A stretch of DNA of 64,000 nucleotides from Dermatophagoides farinae (Eukaryota; Arthropoda; Arachnida; Sarcoptiformes; Pyroglyphidae): assembly GCF_024713945.1 (NCBI RefSeq), contig NC_134679.1:4655001-4719000 (forward strand), in the 5' to 3' direction. The position numbers and the translations under genes were made by a program. How positions within the stretch are numbered: the stretch's first letter is position 1; every line of letters begins with the position of its first letter. Under the pieces are notes generated by a model. That model worked only from the letters and a program-made list of their open reading frames with translations, did no database searches and was not told the DNA's origin. Below are positions 1-64,000 of this stretch, piece by piece.

Positions 1-160
1 TTTATTTATTTTTTTCCATTCCATTTCCCTTTCAACATTATTTGCAGCAATTCAACCGATAAAATTAAATTTTGTTTTGTTTTTGTTCATTTTCTCAAAC
101 AAAAATCGAAAAAGAATCTTCTGCAACATTAATTTTCCTGTGTAAGAGAAAAAAAAATAA

Positions 161-3100
161 ATGATAAATAATCTGTCCACCATTCTATTGTTGCTAGTGC
201 CTACAGTAATCATATCCACTACGAATTATCATAAATCAAATCATTCATTGTTTGATGATGAATTAAACACCATGATGTCGACGATCAAAACTACCGATAA
301 TTATCATCATCATCATTATCATCATCATCAACATCATCATCATAATCAACAACAACATGAACTAATGTCATTATATTTGGCTGGAAAAAACTTCACTGAA
401 TCTACAACATCCGGTACGATAATTCCGGAATTACATATGAATTTGACGATAATTGAAAGATTTATTAATATTGTCAATGATAATGCTATTTCATTACCAT
501 CATATCCGGATCGACAAATATCGGCAACCGGAATTCATGGCAGCGGCAGCGGTGATGATCAATTTCGTAGAATCGATCGACTTGTAGAAATGTCGTATAC
601 ATTCCGTACGGTTATGGTCGTCATCTATATGTTAACAGCTTTTGTTGCCTTTATTGCCAACATAATGGCCATATTAATATTAAACTATGGTCGCCGTACT
701 AGTCGTCAATTGAATTTATTCTTATCTAATCTCGGCCTCAGTGATATTATCTTTGCCATATTCAACATTCCATTTACATATATTACATTAATTTATAATA
801 CATGGTGGCTACCGGAATTTCTTTGTCCATTAACCAGTTTTGTACAGGTATTGGCACCAACTGTTGCATTTTATACACTCATTGCCATTGGTATTGGTCG
901 GTAAGTCAAATGTTTTACATTTTTTTTTTCATTGTAATTGAATTTTATTACATAATCATAATCAAATCAATTGGATCATAATGACGACATTTTGAAATAT
1001 TGTCAAAACACGAATGTTATCACCAACATTTTAGTGCTTCTATTATAAAAATTGGTGATGTTTCTGAATATTTTGCATCTTTTTTTTTCTTTAGAAAAAC
1101 TAATCCATTTATATGAATATATAAACAACCAATCATCATCGTTGACAATTTCCAATGAATAACAAATGATCGAATCTTTCATTGATGAAATGTCAGATTT
1201 TTTTTCTCTTTGCTTGACAATCGAACGATTTCTTGGTGCAAAAGAAAAGAAAAAAAAAGAAAAAATAAATATATATGAATCATTTGATTTGATTTCATTT
1301 GAATTGCCATTTGTTTAATTTTGCTATTTTGATCTGTTTTTGTCAATGGTGTAGGTTTGAATTCTTATTCTTTTCTCAAATATTCTTGTTTTGATTTTTT
1401 TTTCGAATCCATTTCATAAATCAAACTTTGTGTTTGTGTTTGTGCGTGTGTGTGTGTGTTTATATCGAAACACAATGGTGTTAACAACAAAACAATCAAG
1501 CCATTGATTCTATAATCTGAAAAAAAGAATTTTATTCATTGGAAAATCTATTTTTTCCTACTTCCTATTTGTTTGTTTGATTCCATTTTTTTCAATCTCT
1601 CTCTCATTTGAATTGAAGATGATTGCGACTGCATCATGTTGTTCAATGCTGATAAATTTAAAAAAAAAAATATTGTGAAACGAAATTAGTTGAAAGAAAT
1701 CAATGAAGATAGTGGTGGGCGTTTTGAATTTTTATTCTCTCTCTCTCTTTATTCTATTCTTCATATCGATCATATAGATCCATAAATGTGTGTGTGGTGT
1801 GTGTGTGTTTGTATGAATGAAAAATTCTGTATTGGTTGAATTATCGTTATTATCATTGTACACGCCTTTTTATTTGGCATTTACTATCAATTTATTATTG
1901 GCGTTGATTGTTTTTTTTTTGTTTTAAAGTATGGCTGGTTCAAATTCGAATTCCATTGAAAAAATAAATCATTAAATCAAAAAAAAAATGAAAAAAAAAT
2001 TCTATATCCGATTATAAATCGCTTTTGATGTGTTTGTTTTATGTATTTTATTGAGATTGGATTCCTTTTTTTTTGGTTCATATCCACAAGTTATATTGTT
2101 GTTTTTGAAGAAAATTGTCTACGATCGTTAGTTAGCGATTAAATTTTTTTTTTTTTTTTTTGATTTTTCAAATTTATTTTCTGATTTTTCTTTCGATAAT
2201 TAGATCCAGTAAATCTTTGTACAACTTTGTTATCATAAAAATTGTCTGACATTTGCAGGCATAATAACTGAATAACTTGGTGATGACCATGGTATTGTTT
2301 GTTTTCCCGTTGAAAACGAGAAATGATTTTTGTTTCGTTGCGAAATAAAATTTTATATATGGCCCAATTTGTTTCATAAATATTTTCCAACAGATCCATT
2401 GTCTTTGACATTTTTGAATATTGTTGCATTGTTTTTGTTTTCATCTCTTCTAAAAATGAATTTCAAACTCGAGAATTTCATTGTGCTTGTATGTATGTGT
2501 GTGTGTGTGTATGACATGATATGATTTTTTAAATGATGAAAAATTAATTAATTAATTAATAATGGTATGTAATATTTGAAGAAAAAAATTCATGAATAGA
2601 ACATACCTGCATATCTATTACATGCACGCACACTTGAATCATTTTTCATATGTTCATGTGATAATTTAAATACAATATAAACACATAATAAAAACACTTG
2701 CGAATATCATCATCATCATCATCATCATAAACAATGTTGTTATTCTGTTTGTTATTGTGTAACAATATATTGTTAAAATAGTGCCAACATATCAACATTC
2801 GGTTTGGCTATCATCATAATGATGATTCATGAATGTATACATTTGGATTATCATACAATTCAATATATGCAATATATCATTAAAACTTCCATGAAGGTAT
2901 TATGTAAGGTATCATGTATCATCACCATCGTCATCAAAAAAAAAATGTTCATCAAATTGTATTTGTTTATATGAATTAGTATGAGTTTGTTTTTCATTGT
3001 GGTATTATAGTATATATTTAATTATTGTTATATAATTTTTCCATCATAAGAATTATTATTTTCATTTTTTTTTCGAAAGGTTTTTTTTCCTCGTCAAACA

Positions 3101-5645
3101 CACAATATAACCATAATTATTATGATGATGATGATGATGAAGAATAACACACCTGGATCGATTGATTTCAATTGTTTGGCTTGTCAATTTTTGTGAAAAA
3201 AAAAATTAGTCTGGCGTCGTCAAAACAAAAAAAAAAAGTTTGAAAGTTTCATTCTTTTCTTTTTAATAAACGGGTTAAATATTTAGCTTCATTATCAATG
3301 GCTACTTTTTTTTATTTCAAGCTGTTTGTAATTTATGTATTCGAGATGAAGACTGAAAACTTTACTATTTTTTTCATGCTATTTTTTTATGGACTTATTC
3401 TTGATGGACCCACACCCAATCAAAGGCCAGACGCGGACACACACACACACAACAAAAAAAAACTGCAACAGCTGCAACATTTATTTGGCCAATTTGTCTG
3501 ATTAGAATTTTTTTTCCAGATCAAATCGAAAGTTTTTTCTGTTACTAATTTACTGTTTTTTTTTCTCTGTTATTTATTTTCTTCATCAAATAGATATTAC
3601 GTCATAGTAACTGGACAAGAATCACTTTTCCTCACGAAATCTAGCCACACCAAATTGGTCATTGCATTTATATGGATAATGTCCTGTTTTGTTGCATCGC
3701 CCATCTTAATTGCAACGAAAATTTCACCAGTAATATATGTAAATGAAACATATGTCGAATGTACAGAAGATTGGAGTTTTCTTGATCCTACAAATAGCCA
3801 TTCAATAGGAACAATTTATACGATCATTGTATTCGTCATGACATTCATATTACCGGTGGTTGCTTTAACCTATCTTTATGGTCATATTGGTTTGATTGTT
3901 TATAAACATAAATTTCCTGAAGGAAATGATAATCGTGTCACAAATCAGAATCTAACTCAAACTAAAGTTAAAGTAAGTTTTTTTCTCAATTGTAAAAATT
4001 CATACATTTCTATTCCAAAAAAAAACTAAACGTATGGGGCCTTATTCTTTTGTAATTCGATCCAAACATCAATGTTTTTTTTTGACCTTTGAAAATGTTT
4101 CCATGGAGAAATGTGCCGTACCCATTATCAAGAGTCAGACGATTATTCTCTCTAAACCAATGTTTTTTAATCAGAAAAAAAGTTGAAAACCACTGCTGTA
4201 AATAATTGAATTTCAATAAATCGAATTGACAAAAAAAAAATAATGTACATCATCATCATCATCATTATCATTATCATCATGAGGCTTTATTCTTCATACT
4301 TTGGTCATGTTATGGTAGTCATGGAATTTTTATTCCACTCACCAATACGTCATTGGTCGTTGGATTTTTATTTCACCACAAACAAACAAAAGAAAAAAAA
4401 ACAAACAAACAATTCGTAATTAATATGATTACAAAAGGAATGATTATTATGAAATGCGGATGTTGATCACTAATGTTGACTAATGAAATTCCCAAGTCAT
4501 TGGTGGTGGCTGTGGTGGTGAATGTGAACAACATAAAAAAAAGATGTTTATTATGACAAATTCCTTTTTTTATTCTTTGCCTGCTTCACATGATTCAAAC
4601 ATGGTAGATCTATTTATATTCATGGAAAAACATTTACATTACAGAATATAATCTCGCTCATTATATCATTGCCATTCAATTCCAATATTGACATTCGAAT
4701 CAAATAATGCATATTGTACAGCCAATAAGATCTTACGGCGCCTCTCTCTCTCTCTCTTGAATCGATGAAGAATTTGAAATACCTATAATGATTCCCTCGG
4801 CGATTAAGTGAGCCAAAATAAAATGAAAATCAGATTACATGCAAATTAAAAAAAAAAAAGAAGAATTGACCCAATAATTCCAAGAAAGAGGATTATTCAT
4901 CTGAACATATTGCTAATCTTTCTTCTTTTTTTTATTGTTTCCTTATTTCTTATAATAATTTTTGATTAGGTGCTCAAAATGCTTTTATTATTGGTGATCT
5001 CATTCATAATATGTTGGAGTCCTTGTCAAATATTCTATCTAATGCTTTGGATTTTCGAAGATATACGCCAAGATCCTAATGCTATCGAAATGGATGATAA
5101 TGATGATGTTGTTGCTGATGCTGCTGATGCTACTAGCTATTATTCAATCATTTATTATTCTATTTATTTCATTTCACATTGGTTAGCTTGTTCACATACA
5201 ATTATGAATCCATTCATCTATTGTTTTTGTAGTAATAATTTTCAGGTTTGTTTTATATATAATCTTATAAAGAGAAACAAAAAAAACATGTGATAATCTT
5301 AATATCGATTCTTTTTCATTTTGTTTTTTTTTCTAGATGACCGATCTGGCCGACATTATTTGCTGTAAAATTAATCGCCGTGATTCATGGATGAATCGAT
5401 CGATGCATTCACATACAAATAATAATAATAACAATAACAATAATCATAATAAAAAAATGATAAAATTCTCATCGTCATATAGAAAATCTGATCAACAACA
5501 AAAATGGAGTGTAGAAGATTCACCACCACCAACACCATTAGCATCTCCAATGAAATTACCGATCAATGATTCGTTTATCATGCTCAAACCAAAAAATTCC
5601 GATAGTAATAATAATAATAATAATTTTTTAACCTATCAAGTTTGA
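161..5645 (+). CDS. Class A (rhodopsin-like) neuropeptide-type GPCR, 4 exons
   Basis: Exons 161-900, 3594-3972, 4970-5245 and 5337-5645 join in phase to give 567 residues. The N-terminus is hydrophobic (possible signal peptide), then a His-rich extracellular stretch at about residues 48-66 with several N-glycosylation sequons. Seven membrane segments can be read: TM1 about 149-175, TM2 185-211 (with SNLGLSD), TM3 221-247, TM4 268-290, TM5 318-343, TM6 about 377-400 with CWSP (388-391), and TM7 ending in NPFIY (453-457). Cys222 and Cys303 fit the TM3-ECL2 disulfide. The DRY position reads GRY (246-248), split across the first intron. The third extracellular loop carries an Asp/Ala-rich insertion, and the C-tail is Asn- and Ser-rich. 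Family features suggest a plasma-membrane peptide receptor of the NPY/RYamide/tachykinin type; the ligand cannot be named. Class confident, subfamily not. Confidence 0.88.
901..3593 (+). other. GPCR intron 1 (2.7 kb)
   Basis: AT-rich intron with donor gtaagt and acceptor aatag. It contains GT repeats, a GAT run at about 3123-3141, an ATTA run near 2541-2560 and many A/T homopolymers. I see no exon-like stretch or RNA gene. Confidence 0.8.
3973..4969 (+). other. GPCR intron 2
   Basis: AT-rich intron with donor gtaagt and acceptor attag. It holds CAT microsatellites and, at about 4030-4195, a non-simple stretch whose minus-strand end resembles a hAT transposon terminus (see findings). No coding exon seen. 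Confidence 0.7.
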
Positions 5646-5798
5646 CGTCAAAACGATAAAATGGATTTTTTGTTGTTGTTGTTGCTTTGTTGGCAACCCT
5701 TTTAAAAAAAAAAATTTCTGTCCTGTCAACATGTATCATAATAATGATGAAATATTGAAATTCTTTTCACCAGTTTTATTTATCGATTTTACCACAAT

Positions 5799-5804
5799 TT
5801 TATT
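5799..5804 (-). terminator. Polyadenylation signal of WDR46
   Basis: TTTATT on the plus strand is AATAAA on the minus strand, 64 nt past the WDR46 stop; a second copy lies at 5775-5780. With the GPCR signal at 5826-5831, the two convergent transcripts probably overlap at their 3' ends. Confidence 0.45.
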
Positions 5805-5825
5805 TATATTATATATAAAAATCAA

Positions 5826-5831
5826 AATAAA
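5826..5831 (+). terminator. Polyadenylation signal of the GPCR gene
   Basis: AATAAA lies 181 nt after the stop codon and 37 nt before the 3' end of the opposite-strand WDR46 coding region. It is the closest canonical signal I see for the GPCR. Confidence 0.45.
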
Positions 5832-5867
5832 TTGAAATTTTTACAATGTTTTTTCGTTTAGTTTTGT

Positions 5868-7310
5868 TTATGACTTTTTTTGGTTCAATAGTTTTTCCTG
5901 TACACGGCTACGTCGTCGTTTTTCTTTACGTGCCGCTTTTGATCGTAATTTTGTGGCCAGATTTTTTTTACCACGTTTTCGTCGTATTTGTTGTTTTTCT
6001 GTTTGATGAATAGCATCGGATTCAGCTACTATTGGATTTTCTTCCTCTAAGACGTCGGCCGTTTTAGTTATTGATCGATATTTGTTGGATTTTTTCCTTT
6101 TCGTCTTTACCTTCGATCGTTGTATTGGTGCATTATCACAACGTTTTGCAAGAAAATCTGCGTCCAATGTTATTAATTCATAATTGATTTTTTCCAACAA
6201 GGATTTCACTTCCATTTCACGACGTTGAGATTTGGTCATGTATGGATTTGCTTCGAGAGCATCGAAATTCGCTTCACCAGAACCTGGAACCAATATTGAT
6301 GTAAAACCATCCTGATGGCCAACACCAAGTACATCTTCAAAAGGACAAAATTGTAATGAGGAAATGACCGAAGTTCTTAATTCCATTCGATGTCGCATAT
6401 ATGGCTTATCAATTTTATCTGAATATCTATTGAAAATACTAACTTCATTCCCGGATCCAATCGCAAGTAAATTTTTCTGACTCAAGGTTATTCGCGATGG
6501 TGTTGATGGAACTCGAAATGTGTTCATACATTGATAATTACGAATGTCCCATATGCGAACTGATCGATCTGATCCGGTAGTAACCATAAATAGGCCTCGA
6601 TTATCAACAGCGACATCTAGTACTGCCGAAGGGTGACAAAGTAGCCGCACCAATGGTTCATTATTATTTGGTGACCATAATCGAACTGTTCCGTTTGGAT
6701 GTCCGGTGAATGTAATTGCATTATTTGGATTATGAGTAAGACAAGTAAGGCGTGGAACTTTCATTCGAAAATTTGCCACCAAATTACCGGTGGATATATC
6801 GAGCCAGGATAGAAATCCGTTGTCAGACGCAGCTACCAAGAGGAAATGATAAGGCAAGAAATCTAGCTCATATACACGATATAACCGTTTAAGGCAATGG
6901 ATTTCGATTCCTTTTTCATCGTAAACATGGGTCCAATCAGCTTGAGCTACTGCAAACATGGTAGGCATATGTAACCATTTGATGGCGTGAACTGATTCAC
7001 GAACATTAAATTCACAGCAAAGATTTTTGGAAATCCAATCGAATGCGGCTACATGACCATTTCGGCCACCAATCAATAGTTGACGGCCATTTCGAAAATA
7101 ATCCAATTTATATGGGCCTAAATGTGGCAAATGCAGATCAAAATGTTTAGCAGCAGATGTTATATCCACAGATTTGACAATTTCTTTCTGTGTAATTTGA
7201 TAAGTTTGTTCATTTGTATCGTCTGGTTCAAGATAACCACCATCTTCAACACAAAAATAAGGTATTTCTTTTTTGCCAAAAGAAACTTTTTTCAATTTAC
7301 GAGCAGACAT
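5868..7310 (-). CDS. WDR46: WDR46/UTP7 ribosome-biogenesis WD-repeat protein
   Basis: Single-exon gene of about 480 residues. I take the start at 7310 (MSARKLKKVSF); an in-frame ATG at 7340 would add ten residues. In the family this nucleolar protein belongs to the small-subunit processome and is needed for 18S rRNA maturation. The central region has WD40 repeats, seen as GHPNGTVRLWSPN and GSDRSVRIWDIRN. After them comes the BING4 C-terminal signature (SLQFCPFEDVLGVGH, then GSGEANFDALEANPY), which is specific to WDR46/UTP7. The C-terminus is strongly Lys/Arg-rich, consistent with RNA binding and nucleolar localisation. It converges with the GPCR gene (222 nt between stops) and diverges from SLC25A44. 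It is shorter than the vertebrate protein, mainly at the N-terminus. Confidence 0.95.
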   Translation of the reverse strand: MSARKLKKVSFGKKEIPYFCVEDGGYLEPDDTNEQTYQITQKEIVKSVDITSAAKHFDLHLPHLGPYKLDYFRNGRQLLIGGRNGHVAAFDWISKNLCCEFNVRESVHAIKWLHMPTMFAVAQADWTHVYDEKGIEIHCLKRLYRVYELDFLPYHFLLVAASDNGFLSWLDISTGNLVANFRMKVPRLTCLTHNPNNAITFTGHPNGTVRLWSPNNNEPLVRLLCHPSAVLDVAVDNRGLFMVTTGSDRSVRIWDIRNYQCMNTFRVPSTPSRITLSQKNLLAIGSGNEVSIFNRYSDKIDKPYMRHRMELRTSVISSLQFCPFEDVLGVGHQDGFTSILVPGSGEANFDALEANPYMTKSQRREMEVKSLLEKINYELITLDADFLAKRCDNAPIQRSKVKTKRKKSNKYRSITKTADVLEEENPIVAESDAIHQTEKQQIRRKRGKKNLATKLRSKAARKEKRRRSRVQEKLLNQKKS

Positions 7311-7852
7311 TTTTTCACTTTTAAAACAGAATTTAATCAAAACATAATGTCATAATAAAAAATCTTGGAACCACGTGCCAAAATCATGAGAAATTATTTC
7401 CGAAAAGTTTCTCTACGATATCGAGTTTTACGAACTGAAAAAATTTCCAAAAGTGACCAAAACTTTTCAATGCATGCATGTTGAGAGTGTAATCAAAAAT
7501 AAGTTGATCTGAAAAATTTATTTCGCAATCTCAAATTCATTAAAAACAATGGTAAATCATATGATTGTTTTATGAAGATTCTAGTCAACATAATTCAACA
7601 GTCAATCATGAAAATCAATCCAGAATTTTGCAGCTGAATTTTCAAAACAACGAAAAAAAACGTGAGCATGATTTTAATATAAATTCTTTTTTAAGTTTTA
7701 TTGATCTCAGACTATTGTGTTTCCAAAATCAGACATCAATTGAATTCAATTTGGTTTCAATACAAAAACGATTGCAAGCACAAAAATACCAAAGTGCCAA
7801 ACAACGAATATTTTATTCGTTTATTCATCATTCATTTATTGATCTACCAAAA
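7311..7852. promoter_or_regulatory. Divergent promoter region between WDR46 and SLC25A44
   Basis: The 542 bp between the two start codons must hold both promoters and 5' UTRs. A palindromic E-box CACGTG lies at 7372-7377, about 60 bp upstream of the WDR46 start. No clear TATA box was picked out. A long open frame runs upstream of the SLC25A44 start but shows no resemblance to carrier proteins. Confidence 0.5.
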
Positions 7853-9283
7853 ATGGACGAAATGGAATCAACTGGACTCCCATTACTAACAATCGAATGG
7901 GATATGATGAACAAAACAAGATTTTTCGGTCTAAGTGTTGTTCATTCCATTTCATTGCGGATTTTTTCTATATCCATTAACAGTGATTAAAACTCGACTT
8001 CAGGTAATGAATATCGTATCAATATTTAATTTATAATAATAATAATAATTGCTTCAAATAAAAGCTCCAAAAATCTGGCCAAGAAGTGTATCGAGGTACT
8101 GCCGATGCATTTCGTCATATCGTACGTAATGAAGGCTTTTTTGCATTGTACAAAGGATTCTGGGTGAATACAATGCAAGTCGTTTCAGGTTATAAAGATG
8201 ATCTTTATTTATTGATATCGAAAAAAAGTAACGTTACTTTTACTTTCTAGGCTTCGGCTATATATTGACTTATGAAAAAGCCCGACATATACTCTCCAAA
8301 AATGATATCAATGATAATAGAATACGAGGCCTTATTGCTGGAGGTCTTGGATCTCTAGTCAGTCAAACTATAATTTGTACGTATAATTTGTTTGTTTAAT
8401 TTTTCAATACATTATTGGAATTGCAAAAAAAAAATCTTTCATAGGTCCATTCGATGTAATTTCACAACATTTAATGCTTTGGAATAAATCCAAACGGACC
8501 AAAATATCATCCGAATCATCATTATCATCAAAGAAATCATCGTATCATTTAAACATTGATCCAGAAACAGTTAAACGTAATGGATTGACCAAAACAGTAG
8601 TCACAGAATTGTATCGCTGTGATGGAGGATTAAGGGTAATATATTGTTTTTGATTTGATTGCCATTACTCTATTGTAATCAAATAACATAACATATATTG
8701 ATAATGTCATACATAATAGGCTTATTATCGAGGTTATCTATCATCGGTTGCTACCTATGTACCAACTAGTGGTTTATGGTGGATGTTTTATCCTGTTTAT
8801 TCGGAATGCTTAGTCTCTCATCTTCCTCATAATACTCCACATATGATAATACATTGTACTGCCGGTAGTCTTTCTGGAATGACCGTCGCAGGTAAGCATG
8901 ATTTTGTAACAATTGCAGCATAAATACAATTAAAAATGTTTCCGTTTACAATAGCTCTTACAAATCCTTTGGATGTTCTACGAGCAAACATTCAGGTTCG
9001 ACGAATTAAATCGATAGTTGTTGCAGCTCAGCTACTATGGTCCGAAGAACGATATCGGATATTCTTCAAAGGTCTCTCAGCTCGTCTTGTTCATAGTGGG
9101 CTTAGTTCTACATTTATAGCGGCAGGTTAGTGATTTTTTTTTTTTTTAATTTGAATGAATAATTTTTTTCACATTTATTAATTTTAACAAATAAAAATGA
9201 TGAAATGATTCTTTTATACAGGTTATGAAACCTTAAAACGACTTAGTTTACATGATGAATTTCGTGATTCCATTCGTTGGTGA
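7853..9283 (+). CDS. SLC25A44: SLC25A44-type mitochondrial carrier, 7 exons, one-base frameshift in exon 1
   Basis: Exons 7853-8003, 8065-8188, 8251-8376, 8445-8635, 8720-8891, 8955-9125 and 9222-9283 give about 331 residues once the frame break is allowed for. SLC25A44 in animals carries branched-chain amino acids across the inner mitochondrial membrane. Orthology rests on IEWDMMNKTRFF at the N-terminus, carrier signatures FLYPLTVIKTRLQ, CPFDVISQHLM and NPLDVLRANIQV opening the three repeats, GLSARL, and the ending GYETLKRLSL...IRW. Summed exons total 997 nt, one more than a multiple of three. The extra base maps to the T run at 7962-7967: before it the frame reads SISLRI, after it FLYPLTV in the next frame. 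No in-frame ATG rescues the downstream frame in exon 1. This is either a sequencing indel or a disabling mutation. The start at 7853 has a good context (caaaaatgg). Confidence 0.9.
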
Positions 9284-9702
9284 AGACTCTGGTCATATGT
9301 TGTTCATTATTTGTTGGTGTTTTGTTTTTCTATCAAAAAAAAAAATTTTATTTCGTTTTTCCCATAATTTATAACTTAACATCAATGTTCAACTACCAAA
9401 AAGGTTGCCGACTATTGTTCTATTCATTCAAATTCTTTAGATTTTTTTTTCGAATTCTCTCATTTCATATTCACCTCAGACAAATGTACTGTGATTTTAT
9501 TTCATTTTTTTTCACAAATTTTATTTGTTTTTGTTTTTTTTTTTTTTTTTTTTTTTGATTATTGTGTCATTCGCAGGAATCTCGAATTTTCATCAATCAT
9601 TACATGTTTTTAAAAATAACAGACAAAAAAAAATTTGAACTAGAAAAAATTTAAATTTAAAAATTTTTAACTTTTTCTTGTAAAAAAAAACTATGATGAC
9701 TA

Positions 9703-10431
9703 TTATGATGATAATGGTTTTTTCAAATTCTGTGCATTAAGCATCTTACGATCGATGCTTGCCCTATTGAATTCCAGATACCAATCACCACAACCAACTG
9801 TTTGACCATATTCGTTCTTTAATTGTATTTTTGAATATCGAAACATCTGTTGATTAATTAACATTATAATATTGACAATGAGAATATTATTCGTTATTCA
9901 TTATCATCGTGATCAATTTACTTACATTCCAAGTGGTTGAGACTGGAAAAATTCTGCTCACTTTAAACGTATACGTATTTCCAGGTAATGCTGGACATTT
10001 AATTTTTCCCCAATTTCTATGATGTGAATTGGATGATTGACAAACTTCAGGATCTTCATCTTCAACATTAATTTGATAATCAAATAGGCCACCTGTACGC
10101 AATGTACTATGTACACGAATATAGTTTGATTTTCGTTTCGGTTGAAACACAATAGTGAGATTGGCACGTTGACCTTTCTCAAAATGACATGGCAATGAAT
10201 GACATGGTTCAATATCAATACTTTTGATTTCACCATTACCTAGATTTTAGAAGTAAAAATAAATTTTTTTTTTTTGGAAAATAGATGGTTGAAATTCTAG
10301 AAAATTAAAAATTCCATACCACAATCATCAAAATAGACTGAAGTTGAATTTACAAAAATTAGCCATTCATTATTGATGAATAGTAACAGCAGTAATAATG
10401 GTAAGTAGATTATCATATCAATTAAACTCAT
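9703..10431 (-). CDS. Secreted ML-domain (MD-2/NPC2/group-2 allergen-like) lipid-binding protein, 3 exons
   Basis: Exons on the minus strand 10431-10320, 10239-9926 and 9846-9703 join in phase to 189 residues. A hydrophobic signal peptide (Leu-rich, about residues 7-27) is followed by the ML fold pattern: DDCGNGEIKSIDIEPC, then CHF, GLFDYQI, DPEVC, IKCPALPGNTYTFKV, and a final strand with GQTVGCGDW. Six cysteines sit at the spacing of NPC2 and mite group-2 allergens (C-x-EI, PCHxxPC, DPxxC, KCP, C near the end). Members bind sterols, fatty acids or lipopolysaccharide in a beta-sandwich pocket. The Ser/His-rich stretch between DPEVC and KCP and the C-terminal extension are longer than usual. 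It converges with SLC25A44 (419 nt between stops). Family confident; ligand unknown. Confidence 0.88.
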
Positions 10432-11918
10432 TTTTTTCTAATTTCTGTATAAATTTTGTTTAGTGACTGGAAAAAACGTTTTAACAAAAAAAAAACGACA
10501 AAAATTGAAAAAAATCGTTTGAATATGAGGATGATTGGTTTTTATATCTATCCAAAAAAAAAAAAAAAAATGATGAATGACAAATATGACAAAAGACTTG
10601 AATAATGATGATTTATAATGATGATGGTAATCTAATTTTAATCCGGAAAAAATCATACCGGTTTGACCTAAAAAATGATCTCATTTTTTTTGTTGATGAT
10701 TGTTTCCTGTCCAATTTGATCAGTAATATTACATTATGGCCAGGATAGTTGAAATTAAATCTCATGAGTTAATTTGACGATGATGACTATGATGAGGAAA
10801 ACATCGTTAATCATGGTCATGGTATTCATTTTTCTAAATTTCACACCAAAAAAAAAGTGAAATAGCAAAAAAAAAAATCAGTTCAGGGTTGAATTGAAAA
10901 ATTATTGAAGGAAATAAAAGCTGGACAGATAAATATGAGAGGAGAAAAGACATTGATAAGATCAATTAATTTATCAAATACCCTCATTGCAGTAGTCGTC
11001 ATTACAATATTTATGAGAATCTATTCAAAGACATTTTCATATCTCTGGATAATGAATTTGTTGTTTTTGTTGATATTCACTTGTCATTTCTCACTCAAAA
11101 TCAATCAATGACATTTTTTTCAAACTTTTCATGAACAAACAAATACTCTTCAAATTCAAACAGGATTGTCCATAATTTTCATTTCTTCTTAGTGATAATT
11201 TGTTCGAAACAATCACAAAAAAAATTTCTCACTTTATTATTTTGTATTCACTATTTTTTGTGTGTGTTTTGAGAATTCTACATAAAGTTGTGATAAATTA
11301 GTGATTCAAGTGCATTGTCAATTGCATCATCATCATTTATATTTATACAGTTGGTTTTATTTTGTTTTCTTACAATTCTTGAGAAAATTGCATTCAAAGT
11401 TTGAACATTTAATTTCCGTCTAATTGTAATTATTAGTTCTCATTCCTGGAATAGGCAAAAATTATTACGACATAAGCATATACACATGTTTTGTTTGTTG
11501 TGTTATTGTTTTTCAATGATTTCCATTTTATTCATTAGTTATTTCGTAGTTTAAAACAAGATAAACAAATTCATTTCCTTTTTTGTTCTACTTTAATAGT
11601 CGTCGTCGTCGTCGTCGTCGTTAGTTGTTGAAGTGCGAATAAATAGTAAAATCAACCAACCGATCAATCAAAACCGGCAATAGTCAATGTCAATGCAAAA
11701 AATAAAGTTTCACGCCAATTTTTGTTTTTTTTTTTTTTGAAATATATCTTGCCATTTTCTTTTCTGAATTGATAATTTATTCATTCGTTATTCATTATGA
11801 AGAAACAGACAGCCATACCAGCAACAATCTTTTTTTTTTTTTTTTGGAACCACGGATTTATGGTGCAAATAAATGAATGATGTATCACTGTTTTAATGAA
11901 TAGATAAACGAAAATATA
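10432..11918. other. Intergenic AT-rich DNA, no recognised gene
   Basis: This lies upstream of the minus-strand ML gene, so its promoter is expected near 10440-10700. It contains a pure GTC/CGT trinucleotide run at 11600-11620 and several A/T homopolymers. Short open frames (for example at 10905-11111) are not convincing. Confidence 0.6.
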
Positions 11919-12209
11919 ATGTCGGACAACGAAGACCAACGAATCGATGATAATAATAATGAGAACCAGCAGCAATTTGTGGAAATTGCAGAAAACGGAA
12001 TCACATCATTCACCGAAGAATTAGTATTTATTATCGAATTATTCGTACAGATTCTATTGATTTATTGTCTTTGTTATCTATGTACAATGAAAAAATTTCT
12101 AATGGATCAGATTCTTGTGCAGCCAAATCTTCTACGACAACCACCGACAAGATGGTCAGCTATCATTGTTCATTTCCGATCATCGTTATTATTTTTCGAT
12201 ATATTGTGA
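11919..12209 (+). CDS. Possible small single-pass membrane protein (unrecognised)
   Basis: A 96-residue open frame starting MSDNEDQRIDDN. The N-terminal half is acidic and Asn/Gln-rich. One hydrophobic segment (about residues 34-55) contains several cysteines (IYCLCYLC), followed by a short basic stretch. An AATAAA occurs about 85 nt after the stop. The composition (acidic head, clean transmembrane segment, few low-complexity repeats) looks more gene-like than nearby random frames. I do not recognise a family and cannot exclude chance or a single exon of something larger. Confidence 0.33.
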   Translation: MSDNEDQRIDDNNNENQQQFVEIAENGITSFTEELVFIIELFVQILLIYCLCYLCTMKKFLMDQILVQPNLLRQPPTRWSAIIVHFRSSLLFFDIL

Positions 12210-13314
12210 TTCAATTACATTATTCAATCAATTTAAATTACATTTAATTTAACTGTGAAATGAATTTGAACAGAAAAAAAAATGTGAAAACTAAATAAAA
12301 TTTCATTCTCAATTTTTCGGGTTGTATCTGCATGTAAATGTTGACTGTTTTCTATGAACAAAATTATCAAAACCATTGAAACAATGTTTTGAGTTGAGTT
12401 CGATATACCATTCGGATACAAAATGGTCTGAATAGTGATCGAGCGGCATATTATTAGTGTTTATTATAGAGAGAGTAGTTCTGAGTGAATACAAATTCAA
12501 TGTCTTTCATTGTTGTGTTTTATTGATCAAATTAAAACTTTATATCATCGAATGATCTTGTTGATATTTTTGTTTTGTGTGGTTATAACCAACATGTAAA
12601 AATGTTTAAATGTTTTTCATTCATGTGATAAATGAATGACTCATGTTTAAGATTAATTCGATCGAATCTTCAACTGTATTTGTAATAATTTTAACATATA
12701 TGAACAATGTGTACTCAATCGATAATTTTTGATGATGACACACAGACACCATCATTTATAGAAAGAGGGAATTTGACAAACAAAAACGATTGGTGCACTG
12801 GCCCCTTCAATACTCGTAGACATTTACAAACGAAAATATACGATAACTGTGTTTAATTAGTGAAATTTGAAGCTTATTTTTTTCAATTTCAAACGCTATA
12901 TTAGCATAAAAAAAAGACCGTGATAACCAGGTTCAATTGAGTTCTCAATCGTCATTTGATGGTTTGTTATGATTATATGTTCAACTGTCCAGAGTACATT
13001 TGCTCAGAACTTCATTCAATTTTTTTTTTATGCTCGAGTTGATTTTTTTTGGCCAATATATTTAATTCATATATAGGAATATAGAACTATTATATTGATT
13101 AATCAACAGCTTGGCAAACAGTTATAATTGTGTGTGTATAGAAGATGATTAAAAATTCAATTCTGGATCCAGACATGGAATGGATTATAACAATGATCGA
13201 AACACATGTACCGTTTGGCCAATCTATTTGTAAGTATAAAAATAATATTTAAGATTAGAATGGAAAAAAAATCAAATATAGGTCAATTGTGATAAGATTC
13301 ACATTATTATGTAA
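12210..13314. other. Intergenic region upstream of the amidase gene
   Basis: AT-rich with no gene recognised. A short open frame starting at 13145 ends in a consensus splice donor (ttt|gtaagt at about 13230). It could be a 5' leader exon or an upstream ORF of the amidase transcript (see findings). Confidence 0.5.
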
Positions 13315-15275
13315 ATGTACTTTGATGACAAATTATCATTTTGGTTTATTAAATCATCATCATTATTATTATTAGCAAAATTTAATCATTTTTTTGTTGT
13401 TTTATTACTCATAATAGTATGGATCATATCTATGATGGCAAGTATTTACATACGAATATCTCGTTGTTTTCTCGATGGCCTAATGGATATAACGGGTTTA
13501 TATTATTGGACAAAAAGAAATCAAATTCCACCAATAACAAATCCATTGTTACTGAAAACAGCAACTGAATTGGCAGAAAAAACTCGTACTGGACAGGTAA
13601 GATTTTTTTTTTTTTTTGAATTATAAAAAATATTATCGAGTTTTTTTTTATTCCTAAATAGTTGAAATGCGAAACACTTGTTCGAGTATTCATCGATCGT
13701 ATCAAACTTGTGAATCCGTTGATCAATGCTGTTGTTGCCGATTGTTTTAATGATGCTATCAAAGAGGCCAAAGAATATGATCAGCGTATTGAAAGAGCAT
13801 TAAATGATCCATTGGTCAAAGATGATGTACTTGAATTGCCATTACTCGGTATACCTATTACGATTAAAGAATGCATCCCGGTCAAAGGAATGCCCAATAC
13901 TGGCGGTTTATATTCACGAAAAGATTTTCGCGTCAAAGAGGATGCACAGGTCGTGAAAAATATTCGTAAATCTGGTGCGATCATCTTAGGTAAAGAAAAA
14001 AATTGTGATTTTTTAACTTTGAAAAATTGAATTTTGTAATTTTTTTTAGGTGTGACAAATGTACCTGAATTTTTGCTCTGGTGGGATACCAACAATCATG
14101 TATATGGACGAGCACGTAATCCATATGATTTATCACGAATTACTGGAGGCAGTTCCGGTGGTGAAGCGGCTATACAAGCAGCAGCCGGTGCAATAATTGG
14201 TGTTGGTTCAGATATCGGTGGTTCATTAAGAATACCTCCATTTTTTTGTGGTACATTCGGACATAAGCCATCATCGAATATGACAAATATCGAAGGAAAT
14301 TTTCCATATTGTGGCCATAAATCAAGGGAAAGATTGCTAGTCAATGGCCCATTATGTCGTTATGCAATGGATTTAAAACCATTATACAAAGTGATTATCG
14401 CCGATAATGAAAAAGCAATGGCTCAACTTGATTTAGATTGTCCAGTTGATTTAAAAAAATCGCGATTCTATTTTCTTTATGAAGATGGTGATTCATTTAA
14501 AACACCTGTTTCGTCCGATATACGTGAAACATTGAAACGTGCTCGTCATTTTCTTGAAAAAGATTGTGGCTTTACTTGCATCGATGCTCAAATACCGTTG
14601 ATGAAATATAATTTCTTAATATTTTTGACTACATTGGGCGATTGTGATGCACCATTATTGGGTGAAGAAATTGTTGAACGACGTGGACGATTGAATGCCT
14701 GGCCTGAGTTGATAAAATCATTGTTTGGTCGATCGAAATTTCGTAAAATTACCTGCATGAATGTGATATTAGAAAATGCCATCTATTCACCTCAAACACG
14801 ACATAAACGTTGGTATCGAAAGATAATAGACATGGGAAAACAATTGGGTGAACAATTGGATTCAATGTTAGGTATTGTATCAATAACATTTTTGAAAATT
14901 ATCATTGATTTTTTTATTATTTCATAATAGAGGATGGTAGCATCTTGATTATGCCATGTCTACCGGAAAAAGCACCAAAACATAGCGGAACATTTTTACG
15001 TGTAAACAATTGTGGCTATACATCCGTATTCAATGTATTGGAAATGCCCGTTACACAGGTTTCAATGGGTATTGGTCATCGATCCAAGATGCCCGTTGGT
15101 TTTCAGATAATAGCGAAACGTTTGAATGACCGTTTTACACTAGGTTTGTTTGTTTGTCTTTCGATTCAATCAAGAAAAGTAATCGTAATTATGTTTATCG
15201 GTTATAGCTGTGGCTGAGTTATTAGCCAAAGAATTTGGCGGTTGGCAACCACCTTGTGAAGTTCGAATTAAATGA
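13315..15275 (+). CDS. FAAH2-like fatty-acid amide hydrolase (amidase-signature family), 5 exons
   Basis: Exons 13315-13596, 13662-13989, 14050-14871, 14931-15143 and 15208-15275 give 570 residues in a clean frame. The N-terminus has a strong membrane segment (about residues 24-44), as in FAAH2 enzymes, which hydrolyse fatty-acid amides such as endocannabinoids at membranes. The Ser-cisSer-Lys triad is complete: Lys163 in PITIKE, Ser238 in the GGSSGGEAA signature, and Ser262 in SDIGGSLR; the 24-residue spacing between the serines is the family value. FGHKPSS follows the nucleophile. The C-terminus has the conserved PVTQVSMG and PVGFQIIAKR blocks. Introns are 59-65 nt. The start is the first ATG of the frame; an extra upstream exon is possible. 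Substrate preference cannot be read from sequence. Confidence 0.93.
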
Positions 15276-15301
15276 ACAAATTGAATCAAAATGAATCAAT
15301 C

Positions 15302-15307
15302 AATAAA
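15302..15307 (+). terminator. Polyadenylation signal of the amidase gene
   Basis: AATAAA begins 27 nt after the stop codon, in an AT-rich 3' region. Confidence 0.45.
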
Positions 15308-15842
15308 ATCTAAAATGACAATATCATGTTATTATTTTAAATGTGTCAAATATTTGAACAATTGCAGGTAAAAATAAATTGAATTTTTCCTCAACAGATG
15401 CTGTTATTGTAGATCATTTTTCTAAAAAAAAAAATTCAAGCAACAGTAACGCCATAAAGCGTCGAAAATAGTCATTAAAAACATTTAAAAATAAAGAACA
15501 TTCAATATATTGAAAGGATTATACATAAATTAGGACAAAAACAAGAATCCATCTTGATTTCATTATATTCCGGATCTAAATAAATGAGATTTTATACAAA
15601 TTAACATCAAAAAAAAACAATTATTATTACATTTGATTGTTAATTATTTACAGATATTTGATTATTAGCCTGTTTTCCAGTGTTGTATGAAAAAAAAGAA
15701 AAAAAAACGGTAAATGAAAATATAATCTAGGCTATGAGGATATTGGATTTTTTTTCCTGGTCATCATGTGTTCCAATTATTTCTTTATCGATATCATCAT
15801 CATTCGATTTATTGCTAATAAATTGGTTTGTCTTTGTCATTG

Positions 15843-15876
<34 letters not shown>

Positions 15877-18643
15877 TTTCACTGATTTTGGTGTCATGTC
15901 AATGCAATAATTAATTTTAATGAAACGAACAAAAAAAAATCAAAATTAAATCTAGTAATAATAATCTATTTTATCGACTTTAGGATTTTCAATTTTTTTT
16001 TTGAATTGTCAAATCAAGGTTATTTATAATATGAAATTTAATTTCATACAGTTTATGCTTTCTAGATGTGTGTTTTATTTGTAATTGATTTCATTTGGAC
16101 ATAAATTTTTCTATTGAACCCAAAAAAAAAAATTAATCGTAACACAGTAATTTGATTGATAAGCATTACATCACGTTATCCAGAGAACGAACAAAAAAAA
16201 CAGATTGTTATTATCAACCACAACGACGACAACAACGACAGCCAAAACAAAAACAAAAACAAAAAATGTCAGCATTCATAAACATTATTTGGTGCATACA
16301 AACAAACCAAACCAAACCAAAAAAAAAAAAAAAAACCGAAAAATAACGGCAATGAAGAATTCATGAATCTCAAATCAAACTTTTATAATAAATCATATCT
16401 GATTGATTGATTACGATGAAAACTTTTTTTTTCTTGTTAGGCCGATACAATCTAATAAATGAGATTTTTGTTTTCTCAGTAGAAATTCTATACAACCAAA
16501 AAAAAAAAAAAAAATAAAAAAAATAATGAAATATAGAAATGGTGAAATTGTTTTTCAATTTGATTTTTCCTCATAAAAAAAAGTAAGAGAAACTTTTGAA
16601 TTTCATTGGCTCCATTATCATCACCACTAATGATGATGTTGATTATGGCGTTAATTTTTTTTCCATTTCGTAAATTAAAAATTATATATATGTGATCATT
16701 TATTGAGCAATTTTTATGTGTGAAGAAAAATTCTTTATAGAAAAAAAAGGAAAATTTTATCATTACGAATTATTCGAATGTAATTCGAGTATATCGAATA
16801 ATAATAATGAAAAAAAAATCGATAATTCACCACATGATGATGATGATGATGCGATTTGTTTTTGATTTGTCCTGTTTTTATTTTTTGTTTGTACATTTGA
16901 TTATTTTATAGATATAAAAATAGAGTGGAGACAAAAAAAACTTTTCCAAATTAATACAAACGACATACATATTTTTTTCCTGTATCTATTTTTCACACTC
17001 TGTCTTTATAAATGACATGACAATTTTTTCTTTTCTTCTTTTCAATTTGAGTTTCACAAACTTCATGGTTGGTAGTTTATATTCGATAGCATTAGCACAT
17101 CATTATTATTATTATCACCATCATCATCATAATGATAATGATTAATCAAATTAACAGCGGAATAAAAAAAACCTTTGGACAAGCAATGAAAAAAAACGAC
17201 CCTTCGATGTTTCAAAACTGGAATTATTTTTGAAACATAAATATCGCGCTGGCGCATACAACAACGATGAAAAAAAATCGGGTCTTTATTCTGATTAACA
17301 ATATTCGATAGGGTAAAAAAACCAACATTGTAGATGTTCTACAATGTTCTTCGTTGCCGTAACAGAGCAATATACAGTGTTCGAATATCCATACACACAC
17401 ATACATACATACACATCCATATACATAGAAATAGCGATAAAAACAGACAGACAAAATTTTCTGGCACCAAAACATCAAAATATTGTTGTTGTCTTCGCAA
17501 AGTCACCCACCACCACCACCATCACCATCAACAACATATGATGATGATGAGAATACCAGACGCACATTGAATAAAGTAAAGCGGCGGGAACTTTATATGT
17601 GCCATACACACGCTAAAAAAATAATATATTGGCCATTACAAATCTTCATAGGATTTGTCATTCTAGGCCACAATAATATGGCATAAAGTTTCTCCCCTTT
17701 CAATCCATCTATATCTATAATCCAATCGATCTATGTATTGATGAGAGATTTCATCTACCAAAAAAAAACAAACAAAAAACAAAATAAAAAACATTTTCAT
17801 CAGCACGATCATAATAATAATAATCATTATTATTAACATCAACAATCGTTAATTTCAAAATCATCGTCATCATCATCAATTGTTATTTGTAGTTATCGTT
17901 TATCCTTAAATTTGTATGTTTGTGTTTCTCTCTCTCTCTCTGTGTTTATTTATTCTATATAAATTTTTTTTTTGTCATTTTATTTTTCTGGATTGGATCT
18001 TTAACAAGAAAAAAAAATCGATGTACATGTTTGTAATTGTATTTGTGTGCTGTGTGCTGTGTGTGGGTGGATGTTTCCATATCCACCGTGTCGTAATATT
18101 GTTTGAATTTTCAATTTCGTTGTTGTTCTTCAATATATATAATATACTAGCCGCTGGATTGATAATCGGATTTCTATCATTTATAAAAAACAAATGTTAT
18201 TGATTTGAAATTGCAACCGCTTCTTTGTGTGTGTGTGTATGTATGTATGTATGATCACGACCATCATCATCATCATCATCATCATCATAATTGTTGATCT
18301 TGATATAATAGAGTTGGAAACATCAAAACAATTTTCCAGCAATAACTCTTCCAATAACCTATTATATATGTTCAAATTTCATTCCATTTAAAAGTTAGAT
18401 CTGAATAAGATTTTAACTCTTTCGTTTCTATTGATTTTTGTTTGATAACAGAAAAAAAATTTACTATTTGATTTTTCTTCTTTTGTTTTTGACTTGGAAA
18501 TAGATTTTTTTTTCGTTTGTTTGTTTGTTTTTTTGGTTTCTGAAAAATATTTTTTCTCGTGTATTTTAAATACTGTTCAATCAACCATATAAAAGTCTAC
18601 AGAAAGTGAAAATAGAGAGATAGAGAGAGTGAAGCAAAAAAAA
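15308..18643. other. Intergenic simple-sequence DNA
   Basis: About 3.3 kb of AT-rich DNA with TCA, CAT, CA and GTAT microsatellites and A/T runs. All open frames here are short and repeat-driven (His, Met or Phe runs from microsatellites). Nothing gene-like was recognised except the immediate upstream region of the carbonic anhydrase gene. Confidence 0.65.
15843..15877. repeat. (TCA)n microsatellite
   Basis: An uninterrupted TCA trinucleotide run of about 35 nt, one of the longest of the CAT/TCA/ATC class that recurs through the window. Confidence 0.9.
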
Positions 18644-21310
18644 ATGGCAAAATTATTTGCAATAATAATCTTATTATCCTGTTATTACATCTCAACCGGT
18701 AAGTTTTATTTGCGTCTATCGCATTATATTATTGTATATATATATGTGTGTGTGTGTGTGTATTTCGACAACGACAAACTATTAAACTATTCGACATTCA
18801 AACATTTTCAAACGGAATTTTGCATGAATAACGAAAATTCTATGAAAAAAAAACAATTTGATTCAATTCATTTTTTTTCTACTTTTCCTTTCATTTTTGT
18901 CAAATTGACATGTCAAATTCAGCGTTGACAGTAATAACAATGAACTATAGTTAATCGAAAGTTAGTCGAAATAAGAATCTGTTTCTTTTTTTTCGGTTAG
19001 TATAATTTTTTTTTGTTTGATTCCGTTTGCAATCCGGAATTCTATCTTTATCATGAATGTCGAGGACGTTTCTCAATTTATATTCATGCTAACAATAAAA
19101 GACAGAAATGAGAGAGAAAGAGAGAGAGGGAGATGAATGACGATTCTGTCTGTCTATGCTTTTCTGAATTTGGTGAATTGCAGAATAATAATAATAATAA
19201 TTCTAGACCACAAAAACTGCATACATATAGAATTCATTGAAAAAAAAACAATAATTCAGTCAGTCAGTCAGTCAGTCAAGGCCAATGATTTTATATTACA
19301 TCCTAATTTTCTTAAAATAAATTTCCTTTTCATTAGGTCAAATGTGGTTATGATTTATAGTGATTATGATGATGATTGTCAAAAAAAGAAAAGGAAAAAA
19401 AATATATTATGTTTTATCATCTCGTTGATTCAAAATATACTACTAACTAATACTTGTGACGTAAATAGTTTTCACATTTTATTTTTTTTTGTCTGTTCTT
19501 GGCAAAATTATACTAATCGATTCATCAAGATGAGGTTGCGTCGGAATTTTTTGTATAGACAAACGTAAAAACAAAAGAAAGACAAGCACCAACAATCAAG
19601 ATGATTAATGGATCATTCCATCAATTGGAATAGAGTGAAAATGATAGATAATAAAACTTGGATTTTTTGAAATATCGATAAGATTATTGAATAAATGAAT
19701 GAAATCATTAGCCACCAAAAGTGATTAATATTAATTTTTCTTTTTCATTTCTTTTCTTTTCTTGTTCAATTAGCCATAGCTTCCGATTGGAGTTATAGTG
19801 GTAAGTGGATTTTTTTTTACATTAATCATATCATAGACAGATAAAACAAACAAATGTAATCAATCGGATATTGAAATATTGTCCGGATACAAACACACAC
19901 TTGACATTATTATTGAAGTTCAAATCACTCACTAATTGGATATAAAAAAATTTTTTTTTTTTTGTAGATCAACAAAGTTGGGCAAATGGTGAAAATCAAT
20001 GTGATGGTAGTAGTCAATCACCAATCGATATAAATACACAGGAAGTTTATTACAATGGTACATTAAAATTGGATTTCATCAATTATGATCATCCATTAAT
20101 TAGCTATAAAGTGACCAATAATGGACATTCAAGTATGTGATATTTTCATATTTAAGAATTTTATCTTGAAATTTAAATAACTTTTTTTAACCATAACACA
20201 GTACAATTTGATTATACGGGTGATGTTGGCTCAGCACCGGCAATCACTGGTACCGTATTGAATAATGAAATATTTCGTCTTGCACAATTCCATTTCCATT
20301 GGGGATCGGCTAAACATATTGGTTCTGAACATAAAATTAATGGACGTGCATTCCCAGTAGAGGTATTTACAAGAATATATCTATCAATACAATGCAAATA
20401 ATCCATCAATTTTTTTTCATTTTGGATATATAGTTACATCTAGTACATTATAATCATGCAAAACATGATACATTAAGCAAAGCTTTAGAAGCTCGTGATG
20501 GAAGTGTTTCAGTATTGGCCGTATTCTTCGAGGTTCGATACATCCTATAACATTGTTTTTTTGGTTTCGTTTTTTCTTGTTTCCAGTTAATGTGTCTGTG
20601 TGTCTATCTTTGCCTGTCCTTGTTTGTAATCCAGGAATATTCTCAAAAAAAAATCTGATTTAAAATTTAAATTAACCATTACCGGACAGCTTTATTTGCC
20701 GTTTTCTCAGCCAGGATTTCATTTTTTGCATATTATTATAAAATTAATTTTGCTTGATTTTTTTTCATTTCTTTCTGCCTAATTAGATCAAAAAAATGAA
20801 TCCTGGATTTGAAGTTGTAGCCGATATGATTGACAAATTACAGGAAGCCACACCGGAACAAAGTCAATTCATGCGCGAAACAATCACACTACAGAATTTA
20901 TTACCTAAAAATTCGGAAAAATTATATCGTTATCATGGATCATTGACTACACCACCATGTACAGAAGGTTTAGTATGGCTCATATTGAATCAACCAAATG
21001 AGATTGGCCGCTCACAGGTAAGTGGAATAAAAAAAAATTCCTAATCAGTTTAGTGTTTGAAATTCTAAAACTTTGAATTATTTAGTTCGAAAAATTCTTG
21101 GGCGTAATTGATTCACATTCTGGAGAAAAAATTGCCAATAATTTTCGTAAAATTCAACCGTTGAATGGAAGAAAAGTGGAATCATCATTTAAACCGGATA
21201 TGGTCAACAAAGGTTTTGTTCATATGGCTACTAGTTCGACTATCATAGTGAGCTTGCTCATGATATTTCTGTCCATAGTTGGTATTTCACCGCTGTTATC
21301 CATCCAATGA
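18644..21310 (+). CDS. Secreted/GPI-anchored alpha-carbonic anhydrase, 7 exons
   Basis: Exons 18644-18698, 19774-19800, 19968-20132, 20202-20362, 20434-20532, 20787-21017 and 21086-21310 give 320 residues. The enzyme interconverts CO2 and bicarbonate. Zinc ligands are all present: His113 and His115 in FHFHWG and His138 in ELHLVHYN. GSEH supplies the gate-keeping Glu, and Thr223/Thr224 in SLTTPPC match the Thr199/Thr200 positions. It is therefore predicted active, not a carbonic-anhydrase-related protein. A signal peptide opens the protein. Cys39 and Cys227 fit the disulfide of extracellular isoforms, and a hydrophobic C-terminal tail after residue about 296 suggests a GPI anchor as in CA IV/XV. 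Exon 2 is only 27 nt. A further 1.1 kb intron separates the signal exon from the rest. Confidence 0.95.
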
Positions 21311-21804
21311 TGTGTTTATGGCTGTATAACCGAGGACAAAGATCGATTGAATTTTTGATTGATATGGATTTATGGATCTAATACAATCATTATACATACA
21401 AAAAAAATTGTGATCAATATACTGACAGTCTGACGATTATCTTATATATATGAATACGAGGAAACTCTCAATTCTCATTCTTTCATTTACATTTTATCGT
21501 TCTTTTATATAAATGAAAAAGAAACCTATATCTTAATTTGTGAAACAAAACAAAAAAAAATCGAAGTAAAAAAACGATTTCCATGCATAATTTGTCCACG
21601 AACAATATTTCGATTTTTTTTTTGTTTGTAATAATCACATAAAAAATGTTGATGTAATTTTAGAATTTTCTTTTTAGTTTGTTAATTCTCATATATATAT
21701 AAAATGAAATTCAATTCACCAAACAGTTATTAATATTTCTAATTTTGTGATTTTTGTTCATCTTTTGTATAATTGTTTTGTATTGACGAAAAAAAAAACG
21801 AATA
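21311..21804. other. Short intergenic region
   Basis: AT-rich DNA between the carbonic anhydrase stop and the next open frame. It presumably holds the carbonic anhydrase 3' UTR and the promoter of the next gene. No specific element recognised. Confidence 0.5.
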
Positions 21805-22536
21805 ATGGACATGATTAAAGGTTTGGAACAGATTGGCACTGTACTAAGTGAGATTGTTTCACAAAAAGCTCAACAACAAAACGATGGTAATAATGATGAA
21901 CAAAATCAAAAACCACTGGGAAAACAACGATTACGATTTATTAATCAAAGTGTATGTGATTATGATAAAATTGTTGCCAATCTTATTGATTATTTTAAAA
22001 TAAATTTACCATTGAAAGAATTTGAGCCATTGAAGGAAAAAATCGATAAAATTATTGATGAAGAATGTAAAATTTGTGAATTAATAATGTATCTAATAAG
22101 ACAAACTGAATCTGATATAGATGAAAATGCTAAAATGTTTGAACAGGTACTGGTGTTTTTGGCCGAAATTCCACAGACTGTACGTGAAAATTTAATGGAA
22201 ATGAATAATAACGATAACGATCACGAAAACAAACTGGATGATGATATTAGATTCAAAATACAATTTGCAATCAATCAATTATCATTAATGGTATATGATT
22301 CAATACAAATGTTACAATCAATAATGGATAAATTGATTGAAATATGTAATCTATATCATATACCATATTATTATGAAACAAATGATTATTATATTAAATT
22401 TCGAAGATCCATATTGATAACATATGAAAATCTATGCACAATTATTGAAGATTTTCAAACATTAAGCTATTCTCTATGGATGGTACGTCATTATGAATCA
22501 GTGATGATGTGTTCACTCAATGATGATGATGAATGA
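21805..22536 (+). CDS. Uncharacterised intronless helical protein
   Basis: A 243-residue open frame with no homopolymer artefacts. It starts MDMIKGLEQIGTVLSEI. There is no signal peptide or transmembrane segment. Heptad-like leucine/isoleucine spacing and high Lys/Glu/Asp content suggest an alpha-helical, partly coiled-coil cytosolic protein. Residues about 20-35 (Gln/Asn-rich) and about 135-147 (Asn/Asp-rich) look like flexible linkers, and it ends in an acidic tail (NDDDE). Codon use is ordinary for this genome. AATAAA lies about 50 nt downstream (22587-22592). I do not recognise the family; complex subunits of kinetochore, exocyst or augmin type can look like this, but I have no evidence for any of them. 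Confidence 0.7.
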   Translation: MDMIKGLEQIGTVLSEIVSQKAQQQNDGNNDEQNQKPLGKQRLRFINQSVCDYDKIVANLIDYFKINLPLKEFEPLKEKIDKIIDEECKICELIMYLIRQTESDIDENAKMFEQVLVFLAEIPQTVRENLMEMNNNDNDHENKLDDDIRFKIQFAINQLSLMVYDSIQMLQSIMDKLIEICNLYHIPYYYETNDYYIKFRRSILITYENLCTIIEDFQTLSYSLWMVRHYESVMMCSLNDDDE

Positions 22537-23698
22537 TAAAAAATGAATGTTTTTTTTTTAAAAAAAATCTTTAAAAAATTTTTAAAAATAAAAAGTATTT
22601 GTCGATTGTTGTTTGAAACAAAAAAAAAAACAAAACTGGTTCGAAAAATAAACTAATCAATTTACAACGGCCAAATTTTCGCGGTGCAGGCAGCAGTAGT
22701 CATGAGTTTAATTGAATTATATATAATGGTCACAAACTAATTTCGATCGATCCCCTTTTCAATTAAACTTGGAAGTTTTATCGATTTCTGTGAAAAGTTT
22801 AAACACTGCTTGTTGTTGTTGTCGAATGAAAACAACAATAATTGTGTTGATTCTAAAAATGGATTCATTGAAAAATAACTTTCATTGTGATAAAATAACT
22901 TTTATGGTCAGAATATTAAAAATGGTGTTGAGTGAGAGTATAGAAAGTTATTAATCGCAAATCGATTCAGTTCATCGATCGGCTAATTACTTTACTTTCA
23001 TCATCATCATTGTTGTTGTTGTTGTTGTTGTCGTATCCAATGTGGTCATTGTGCGTTTTTTTCTGGTCATCTAGTCAATCTATATAATCATTATTATTGT
23101 GTGTTGTTAAATAGAAATAAAGGGAAAACATTCTCGAGCATTCATTTCTCTTTTTTAAAAAACAACAACGACCATCGATCGATCTTCGAATTTCGGTATC
23201 ATCATCATCATCATCATCGAAAGTCCAACCAACAAAACCAGACAAACAAAAAAAAACATAAAACATTTACAAGAGCGAAATACAAAAACAAAAAATTGAA
23301 GCCATTGTTCTTTTACTCTTATCCAAACCGTTTTGAAGATGATCCATTCCATTCCAGTTTCATCATCATCATCATCACCATTATTATCATGATTGTTGGA
23401 CTGTTATATGGAGATGCTCTAAATTTATCGCAAACACTTTTTACCGAATAAATATAACAACAACAACAACAACAACAATAATGATAATAAACAAAATGAT
23501 TGTCCTTGTTGTTGGCCATATATAACAATAATAAATGGAATGAATAAAATTTTTTCATTCAAATGAAAAAAAAATCCCAAAACAATCAAGGTAAAGAGAG
23601 TAAAAGCAGCAGCTGAAGACAAATAAAATTGGTTGATTCAAACAGTATTTCAAGGTGCGTTATTTATTTATTCATCTACTATTTTGTTTACTCCCCTT

Positions 23699-23700
<2 letters not shown>

Positions 23701-23731
<31 letters not shown>
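23701..23731. repeat. (CA)n microsatellite
   Basis: An uninterrupted CA dinucleotide run of about 31 nt. Confidence 0.95.
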
Positions 23732-23733
<2 letters not shown>

Positions 23734-24044
23734 GTTACAATAATACCTCCTGTGCTGTGAAAAATTTGAACTCTCACTCATTGAACTCATTCACAACAAT
23801 TTATTATTATGAATATAATCGATTGGATTATAATCACTAAAAACAACAATAACCAAACAATCAAATCTCAGTGTGTGAAAATATGTTCATATATATATTC
23901 TCCAGTAGAATCTCACTCTTAAATATTGCGCTCAATCCATCATCTGGTTTGGCATTAAAACTTTCGATCTGGATTTTGTTTTCTTTTCTTTATTTTCAAC
24001 AAAAAAAAATTCACCTTCAATGATAACACCTCCAACATCCATAA

Positions 24045-24066
24045 CCACACACACACACACACACAT
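24045..24066. repeat. (CA)n microsatellite
   Basis: A second CA run of about 22 nt in the same intergenic region. Confidence 0.9.
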
Positions 24067-26560
24067 GTATATATAGAAAAAGGTAGATATAACAATAGAG
24101 ATTAAAGTTTTGATCTAAATCTTCAAACTTGACACTTTTACACCATGACCACCACCATCATCATCATCATCATCATCAACATTGGATGAGATTTGTTTGA
24201 TGTGAGGTCAAAAAAAAATGTATTGTATTGTACGATTTTCCAGAAAACAACCTATTACAATTATAACATACAAACATACATCAAATAATAATGATAATGG
24301 ACAATACCGAAATTTTTTTTTTTATTTTCTACACTCTTATTGACAAATAAAAATAATAAAAATAGATTCAAATCAGGGGCGATAACCATCAACAATCCAT
24401 CATCAAATTTAACGAGAAAAAAAATTAAGAAAATTCAAACAAGATTATCCATCAACATTTAAGTTTTGTCAATAATTTTCTATGGATAAAAATATTTTTC
24501 CAATTCAAATTCCATAAAAAATGATATGATTTCCGATACACGCACGAAATCCATTTTTTTTTATATATATATAGAAAACAACACAGATCGATGATTATCT
24601 CAATGACGATGATGATGATGATGATGATGATGAGAAATGAATTGTTTTAAGTAATAATTTTATGATGATCTGATTGAAATTGATCATCACAATTGGATTG
24701 AACAACAAAGAAAAAACAACAATTACATTGATTTGATTCAATCAATAAAATAGACTAAAACATCTATAGACAGGCATCATATTGATTTGATGATGATGAT
24801 GAACCTTAATATTATGTCTGTATACAAGAATGGTGTCAAATGATTGATCTATCTTTCTGTATTTTTTTTTTTTTTTTTTTGTTTCATTCATGTTTATCTC
24901 GAAACAAAAGAACAAAATCTAATTTAGAAAATTGAAGAGATTGTAAATATTTTTGGAATATATCTTGAGTGTGACAAATAAGAACAAAAACCATTTGCAC
25001 GTTTTTGTCAAATACACGGTTGTCATTTTGGTAATTTTTTTTTTGTTTGAAATATGAACAGAAACAAAGTGAGAGAGAGGGGGGGAAGAGAACAAACAAT
25101 TCAATAATTGAGTTTCGATTTGGACACAAGAAAAAAAAAAAAAAAAAGAACAAATTGGTCATTTTGTTGTTGTTGTTATTTTATTTTTATACCAACAAAA
25201 GCGAATATAGAAAAACAAAGATCAAATCAACTATTTGTAATTATATTTTACTGTCAAATACACACACACACACAAACATTATGATCAGATGGTGGATACA
25301 CAACGATAATTGACATTAACTGAATGGAACAGGTTGATGGCCATGGCCACATATATCTATCATGCAATCTGTATAATTCATTCTGTGTATTGCATATGCA
25401 AAGAAAAAAAATTTTTATTTTTGAATTCTAAATTATCATCATCATAATTAATGGTTTTGGAACGAAAAAATATAAAAGAAATAAAAAGTGATCTAGACAT
25501 CCTAATGATGATTTTCATCCATGATGATGATGATGATGATGATGAATAAAAGATGTGAATTTATTTATTTTTTTTATATAAAGCAAAAACTTTAAAATTA
25601 AAAAAAAAGAATGATTACACAAAATATCTTTTTTTCTTCTTCTACAATCATGAATGACACAATAATGATACATTTGTGTATGTTTGTAAACATCAATAAT
25701 AATGGGTGGATTCAAATAATTGTTTGGTCAACCATTGAAATTAAAATGTTTACAGAAAAATTGTAAAAAATGCAAAGAAAATTATTTAGAAAAAATTACC
25801 GAATAGAAAACGTGAAAAACCAGAACCCAGACAATAGATTCAACATATTAAACCGTACCAAAAAAAACAGCATTTGACTATGAATAGATGGACAAAAAAT
25901 AAACTATTCTATATAGTAGTAGAAATTATTATTATCAGTATCATCGTTTGATGATGACGATCATCATCATCGTCGTCATCATGATGATAAAAAGCGTGAA
26001 GATTTCATTTCATTTCATTTCATTTCAATTTTTTTTAAATTGACTAAAAATAGGTAGATGAAAATAAAAATTGAAATCGAATGCTATGAATGATGATGAT
26101 GATGATGATGGGAATTCTAAAAGTCTCACACGGATATTTTTGTTGTTGTTGTTGTTGTTGTCATCACTTGAACAGTGATAATCTGGCATCACATTTTATT
26201 CACTACTAAAATATACATATTATTATCGAATCATTTTTACCATTTCAACAACTAAATAAATTATTTACAATTTCCTTGGTGAATTTAAAAAAAAAATTCA
26301 TTTGATTTGACAACAATGTAAGAAAAAAAAACAAGAAAAATAACCATTTGCATCAATCGAATATTCAGGATATATGATGATGATAATTTAAATTCAATAT
26401 AAATAACGGGAAATTTCTTTTAAAATACTTGAAAAAAAAATTTTTCGAAAAAAATTCTCACACTCAATCATTGTTATATCACTTCCCTCCAACAGTGATT
26501 CGTAAATTGTCATTTATAAAAAAAAATGATGAAAAAAAAAATTTCAATTTCTTCAACTAC

Positions 26561-26561
<1 letters not shown>

Positions 26562-26593
<32 letters not shown>
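26562..26593. repeat. Poly-A run of about 32 nt
   Basis: The longest single-base homopolymer in the window. It has no adjacent gene-like or LINE-like sequence and no clear target-site duplication, so I do not read it as a retrotransposed tail. Confidence 0.9.
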
Positions 26594-26598
<5 letters not shown>

Positions 26599-27982
26599 TG
26601 AGTTCACCACCACCACCACTACCTGCACCATATTGTCATGATTAACTTGGTCTACCAAAAGATAAGAAATTCTTATATGTGTTTTTGATAAACACCGATA
26701 ATAATAATAATAATAATGATAATGAAGGTTCAAATTATAATCAAATAAAATGAAATAAAAATCTAAAAATTTATTGGCTTGGAAAAAAATCAGATTGACC
26801 AACTAACTTACTGACTGACTGACTGATTGAATGAATAAATGACCGACCCGAATCATAATGGTCTATTGACCGACTGTACTTTTTTTTATTCATCATTATT
26901 AGTGACAGAAAAAAAATTCAAGCACTTTCCACCATGATCATAACAATCATTATAAACCCGTACATTATGATTGTTGTGGTGGCCACACCATCATCATCAT
27001 CATGGTCACACTATAGTGTTTGAATCTTTTTTTCAGAAAAAAAAGATAAAAGGAACGCGACCACAACGACAATATTTGGTTTCTCTTCATAGGTTTCGAT
27101 TTCTATTGTATTTCTTTTCTCTTTTATTATTTTCTTTGGGTAAACAGATTCTCTTCATCAAATTTGTGTATTTTCTGTTTTGCATTGTCATATCTTGGTT
27201 GCATCATCATCATCATCATCATCAAAAAAAAAAAAACCGTTGTTATTATTTGTTGCTGACCGAATCTGCTGATCTTGTCCATTCTCTTCGTATATTTGGG
27301 TTTCTCTTTCTGGTATATTCCCTATGTCTATTTCTCTTTTTGCGTTGTCGATTGAAACGACAAAAAAAAAATTTTTTTTTTGCTGTCGATAATTTTTTAC
27401 ACACAATGTACATAACGTGTCGATCCAATGAATTTTTTTTTCATTGTATGTATGAAAATCTTTTTAACAAAAAAAGATGCTTTCAAATTTTTCAAATCCT
27501 TTTTCAACTAAAACATGTCGGTCCTGAAATCGAATTTATTCGTACAACAAACATACATCCAACAAGAACGATCCGATTTACCGGCACATTTGAAATGATC
27601 ATAAAATTTATTTAATCTTTGTCAATAATGGTATTGGCATATCGATAGTTTGTTGATGATCGACAGTGTGTGTGTGCTTGTGTATTCATGTTCATGTGAA
27701 AAGATTTTGTCTCAAGTTGAAAAAATGCATTTTTTCGTGATTAATATTCAAATTCTTTTTTCCTACAATCAAATGAAATATGTTGAATTTTGATTTTTAA
27801 TAAAAAATTGTTACAAATTAAGTGATTGTCATCAATCTTGATCGGCCACGCTTTTTTATGTAAATTCAAAAATATATTCCCTTGCACATCATCAAATGGT
27901 GAAATGTTTTCATTATCAAAACAACACGAATAAAATTCCATGAAATCAACAAAAAAAAATTTCAACAAAATAATCAATAAAA

Positions 27983-30900
27983 ATGGCACTTGGCCTAAAT
28001 CTATTGGTAGCATCATTACCGGCATTAATACCGATAACGGCATTCTGGTTCTATGCTGTCACACAACCACCTGTATCAACTAGATATTGGGATTCGGTAA
28101 GTAGAATAAAATTCAAATTTCAAATTTAAATGTCCAATATGAAAATCAGCAATCATATAATGTTATTGAAATTTAAAAAAAAAATCAATAACATTCAATG
28201 AACCAAAGCATGGGAAGATTTTTTTGGGAAAAAAAATTGATCGGCCCTTATTTACATGTGGTGATCTTGGGAGCGTGAAAAAAAAATTTCGACCATATTA
28301 TATATTGTTGTTGTTGTTGTTTCAACTGGGCAACAGGTTGAATTCGTTCGATTGTTTTTTATTCGTTTCTCCTGCGGGTCATTAAAAATCTATTGATCAA
28401 TCAATCAATCATAGTTGTATCGATCAAGTAATGCAAAAAAAAGCTAGGCTAAGGTAATTCAATTCGATTCGGATACAATTGTGTGTGTGTGTGTATGATG
28501 GTAGTGGTTGTTTTGCCTCCTCAAAAAAAATGAAAAAAATCGATCTATGTCAATCATAGAAAAAAAGTAAAGATCTTACTTGCTACTGGTGGACGACAAT
28601 CAACCGGGATTGGATTTTTTTTTCCTTTGTAATCGATCGGTAATTTTTTTTTCTTTCTTTCTTAAAATTTGCTCTGTCATGTTTGTGAATATATGTATGT
28701 GTTTGTGTTTGGATGTCGGAAATAGCATCATCAGCAACGATGATTACATCAAAAACAACAGCAACAAATTTCTTCCTCATTTCATCCTAATCGATGATGA
28801 TGATGATCCAGGTATGATGTTTCAAAATAAAAGACAATATAAAATAAAATCCACGATGATGATGATGATGATGATTGTCCCTAAAAATACGAAAGAAATT
28901 ATGTTTGTTCCATAAGAATCCATTAAAATGGATAACTGTTTCTCGTTTGTGTGTGTGTGTGTGTGTGTTTGTATGTTTGAAATTATGATGATGATAAAAT
29001 ATAAATTGATTGAAAACATAGTTTAGAAAAAGAGAAATGTGTGTGTGCAGAAATACTCTGAACATTTGGTTGAACCAAATTAAATGTCTGGATTTGGATT
29101 TTTTTTTTCACCGTTTGTTGTTGTTGGCTGGACAAAATCATTGTGATGGACAATAATTTTTTTTTGCGTGCGCAAACACACGCTATATTCAAATCTAAAA
29201 TCGATGGATAATGTATTTTCTTGCATAAAGTATGTTTGTGTGTTTGTGTGTATTTCGGGTGAATATAATACATTGTTGCTCTTTCATGCATAATAAAATT
29301 TGACTAAAATTAAGTCGAAATTTTTTTTTACAATTTTCTCTTTTTCTTTTAGAAAATTGGGTTTTTTTTATATCGGTGTAAATCAAGTTATAATGAAAAT
29401 TCAAAAATTCAAGTTGAATTTCAATCATCATCATCATCATCATTATCATCATCATCATCATCATAATCATTATCGTGAATATGTCACTTTTGTTCTTGAA
29501 TCTATGAGTAAAAAAAAATAACGGTACATATGCATGTTTTTAAATTAATTTTTGTTGTTGTTGTTTTTTTTGTTATTCAATAATTTAATATTTACCATCC
29601 TACACTAGTCAGACATCATAGTGAAAGTGGTTTTTTTTATCATCAAAATTAACCTGACATCGATATATATACGTTAACTAACGAACTAACTAACTAACTG
29701 TGTTAGTCTAATAATGAAGGAGAAACCAGGAAAGAATACATGAATAGCTGCCTGGCTGGTTGGGAGAGAAAATTATCCATTTACAACATCAGAGATCTGA
29801 AATTTTATGGTATAATAATGTCTGGTAAAAAAAAGGGAAACCTAACCTGGAAGATGATGATTAACAAAAAAAAAGCAAATTTAATGAATGAAAATTATCA
29901 TCAAATCATTTATTATTACAATAGCCATAGTATTTACTAGATGATAGTAAAATGAGATGTTAACGAAATTGTATACGAGAAACAAATCTAATTACATGTT
30001 GTTGTGTAATTTTTTTTTCTCTCATATCTTTCATATTCATAATTATGTTGATGATGATGATGATGAAAAAAATCCATTTATACAGGAATTCTTGTTAACT
30101 CTTGTGATTTTTAACATTATCACCCGATTACATGTGTTTGGTGATGTTGTCTAAAATGTCTTGGTCCATAATTGAAAAGATTGGTTAACCAGTTTTTTAT
30201 TTGGTTGTCAAAAAACAAAATTTCGCTCTTCTCGATCATATAAAACTAACAAGTATTTTCGAAAAATTTTTTATTCATAAATCATAAATTGAATTCAATT
30301 TTCAACTAATCAACAGCAACAAAAATTTTTTTTTTTTGTTACCTCTAAACACCATCATTACTATATTGTGATGTGTTTTTTTTTCTTTCTTACTTCTCGC
30401 ACAATAGTAGGTAAATATAACAGATATAAAAGATTCAAATGATTCAAGTGATGAGTACTTGACCTACAAACACACACACACACAGACAATGTGTAAAAAA
30501 AATCATTATTTACTTCGTGTAAGGATTAAAAAGACCAATTCCCGGTGAATTTTGATTTCCATACCATTACAATTTGTCTGTTTTTTTTTTGATCATTATC
30601 ATTGAGTATATATCGATGAGTGTGATGTGATGTGATCAATTGATTTGTATTGTATACCTGCCATACGGTGTTTTTCATACTTCTTCTTCTTCTTCTTCTT
30701 AAACATTTGACCAAAAATAATTATTATCAAAGTGTTTTTTGCGGCTATTATCAGATTGGATTGGTTATCACATGTGATTGTTGTTGTTGTTGTTGTTGTT
30801 ATTGTTATTATGGTGTTGTACAAATAGAGAATCTACATACATGAATTTGAGGTCATGCCCGTTTTTTTTTCTTCTTCTTTTGATTTGTTAGTTTTTCATT

Positions 30901-33900
30901 TTCATTCTTGTTTTATGATGTATGTGTGTGTGCGTGTGTGTGTGTGTGTTTTAGATTGTTGAATTTTAAAATAAAAAAAAATCTTTAATATTTTTTTTCT
31001 ATTTTTATAACCAAAACATCGAAAAACATGATAAATAAAATATATACTTTTGTGTAATCCATTGATTTGGTTTGGAATATATTTGTTGAAAAAGTGTTGA
31101 AAGCAAAAAAAAAATCTTCAGCTTTTCAAGAACTTTTGAAAAAAAATAATTCAAATTAAATAAAACCGGTGATTTTCTGTTTGTTTGATTTGATTTGATT
31201 TGATTTGAAGATCAATCAATCAGATGATTGAACTTGGATCCGAATCTAATCGGATCAGATTGGAAACTTTTGAAATTTTTTTGTACGCACCAAAATTTTG
31301 GTGGTCATCACCTTGTAAAATAATATTTTTTTTAGGTCAAATTCTAAAAAAAAAATTGTGTATATGTGTGTTGTGCGTAGGTTGAACAACAACATTTTGA
31401 TTCATATTTGACCTTGGTCAATGATCAAGTTTTTTTTCAATTTTTTTTTTTTTTTTTTTTTGATAGAAGAAACTCGATGAAAACCGAAACCAATCGGTAC
31501 AAACACACATACACATATCAGATAATAAACAAAACAATGATTGTCATACGGTGGTGATTTAACGATTCTCGAGCGAAATTTTTTTTTTCTCGAAATCAAA
31601 GTCAAAGTCAGGTTTCAGGTAGATATCCCGTCGTCGTTGTTGCCATTGTCTATTGTTCTTCTTTTCTTGATAATGTTTTATTTTAATATCTTATTTCCAA
31701 AGTGAAATTGATTGAATTATGGTTGAACAACAACAAAAAAAAATTGTCTCAAAGAACCAATCTTTTTGTCGTTGTTGTTGTTGTTGTCATCATCGTTCTA
31801 TGTGTATATGGTTACAATAATCATGAATGAAAGAAGAAGAAAAACAAAATCTGGGCTATACAAATGCAAGTGCAACCAAAAAAAAAAAAATCATCTAAAT
31901 GACATGGTTGGAAGGGATTGAAATATGCTTTCGAGAATCATCATTTATAATAAAAATAAAAAAAAGACGAGAATTGCCTTGAAAAAAAACTAAATGATGT
32001 GTGTTTGTTTTGGTTTTTTTTTTCACTCAACAAAAGCAAAATTGACAATTGAATGGCAAGATCAAAACTTTATTGCAGTGTGTATAGTATTAATGGAACA
32101 ACAACAACATGGGCAGCAGAAAAAAAATTTCTTTAACCATAAAATGGATTACTATGAAATATATTCTTACAAATGATCATACAGCATCATAATAATGATG
32201 ATATATACTATTTTTGTGTGTGTGTGTGACCAGTATACAGTTTCCTTAAACTACACGAGTATAGACTACAAACAGAAAAAAAAATACTGGATGCCAAATC
32301 ATTCCATTCAGCAATCACGATTTTTTTTCCTGTTTATATTTAGAATCTAATCGTTCTTTTGTCATTTTCCAATTTTTTTTGTTGTTGTTGATTTTTATTA
32401 TTATAGCAATATGATTACATTGTAGTCGGTGCCGGATCTGCCGGCTGTGTTGTTGCTAGTCGGTTATCTGAAGATCCAAAAATTAAAGTATTATTATTGG
32501 AAGCCGGTGGATCGGAAAGTCTTGTTTCGGATATTCCACAGACACCTGTTATGATGCAAGGAACACCATTAGATTGGCAATATGAAACCGTACCACAGGA
32601 GAATGCCTGTTATGGTCTTGAAGGACGTCGATCCAAATGGCCCAGGGGTAAAGTTCTTGGCGGTTCATCTGCCATCAATTATATGATGTATGTAAGAGGT
32701 AAGGTGTTTTATCGATTTCGGTTTTTCCAATAGAAAAAAAATTATCGATTTTGTTTTTATGATAGGTAATCGACATGATTTTGATGAATGGGCTGCTGGT
32801 GGCGCTTATGGATGGTCATATCGAGAAGTGTTACCATATTTTATACGTGCTGAAGATAATCAAGATCCGGAAATTGCATACAATGGCTTTCATGGACGTG
32901 GTGGCCCATTGACCGTACAACGAAGTAAAATGGTCAGCCCATTGGCCCATACATTTGTTGAAGCCGGAAAACTATTTGGTATGTAAACAAACAATGATAA
33001 CCTCTATGTTTTGTTGTTGTCAAATTAAACATGAATATAAATTTTTCTTTATTTTTTTTTCGTTTTGTTTTTTCATCAAACAAACATCACATTCATTCAA
33101 ATCGGTTCAATACGATTCGGTTTGTAGGTTATCCAAACATCGATGTAAATGGACGAAATCAATTTGGATTCACTATACCTCAGGCAACAATTCGTCGTGG
33201 TGGCCGTTGTTCATCAGCGAAAGCCTATCTACTAGGTGATGCACGTTATCGTGCCAATTTGCACGTAGTCACATTTGCTTTTGTCATCAGAGTTTTATTC
33301 AATGAACTTAAAGAGGCTGTTGGTGTTGTATTTGATCGATTAGGTGAACGACATCAAGTTTTTGCCACTCGTGAAGTTATATTATCGGCCGGTTCTATTG
33401 GTTCGCCACAACTTCTCATGCTATCAGGTATGTGAAGACAAATTGTTGAAGATTGAGGCGGCATCAAGTGGTGGCTATTGCCAACATTGATGTTTTCCGT
33501 CGACACTTGCAAAAACATGTTTCGAGCTTAATGTTTTGTTTTTTTCTTGATTAATTCAAATATATAAAGGTGTCGGTCCTCGTAGTGAACTTAACCGACA
33601 TGGCATTCCTGTCATTTCGGATTTACCGGTTGGTCGTAATCTTCAAGATCACATCTATCCCTTGGGATTAAACTTTATCGCTGATGACTCATTACGGCCA
33701 AAAGGTGTTACATGGACATATATTCAATCTCGTGTCCATACGTTACCCAATATATTGAAATATGTGTCATTTGCCAAAGGCCCTATAGCATCGATCGGTG
33801 CATTAGAAGGACTTGGATTCATTCGCACAAGCTTTGCCAATCGTACATTTCAAGATTGGCCAGATTTTCAGATTCATTTTCTTTCCGGTTGCATTTCATC

Positions 33901-34676
33901 AGGTCTGTCATAATGGAACTTTCTTCCCAAAATTAAGCAAGTAACAATGATCTTTTTATCTACTAGATGATGGATATGTATTCCGTAGAAATATCGGCAT
34001 TACCGAATTTCAATGGCAAAAAACATTTTTTCCATTTGTGCAGAAAGAATGTTTCACTCTATTGCCTGTAATGTTGAAACCAAAAAGTATCGGATATATT
34101 AAACTTCGCAGTGCCAATCCATATCATCATCCTATCATCAATCCACGATATTTTACCCATCCGGAAGATCTAGAAAAAATGGCCGATGCTATGGAAATTT
34201 CATTCAGAATCGGAAATTCATTACCGTTTCGACAAAAATATAATTCACAACCAAGTGGACTAGTCGTTCCAGGTATAGTGTCAGGTTTCCTCAATAAAAA
34301 CTTTTAAACGAAATCTATTTTTTTTTCTTTTTCAAAAATAGGATGTGAATTATATCCATTATATAGCCGTAACTATATGAAATGTTTAGCTCAAATATTT
34401 ACAGTCACTATCTATCATCCAGTTGGTACATGTAAAATGGGTAGTCCTAGTGATCCAACTACAGTTGTTGATCATGAACTTCGAGTTAAAGGTGTAAGAC
34501 GATTACGAGTAGTTGATGGATCGGTAATGCCCAGAATAACCAGTGGAAATACGAATGCACCTATTATTATGATTGGTGAAAAAGCATCAGATCTAATCAG
34601 AGGATTTTATGTAACACCACGAATGGGTTTTAGCAATATAATTAACCTTTATACGAATAATATCGGCATTGGATAA
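27983..34676 (+). CDS. GMC oxidoreductase (glucose/choline dehydrogenase-like), 7 exons
   Basis: Exons 27983-28096, 32407-32698, 32766-32978, 33128-33427, 33570-33902, 33967-34272 and 34342-34676 give 630 residues in frame. The family uses FAD to oxidise alcohols such as sugars, choline, ecdysone or methyl-branched alcohols. The N-terminal exon encodes a signal peptide or anchor ([19 protein letters not shown]). The Rossmann motif is [15 protein letters not shown] (Gly46-Gly51), with LLLEAGG as the FAD ribose site. GMC signature 1 is [18 protein letters not shown] and signature 2 is [13 protein letters not shown]. The catalytic His is His545 in [10 protein letters not shown], and the partner Asn lies in GNTNAP near 589-591. 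All key residues are intact, so it should be active and secreted or membrane-bound. The first intron is 4.3 kb, the others 64-149 nt. Arthropod GMC families are large, so the exact substrate cannot be assigned. Confidence 0.95.
28097..32406 (+). other. First intron of the GMC oxidoreductase gene
   Basis: A 4.3 kb intron (donor gtaagt, acceptor tatag) composed of AT-rich DNA with CAT, GT, GTT and TTC microsatellites. No exon, RNA gene or transposon recognised. Its length, against short introns elsewhere in the gene, would suit regulatory content. Confidence 0.7.
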
Positions 34677-37600
34677 ATGAATTACGTCATACTATTTATT
34701 TATAATACAAGAAGCCATTTTTTTTCTTTATAGTCACAAATTCGCCATCACAATCGATGGACAAAGTCGTCGATTGTTTGCCTCTATAATTATATAAATT
34801 AATTGATTTTTTTTCTACAAATTGTTTTTTCGAATCCAGTCATAATTTAACAATTTCATTTGTCAATTACTTAATTGTACTTATTATTTTTTTTTTTGGT
34901 GATTTTTTCTTTGTTTCAATTTTTTTTTTGAATTTTACAATTCCACAAAGTTTTATTGTCGTTGTAAATACCGTCAGCATTATGTAAATACTTGCTATTT
35001 TTTTAAGACATTTTTCCATGTAAGGAATTTTTTTTTTTTTTGCAATTCGATTTGACAAATTATGATGAGAAGATGGCATTTTTTTTAAAAATAGGTGACT
35101 TTTAATTATAATGAATTAAATGAATTTTTTTTAAAAACTTTTTTCATTTGAGACCATTCTTGTATACAAATGGATCGTTTGAACTGATTGATTTTTGCTC
35201 AACACATGCAATAATAGTGGATTCATCATTTGATGTTTCATACATTATCCATTGTATTGATTGATTGATGGGATTCATATTTAATGAAAATTGTGTTTAT
35301 GATTTTCTGTTTTGCATTGCATGAGATTAAAGGTAAAAAATCATCATTGTTTTTATTGTTTTTATCTTAAAATGATGAAAATTTGATTATAACTTTCAAT
35401 CCAAAATCATTATTATTAATGATAATAATATTACCTGGAACAATTTGCATATTAAATGGACAGCAATATAATTTTCTATATATCATATTATGGTCAGAAA
35501 TTTGAATTGATGGCTTATGGAATATGTAACTACTCAACAAAAAAAAATGAATGAATAAAAATTTGTCGACTATTCATTTTGAAATGATGAATGAAAATTC
35601 ATATCGGATTTCCGTGTGTACACCAATTCAAATTGTGTTTTACCTTTTATTTGGTTGAATGATAATATCCGTCATTGACACTTTTTTTTTGGCAAGGAAT
35701 ATATTGTCATTTTTATCCATTACCATACACTATTTCAATGGCAAATAATGAGACAGGTTATTATTTATCGAAAAAAAACTTTTCCATAGCTAAGTAATCC
35801 AAAAAAAAATGAAATGTATAATAGTGGGGCAACTAACTATACAATACAATTATTATTTGTGAACAAAACAATGGAAAAAAGTGAGAAAATGAATTTTTTT
35901 TTCGCTTTCATTCACATAGAATTTTATTTAAAAAAAAAAATTTTATTTTCAAGTTTCATTACTTCATTATTATCACATTGAAATTAAAATGTTTATATTA
36001 TGGCAAAAACTTTGTTTAGTCCAAAAAAAAACTTGTAATATAAGAACACCATACATCAACGAATACAATGACCATTAAAATCATCTTGACATCAAGTTCA
36101 TCTAATGATGATGATGATGATCAAATGACCATTTTTTTTCATTGAAAAAATTATGAAAAAAAATCTCTCAAAAAAAAAAAATAAAACCTAGTTGACAAGT
36201 GGTGAAAAAAATTGTCAAAAGAAATAAAAAACAATTGTCGAATATTTTGGATGAATGATTCAACAAAAAAAAAAGACCGCGGAATCGAAATCTACTTTAT
36301 TATTTACCATTCGATCAATAAATCAATGTTTCTTGTATGACATGTGACAAATGTTTGAAAAATGATTATTGTCATCAAATTGAATGAATGGTTGACAAAA
36401 CATAACATATTTTTTTTCTTTTGAAAATGAATTTATGCACAGAAAAAAACAAGGGAAAATAAAATATCGTGAAAAGAGAAAAACAGACAAATTACCAGCA
36501 CCGAAACATGTATATACGGGTGAAATTTTTTTTTTTTTTTTTATTTCGGGATAATAAAATATCTATGTATGTTTGAATATTATTCAAATTATATTATACA
36601 ACATAGAAATGAAACAGGCAGCAGCAGCAGCAGTAACTGCTACTTGTTGTCTGATTATAACTGCTGTCCATCATCGCCTCTTTTCATCATCATCATAACG
36701 GTCATTTTATTGCATGTCCAGTTCATATAAATTATTATTATTCACTAAAAGGCTCATGTGTTCAAATCGCCCAAAGATGATGATTCTGAAGTCCGCTCCC
36801 AGCAGTAGTAATAGAAATAAAAATTTTCTCAGCACATAACATATAACTCAAGCCCTAACTGGAATACATTTTTTCAGGACAAATTTTTTTTCCATATAAT
36901 ATCTATATGTATACATTGCTCAGCTTGGTGCAAATGTGAATGAACAAAACGAAGAAAAATAAAAAAACAAAAAAATTATCCGAACAAGACAGGCCTACCA
37001 TTATCTTGCCTTTGTTTTTTTTTTCTTAATTCATTCACCATTTAATTCATTCATTCATTCATTTTGTTCCATTTCTTATCTCTCTTTCGTTCATCAAAAG
37101 TTGACATTTTTTTTCAACAACAATAAATGATAAGTGTTTGTATATATCAAATGATCTGTATTCTACTTTCAAAAAAGAACAGCTTCCAGATTTTGTGTGT
37201 GTGTTTTAAGTAATCTGGTTATTTTCGGTCAGTGTTTATTTGGTGAAACATTGGAATGGTCAACGGACGACGACGACGACGACAACGACGATGCCAAGTT
37301 TTTTTTGGTTTTTATCTATTTGAAGCCATTCGTATTACACGTGAAATTGTATTTTCTTTGCGTTTTTTTTGTTTCTGATAAAAAACTAACGATGACAACA
37401 ATAATGATGTGATAATTTTTGTTCCAAAACAATAAAAATTTTGTTCCCAAACAATGATGATGGTGATCTTCAATGTCATCGACGAAACTGCCTATCTTCT
37501 AAATAATAAAAATGACTTCAGAATCAAATATAACAATGTTTCAAATGGGATTGTTTTACGAGCCCATTCAATGATGATCGCTGCATGATGCCATTTGTCA

Positions 37601-37742
37601 AATGATTACAAAGAGAGACGAGACGAAACAAAACGAAACGAAAAACTCAATTTCTCAATCAATCCACATCATCTTTGAATTCATTTAACGTTAAAAAATC
37701 ACGATTATCGATTTAACATATATCATCGTTTTATTATACCAA
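34677..37742. other. Intergenic AT-rich DNA
   Basis: About 3 kb with no recognised gene. It includes a GCA trinucleotide run at about 36617-36632 and an ACG run near 37268-37281. It should contain the promoter for the first exon at 37743. Confidence 0.6.
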
Positions 37743-38247
37743 ATGTCACATTCATTTCGATTAAGTCGACGATTAGGTGTATTGGAAAATTATAATAACA
37801 AACGACAAATATCTGAACATTGTCGTTATGCGGCGGTAAGTTTTTTGTTTTGTTTTGTTTTGGTTTGTCTATTATTTTTGAATTTATTTTTTTGAAACCC
37901 ACAAATGCTTGACATTAGATGGCGACACTGTTTCACATGATGATTTGATGGTTTGAATGTTTTTTTTTTGTTTTGGTTAAAAAACAAAACAAAAAAAAAA
38001 AAAATCTGCCAAAAATATCACCCTGACAACAAGCGAAATGAATGAATTTTCAAAACATTATGTTCATTTTATTCATTTTGAGAGAACAAAAAAAAATAGA
38101 TAGATACGTTTACATGATGTTATGATTAATTCAATCAAATAATATATGATGAATTCGTTTCTTTTGTGAATGAATGAATGAATGAAATGGGCTATCTATA
38201 TGTATATTATCATTAAAACAAAAGAAATGCATAATCATATTGATGCT

Positions 38248-38279
<32 letters not shown>

Positions 38280-41200
38280 ACAAGATTGAAATTAAAATAT
38301 GTGTGGTCGAATGAATAAATGAATTGGATCATGAACAAAAAAGATGATAATGGTGGCATTGCATTGTCATTGATTAAAAAAAAAAAACAAAAAAACAAAA
38401 AGAAAGCAATGACGATGATGAAATGAATTTTTGATTTTGATTTTTTTTTTGTTGTAATACCAGGCTAGATGTGAATAATCTATTAATAGAATTTTTTTTT
38501 TTTGAATAATGGTACAATATGACGATCGATATCGGATCAATCAAACAGATGTTTGAGTGTGTCCAATATTTTGAATGAATGAATGAATGGATCACGAATT
38601 TTATTTAACCATGAAAATTGGGTTAATTTTTTTTCATCTTCTTCTCTTCTTCTAAACTTGTGTTTTGTTAATTATTATCAATACACAACCGATATATACC
38701 GGAATTATTATTGTTATTGTTATTATCATGGATCTACAAGTGATTTAATCGATATAATAATAAATATATATAATAGTCATCATTCAGTCACGCTTTTGGT
38801 TTACGGTTACACACTGACATATACACATTTCATCATTGATGTTTCAGTCATCATATATATAATCAACACATATACAAACACTATACTCACGATTAACTCG
38901 ATTGCATTTGGTTTATTTTTTTTCTGAATGAATAAATGAATGAATAAAGATGCTTTTTTTTGCTGAGTGGCAATTTTAAATCTAAATTTCGCTTTTTTTT
39001 CTCCTGTATCCACCACATTATTATCATGAGAACGAACAAAAAAAAAATAAATATAATCCATTGAAATCGTAATCACACACACACACACAAATATTTCCAT
39101 TGTCAAGGCTAATCAGCTAGTATTTTTTTTTTAATGGATCATGATGATGATTATTACCTTTTGTTTGTCATCTCAATATAAAAATTTTTAACAAAAAAAA
39201 AATGTTGACCATTTTTTTGTTTCTTCGTTAACCTATTGCTCTGTTTTTTTTGTCGAAGATTCACATTATAATTTTTTTTTTGTGACAATTTTTCTGTTTT
39301 TTTCTGCTTGTTTCCCGTTTTTCTCATCCTGATTGATATGATCGTAATTTATATTTTTGTTTGTTTGTATTACTTTCCATCCCATGATTTTTTTTTTATA
39401 TTCATTCGATGTTATCATTTTCCAGTTTGGGTTTGTATTTTTTTTTTTGGCTTTCCACATGTGTTTCAGCTGATTATTTCTCTGTGTATTTTTTTTTATC
39501 GATATACATTATCGGTCAGACAATATTATCAATCGATCATTGTTCATCATTAATTTATGTTTTAAATTTCCTTTCATTTTTTTTGTTTTGTTTTACTTTT
39601 CTGTTTGTTTTTGTTTATTTATATTATCATATTGATAATCGATAATCGAGAATGTGATTCGGAAATGAATTTCAATTTCAAATAAAAAAAATCAACCAAA
39701 AGAATTGTTTCAGATTTTTTTTTTTGATTTTATCAATTCTAAACCGTTTTTTTTATCATTTGATATCCGGTATATTGGTTATGTAATTTCTAATTTATTT
39801 TTTTCCTCACAACCGTGCTCATTTTCATTGTGTTTGCAATTTCTCTCAACGAAAAAAAATTTTTTTAAATAAATTTACGCATTTTTGATAATTTTGGCTA
39901 ACCAATGAAAAAAATAAAAACAAGAAAATTATTCCAATGGGAAAGTTTTCAAGTTTTTTTTTCTCTCCGTTCATTTCGGACAATATTATTTACAAAAAAA
40001 AAAAATGTTCGATGGTTTTGATTTTCGTCATTATCATCATCATCGAATGTCCGTTATATTTGATGATGATGGCAATACCAATGGCAAGTTATTTTACATA
40101 TAAAAGTGGTAAGGAATGTGCACTTGTTTAGTTTGTGTGTGTATGTTTATCTTCTTTTTTTTTTTGCTTCAAATAACTATGATTCGGATTGTTTTTCATG
40201 ATTTTGGACCAACATTATGAATGAATATATATGATATGTGAGAAAAAAAAATAATGACAACAACGACTACGTTGACGAAGAAGAGTCAATAACTTGTTCA
40301 ACTCTCTTAATTCAATGTTCAATTTTAATCAGAAAGAAAAAGAAAAAGATTCACATTTCATAACCATCTCTCAAGCATAACGTACGTTGTTTTTTCTTAT
40401 TTTAATATTATATTATTATCACATACTATAATATAACGGGATCGACTTGTTTTTTTTCTGTGTGTCTTTTTCAATTAGAACTTGAACGCTCATCATTTCT
40501 ATCTTTCTCTCACTCTCTCTCTTCTTCTCCCTTAACAATTTATTATGGATCATGAATGAATGAATGAATGAAAGTGAAATTTCTATACTTAGTATATGTG
40601 CAACATGTATAATACATAACCTGTTCTGTTTTTATCATTACAATGTTGGTTTAAACAAATTAATGTCTGTGTGTATGTGTGTGTGTGTGCCAGTTCCAGT
40701 TCAACGGTTCAATTATCATTATAACTTTATTGATTCATTAACCAGAAATTTACTTTTTGGCAATCTATTTAGCCAGAAAAAAAATGTTCAGTATGAATTT
40801 TCACTTTTTTTTCTATACACTGAATTCACACCGAAATTATACTACTGATGATATTTGTTGTTTTGGTTTTTTTTTTAAAGTCAAGGTTTGAATTTGGTCC
40901 ACTATTTTAAATTTATTCTTGAATATTTCAAAAAAAAAAATTTCTGCTTCAATTCTCATTGCATATTAAACAAGTTCATTTGAATTAATGTTTTGTTGTT
41001 GAAGATGAAAATTTTTTTTTTTTTTTTTGCAATCTGTCAACACCTGTGTGCCCACTCGTTATTCACACATATCACATGCACACACACAAATATTTATATT
41101 CAGTTTTCATGCCCTTGCTGTTTTTTTTTTTTTTTGTTTTTCTATCCACTGATGAATTGATATGAACAAAATAAATATTCTTTTAATGGCTGCTTGAATG

Positions 41201-44200
41201 ATTACCGAATACTATGTGTTTGACTAATTAATTAGACACTTATTTATTTCATTAAAAACAACAAAATAAAAAAAAAGAAATGTTAATGATGTATAGATTG
41301 AAAAAACAAAATAAAACTAAAATATTTCATCATCATGAAATATGAGGTAAAAAATAGAAGTGAACAGTTTCTAAAATAAACAGTTTAAATGAACAACAAC
41401 AACAACAACAACAAAATAACAAATCTAATAATAATTGGATTCCATTGACTAAAAAGTGGATAATTTATTTAATCAAAAAGTGTTTCCCGTTAACAAAAAA
41501 AAAAAAAAAAAAATACTTGAACCAGTAACCGATTAATTGTGGTCAAATTTCTGTAGAAATTTAGCATCACAAAAATTGATCGATTGATCACAATATAATG
41601 AATCGATTCGTTTTTTTTTTTTGATTTTCAATAGTCCAATTATATAATTTAGATTGGTGTATTGGAGAGAACCCATTAGTGTATTTTTTTTTTTTTTTTG
41701 GTGTTATTTTTGGTATTTTTGTTTAGCTACCGGTGTTTTCACTGTTCAATACGAAAAACACATTAATTGGACCCAAACATCAAATAAGTAATGATGAATG
41801 ATTGAATGAATGAATGAATGGTTTCTTAATTAAACCTGGATATTACCGCATCATTTGTAACAAAAAAAAAACAATCATTATGGTTGAAAATGAACATTTC
41901 ATTTATTGACCACAACAGTCTAGTAGTAGCAACAATCATTAACACCAAAAACAAAACAAAACAAAACAAAAATATATCTTGATCGAATATTTCAAAATGT
42001 GAATTTTTTTTTCTGCAACACTATACTACCGATTGGTTGTATTTGAAAGCTTGAAACTTGTATTGGCTGCGCTACACTATCCACCGTATATATCTCTCTC
42101 TATCTCTCTCTTTTGCCAATCCAAGAATTCTCTTTTTTTCATGACTCTTTTTTTTCATTTCTGTTGTTGATGATGATGATGATTTCAGTCCAGATCTTTT
42201 TTTTTCGTATTCAATAAATGAAATAAACATTAGACATGAAACAACAACAAGACCTGTTGTCGGCGAAAGCGGCGGTTGTTGTTGTTGTTGTTTGCTTTCT
42301 GTTGAATCACATATACATTGATTTTTTAATTGTGTTTTGTTTGTAAACAGTAAAACAACAATAGAAAAAGTTTCAATTCATCAACCAAAAAAAAAAAAAA
42401 AAAAAAAGATTCCTTTATGACTACACGATTCAGTAGTTCAAATCGATTGTTTAATAATTAGTGAATATGATATAATTTTGTTTTTGTGGCTTTTGTTCTG
42501 TGTATTTCTATTATGCGTTTTGTCCGTGGAAAATATCAAGACAATTTACAATGTGACAATCGTCATAGTGATGAAAATTATTTCTGGTCAGATAAAAATC
42601 TGTAATGGCTTTTATTCAATGATGATTTGATTAATGTCTAAATGTTTAAAAAATTACGACCAAAATCAATGATTATGGATAAAAATTCATATCCATATTT
42701 GAATTATCTATTTTCCAATAATAAACCTATCGGTGGTGGTGGTGTTAGTAGTGCACCATATCATTCATTTGCAAGCTATTATTGTCCATCATCAATGCCA
42801 AATCCATTAAATAACAGCAGTGGTGGTGCTGGTAATCATAACAATTTACAATATCCTCAAAATAACGGTACAAATAATTGTCCATCAAATACCTCATCAC
42901 CATCGTCTATGAATCGACGATCAACATCAAAAAATCCAAATGGACCACCACCACCACCACCACCAACACTCCCATCACATCATAGGCCATCATCATCATC
43001 ATATAGAAGACCTATTTATAGTATAGCCAATCCGAATTATTCTCCATATCGTTCTGGTCGACCGCCACCACAGCAGTCATCGAATTCTTATCTAAAATTA
43101 CATCCAACACATAATTATCCTAGATATTATTCAACATCCTATCCATATTGTTTGTCATCATCATCATCATTACCATTGCAATCATCATTTACAACATTTA
43201 ATTCAAGTGTCAAATTACAGCAGCTCGGTAATCGATTACAATCATGGAAAACGGCGTCAATTGTATGTAAATTATTGTCGTATATAAATAATATATATGT
43301 GTCCATCACACAAACAATATTTCGTTCTACAATTTTTTTTTTTTTTTTTTGACAACTGCACTTGATGATAATTTGACATTTCGATTTCGATTTGAATTTT
43401 TTTTCATTTCATTTCATTTCTTTTTTGATAATGAAAAACAAAAATAAACGTCATTTCGAGTTTTTCATCAATCAATCTTTTTTTTTAGTTTTCATAAAGA
43501 AAAAAAAAAGATAATAGAAATCAAGTAGCTTGTTCTAATCACAAGATCAAGATGTGAAACGAACTTTTTTTTTATACTTTTGACCTGATATATTATCATA
43601 ATAATAATTCTATCCTGTCATTGATATTTGTAAATTTTTTTTTTTGATTTCATAAGTTCAATATTTGATTTTGTAGGGGTAATTTATTCGTCACAGAAAA
43701 TTTGGTTTGTCAGCATATCATTTATCAGCTTTTCAATATATATATATAGAGAGAGAGAAAAAAAAAGAGGACCCGATCAACTCGATTCATCACGATTAAA
43801 CACACAGAGAAAAGAAAAGCTCGGTCAATGAATTATTGAGTTTTTTTTCAATTTAACCTGCATAGAATATGAAATTGAAAAAAAAATTCATTGATAAAAA
43901 TGATTGTTTAAAATTAACGTGATGATACGATTATCTATGAACGGAAGAAGGGAAAATTTTCACTTTTTTTTAACAATTTTCATTCATTATCTGTTTAAAT
44001 TTAGATTCATTCATTTTTTTTAGAACAGGAATTCCGTCATTTCTTTTTTTTGTTGTTCTTAAATTAAACGAATTATATAATTATTATTATTGTTGTTTGT
44101 AGTTTGGTTTACGTGCTTGGATGATTCAATTTCATTTCGGTTTTTTTTTAATAATGATGATGATAATGGACAATTATCATTTGTCATCATATCTTTTTGA

Positions 44201-47200
44201 TATACATTGAGAAACAACATCTCTTTGTCCCTCCATCCATGAATACTATGTTGAGTAAAACATCACCAACTTGATGATGAAGATGACGATGATGACACAT
44301 ATCTTCTTGGTTCGTTTTGGAGAAAAAAAATGTCATTCTTAGTAATTATTAAATAATAATAATAATGTTGGACATGATGAAACAAACAAACGAAACAAAA
44401 GAAAAAATGCTTTTGTATTTTGCATGAAGGGTTTTTCCCTTTTAAAGCCTCTTTTTTAAAAAAGCGTGATTAAAATATTTTTTTTCACATTTTCTAAAAT
44501 ATAAAAATAACAATAATGAAATTAAATAATCTACACAGGTCGGTCGGTCGAAAATCTCATCATCATCATCATAATAATTCGGGTCGGTCATCCATCTAGC
44601 CAATCTTGTTTTTGTTATTTATTTTTTTTTATTCAAATTTAAATTATCGAAACGAATTGATCAAATGAAATGCAATGAATGCAACGACACACGAAACAAA
44701 ACAAAACAAAAAAATTCTTTTAATAATGGCATCGTTAAAACAATCAACCATACACACAATATTATTAAAAGTTTAGGGTCAATCGATCGATCTATCGATT
44801 TGGTTCGTCTTTTGTCTATCTGGTCATCTTTCATCTTTTGATGAACATTGGCTTTATTTGTATCTGTTTATAATCAAATATAAATAAATGAAAATAATAA
44901 GCAGATGTGTATGTGTGCGCCATTCTTTCGAATGATGGATTTGCAATAAAACAAAACAAAAATATCTGACAATTTTCACTTAGATCCACCATTTGTTTTG
45001 ATCTTAATCGCTTTTTCTTTTTGATCCATCACATACATTTATTTGATTTGTGTAGTTTTTCATGTTTTCATACAAACAATTTGCATTTTTTTCATTTTTT
45101 TTTTTTTTTTTTTTGATTATGAATTGATTACCTACACATACATATCGCAGTATTATCTATTTACAATTTTTTTCACCATCATCATCATCGTCATCATTTG
45201 TTTGCCAATTGAATTGGTTTTGAATTCAATTTCCAATACCCGGTGTATTTTTTTTTGTCTGTCTAACAAAACAATATTGATGAAATTATTAAATTTAAAT
45301 TTAATTTCGTTGTTGTTATTGTGATTTGTGGCTTTCCAATCAAAAAAAAAAAAAAATGAAATGAAATGAAAATAAAATTGTTCGATTGTAATATACAACA
45401 AACATTGATTTTGTATTTTGTTTGATCGATGCTTGAAGCAATAATAATCCACAAGATGATATCATTGATAGAATTTTCAAAAGGGAAAGATTTTCAATTT
45501 TTTTTTCGTATTTGATAACATGTTTACATCTTTAGTTTATTTGATGAATAGAAATAGAAATGTAAAGATGAAAATCATGTATATTCGTGTATATTTTGTT
45601 GATAATATGACTGAATCCACATGACATGAATATGATTCCACAAAACATTAGTTTCTAATAATTTTGTTTCTGTTTTTGTTGTTGTTGTTGTTACTGACCC
45701 AATAGCAATAGGTATCAATTTTATCAATCATTTTGTTGCCTTTTCTTTTTCTCTCTCTCTCTCTAAGGATTGACGATGATGATATAAATCTAATACATGG
45801 ATTTTTTATGTTCGTGTTTATGTTTATCTTGATTTTTTTGTCATTGAATTTCTGTATATTTTTTTTCAATTGACCATAACGGCTTTTTTTTCTTTCTTGT
45901 TTGTTGCCAATGATCGTTTGTTTTCAATTCAATTCAATCCATTGATCGATAGATTTTCTTCTTCTTTTTCATACTATTGGATCATATCTTTGACAGGGCG
46001 CTATCAAATATTGCCGATATTGCTAAATGATCATTTGTTCAGGTCACAGCTTAAGAAAAACCGTGTGTATGCTACTAACGTGTGAAATGTGGATTAATAG
46101 TAATTTGTAACTTGCAAAACTTAAACTATGTAAATCTTATAGGATATTTTTATGGATTTTTTATTCAAAAAAAAAAGACTTGAGTAGATTTTCAATCAAC
46201 CCTTTTTGAAGGGAAAACAAATACAGATGAATGAGTAAAAAAAAGAATTTTATCCAACAGTTCTTTGTTGAATTTTTTTTCATTCTAATCAACAACAAAA
46301 AAAATGACATTCATGACCAATGGATTGTTTCTACCTATCTACAAATGGGGTTTGTTTGTTTGTTTATTCATTCATTCATTCAATTCACTCATTCATTTGT
46401 ATGTTTGTTTTGTCCGTTGTTGACCTGTTTAAATCTTTGATCACCATCATCATAATCATCATTATCATAGATTTATGAATAAATTGATGATGGAGATGGA
46501 AAAAAAATTAATATTTGAAAATGTTGTATGTATGCATACAAATATAACTGTTACTTGCAAGTTCATTTCGTAAATATATTTGATGAATAGTCCCAAAAAC
46601 ATTCGATGGCTATGACCGGCGATCATCATCATCATCATCACAAACACAAACGACCACATATTTTTTTTTTGTTCTTCCTGATCTTTATAAATATATGTGG
46701 TGACAAAAATTGTATTGCATAAAAAGATTACATTTAGATTAGATTTAATTTAGTTATCATCATCATCATCATGACTTTTTGATGTTTATCACAAATTGCA
46801 GTTGAATGTGTAGAGAAAAAATAAATTTGAAATTAATTACAATCTGATAGCGGTAGTAGTTGTATTTTCATAAATAAAAGACAAAAAAAAACGATGTTAC
46901 AATGTCGAAAATGTGTGAATGAATGAATGAATAGATAATTTTTGGGCCGTTGACTTTTTTTTTCGTACAAATAAATAAACCAAATGTTGCTGTCCATAGA
47001 CAATAGCGTATATCTGACCAAGTTTTTTTCTTTTTTTCCCTCTCTCTCAATATCTATGAATGTGAATACGAAGATGATGATGATAAGATCAAATGAAAGA
47101 TTGAACGATTTGATTTCTGAACAATCTCATCATCATCAACATCACTGAAAAAAAAATCATCGCTCAGCATAGAAATCAATTGATCAATCTGAAAAAAAAT

Positions 47201-48115
47201 CAACCATAAAACCGACCAATATATGAGATTGTAATTTTATGCCCACACATAAACACGTAATATACAGCGCCTACTTGTTGTTATTGTTGTTGTTGTTGAA
47301 AATTCATTCGACCTTTTTTGGATCATAATCAATTTATATATTGAATGAATTAGATCAGATATCTAGATAGGGTTACTCTTCTAATAGGATTCGATTCATA
47401 GAACAGGAAAAATAAAATTTTTTCTTGTCAAGAAAAAAATCATCATAATCATTTTTTTCCGAGAGATTTTTTTTGTTATTATTTCTTTGGTCAAAAAACT
47501 ACCATTTTTGGTGTTGTATACATTGGACGTTGTCATTTTTTCCACATTTTGATTTTTTTCTTCACTTTTTTTATATCATTTTGATTATTGATTTCTATTT
47601 ATCATTTAGGGAATATCTTTTCTGGTATTATTGTTGCTCATCTGTAAACTACATGATGTTGATCGTGAAATCAATTATCTACATTATATATCCAATGAAT
47701 GGCTATCACAGCAAGCAGTCAATCATCAGTTATTAACATCATCATCATCTGCTGCTGCTGTTATTGGAAGTGGTGATGGTAATGCAGAACCATCGAAACG
47801 AAGAATGGATAACCATCATCATCAACCATTAGATGGTCATCACGATAATAATAATGACTATGATGATAACAGCCATAATCTTTATTCACTGGTATTAAAT
47901 GCCACAATCAATAATACCACAACGAAAACCATCATCAATACTAAAGACAATTATTCTAATGATATTTTTGATGAAAAAAATTTCGATCCAAATAAAGATG
48001 ATCTATTCAATGATCTATCACCATTTACCAATTATCGATTACGGCCAATTTCATCACCAATTGTTGCCAAAAGAAAATCTCAACCATCAGAAAATGATCA
48101 AAAATTAACTAGTCG

Positions 48116-48146
<31 letters not shown>

Positions 48147-51100
48147 CAACAACAACAACAACCAACAAACAAACCACAAAATAATCAACAAAAATCATCC
48201 ACATCTATTGTTGATGAATCTATTGATCATCAACAAAATTCACATCATAATAATCGACACTTAAAAACTCAACATATTACCAGTCATCAACAGCATCGAT
48301 TATCACCAGTTCAAAAGGAAATTATTCATCATCATCCGAATGATGATGATGATAATGATAATGATGATGATGTTGAACCTATACAAGAATTGGCTTCAGC
48401 AAGTAATCATGATGTAATCGAATTGGCTAATATAATATCAATCATTAGTTATTTAAAAGAAGATGTCGACGTTTTAATGAGTATGTGATGATTTATTATT
48501 ATGTTTAAATGAAAATAAAAAATTAAATTATAAACTAATCGATTATTACAAATTAACAATAAACATAGGTGAATTGATGGCCGCTCGTACAACATTATTA
48601 CTGAGCCTAGTATTTGTTTTAGTCTACATTCTAAGGTTAGTAAAAAAAAACATTTGAAACACATGAACAGAAAACAGAAAAAAAGAAAATTTGAATTTTC
48701 ATTTCATTTTTAAATTGTAATTTGTTAAATTTCAGTCAGTATACAAAAAAAACAAATCTCATTTTGATGATCATGATGACGATGACGATGATGATACTCA
48801 TGGTGATTTTCATCATGATGAGATGAAAAATTTGCCCATTTTTTTTCTTGACTTGTTATAATAGTCGTATATATTATTCACACGTTATCGCTATTATATT
48901 ATTTATACTACAACACCGTTGTTGTTGTTGTTGTTGTTGAAAGATAATTTCACGTAATCCAAACGATTAATGTGTTCATATTAAATGTTGGACATGAAAT
49001 CTTTTCTTTTTTTTGACATATCATCCAATTCACTGTGTTTGTTTATGTTTTTTTTTTTAATATATCTCAATTCCGAATCACAGTTGTAAGTGGATCACAC
49101 ATAAATAATCGTATGTGTGTGTGTGTGTGTATCATCACAAGTTCAATTGTCTTAGAATGTGGAACAATTGCTTATTGCAAGTCAGAAGAAAATGAAAACA
49201 GAATACAAATTACTAATATAATTAAGCTCATCTTTATTTTTTCATTGAAAAATATGTCAATGTGAATTGAATCACATATATAGGCCGATATAATGATAAC
49301 CAACATGGTCAATTTTTGTGGTAGAAAAATGAAAATTTTACCACATCGAATTTCTGTTTCTGAATCATTTTTTCCATTTTTTCTTCCTATTTTGGTTTAT
49401 CTTGATCCTCTTGCGACGGTAATGTCTTCACAGTAAGGAAGCCAAAAAAAATCTGATCATCGATAAGGTTGTGTTCGATATGCTGCTGTACATAAAAAAA
49501 AATGATTTATGTTTAAATTAAATTAAAATTTCTGAAAATTTTTAAAAAGGAGATCGTGATGAATCTTTTTTTTCTCTCCAAACGAAATGAGAAAAGAATA
49601 AATGTAATTTTTTCCATCATCATCGATGATGGTCAATATCGATCAATAGATCGATTATATATAATTGATCGTTGAAAAAAAATGGCCAAACAATCAATCA
49701 ATTTGGCACGTTTCTTTTTCTTTCTCTCTATTAGCCTTTTCGATCATGAACGAAATTTCATGTTCATATTGGTTGATTGAAAATGGAACATTGAAGAAAT
49801 TTTGCAAATTTTTTAATCAATTTTTTACTTTCTTTTTTTATTATGTAAAAATTCCACGCATACTTTTTTTCTGGAACACAAACACACACACACACAGTTG
49901 GTGTTGGATGGCCTATGCAATTCGAGCAACAAACACACCGGTAAGTGGTTTTTTTTCATATATATGTTCTGTAAAACGACAAACAATATGTTAAAATTAG
50001 TTTTTTTTCTTATTTTTGGAATAATCACAATTGAAAATCATTTCAAGTATTCAAAATAACTTTATGTAATACAAATTTGAATGAAGAGTAGTGAAATGTG
50101 AACGTTTTTTTCTGCCTCTTTTATCTAGCGGTTTAATCAAATCAATCAATCAAAAAAAAAAAAAAAAAAAAAACAAAAAAAAACAGTGAATCCAAGAAAA
50201 AAAATTTCTGTTGTCAACAACAGGAAGTTTTTTTTTCGTTGTTAATCCATGTGATTTTCATTTTTTTTTCTCTCTCTCTTTCTAAATTTAAATTTATATT
50301 TTCTCATCATTCGTTTTTATTTGCTTATTTTTTTTCTCCCCACTATGATGATGATGATGATGATCATCACAGCAAGACATATCATTGAAAACGGTACTTT
50401 TGTTGGCTATATTTGCTGCTGTTGATATTGCTGCCAGTGCCGGTTTTGTTATGGTTCGAATCATAATGGTAAATTATTATTGGATTTACGAAATTCTTTA
50501 TTAATTGATTTGAATTGAAATGTTGATTTCGATTTTTTAATCTCATTTAAAAAAAAAATGAATTGAATCAGTATTTGATGCGTGATCATTATTTTCCTCG
50601 TGACATGCGAATACCATTACATTCATTAGAATATAATCAATTACCGGCTCATGTTGCACTTCGTTTGACCAGTATGAAGGTAGATATTTTTATTTTACTT
50701 GTCTTGAATCTAAAATAATAATTGATCATTTATGAATTTTTTTTCATTGTTTTCTACCAACATTTTATCATTATTAAAGTCGGGTACGGGTGTCATCGAT
50801 ATATTTGTTTCTGTGATTGTAACATTTTTAACTTCGTTACGTGTATATTCGGTCATTTGTGCCGTATCATTCTATCGAAGAGCTCGTAAAGGTAATTCAG
50901 ATTATTGATTGTTTGATATTCGATTTTCAATATCTTCTACATTTTTATAATTAGAATTGTTAAATGTAAAAAATTTTGAATACATGATCGAACGGCCAAC
51001 AACATCTAGATTTCCATCAATGATCGGTAATTCATCGACAAATTATCTTCGTGGTTCAATGATGGCAGCTGCAGCTGCTTCAAATTCAAAGCCAAGTCCA

Positions 51101-51796
51101 ACAAATAGTACTGGTGATGGTGGTAAACATGATTCCTGCGATTTAGGACAAAGTGGTTATCTGTACGTCTGTTGTTTGTTTATATTTTTAGCTATAGATT
51201 TTTCTTCTCAAATTTATTTATGTAACATATGAATTTTTGTTTTGTTTTGTTTTCCTTTTTTAACAACATCCTCAGTCCTAAAATAAGGTTATTAAGTGCA
51301 CATAAAGATCTTGAAAGACGATTCTCCATCAACAATGGTCGCAACGTACATCATTCTCATCATCATCATCATCATGATGTTAATGTAACAAATTCATCTA
51401 GTGACAATAATTCTACGGATATTTCATCCGCTGATGATGATCCAGCTTTAGAATTGAAAATACAAGCAGCCGATATGCCTGCATCAATACAAAAATCGGC
51501 AATGCAATCAACAATACATGCATTACGTACATATACAACTGAAAAACATATAGCTGAAAGTATAAAACAAAATTTCGATCAATTGTATGAACCAACATGG
51601 CATTGTATTGTTGGAAGAAATTGGGGTTCTTGTGTAACTCATACCAAGGTACGATGATAATTGATTGAAATTTAAAAAAAAATTGTTTATCCATTGATTT
51701 AACATTTATTCAATTTTTTTTTTTTACTTCACACAGTCGAATTATATTAGAATGTTGTATAAAGATCTAACCATTCTTCTATATAAATCATCATAA
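37743..51796 (+). CDS. Four-pass membrane protein with C-terminal dynein light chain LC8 domain, 10 exons
   Basis: Exons 37743-37835, 47610-48480, 48569-48635, 49898-49940, 50373-50468, 50572-50679, 50780-50891, 50955-51162, 51276-51648 and 51737-51796 sum to 2031 nt (676 residues) with matching phases at every junction. Predicted TM1 is about 32-45 (GISFLVLLLLICKL). A long polar loop of about 270 residues with His, Gln and Asp runs follows, then TM2 329-343, TM3 364-385 and TM4 430-453. A cytosolic Ser/Asn/His-rich linker leads to residues 598-676, which align without gaps to the LC8 core: ADMPASIQKS, then YEPTWHCIVGRNWGSCVTHT, then ILLYKSS. LC8 is normally a free homodimeric hub of dynein and myosin V. 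No ATG stands where a separate LC8 gene would start, so the domain is fused. I do not recognise the membrane part. The first exon is joined over a 9.8 kb intron and is the least certain piece. Confidence 0.78.
38247..38280. repeat. (GAT)n microsatellite
   Basis: A GAT/ATG trinucleotide run of about 34 nt inside the long first intron of the LC8-fusion gene. Confidence 0.9.
42386..42408. repeat. Poly-A run
   Basis: An A homopolymer of about 22 nt, some 230 nt upstream of the candidate alternative first exon. Confidence 0.85.
42642..43262 (+). CDS. Candidate alternative first exon of the LC8-fusion gene
   Basis: A 207-codon open segment beginning MFKKLRPKSMIMDKN and ending at att|gtatgt in phase 0. 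This is the same phase as the 37743-37835 exon, so either can join the exon at 47610. The encoded segment is rich in Pro, Ser, Tyr and Asn (for example a GPPPPPPPTLP tract and SYRRPIYS) and has no membrane segment, as expected for an intrinsically disordered cytosolic N-terminus. Length, composition and a phase-compatible donor argue for a real exon, but the splice itself is inferred. It could also be a separate gene with exons I did not find. Confidence 0.55.
43263..47609 (+). other. Intronic AT-rich DNA of the LC8-fusion gene, 3' part
   Basis: No exon or RNA gene recognised. GAT, TCA and GT repeats and T runs dominate. Confidence 0.6.
50152..50173. repeat. Poly-A run
   Basis: An A homopolymer of about 22 nt within an intron (49941-50372) of the LC8-fusion gene. 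Confidence 0.9.
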
Positions 51797-52359
51797 TCAT
51801 AAGCAGAAAACGAGTCAATGAACGAAACAAAATGAAACGAATCGAACAGGAAATGGATATGGATTTTATTCTTTTTTTTATATTTTTTTTTGTTATATTT
51901 TTTCTTTTATTTATTACCTTTTTCTCATTGGAATTTTTTTTTCTATTGTGCCTCAATTTTTTTTTGTTGTTGAAATAAAAATTGAAATGTTTTTTTTCTT
52001 GTTTTGAATAAATGCAAAATTTGATTGTCATTAAAATCATTGAATACACACACACACGCAAACAGACTATATAATTTGGGCGTCATGATTCTCTTCTCGG
52101 AAATGCTCTTCACATGAATTTCAAGAATCATGCGCTTATTTATTTATATGGTTGTGAATCATAGATTCTGGTCTTGGAGCTTGGTCTATATTTCATTATT
52201 GATTCAGTTTAATATGACTTTGTATTATGATGAAAATAAAAACACTTTAATGCATATGATTGCATATAAGAGCAATATTGAAAAACCAATCGAGTTTTGG
52301 TTATTCATCTGATTATTTACTAAAAAATAAGAAAAATCAAAAATTGAATTCAAAAAAAA
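51797..52359. other. Intergenic region between the LC8-fusion and Ly6 genes
   Basis: AT-rich DNA containing AATAAA at 51974-51979, a plausible poly-A signal for the LC8-fusion transcript, and presumably the Ly6 gene promoter. Both genes are on the plus strand, 563 nt apart. Confidence 0.5.
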
Positions 52360-53403
52360 ATGTTTACAACTTTCCTCATATCATTGATACCTACTACGGC
52401 AAGTAATCCTCTTTCAAATTCCAAAAACAAACATTCATTGTTGTTAAAACCATTGACAATTCTATGGTTTATAATACCATCGTTGATTATAATTGCTTCT
52501 TCATCATCGGCAGCCTTATCAAGTAAGTTTTCTCAAGATTATTATGATTCCAATATATTGATCATCAATTCTAATTCTAAATTCAAAAGGAATGAATAGC
52601 GAAGTGATCACTAGTAATAGTGGAATTGGCGTTTCAGACATGTTACTTATATCGAATCTATCTTGTTATGTTTGCACTACAATCGATGATATTAATTGCA
52701 AATATCTAAATGAAACAATTAACCGTCTTCATCGACAACAACAACAGGAAATGGGTGGCAACACTGGTAGTGGTGAACATTCTATGATTGGATACGATAA
52801 TGATCAATCCGGATATTCAAACCATGACCATCATCATAATCCAAATCATGATCATTATACTCTTGAATCTATACTATCGGCAGATAGTAGTAGCTATGAT
52901 TTATTAGCAACAGCTTCATCATCAAGCGAAGATCAAAGTTTATTACCGACAAATAATGGCGGTCATATGGATCCAAATTTAATGAATGAATTTCGTGCCG
53001 ATTGTTCACCGAGCGAACAATATTGTGTGGTCATACGATTAGGCGTTAGTGCACCAGACAATGTACAAGAGTTTAATTTTTTTGCCTTAAAACGTGGTTG
53101 TGCTGAACAATGTACGGATGGTTGTTTTATCATTGGTAATGGTAAGTTTTTCTTTTCCTTTGATAATATTTGGTAGCAAAAATATTGACCATAATTATTA
53201 TCCATTTATTTCATACCCGGTTTTTTTTCACAAAAAATATTTTAGGTGAAAAAACTAAGCTAAGCATATGTGCTAGTTGCTGTCGAAATAATTATTGTAA
53301 TCTAGGCAATTCAGCCACAGCATTTAACCATCATCATACTGGTCAATGGTTTTTGACCATAATCATTATATCATTACTATTGTTGATGATTCGAATCATT
53401 TGA
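52360..53403 (+). CDS. Ly6/uPAR (three-finger fold) GPI-anchored surface protein with a long low-complexity insertion, 3 exons
   Basis: Exons 52360-52522, 52590-53141 and 53246-53403 give 290 residues in phase. After a hydrophobic leader (about residues 32-52, preceded by an unusually long polar N-terminus) comes the Ly6 opening LSCYVCTTIDDINC. Then follow CSPSEQYC, RGCAEQCTDGC and the hallmark end CASCCRNNYCN. The last Cys-Asn motif precedes a hydrophobic tail (LTIIIISLLLLMIRII) typical of GPI attachment. The pattern resembles arthropod quiver/sleepless-type Ly6 proteins, which modulate channels and receptors or organise septate junctions. Between the third and fourth cysteines sits roughly 100 residues of Gln, Gly, His and Ser-rich sequence, far longer than a normal Ly6 finger. 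Family confident, function unknown. AATAAA follows at 53543-53548. Confidence 0.85.
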
Positions 53404-54020
53404 TGACCAATTTTGACCATAAATGATCATCATTTTGTATACATCACCATCATCATTGCATCATTATCATTCTTTCAATGAGTTGTCCTTCGTTACAATT
53501 TTTGTTTGTCTGCATGTTTGGTTATTTGAAAATATAGAAAAAAATAAATAAATGAATGAAGAAAAAGAAATCATTTTTTTTTGTGTGTGGTCTAAATTTG
53601 TTCCGATTTTTATTTATTTATTCCCAAGAAAAAAAAGAAGAAAAGAAATTTTAATTTGTAGAGACCGAATCGCATACCAAAGAGTTAGGAAGAAAAACTT
53701 TAATCTTGATATCACAAAACGGTCACAATTTTTTTTTTATTTTGTCCATTAAATTTTGGGGGTTTTATCATTATCCATGAAATCTCCATGATTATATACA
53801 GGAGAGGATAACAATACGCCATTCCCAGGACATAAAAAAAATGTTTCGATGGTCCGAATTGCCCAGTTGTCCGTCGATTTTGATTTGAATTTTCATTTTT
53901 TTTTAATAATTAAAATAGTTTTCATTAAATATAATAGACATTTTTTTGTGAAAATTACATTCAGAGAGCTATCAGTACAATTTGAATAAATTTGAAAAAA
54001 ATTATAATTATAAATCTGAA
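53404..54020. other. Convergent 3' region between the Ly6 gene and ATP13A1
   Basis: AT-rich DNA that holds the 3' UTRs of both genes. Apart from the AATAAA at 53543-53548 nothing is recognised. Confidence 0.5.
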
Positions 54021-57000
54021 CTAAATTGATTTCATCGATGACCGGTCCAAAATCAATTCACATATTCGATCAATAAATAATGCACCGATAAGATCAGAAG
54101 CCAATACCGTTAGTATGGTCGTTTGAAACTGTTGAAATTAAAAATAAACAGAAATTTATTAAATAGAGCTCGATACTCGAGAAACAAAGAAAAAATGGTT
54201 ACCGGCTGTGGAAACTCAACAACGGAAAATTGTTCAGAAAATTCGGGCATCACACCAGTAACAAGAACGATAACCAAACCAAATGAGCCCAGAATACTGT
54301 ACAAAAGTGGACGATTTTCTGCCAAACTACACATGAATGGATGACCCTGAATAAAGATGAGGTAATTATGAAATCATTAATTTCGAATTCATGAATCACG
54401 GTCATAAATAGAAATAAAAATGAGCAACTAACCTTGTAATTGACGGCAAATGTTGCAACTTGTAATGAAATGGAAATTATATAGACAGTCGAATTCAACA
54501 ATGATGGTTTGAATTCAGTATCTAGATCGACGAATTTTTCCGTCCGTGGCGGTGACATTGCCGTTGCTTCACGGACTAGATAAACCAAGGCCAAAAAATG
54601 TACAGCAAATTGAAGCAATACGGTCAATATGGTGTACAAGTTGAATATGTTGGATAATGGACGGCGTTTTGATAGTACCTCCAATGGCTATTAATCAACA
54701 ATGAAATCAGGACAAATATCACAAAGCTATTGGAACCTTACCTTTGAACGAGTGATGAATAGAAAACAACCGGTAAGGAAGAGTCCCTGTAGTGTTGCTT
54801 GACCATCACTGAATTTAATTCCGTCCAGATAAAGTACTGATTGGCAATAGGCTAGGATAAGAGCATTGAGTGCAAGAATTTTAAACATTTGTAGTGTTGT
54901 GACTAATGTACAACGGCCCTGACGAATTATATGTGAAACTAATAAAAAATAAAAAGCATTACAATGAAAATTATCAATTATTTAACATGAATATGAAAAA
55001 AAATTCTATTTACTGCATTGAATCGATGATAGCTTCGATGTAAATGGTGCAGCAATGCTAGCATCACCCAACTTTACAATTTGAGATTTATCTTGTTCTT
55101 CCAATTCTTTCAATAATTGATTGATACGCTCCTGCGTGCGAACTATACGTGGATTCACTGAAGACGATGCCGAATTCATGGAATTATTATTATGACCATG
55201 ATTTCGTCGTTGCCTATGATGGTTATTATTCATTATACGACTATTATTCCGTTCGGCCAATACATCATTGATTGAACGACGATAATCTCCATTATTATTA
55301 GCTGGGATGTTGTTAGATGATTTTTCAGTTTTCGGCATAGGTAAGGGATTCGAAAGTAAAGCCACGCCAACATGAGCATGTTTTAATGCGCCAACATCAT
55401 TGGTTCCATCACCACACATTAATGTTGTATAACCCAATGATCGTAATGATGTTATGATGAATTCTTTTTGTTTCGGTGCCACACGTGCAAACACACGAAT
55501 TTTGGGCAAAATTTTGATGAAAAATTTCGGATCATAATCAAGTAAAGCATTGAGGCTATCACCGGTAACACAGAATTCATATTGTCGAAAGAATTCATTG
55601 TTATCAGGTATCAATGGTAAACAGATTTTTTCATCAATTGATTTCCACACAAGTTTTTCCGTACCATTGAGAATAATTGTTGTTTTATTACCCGAAACAA
55701 AATATAGCTCTTTAGCTACATGACAAGCGGTAAGTGGTGCATCACCGGTAATCATTGTAACATAATGTGATGAACTAATAATTTCTTTCATTACTGATAT
55801 TGAATCAGGTTTTAGCGGGCAGGAAATTATCAGAAAGCCAACAAATTCGAGTTCAGTTTCCACTTCTTCACGAGTGAAATTCCTAATTTGTCCAGGCGAT
55901 ATATTGCCTAGACTTTTTCGACCTAACGCTAACACACGTGCACCTTTACGAGACATTTCCAGGTATACGTTATCATATTTATCCGGAATTTTTGAAAACT
56001 TGAAAAAAGAATTTAAAATTTAGAATTTACTTTTTTTTGATTTTTGAAAAATACATACCATTGGTTTAAGAATTTCCGGTGCTCCTTTGACCGATACGAA
56101 ATAACTGGATTCACCTGATGTAACGTCATTATAACCAGCAATAACTGACATTCGTTTCAATTGACTTGAAAAATGATTTCGTTGGAATATTTTCAAGCCT
56201 GTTTGTTTGCCTTTACGTGGAATAACCGAATCACCTTTAGTCAATGTCCAATCGATTGATTTGAGTGTCGATTTTTCCAATGGATCACCAACAAGTCCAT
56301 CGTCTAGATAGACAAGTGAATGACATGTAGCCAATACTTGGATGGTTTTAATTGGGACTTCTTGAGGTGTCTGAATTTTATCATCATTTTGTGGATCAAG
56401 ACCGGCAACACCTTCGACTACAAGATCATTACTGGTCAATGTACCAGTTTTATCAAAACAACAAATATCAACTTTTCCGGCAAAAGGAATTCGAAATGGT
56501 TCGGTACAGAAAATGTATAGCTTGATCAATGATGTTAATGAACTATTGACAGCCAATGATAATTCTATTGGCAATTCTGGTGGTACGACTGATGTTAAGA
56601 TCAATGCACATTCGAGCATTAATTTATATTTATTTCGTTTAGGATCTTCGGATGCATGATTCCAAACGTATGATGCGGCAGCAATAGCAAAAATAAGCAA
56701 GAAACAAATGAAACCAAATGTCTCAATATTATTGGCCGTAACTCGTTGAACACCATAAAGAATGGTCCGTAGCAATTTTCCCTGAGATGTCTGAAATCCA
56801 GTACGAAGTACATATGCAATACAACCGTTATCACTGGCTCGTAAACTGACAGCATTTTTCACCGGCGATGTATGTTGAAGAATTTTTGTGCCACCATATA
56901 AAACATGCAGTTTTCCGTCGGTATCAACATTGAATTGTCGATCACCGACATCGGTTAGATTTTCAATCGGTTCTTTCATCTGTGGTACAGATTCACCAGT

Positions 57001-57978
57001 CAACATTGATTCATCGACAATACATGAACCACGTAAAAGTATTAAATCACATGGAACAAGATTATCATCTTGAGATCGTCCAATGGATATGATATCACCT
57101 GGGATAAGTTCTGATGAAAGAATTGAATGCCATTTATGATTACGATATGCCAACATTTCATATGGTTTATTTCCCATCTTACGAATTTCGGCCATATTTC
57201 TCAATTGTTGTGTGACAAGAATGCTTTCGAATGCAACCAACATCATTAAGGTGAATAGACTATAATACCAAAATTCATCCAAACACCAAAGACCAACACA
57301 GAATACTTGAAAAACAAAAAATGGTGCCGTTGCTCGTTCACGGAATAGTGTCCAGAAATCCGGTATATCCATGTCGAGAAGATTTTTTCCATATAATTTA
57401 ATTGCTGTTTGTAGTTCATTGTCATTTGGATAGCCATGCCATTTTTGATATGTTTTGTACGGAAGATCCGTAGGAAAAATGATCTGCTGAAACGTTTGTT
57501 TATCATAATCATAAATATATTTGGTTTTTTGAAACAAAAACCAAATGGTTTCTTTGCCATCGATTTTTGCATGCCGTAACGGTACAAGTTCAGCTGAACC
57601 ATTATTAGAAGTGGGCACTACTTTTGCCCAGGCTGCATCGGTTACATTTTTTACCTGTAAAAAAAAGTAATGTATTCAAAGGATCTAAACAACTTTGAAA
57701 TATACCTTTGAATAAGCAAGAAAACATAGACAATGTACTGACCACATTCCAGATAAAAATGTGAGTAATTGCAATAGACAAAGAGATCCACCGGTTATAA
57801 TGTAGACATCGGAATAATTTTCATCGGAATAAAAATACCAGACACATAGTATTGTTTGTAATGTAAAAAATGGCCCAATAAAACCTTGCAGAATTAGTGG
57901 TTTAACATTATAACACTGAACACTTTGTACCAATTGATCGGTACTATCACGAACTGAAGTTAGATCTTTGAATGTCAT
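54021..57978 (-). CDS. ATP13A1: ATP13A1, ER P5A-type transport ATPase, 7 exons
   Basis: Minus-strand exons 57978-57706, 57654-56059, 55998-55014, 54938-54742, 54687-54433, 54346-54203 and 54128-54021 give 1185 residues, close to the roughly 1200 usual for the family. P5A ATPases (yeast Spf1) sit in the endoplasmic reticulum and pull mistargeted tail-anchored or mitochondrial helices out of the membrane. The P5A-defining PPELPIE motif is at 449-453. The phosphorylation site is Asp492 in [12 protein letters not shown]. Other P-type motifs are TGES (310-313, actuator), [21 protein letters not shown], and [13 protein letters not shown] in the hinge. The family-specific [18 protein letters not shown] follows an Asn/Arg-rich insertion in the nucleotide-binding domain. 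All key residues are present. Introns are 51-86 nt. It diverges from cyclin K. Confidence 0.97.
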
Positions 57979-58455
57979 TTTTGTTGTATCGATTCTATGA
58001 TGACCACTAAAATAAGAAAAAAAAATTAACAATGCAAAATGAAAAAAAGATTCGAAATTTAATTATGGAACCATTGCTTTTTTGAATGAGATATTCTGCC
58101 AAGATTCACAAAAAAAATTTCAAGTGAATAAAATTTCGAAATAATTGGCATCAATAATTCTCAAGAAAAAATTCTTGGTTGAATGAATCATAAAAACCGC
58201 ATCGCGTCATATGCGACGTTTTATTATTTGCCCCTAACACGGCTATTTAAACAACACAATGTCTGATACGCGCTCGCTCGCTCTCACATTCTTTTACACT
58301 TTTGTTGGATCATTTATTTTGCCTTATTTAAAACAATTTTTAATTATTTGAATTCTCCTTTATTGTGTGATTTTTTTTGCAGTAGATTATTCTCAAAAAG
58401 GTATTTACAAATAAATGTGATGAATTTTTATTTTTAAATCATTTTTATTATCAGA
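57979..58455. promoter_or_regulatory. Divergent promoter region between ATP13A1 and CCNK
   Basis: The 477 bp between the two start codons must carry both promoters. The stretch at 58200-58290 is locally GC-richer than its surroundings (gcatcgcgtcatatgcgacg and a CGCTCGCTCGCTC run), unusual in this AT-rich window, and is the best guess for the core. No TATA box was assigned. Confidence 0.5.
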
Positions 58456-59872
58456 ATGACACAAATGGATTCGGAAACGATTCCAGGATCAGCTTCTTCA
58501 TCTATTATGAACAATTCATCAGCTAATTCGAATCAACAATCATCTAGTTTGATTCAACAATACAATTGGTATTATGATAAAAGTGAACTGAAACGAACGC
58601 CTTCAATATTGGATGGTATAAGCTATGAAAAAGAACGAATGTATCGAAATGAAGGTGCTCGATTCATTTTAAATGCTGGTTTACAAATGAAACTTCGTTA
58701 TGATACTTTGGCCACCGGTGTCGTATATTTTCATCGGTTTTACATGCGACACTCGTTCAAAGTTTTTCCTCGTTATGTAACTGCAGCTTGTTGTTTGTTT
58801 TTGGCTGGAAAAGCTGAGGAAACTCCGAAAAAATGTAAAGATATCATAAAAATTGCTCGTACATTGTTGGATGATAATCAATTTGGTACATTTGGTGATG
58901 ATCCTAAAGAAGAAGTTCTTACACTTGAACGAATCGTATTGCAAACAATACGATTTGATCTTCAGGTTGAACATCCTTATAGATTTTTAGTTAGTTATGC
59001 TAAATGTTTCAAAGGGAATAAAGATAAGATACAGGGCATGTTACAAATGGCATGGACATTCACCAACGACAGGTATTTATTAATCTCTGAATTACTTTGT
59101 ATATGTTTTTATTGTTTTATTTTTTAGTCTTTGTACTACAATTTGTTTACAATGGGAACCAGAAATCGTTGCCATTGCCATGATATTTTTAGCCTCGAAA
59201 ATTCGTTATGAGATTACTGATTGGGAAGGACGATTACCACATCAGAAACATTGGTGGGATATTTACGTTGAAGATCTTTCTGTCGAATTACTTGAAGATA
59301 TTTGTCATCAGGTATTGGATTTGTATTCAAATTCTAATGAAGAGCCAATTCGATCACCACCTCAATTATCACAACCAGCTGGTACTCAATCGTCGCCATC
59401 AACTCCAATAAACATGCTTCAGCAACCACCTTCATTACCTACTGGACCACCTCCAACGCCTGTAGCAGCAACACCAGTTGCTTCGCTCGGACAATTCCGT
59501 CCGATCGTAAATGCAACAGCTGTAGCGGCTGTACCACAATCCATAGTTCAACCAAACGTAACATCCATTCCTACGGTTGCAAATCTAACGGCACCAACAC
59601 AAATTGCTGCCACTGGATTACCTCATCATCAATGGGACACATCAATGGCAACGTTTTATAATTTTCCATTAGCCGGTACGGTTCATCCTGTTCATATGGT
59701 ACCACCTCCCCCACCACCACCACCACTTCCACATGCAATGACTGCGATTGGAATGCCGGCCATGGCTTCAAATGCAGTACCGCCTGGTCGATTACCTGTA
59801 ATTGCGCCACAACCACCCATTCCGCCACAGTTTGTCACATCAGCCGGGATCAATCAACATCAGCCAACTTAA
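58456..59872 (+). CDS. CCNK: Cyclin K, transcriptional cyclin partner of CDK12/CDK13, 2 exons
   Basis: Exons 58456-59072 and 59128-59872 (55 nt intron) give 453 residues. Cyclin K activates CDK12/13, which phosphorylate the RNA polymerase II C-terminal domain during elongation, in the nucleus. The first cyclin box shows REGARFI-like [48 protein letters not shown] and [34 protein letters not shown] and [11 protein letters not shown] then lead into the second box, which ends [14 protein letters not shown]. These match cyclin K better than cyclins T or L. The C-terminus is Pro/Ala/Gln-rich ([11 protein letters not shown]), as in cyclin K. The Ser/Asn-rich N-terminus is short. AATAAA is at 59971-59976. 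Confidence 0.95.
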
Positions 59873-59970
59873 TTTTTGATTATTATGCAATTCTCATTTG
59901 AGTCCATGCTAAATTCAAATATTGTATTATATAATTTTTTTAATTCAATTCTATTTGAATTGATTAATTG

Positions 59971-59976
59971 AATAAA
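59971..59976 (+). terminator. Polyadenylation signal of CCNK
   Basis: AATAAA 99 nt after the cyclin K stop codon. Confidence 0.5.
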
Positions 59977-60251
59977 TAATTAGAAACCGAGATCAAAAAT
60001 AATTTTCAATGCGATTTTTCGAAAATGCATGGGAAATCATCGATATATCGAAGGCAACCATCGCGATTGTCTGTGTATGTGTGTGTGTGTGTTTGTGTAT
60101 GTCTACCTGTCCGCGAGGGCAAATATTAAATACCAATTAGACTTTTTCCAAATCTGATTAATCAATTGACTGTCGATTATTATTGTCAGAATAAATCAAT
60201 CAATACATCAGTGTTTTATATACACATAAATATTTCATTTTCACCACCGTA
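59977..60251. promoter_or_regulatory. Intergenic promoter region of SDHA
   Basis: Only about 380 nt separate the cyclin K stop from the SDHA start, so the SDHA promoter must lie here. A GT dinucleotide run sits at about 60077-60091. No specific motif assigned. Confidence 0.35.
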
Positions 60252-63200
60252 ATGATAAATTTGATCAATTCAAAAATGTCGATGCGTTTATTACAGAAAT
60301 GTGTAAGACTAAGGTCGAATAGTAGTGGAATATGGATGTCGAGGACAAATAATTCTACCATGTTTGATAATATTCTCCATCGAAATATTTCGACTACCTC
60401 CCTATGCAATGATAAATCAAATGTAAGAATTTCAAAATTAAATGATGTTAACCTTACCTGTTTTTTTTATTCTGACCAACTTGGTTATTTTATAGCTTAA
60501 AAGTTATCAGGTGATTGACCATACATTTGATGCCGTAGTTGTTGGTGCAGGTGGTGCCGGTCTACGTGCTGCATTTGGCCTTGTAGAGAAAGGATTCAAT
60601 ACAGCTGTTGTGAGTAAATTATTTCCCACCCGATCACATACGGTTGCTGCACAAGGCGGAATCAATGCTGCGTTGGGCAATATGGAACCGGATGATTGGC
60701 GTTGGCATATGTATGATACGGTTAAAGGTTCCGATTGGCTTGGTGATCAAGATGCTATTCAATACATGACACGTGAAGCACCCAAAGCAGTCACTGAGGT
60801 ACAGTTGACATATCGAAAAAATAACATTTCACTTTCATATAGTTATTATTAATATCTTCATAGCTTGAAAATTATGGCATGCCTTTTAGTCGCACACCTG
60901 AAGGAAAAATCTATCAACGAGCATTTGGTGGTCAGTCATATAATTTTGGTAAAGGTGGACAAGCACATCGTTGTTGTGCTGTAGCTGATCGTACCGGTCA
61001 TTCACTATTACATACGTTATATGGGCAATCATTGCGTTATGATTGTAAATATTTTATCGAATATTTCGTTCTTGATTTGATTATGGAAGGTGGTGCCTGT
61101 CGTGGTGTAATAGCATTATCACTCGAAGATGGTACTTTACATCGATTCAGGTCCAAGAATACAATTCTAGCTACGGGGTATGCTATTTATCTGTAAAAAT
61201 GTTTAAAAATTCAAATTGATATTTTTATTGTAGTGGATATGGTCGTGCATATTTTTCATGTACATCTGCACATACCTGTACGGGAGATGGTACGGCCATG
61301 GTCAACCGGGCTGGCCTTCCCTCCCAGGATCTTGAATTTATTCAATTTCATCCCACCGGTATCTATGGCGCTGGTTGTTTAATGACTGAAGGTAATTTGG
61401 ATAGATAACTGAGAAGATTTGTTTCAATTTTTTTTCCTTTGAAGGATGTCGTGGCGAAGGTGGATTTCTGGTCAATAGTGAAGGAGAACGCTTCATGGAA
61501 CGATATGCACCAGTGGCCAAAGATCTAGCATCGAGAGATGTCGTTTCACGATCGATGACCATTGAAATTCGTGAAGGACGTGGTTGTGGTCCTCAAAAAG
61601 ACCATGTCTATTTGCAACTACATCATTTACCAGCCGAACAATTGGCTCTTCGTTTACCCGGTATTTCGGAAACTGCCATGATATTCGCCGGTGTTGATGT
61701 TACTCGAGAACCAATACCGGTGTTACCAACTGTACATTATAATATGGGTGGTGTACCGACCAATTACAAAGGGCAAGTGTTGAATTATTCTGAAGAAAAG
61801 GGCGATATGGTCATTCCTGGCTTATACGCTGCTGGTGAAGCTGGTTGTGCATCGGTACATGGAGCCAATCGTTTGGGTGCCAATTCACTTCTGGATCTGG
61901 TTGTTTTTGGTCGTGCTTGTGCTCATGCAATCGCTGAATCTAATCGTCCTGGTGAATCATTGCCCGAATTTTCTGCTACTGCTGGTGAAGCTTCTATTGA
62001 TAATCTGGATCGTTTACGTTATGCCAAAGGTTCTTTATTGACTGCTCAATTACGATTGAAAATGCAAAAAGACATGCAAGAACATGCAGCCGTTTTCCGT
62101 ACGGGTCCATTATTGAAAGAAGGTGTAGAAAAACTTAAACAAGACTTTAAAATGCTTAATGATTTGAAGGTAAGTTTGAAGATACAAAAATAATTTTCTG
62201 ACCATTCGCAATCATCAATTTTGATCATTTGTCGAATGTTCTTCTTACATTCGAACGCACAGCCACATACACACACACACTGTACACACTCAAAAAAACT
62301 TGATTTTTTCGTATTAACCATTCTGCAAAAAGGCAATTAAGTGATGTTTATCGATGTTGGACAGTCGTTTGAAATTGAGAGATAGAAATTGATTATTGGC
62401 TGTTTATTTTACTAATATATTTTCAAGCGATAAATTTTAGTTGTTGATCTATTGTATATCGTGTACGTGATAGATTTCAAATGGCATAGGTGAACATATA
62501 CACATACAAGTAGCCATGTTAAGAAAAAGAAAACTCTGCAATGAATGAATGAACATTGATGACTGGACAACGATCGACGACTAAATTTCCCCAAAAAATG
62601 TGTCAAATCAATTAAAGAACATAAATTGTGTGTGTGTGTGTGTGTGTGTATGCTTGATTCAAACATTGATAGATGTATTTCGAAAGATACGGATGATTAT
62701 GATAGCAATGCGGTTTTTTATTTGTACTAGTTTTTTTCTTGAAATAGTTATAGTTATAAATGATAATGTTAGACATATAGACCCATACAATATTTTTCGT
62801 TGATTCATCAAGCAATACATGAATTGAATCCTGGATAAATTTTTTTTTAAATATATAACACATAACAAATGATGTCTGATCGGTTTTGTCAAATGATGAT
62901 TTTAATGAATATCATCATTTGTTTCATTTTTGATCTTTCTTTTTTATCGCTATTGATCGATTGATTAATCGATCAAAATAAAACATTTATCTAAGAAGAT
63001 TATTGCTAGCTTGTTTTATCTGCTCGATATTTTTTGTTAGTTTTATGTAATTACTGCAAAAATATTTGAGAGTTCAACATTCTCTTGTTGAAAAATTATT
63101 ATAATTTTTTTCCTTTGAATTTTTTTTTTTATTTGCTGTTTAGAACTAGTGTGTTTGAATTATCCTACATAATACGAATATATAATGATGACGATGATGA

Positions 63201-63859
63201 TGGCACATTCTATTCATTTGTAAAATGTCAGTTTCTCTCTTTCTCTTACATATGATATAACAATGACAAATTGTTGATAGGGCAATGAATTTACCATAAA
63301 TGATGACAAGTATAATTTATCATTGAGATGATTTTAAATTGATATGTTTGACATGTTGGTTGTCCATTGATGGCATCCGTCATTTTTTTATCATCATTTT
63401 GAATGATGATTGAAAATGATGATGATAGGCTTGCCACCTTCATATAATTTCCTAGTTTTTACTATTAAAAATTTTTATTTGTTCTAAATGAACTTATATC
63501 TATCCGTTTTTTTTCTGTAGGTAATGGACTCAGGATTAATATGGAATTCAGATCTTGTCGAAACATTGGAATTACAAAATTTAATGTTGAATGCAATGAT
63601 GACCGTAAATTCAGCCGAAGCACGAAAAGAATCAAGAGGTGCACATGCACGTGAAGATTATAAAGATCGTATTGATGAATTTAATTATTCAAAACCATTG
63701 GATGGTCAACAACGACGCTCATTTGAACAACATTGGCGTAAACATACTTTATCGTTTGTTGAATCTGATGGCAATGTTAAACTTTGGTATCGTCCTGTAA
63801 TTGATAAAACATTGGATGAGCAAGCACAGACAATACCGCCAGCAGTACGATCATATTAG
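60252..63859 (+). CDS. SDHA: Succinate dehydrogenase flavoprotein subunit (mitochondrial complex II), 6 exons
   Basis: Exons 60252-60422, 60496-60798, 60864-61177, 61234-61391, 61445-62169 and 63521-63859 give 669 residues, near the human length of 664. The enzyme oxidises succinate to fumarate in the TCA cycle and passes electrons through FAD to the iron-sulfur subunit and ubiquinone. The N-terminus is Arg/Ser/Asn-rich without acidic residues at first, fitting a mitochondrial presequence; an alternative start is MSMRLL at 60276. The FAD dinucleotide motif is [12 protein letters not shown]. The covalent FAD attachment His is His105 in [15 protein letters not shown]. Substrate-site blocks [27 protein letters not shown] and [20 protein letters not shown] are intact. 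It ends with [11 protein letters not shown] and an Arg/Ser/Tyr C-terminus. The last intron is 1.35 kb. AATAAA overlaps the end at 63860-63865. Confidence 0.98.
62170..63520 (+). other. Last intron of SDHA (1.35 kb)
   Basis: Donor gtaagt and acceptor tgtag. AT-rich with a TG run at about 62629-62648. No exon or RNA gene seen. Confidence 0.85.
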
Positions 63860-63865
63860 AATAAA
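63860..63865 (+). terminator. Polyadenylation signal of SDHA
   Basis: AATAAA starts directly after the SDHA stop codon, which would give a very short 3' UTR unless a later signal is used. Confidence 0.4.
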
Positions 63866-64000
63866 AAAACATTGAATAGGAAACAAAAATTACCAATGAT
63901 AAATCAAAGTTATTTTATTGTTTAAGCTGTAGGAATTTTTTTTTGGTTATTTTCTTATGTGCATATGTTATTTAACAATTTTTTTTGTGCATAACAAAAA

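Follow-up and report, generated by a model that had tools for sequence, protein, structure and literature searches.

We favour, at a little under even confidence, the explanation that a single gene of the house dust mite Dermatophagoides farinae encodes a membrane protein, most likely a four-pass one, that has a divergent LC8 domain at the end of its C-terminal tail and is predicted to pair through this tail with a second copy. The gene lies in the 64,000-nucleotide stretch of DNA that was analysed (hereafter, “the window”), which corresponds to C3 4655001-4719000 of the mite genome that we searched (62,435,336 bases in 22 contigs). On C4 this genome carries a group 21 allergen gene that, by an eye count of the alignment, agrees with Der f 21 (chain 5ynx) at 111/113 aligned residues, both differences being N-terminal; a published D. 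farinae assembly likewise has Der f 21 on chromosome 4 (PMC11074847). A Der p 2-like paralogue (108 bits) is present as well. The model consists of ten exons from 42642 to 51796 and encodes 852 residues; the phases agree throughout, with a single stop codon at the end. Its features, in window coordinates, are as follows:

42642..43262, plus strand: exon 1; ATG, 207 codons, low-complexity hydrophilic N-terminus; coding score 50.4
47610..48480, plus strand: exon 2; remainder of predicted TM1 plus a long loop rich in His/Asn/Gln/Asp; coding score 44.4
48569..48635, plus strand: exon 3; predicted TM2; weak coding score of 2.9
49898..49940, plus strand: exon 4; 43 bases that complete TM2 and add a short loop; coding score 0.6
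50373..50468, plus strand: exon 5; predicted TM3; coding score 7.0; picked when exons 6-10 are fixed
50572..50679, plus strand: exon 6; TM3-TM4 loop; coding score 10.3; free decoding begins the gene inside this exon, at ATG 50578
50780..50891, plus strand: exon 7; predicted TM4, with RRARK at the end; coding score 8.8; found ab initio
50955..51162, plus strand: exon 8; linker after TM4; coding score 12.6; found ab initio
51163..51275, plus strand: putative intron joining the membrane part to the LC8 part; GT-AG (gtacgt...cctcag), with an in-frame ATG at 51229 inside
51276..51648, plus strand: exon 9; LC8 beta1 to beta3, preceded by a His-rich linker; start found ab initio, end placed from LC8 homology
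51457..51793 (about 51457-51648 plus 51737-51793), plus strand: LC8 / Dynein_light domain, residues 770-852; Pfam and PDB matches; intron 51649-51736 inside
51737..51796, plus strand: exon 10; LC8 beta4-beta5, ending in KSS and then TAA
51974..51979, plus strand: first AATAAA downstream of 50300, likely a common 3' end; a second stands at 52007

A preliminary description of this DNA, made from the letters alone, had reported an open frame running into the upstream exon, a KS near the C-terminus, and exon phases that match back through four membrane segments. The first two hold, with a GT-AG intron at 51163-51275 and a KSS at the end of exon 10. The third holds for the phases, which agree through all ten exons; however, the multi-pass character is less secure than the joint to the LC8 part, because the segments rest on hydropathy and free decoding keeps only the last of them in the LC8 gene.

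Judged by sequence similarity, the LC8 (DYNLL-type) domain at the end of the predicted gene is real, and the similarity is far beyond chance. In a scan of the 852-residue predicted protein, the domain matches Pfam PF01221 (Dynein_light) with 95.3 bits (E 2.9e-27; the curated cut-off is 29.1 bits), and residues 770-851 cover profile positions 3-86 of 86. At E ≤0.001, 43 PDB sequences match the tail (best E 2.8e-21), 42 of them named dynein light chains and one named Dyn2. The tail aligns with LC8s of solved structure without a gap in all three alignments displayed. Against human DYNLL1 (residues 8-88 of the sequence used agree with the PDB chain), 38/81 aligned residues are identical, with 0 gaps. 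The mite also has a canonical LC8 of its own on contig C2, a free protein of 90 residues encoded in a single open frame and identical to human DYNLL1 at 76/87 residues; the tail matches this copy at 37/81 residues, again with 0 gaps. The preliminary description was right that the LC8 domain aligns without a gap, as the 81 gapless positions attest, but it had placed the domain at residues 598-676 of a 676-residue protein, where our model puts it at residues 770-851 of 852.

The Dynein_light family is spread in the mite genome beyond the canonical LC8, since further divergent relatives occur on C1 (51.8 bits), C6 (37.5 bits) and C5 (25.0 bits, which falls under the cut-off of 29.1). Separately, C17:290224-293412 holds an LC8 gene with an apparent intron, 65% identical to the query over residues 26-88. 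C17 is a 320 kb contig whose G+C content near the LC8 gene is 36%, compared with 28-32% where it was measured in the window and at five further loci, and the gene is flanked by frames that we presume to be Rab-like and RING-like. The contig may derive from a different eukaryote present in the culture.

Whether the LC8 domain is joined to the membrane part was examined with a hidden-Markov gene finder of our own. The coding model was built on 65 long ORFs (20,809 codons) outside this gene, and the splice signals on 99 introns found outside this gene, with a median length of 69 bases. Unprompted, the finder linked 50780-50891, 50955-51162 and the sequence from 51276 onward. The exact joint 51162|51276 was chosen in 36/36 settings, and in 16/16 when a second class, of long introns, was added. 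Because other genes of the window sat in this first training set, the analysis was repeated with training on 20 stretches elsewhere only (53 ORFs, 17,291 codons and 67 introns, with the window excluded); the held-out finder chose the same joint in 24/24 settings. Ranked against the 3131 GTs and 1926 AGs of the window, the donor of the joining intron falls in the top 2.3% and its acceptor in the top 12.6%.

An alternative, which we regard as unlikely, is that the locus holds a pair of genes, side by side or overlapping: the first encodes a membrane protein and ends upstream of the intron or within it, and the second is an LC8-like gene whose product, starting at ATG 51229, has a short hydrophobic N-terminus (MNFCFVLFSFFNNIL...). 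This ATG is in frame and sits directly after a stop codon, and forcing the finder to place intergenic sequence at 51215 makes it start a gene at ATG 51229 and close the upstream one at 50908. However, forcing the two parts into separate genes costs 15.2 nats relative to joining them (14.1 to 17.1 held out), and the difference stays between 10.0 and 16.6 nats across 20 half-samples of the training ORFs. The 47 bases that such a gene would use as its first coding sequence, 51229-51275, are T-rich and end in AG, resembling a polypyrimidine tract and acceptor, and have a coding score of -2.3. The upstream gene would also be without an AATAAA: there is none between the membrane and LC8 parts, from 50300 to 51974, and of the two ATTAAA sites (50773 and 52030) the single one available to it, 50773, lies in intron 6, upstream of exon 7.

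It is unlikely that both products are made, that is, the fusion together with an isoform consisting of LC8 only and driven by an internal promoter. Retention of the intron would instead give the membrane protein a new hydrophobic tail. The in-frame ATG at 51229 would serve such an isoform, and read-through from exon 8 yields YVCCLFIFLAIDFSSQIYLCNI and then a stop; the case for this alternative is a possibility drawn from the letters alone. As an observation in its own right, 51163-51232, if retained, would add the hydrophobic tail YVCCLFIFLAIDFSSQIYLCNI to the membrane protein, but the stretch is possibly just a T-rich intron.

The start codons near the LC8 part bear on the same question. In frame there are ATGs at 51229, in the putative intron, and at 51475 and 51502, within the domain; from 51232 to the domain's own methionines there is no start codon in frame. 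Since beta1 precedes the domain's first methionine, a free LC8 product would require an upstream start. The preliminary description had stated that no ATG stands where a free LC8 would begin, which is correct from 51232 to the domain methionines but overlooked the in-frame ATG at 51229. A free LC8 starting at ATG 51475 was considered and dropped; it scores 21.1 nats below the fusion and is without beta1. We also considered, and dropped, an open frame arising by chance. Among real noncoding stretches of 192 bases, 30/819 are equally open, as are 1156/100000 simulated stretches of about 192 bases, so the openness of the linker by itself counts as modest evidence.

The earlier claim that LC8 is fused to a membrane protein is thus partly supported: the gene-model evidence (the phases, the held-out joint, and the lack of both an AATAAA and a start codon from 51232 to the domain methionines) stands behind the fusion, with splicing at this joint in vivo being predicted, but the number of membrane passes is less secure. 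Within the predicted structure, the strongest support is for the joint that connects TM4 to LC8; TM1 to TM3 are likely, though less sure.

The uncertainty upstream is apparent from the gene finder. Free decoding starts the LC8 gene at 50578, and exons 1 and 2 become a separate gene (in one displayed setting, exons 1-3 plus another). As displayed, free decodings with two intron classes extend exon 2 to a stop at 48488; free decoding with short introns only also splits exons 1 and 2 apart. Once long introns are allowed, the intron 43263-47609 between these two exons is picked in 16/16 settings. Compared with the free optimum, a model forced to contain all ten exons loses 30.1 nats when there is one intron class (108.3 versus 138.35), 12.8 when there are two (129.1 versus 141.8), and 12.4 held out (117.1 versus 129.5).

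These results raise the possibility, which we consider real but doubtful, that LC8 is fused to a single-pass protein starting at 50578 and not to a four-pass one. Free decoding gives exactly this start. However, the preference for 50578 comes in part from the penalty on long introns, given the fall in the ten-exon deficit from 30.1 to 12.8 nats when a second intron class is allowed. In addition, exons 5 to 1 continue in phase, and if exon 6 must begin at its acceptor, the finder takes exons 1, 2 and 5 and most of exon 3. With exons 6-10 fixed, exon 3 is taken to 48609, and exon 4 is omitted even then; this version, with a shorter exon 3 and without exon 4, scores 135.6 (+6.5 relative to the ten-exon model) and 122.0 held out (+4.9). 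Exon 3 appears whole in one of the two held-out decodings displayed. Exon 4 is the weakest exon and may be wrong. Exon 9 is another place where the finder errs: it stops at 51604 or 51657, whereas homology to LC8 calls for an end at 51648.

As a control, we used an adjoining gene on the minus strand, 54433-58006. Decoded by the same finder, it matches P5A-ATPase structures with 1311 bits over residues 70-1103. Four exon junctions fall well within the alignment; three are gapless, and the fourth, near the start, has an adjacent 11-residue gap; the last small exon lies outside the matched range. This first control was not independent, its exons being in the training set, and a held-out version was run: the first five exons are unchanged, and the sixth ends at 54331 instead of 54433. 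The 54433-58006 region of the window is, in its own right, a gene for a P5A-type ATPase (ER transmembrane helix translocase). Two further predicted coding regions of the window lie on the plus strand. The first, 52360-53403, encodes a cysteine-rich predicted protein with hydrophobic ends that has 0 Pfam matches at E ≤0.01 and that we take, by eye, to be Ly6-like. The second, 61405-62190, is a frame matching FAD_binding_2 (60.8 bits over the 79 residues tested), presumably a succinate dehydrogenase flavoprotein-like sequence.

Hydropathy places four candidate membrane segments near residues 199-225, 495-531, 535-569 and 598-634. Residues 190-204, before TM1, contain three K/R and 0 acidic residues, and residues 630-645 contain five K/R and one acidic residue; both sets of charges fit cytosolic ends. 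The preliminary description had put the LC8 tail in the cytosol. This is plausible from the five K/R at 630-645, but the topology signs are mixed: among the 39 residues of the TM3-TM4 loop, which is expected outside, are five K/R and three acidic ones, and 12/16 N-x-S/T sites lie in parts expected to be cytosolic. With only 4/16 of these sites in the first long loop, they leave the topology unsettled.

The membrane part matched no known family in the collections searched. Dynein_light is the only Pfam match for the 852 residues (E ≤5), and the 177-residue TM2-TM4 stretch by itself has 0 Pfam matches. NCBIfam gives 0 matches for the membrane part, the best PDB match has an E of 0.47, and no profile match points to a tetraspanin, claudin or similar known membrane family. 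The long first loop contains no cysteine. Within the mite genome the membrane part has no paralogue, with 6/6 matching rows being its own locus. A search of a prokaryote contig collection for relatives of the TM2-TM4 stretch gave 24 pattern matches, 0 of them confirmed, and a search of a virus contig collection for relatives of the LC8 domain gave 7, also with 0 confirmed; these collections say little for a mite gene.

The LC8 domain itself has diverged unevenly. The client groove of LC8 is lined by the aromatic residues Phe73, Tyr75, Tyr77, Phe62 and Tyr65 (PMC3078936). In the tail, 0/5 of these are unchanged (F62W, Y65C, F73Y, Y75R and Y77L), and three of the changes (Y65C, Y75R and Y77L) are non-conservative; the canonical mite LC8 retains 5/5. 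Because none of the five is unchanged, the tail is best described as a divergent member of the family and not as a canonical LC8. Residues 52-61, the PTWHCIVGRN core, are by contrast 10/10 identical, which bears out the preliminary description on this motif. The core includes His55 of the LC8 dimer segment. With strand boundaries that we assume for these counts, beta3 (62-68) is identical at 5/7 residues and beta4 at 1/7. When LC8 dimerises, the beta3 strand of one protomer pairs with the beta2 strand of its partner (PMC12017986). At the level of sequence, the pattern is one in which the dimer strands are kept and the client groove is rebuilt.

This pattern bears on two further alternatives. 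The first, which we consider quite unlikely, accepts the fusion and takes the domain to be a canonical LC8, making the protein a membrane-bound adaptor for the dynein intermediate chain, myosin V and other TQT clients. Residues E35, K36, H55, S64, T67 and H68 are retained, as such an adaptor would have them; against it are the five altered groove aromatics, three of them changed non-conservatively, the poorly kept beta4, and the separate canonical LC8 with all five aromatics in the same genome. According to PMC12017986, known structures also argue against a cargo-adaptor role. Of the two roles suggested in the preliminary description, a dimerisation module is favoured by the intact 52-61 segment, and a constitutive dynein or myosin V adaptor is weakened by the groove and by the same source (PMC12017986). 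On the evidence of the altered groove, the tail appears more likely to dimerise with itself than to serve dynein or myosin V as a canonical adaptor.

The second alternative is that the LC8 exons are a decaying, functionless duplicate that has become attached to a membrane gene. The identity to human DYNLL1, 38/81 as opposed to 76/87 for the canonical mite copy, is what such decay might leave. However, the frame is intact across two exons, and an unconstrained copy would hardly keep residues 52-61 at 10/10 while diverging so far elsewhere; we consider this reading highly unlikely.

In the explanation we favour, a membrane protein with a divergent LC8 tail, two copies would pair through the kept LC8 dimer strands, with beta2-beta3 exchange, and this pairing of tails would hold the membrane protein as a dimer. 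In the remodelled groove the preference for TQT-type client peptides would be altered or gone, and pairing of the tail with free LC8 would also be possible. The LC8 client motif [TVI]Q[TVI] has 0 matches within the 852-residue predicted protein. A more elaborate proposal, which is conceivable but which we hold with little confidence, is that a membrane-tethered LC8, its groove rebuilt for a different peptide code, pairs with itself or with free LC8, and so might bring the hub to one membrane and dimerise a receptor-like protein.

LC8 is described as a dimeric hub of which other proteins make use by way of short peptides (PMC12017986 and PMC6607443). If the predicted fusion is true, it would offer a natural test of whether the basic job of LC8 is to dimerise its partners, because a fused partner would no longer need the peptide. 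It would also show how an LC8 domain evolves once its client groove is released. The species that carries the gene is a common allergenic mite, and several of its assemblies have been published.

Two known systems invite comparison. The first is LC8/DYNLL itself (PF01221). The mite tail aligns with it over 81 gapless positions and keeps the dimer segment 52-61, H55 and S88. However, canonical LC8 is free and soluble, whereas the mite domain is fused in frame to a predicted membrane protein, and the fused model gives the LC8 domain no start of its own. The second system is the trematode TAL / FhCaBP family, in which a dynein-light-chain domain is likewise the C-terminal module of a larger protein. 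In these proteins the partner is a calcium-binding EF-hand pair; in contrast, the sole Pfam match of the mite protein is Dynein_light, and the scan of its 852 residues at E ≤5 gave no N-terminal EF-hand pair. FhCaBP4 is a homodimer whose interface resembles those of other DLC domains (PMC12347358). Among the matches listed in the open-licence literature searched, the titles and abstract openings describe no membrane-anchored LC8 fusion, and no open-licence paper was found that treats a dynein light chain together with the house dust mite, its transcriptome and its genome. Fusions of a dynein light chain with EF-hands are already known in flatworms; a membrane-anchored LC8 fusion, as predicted here for the mite, appears to be a new variety.
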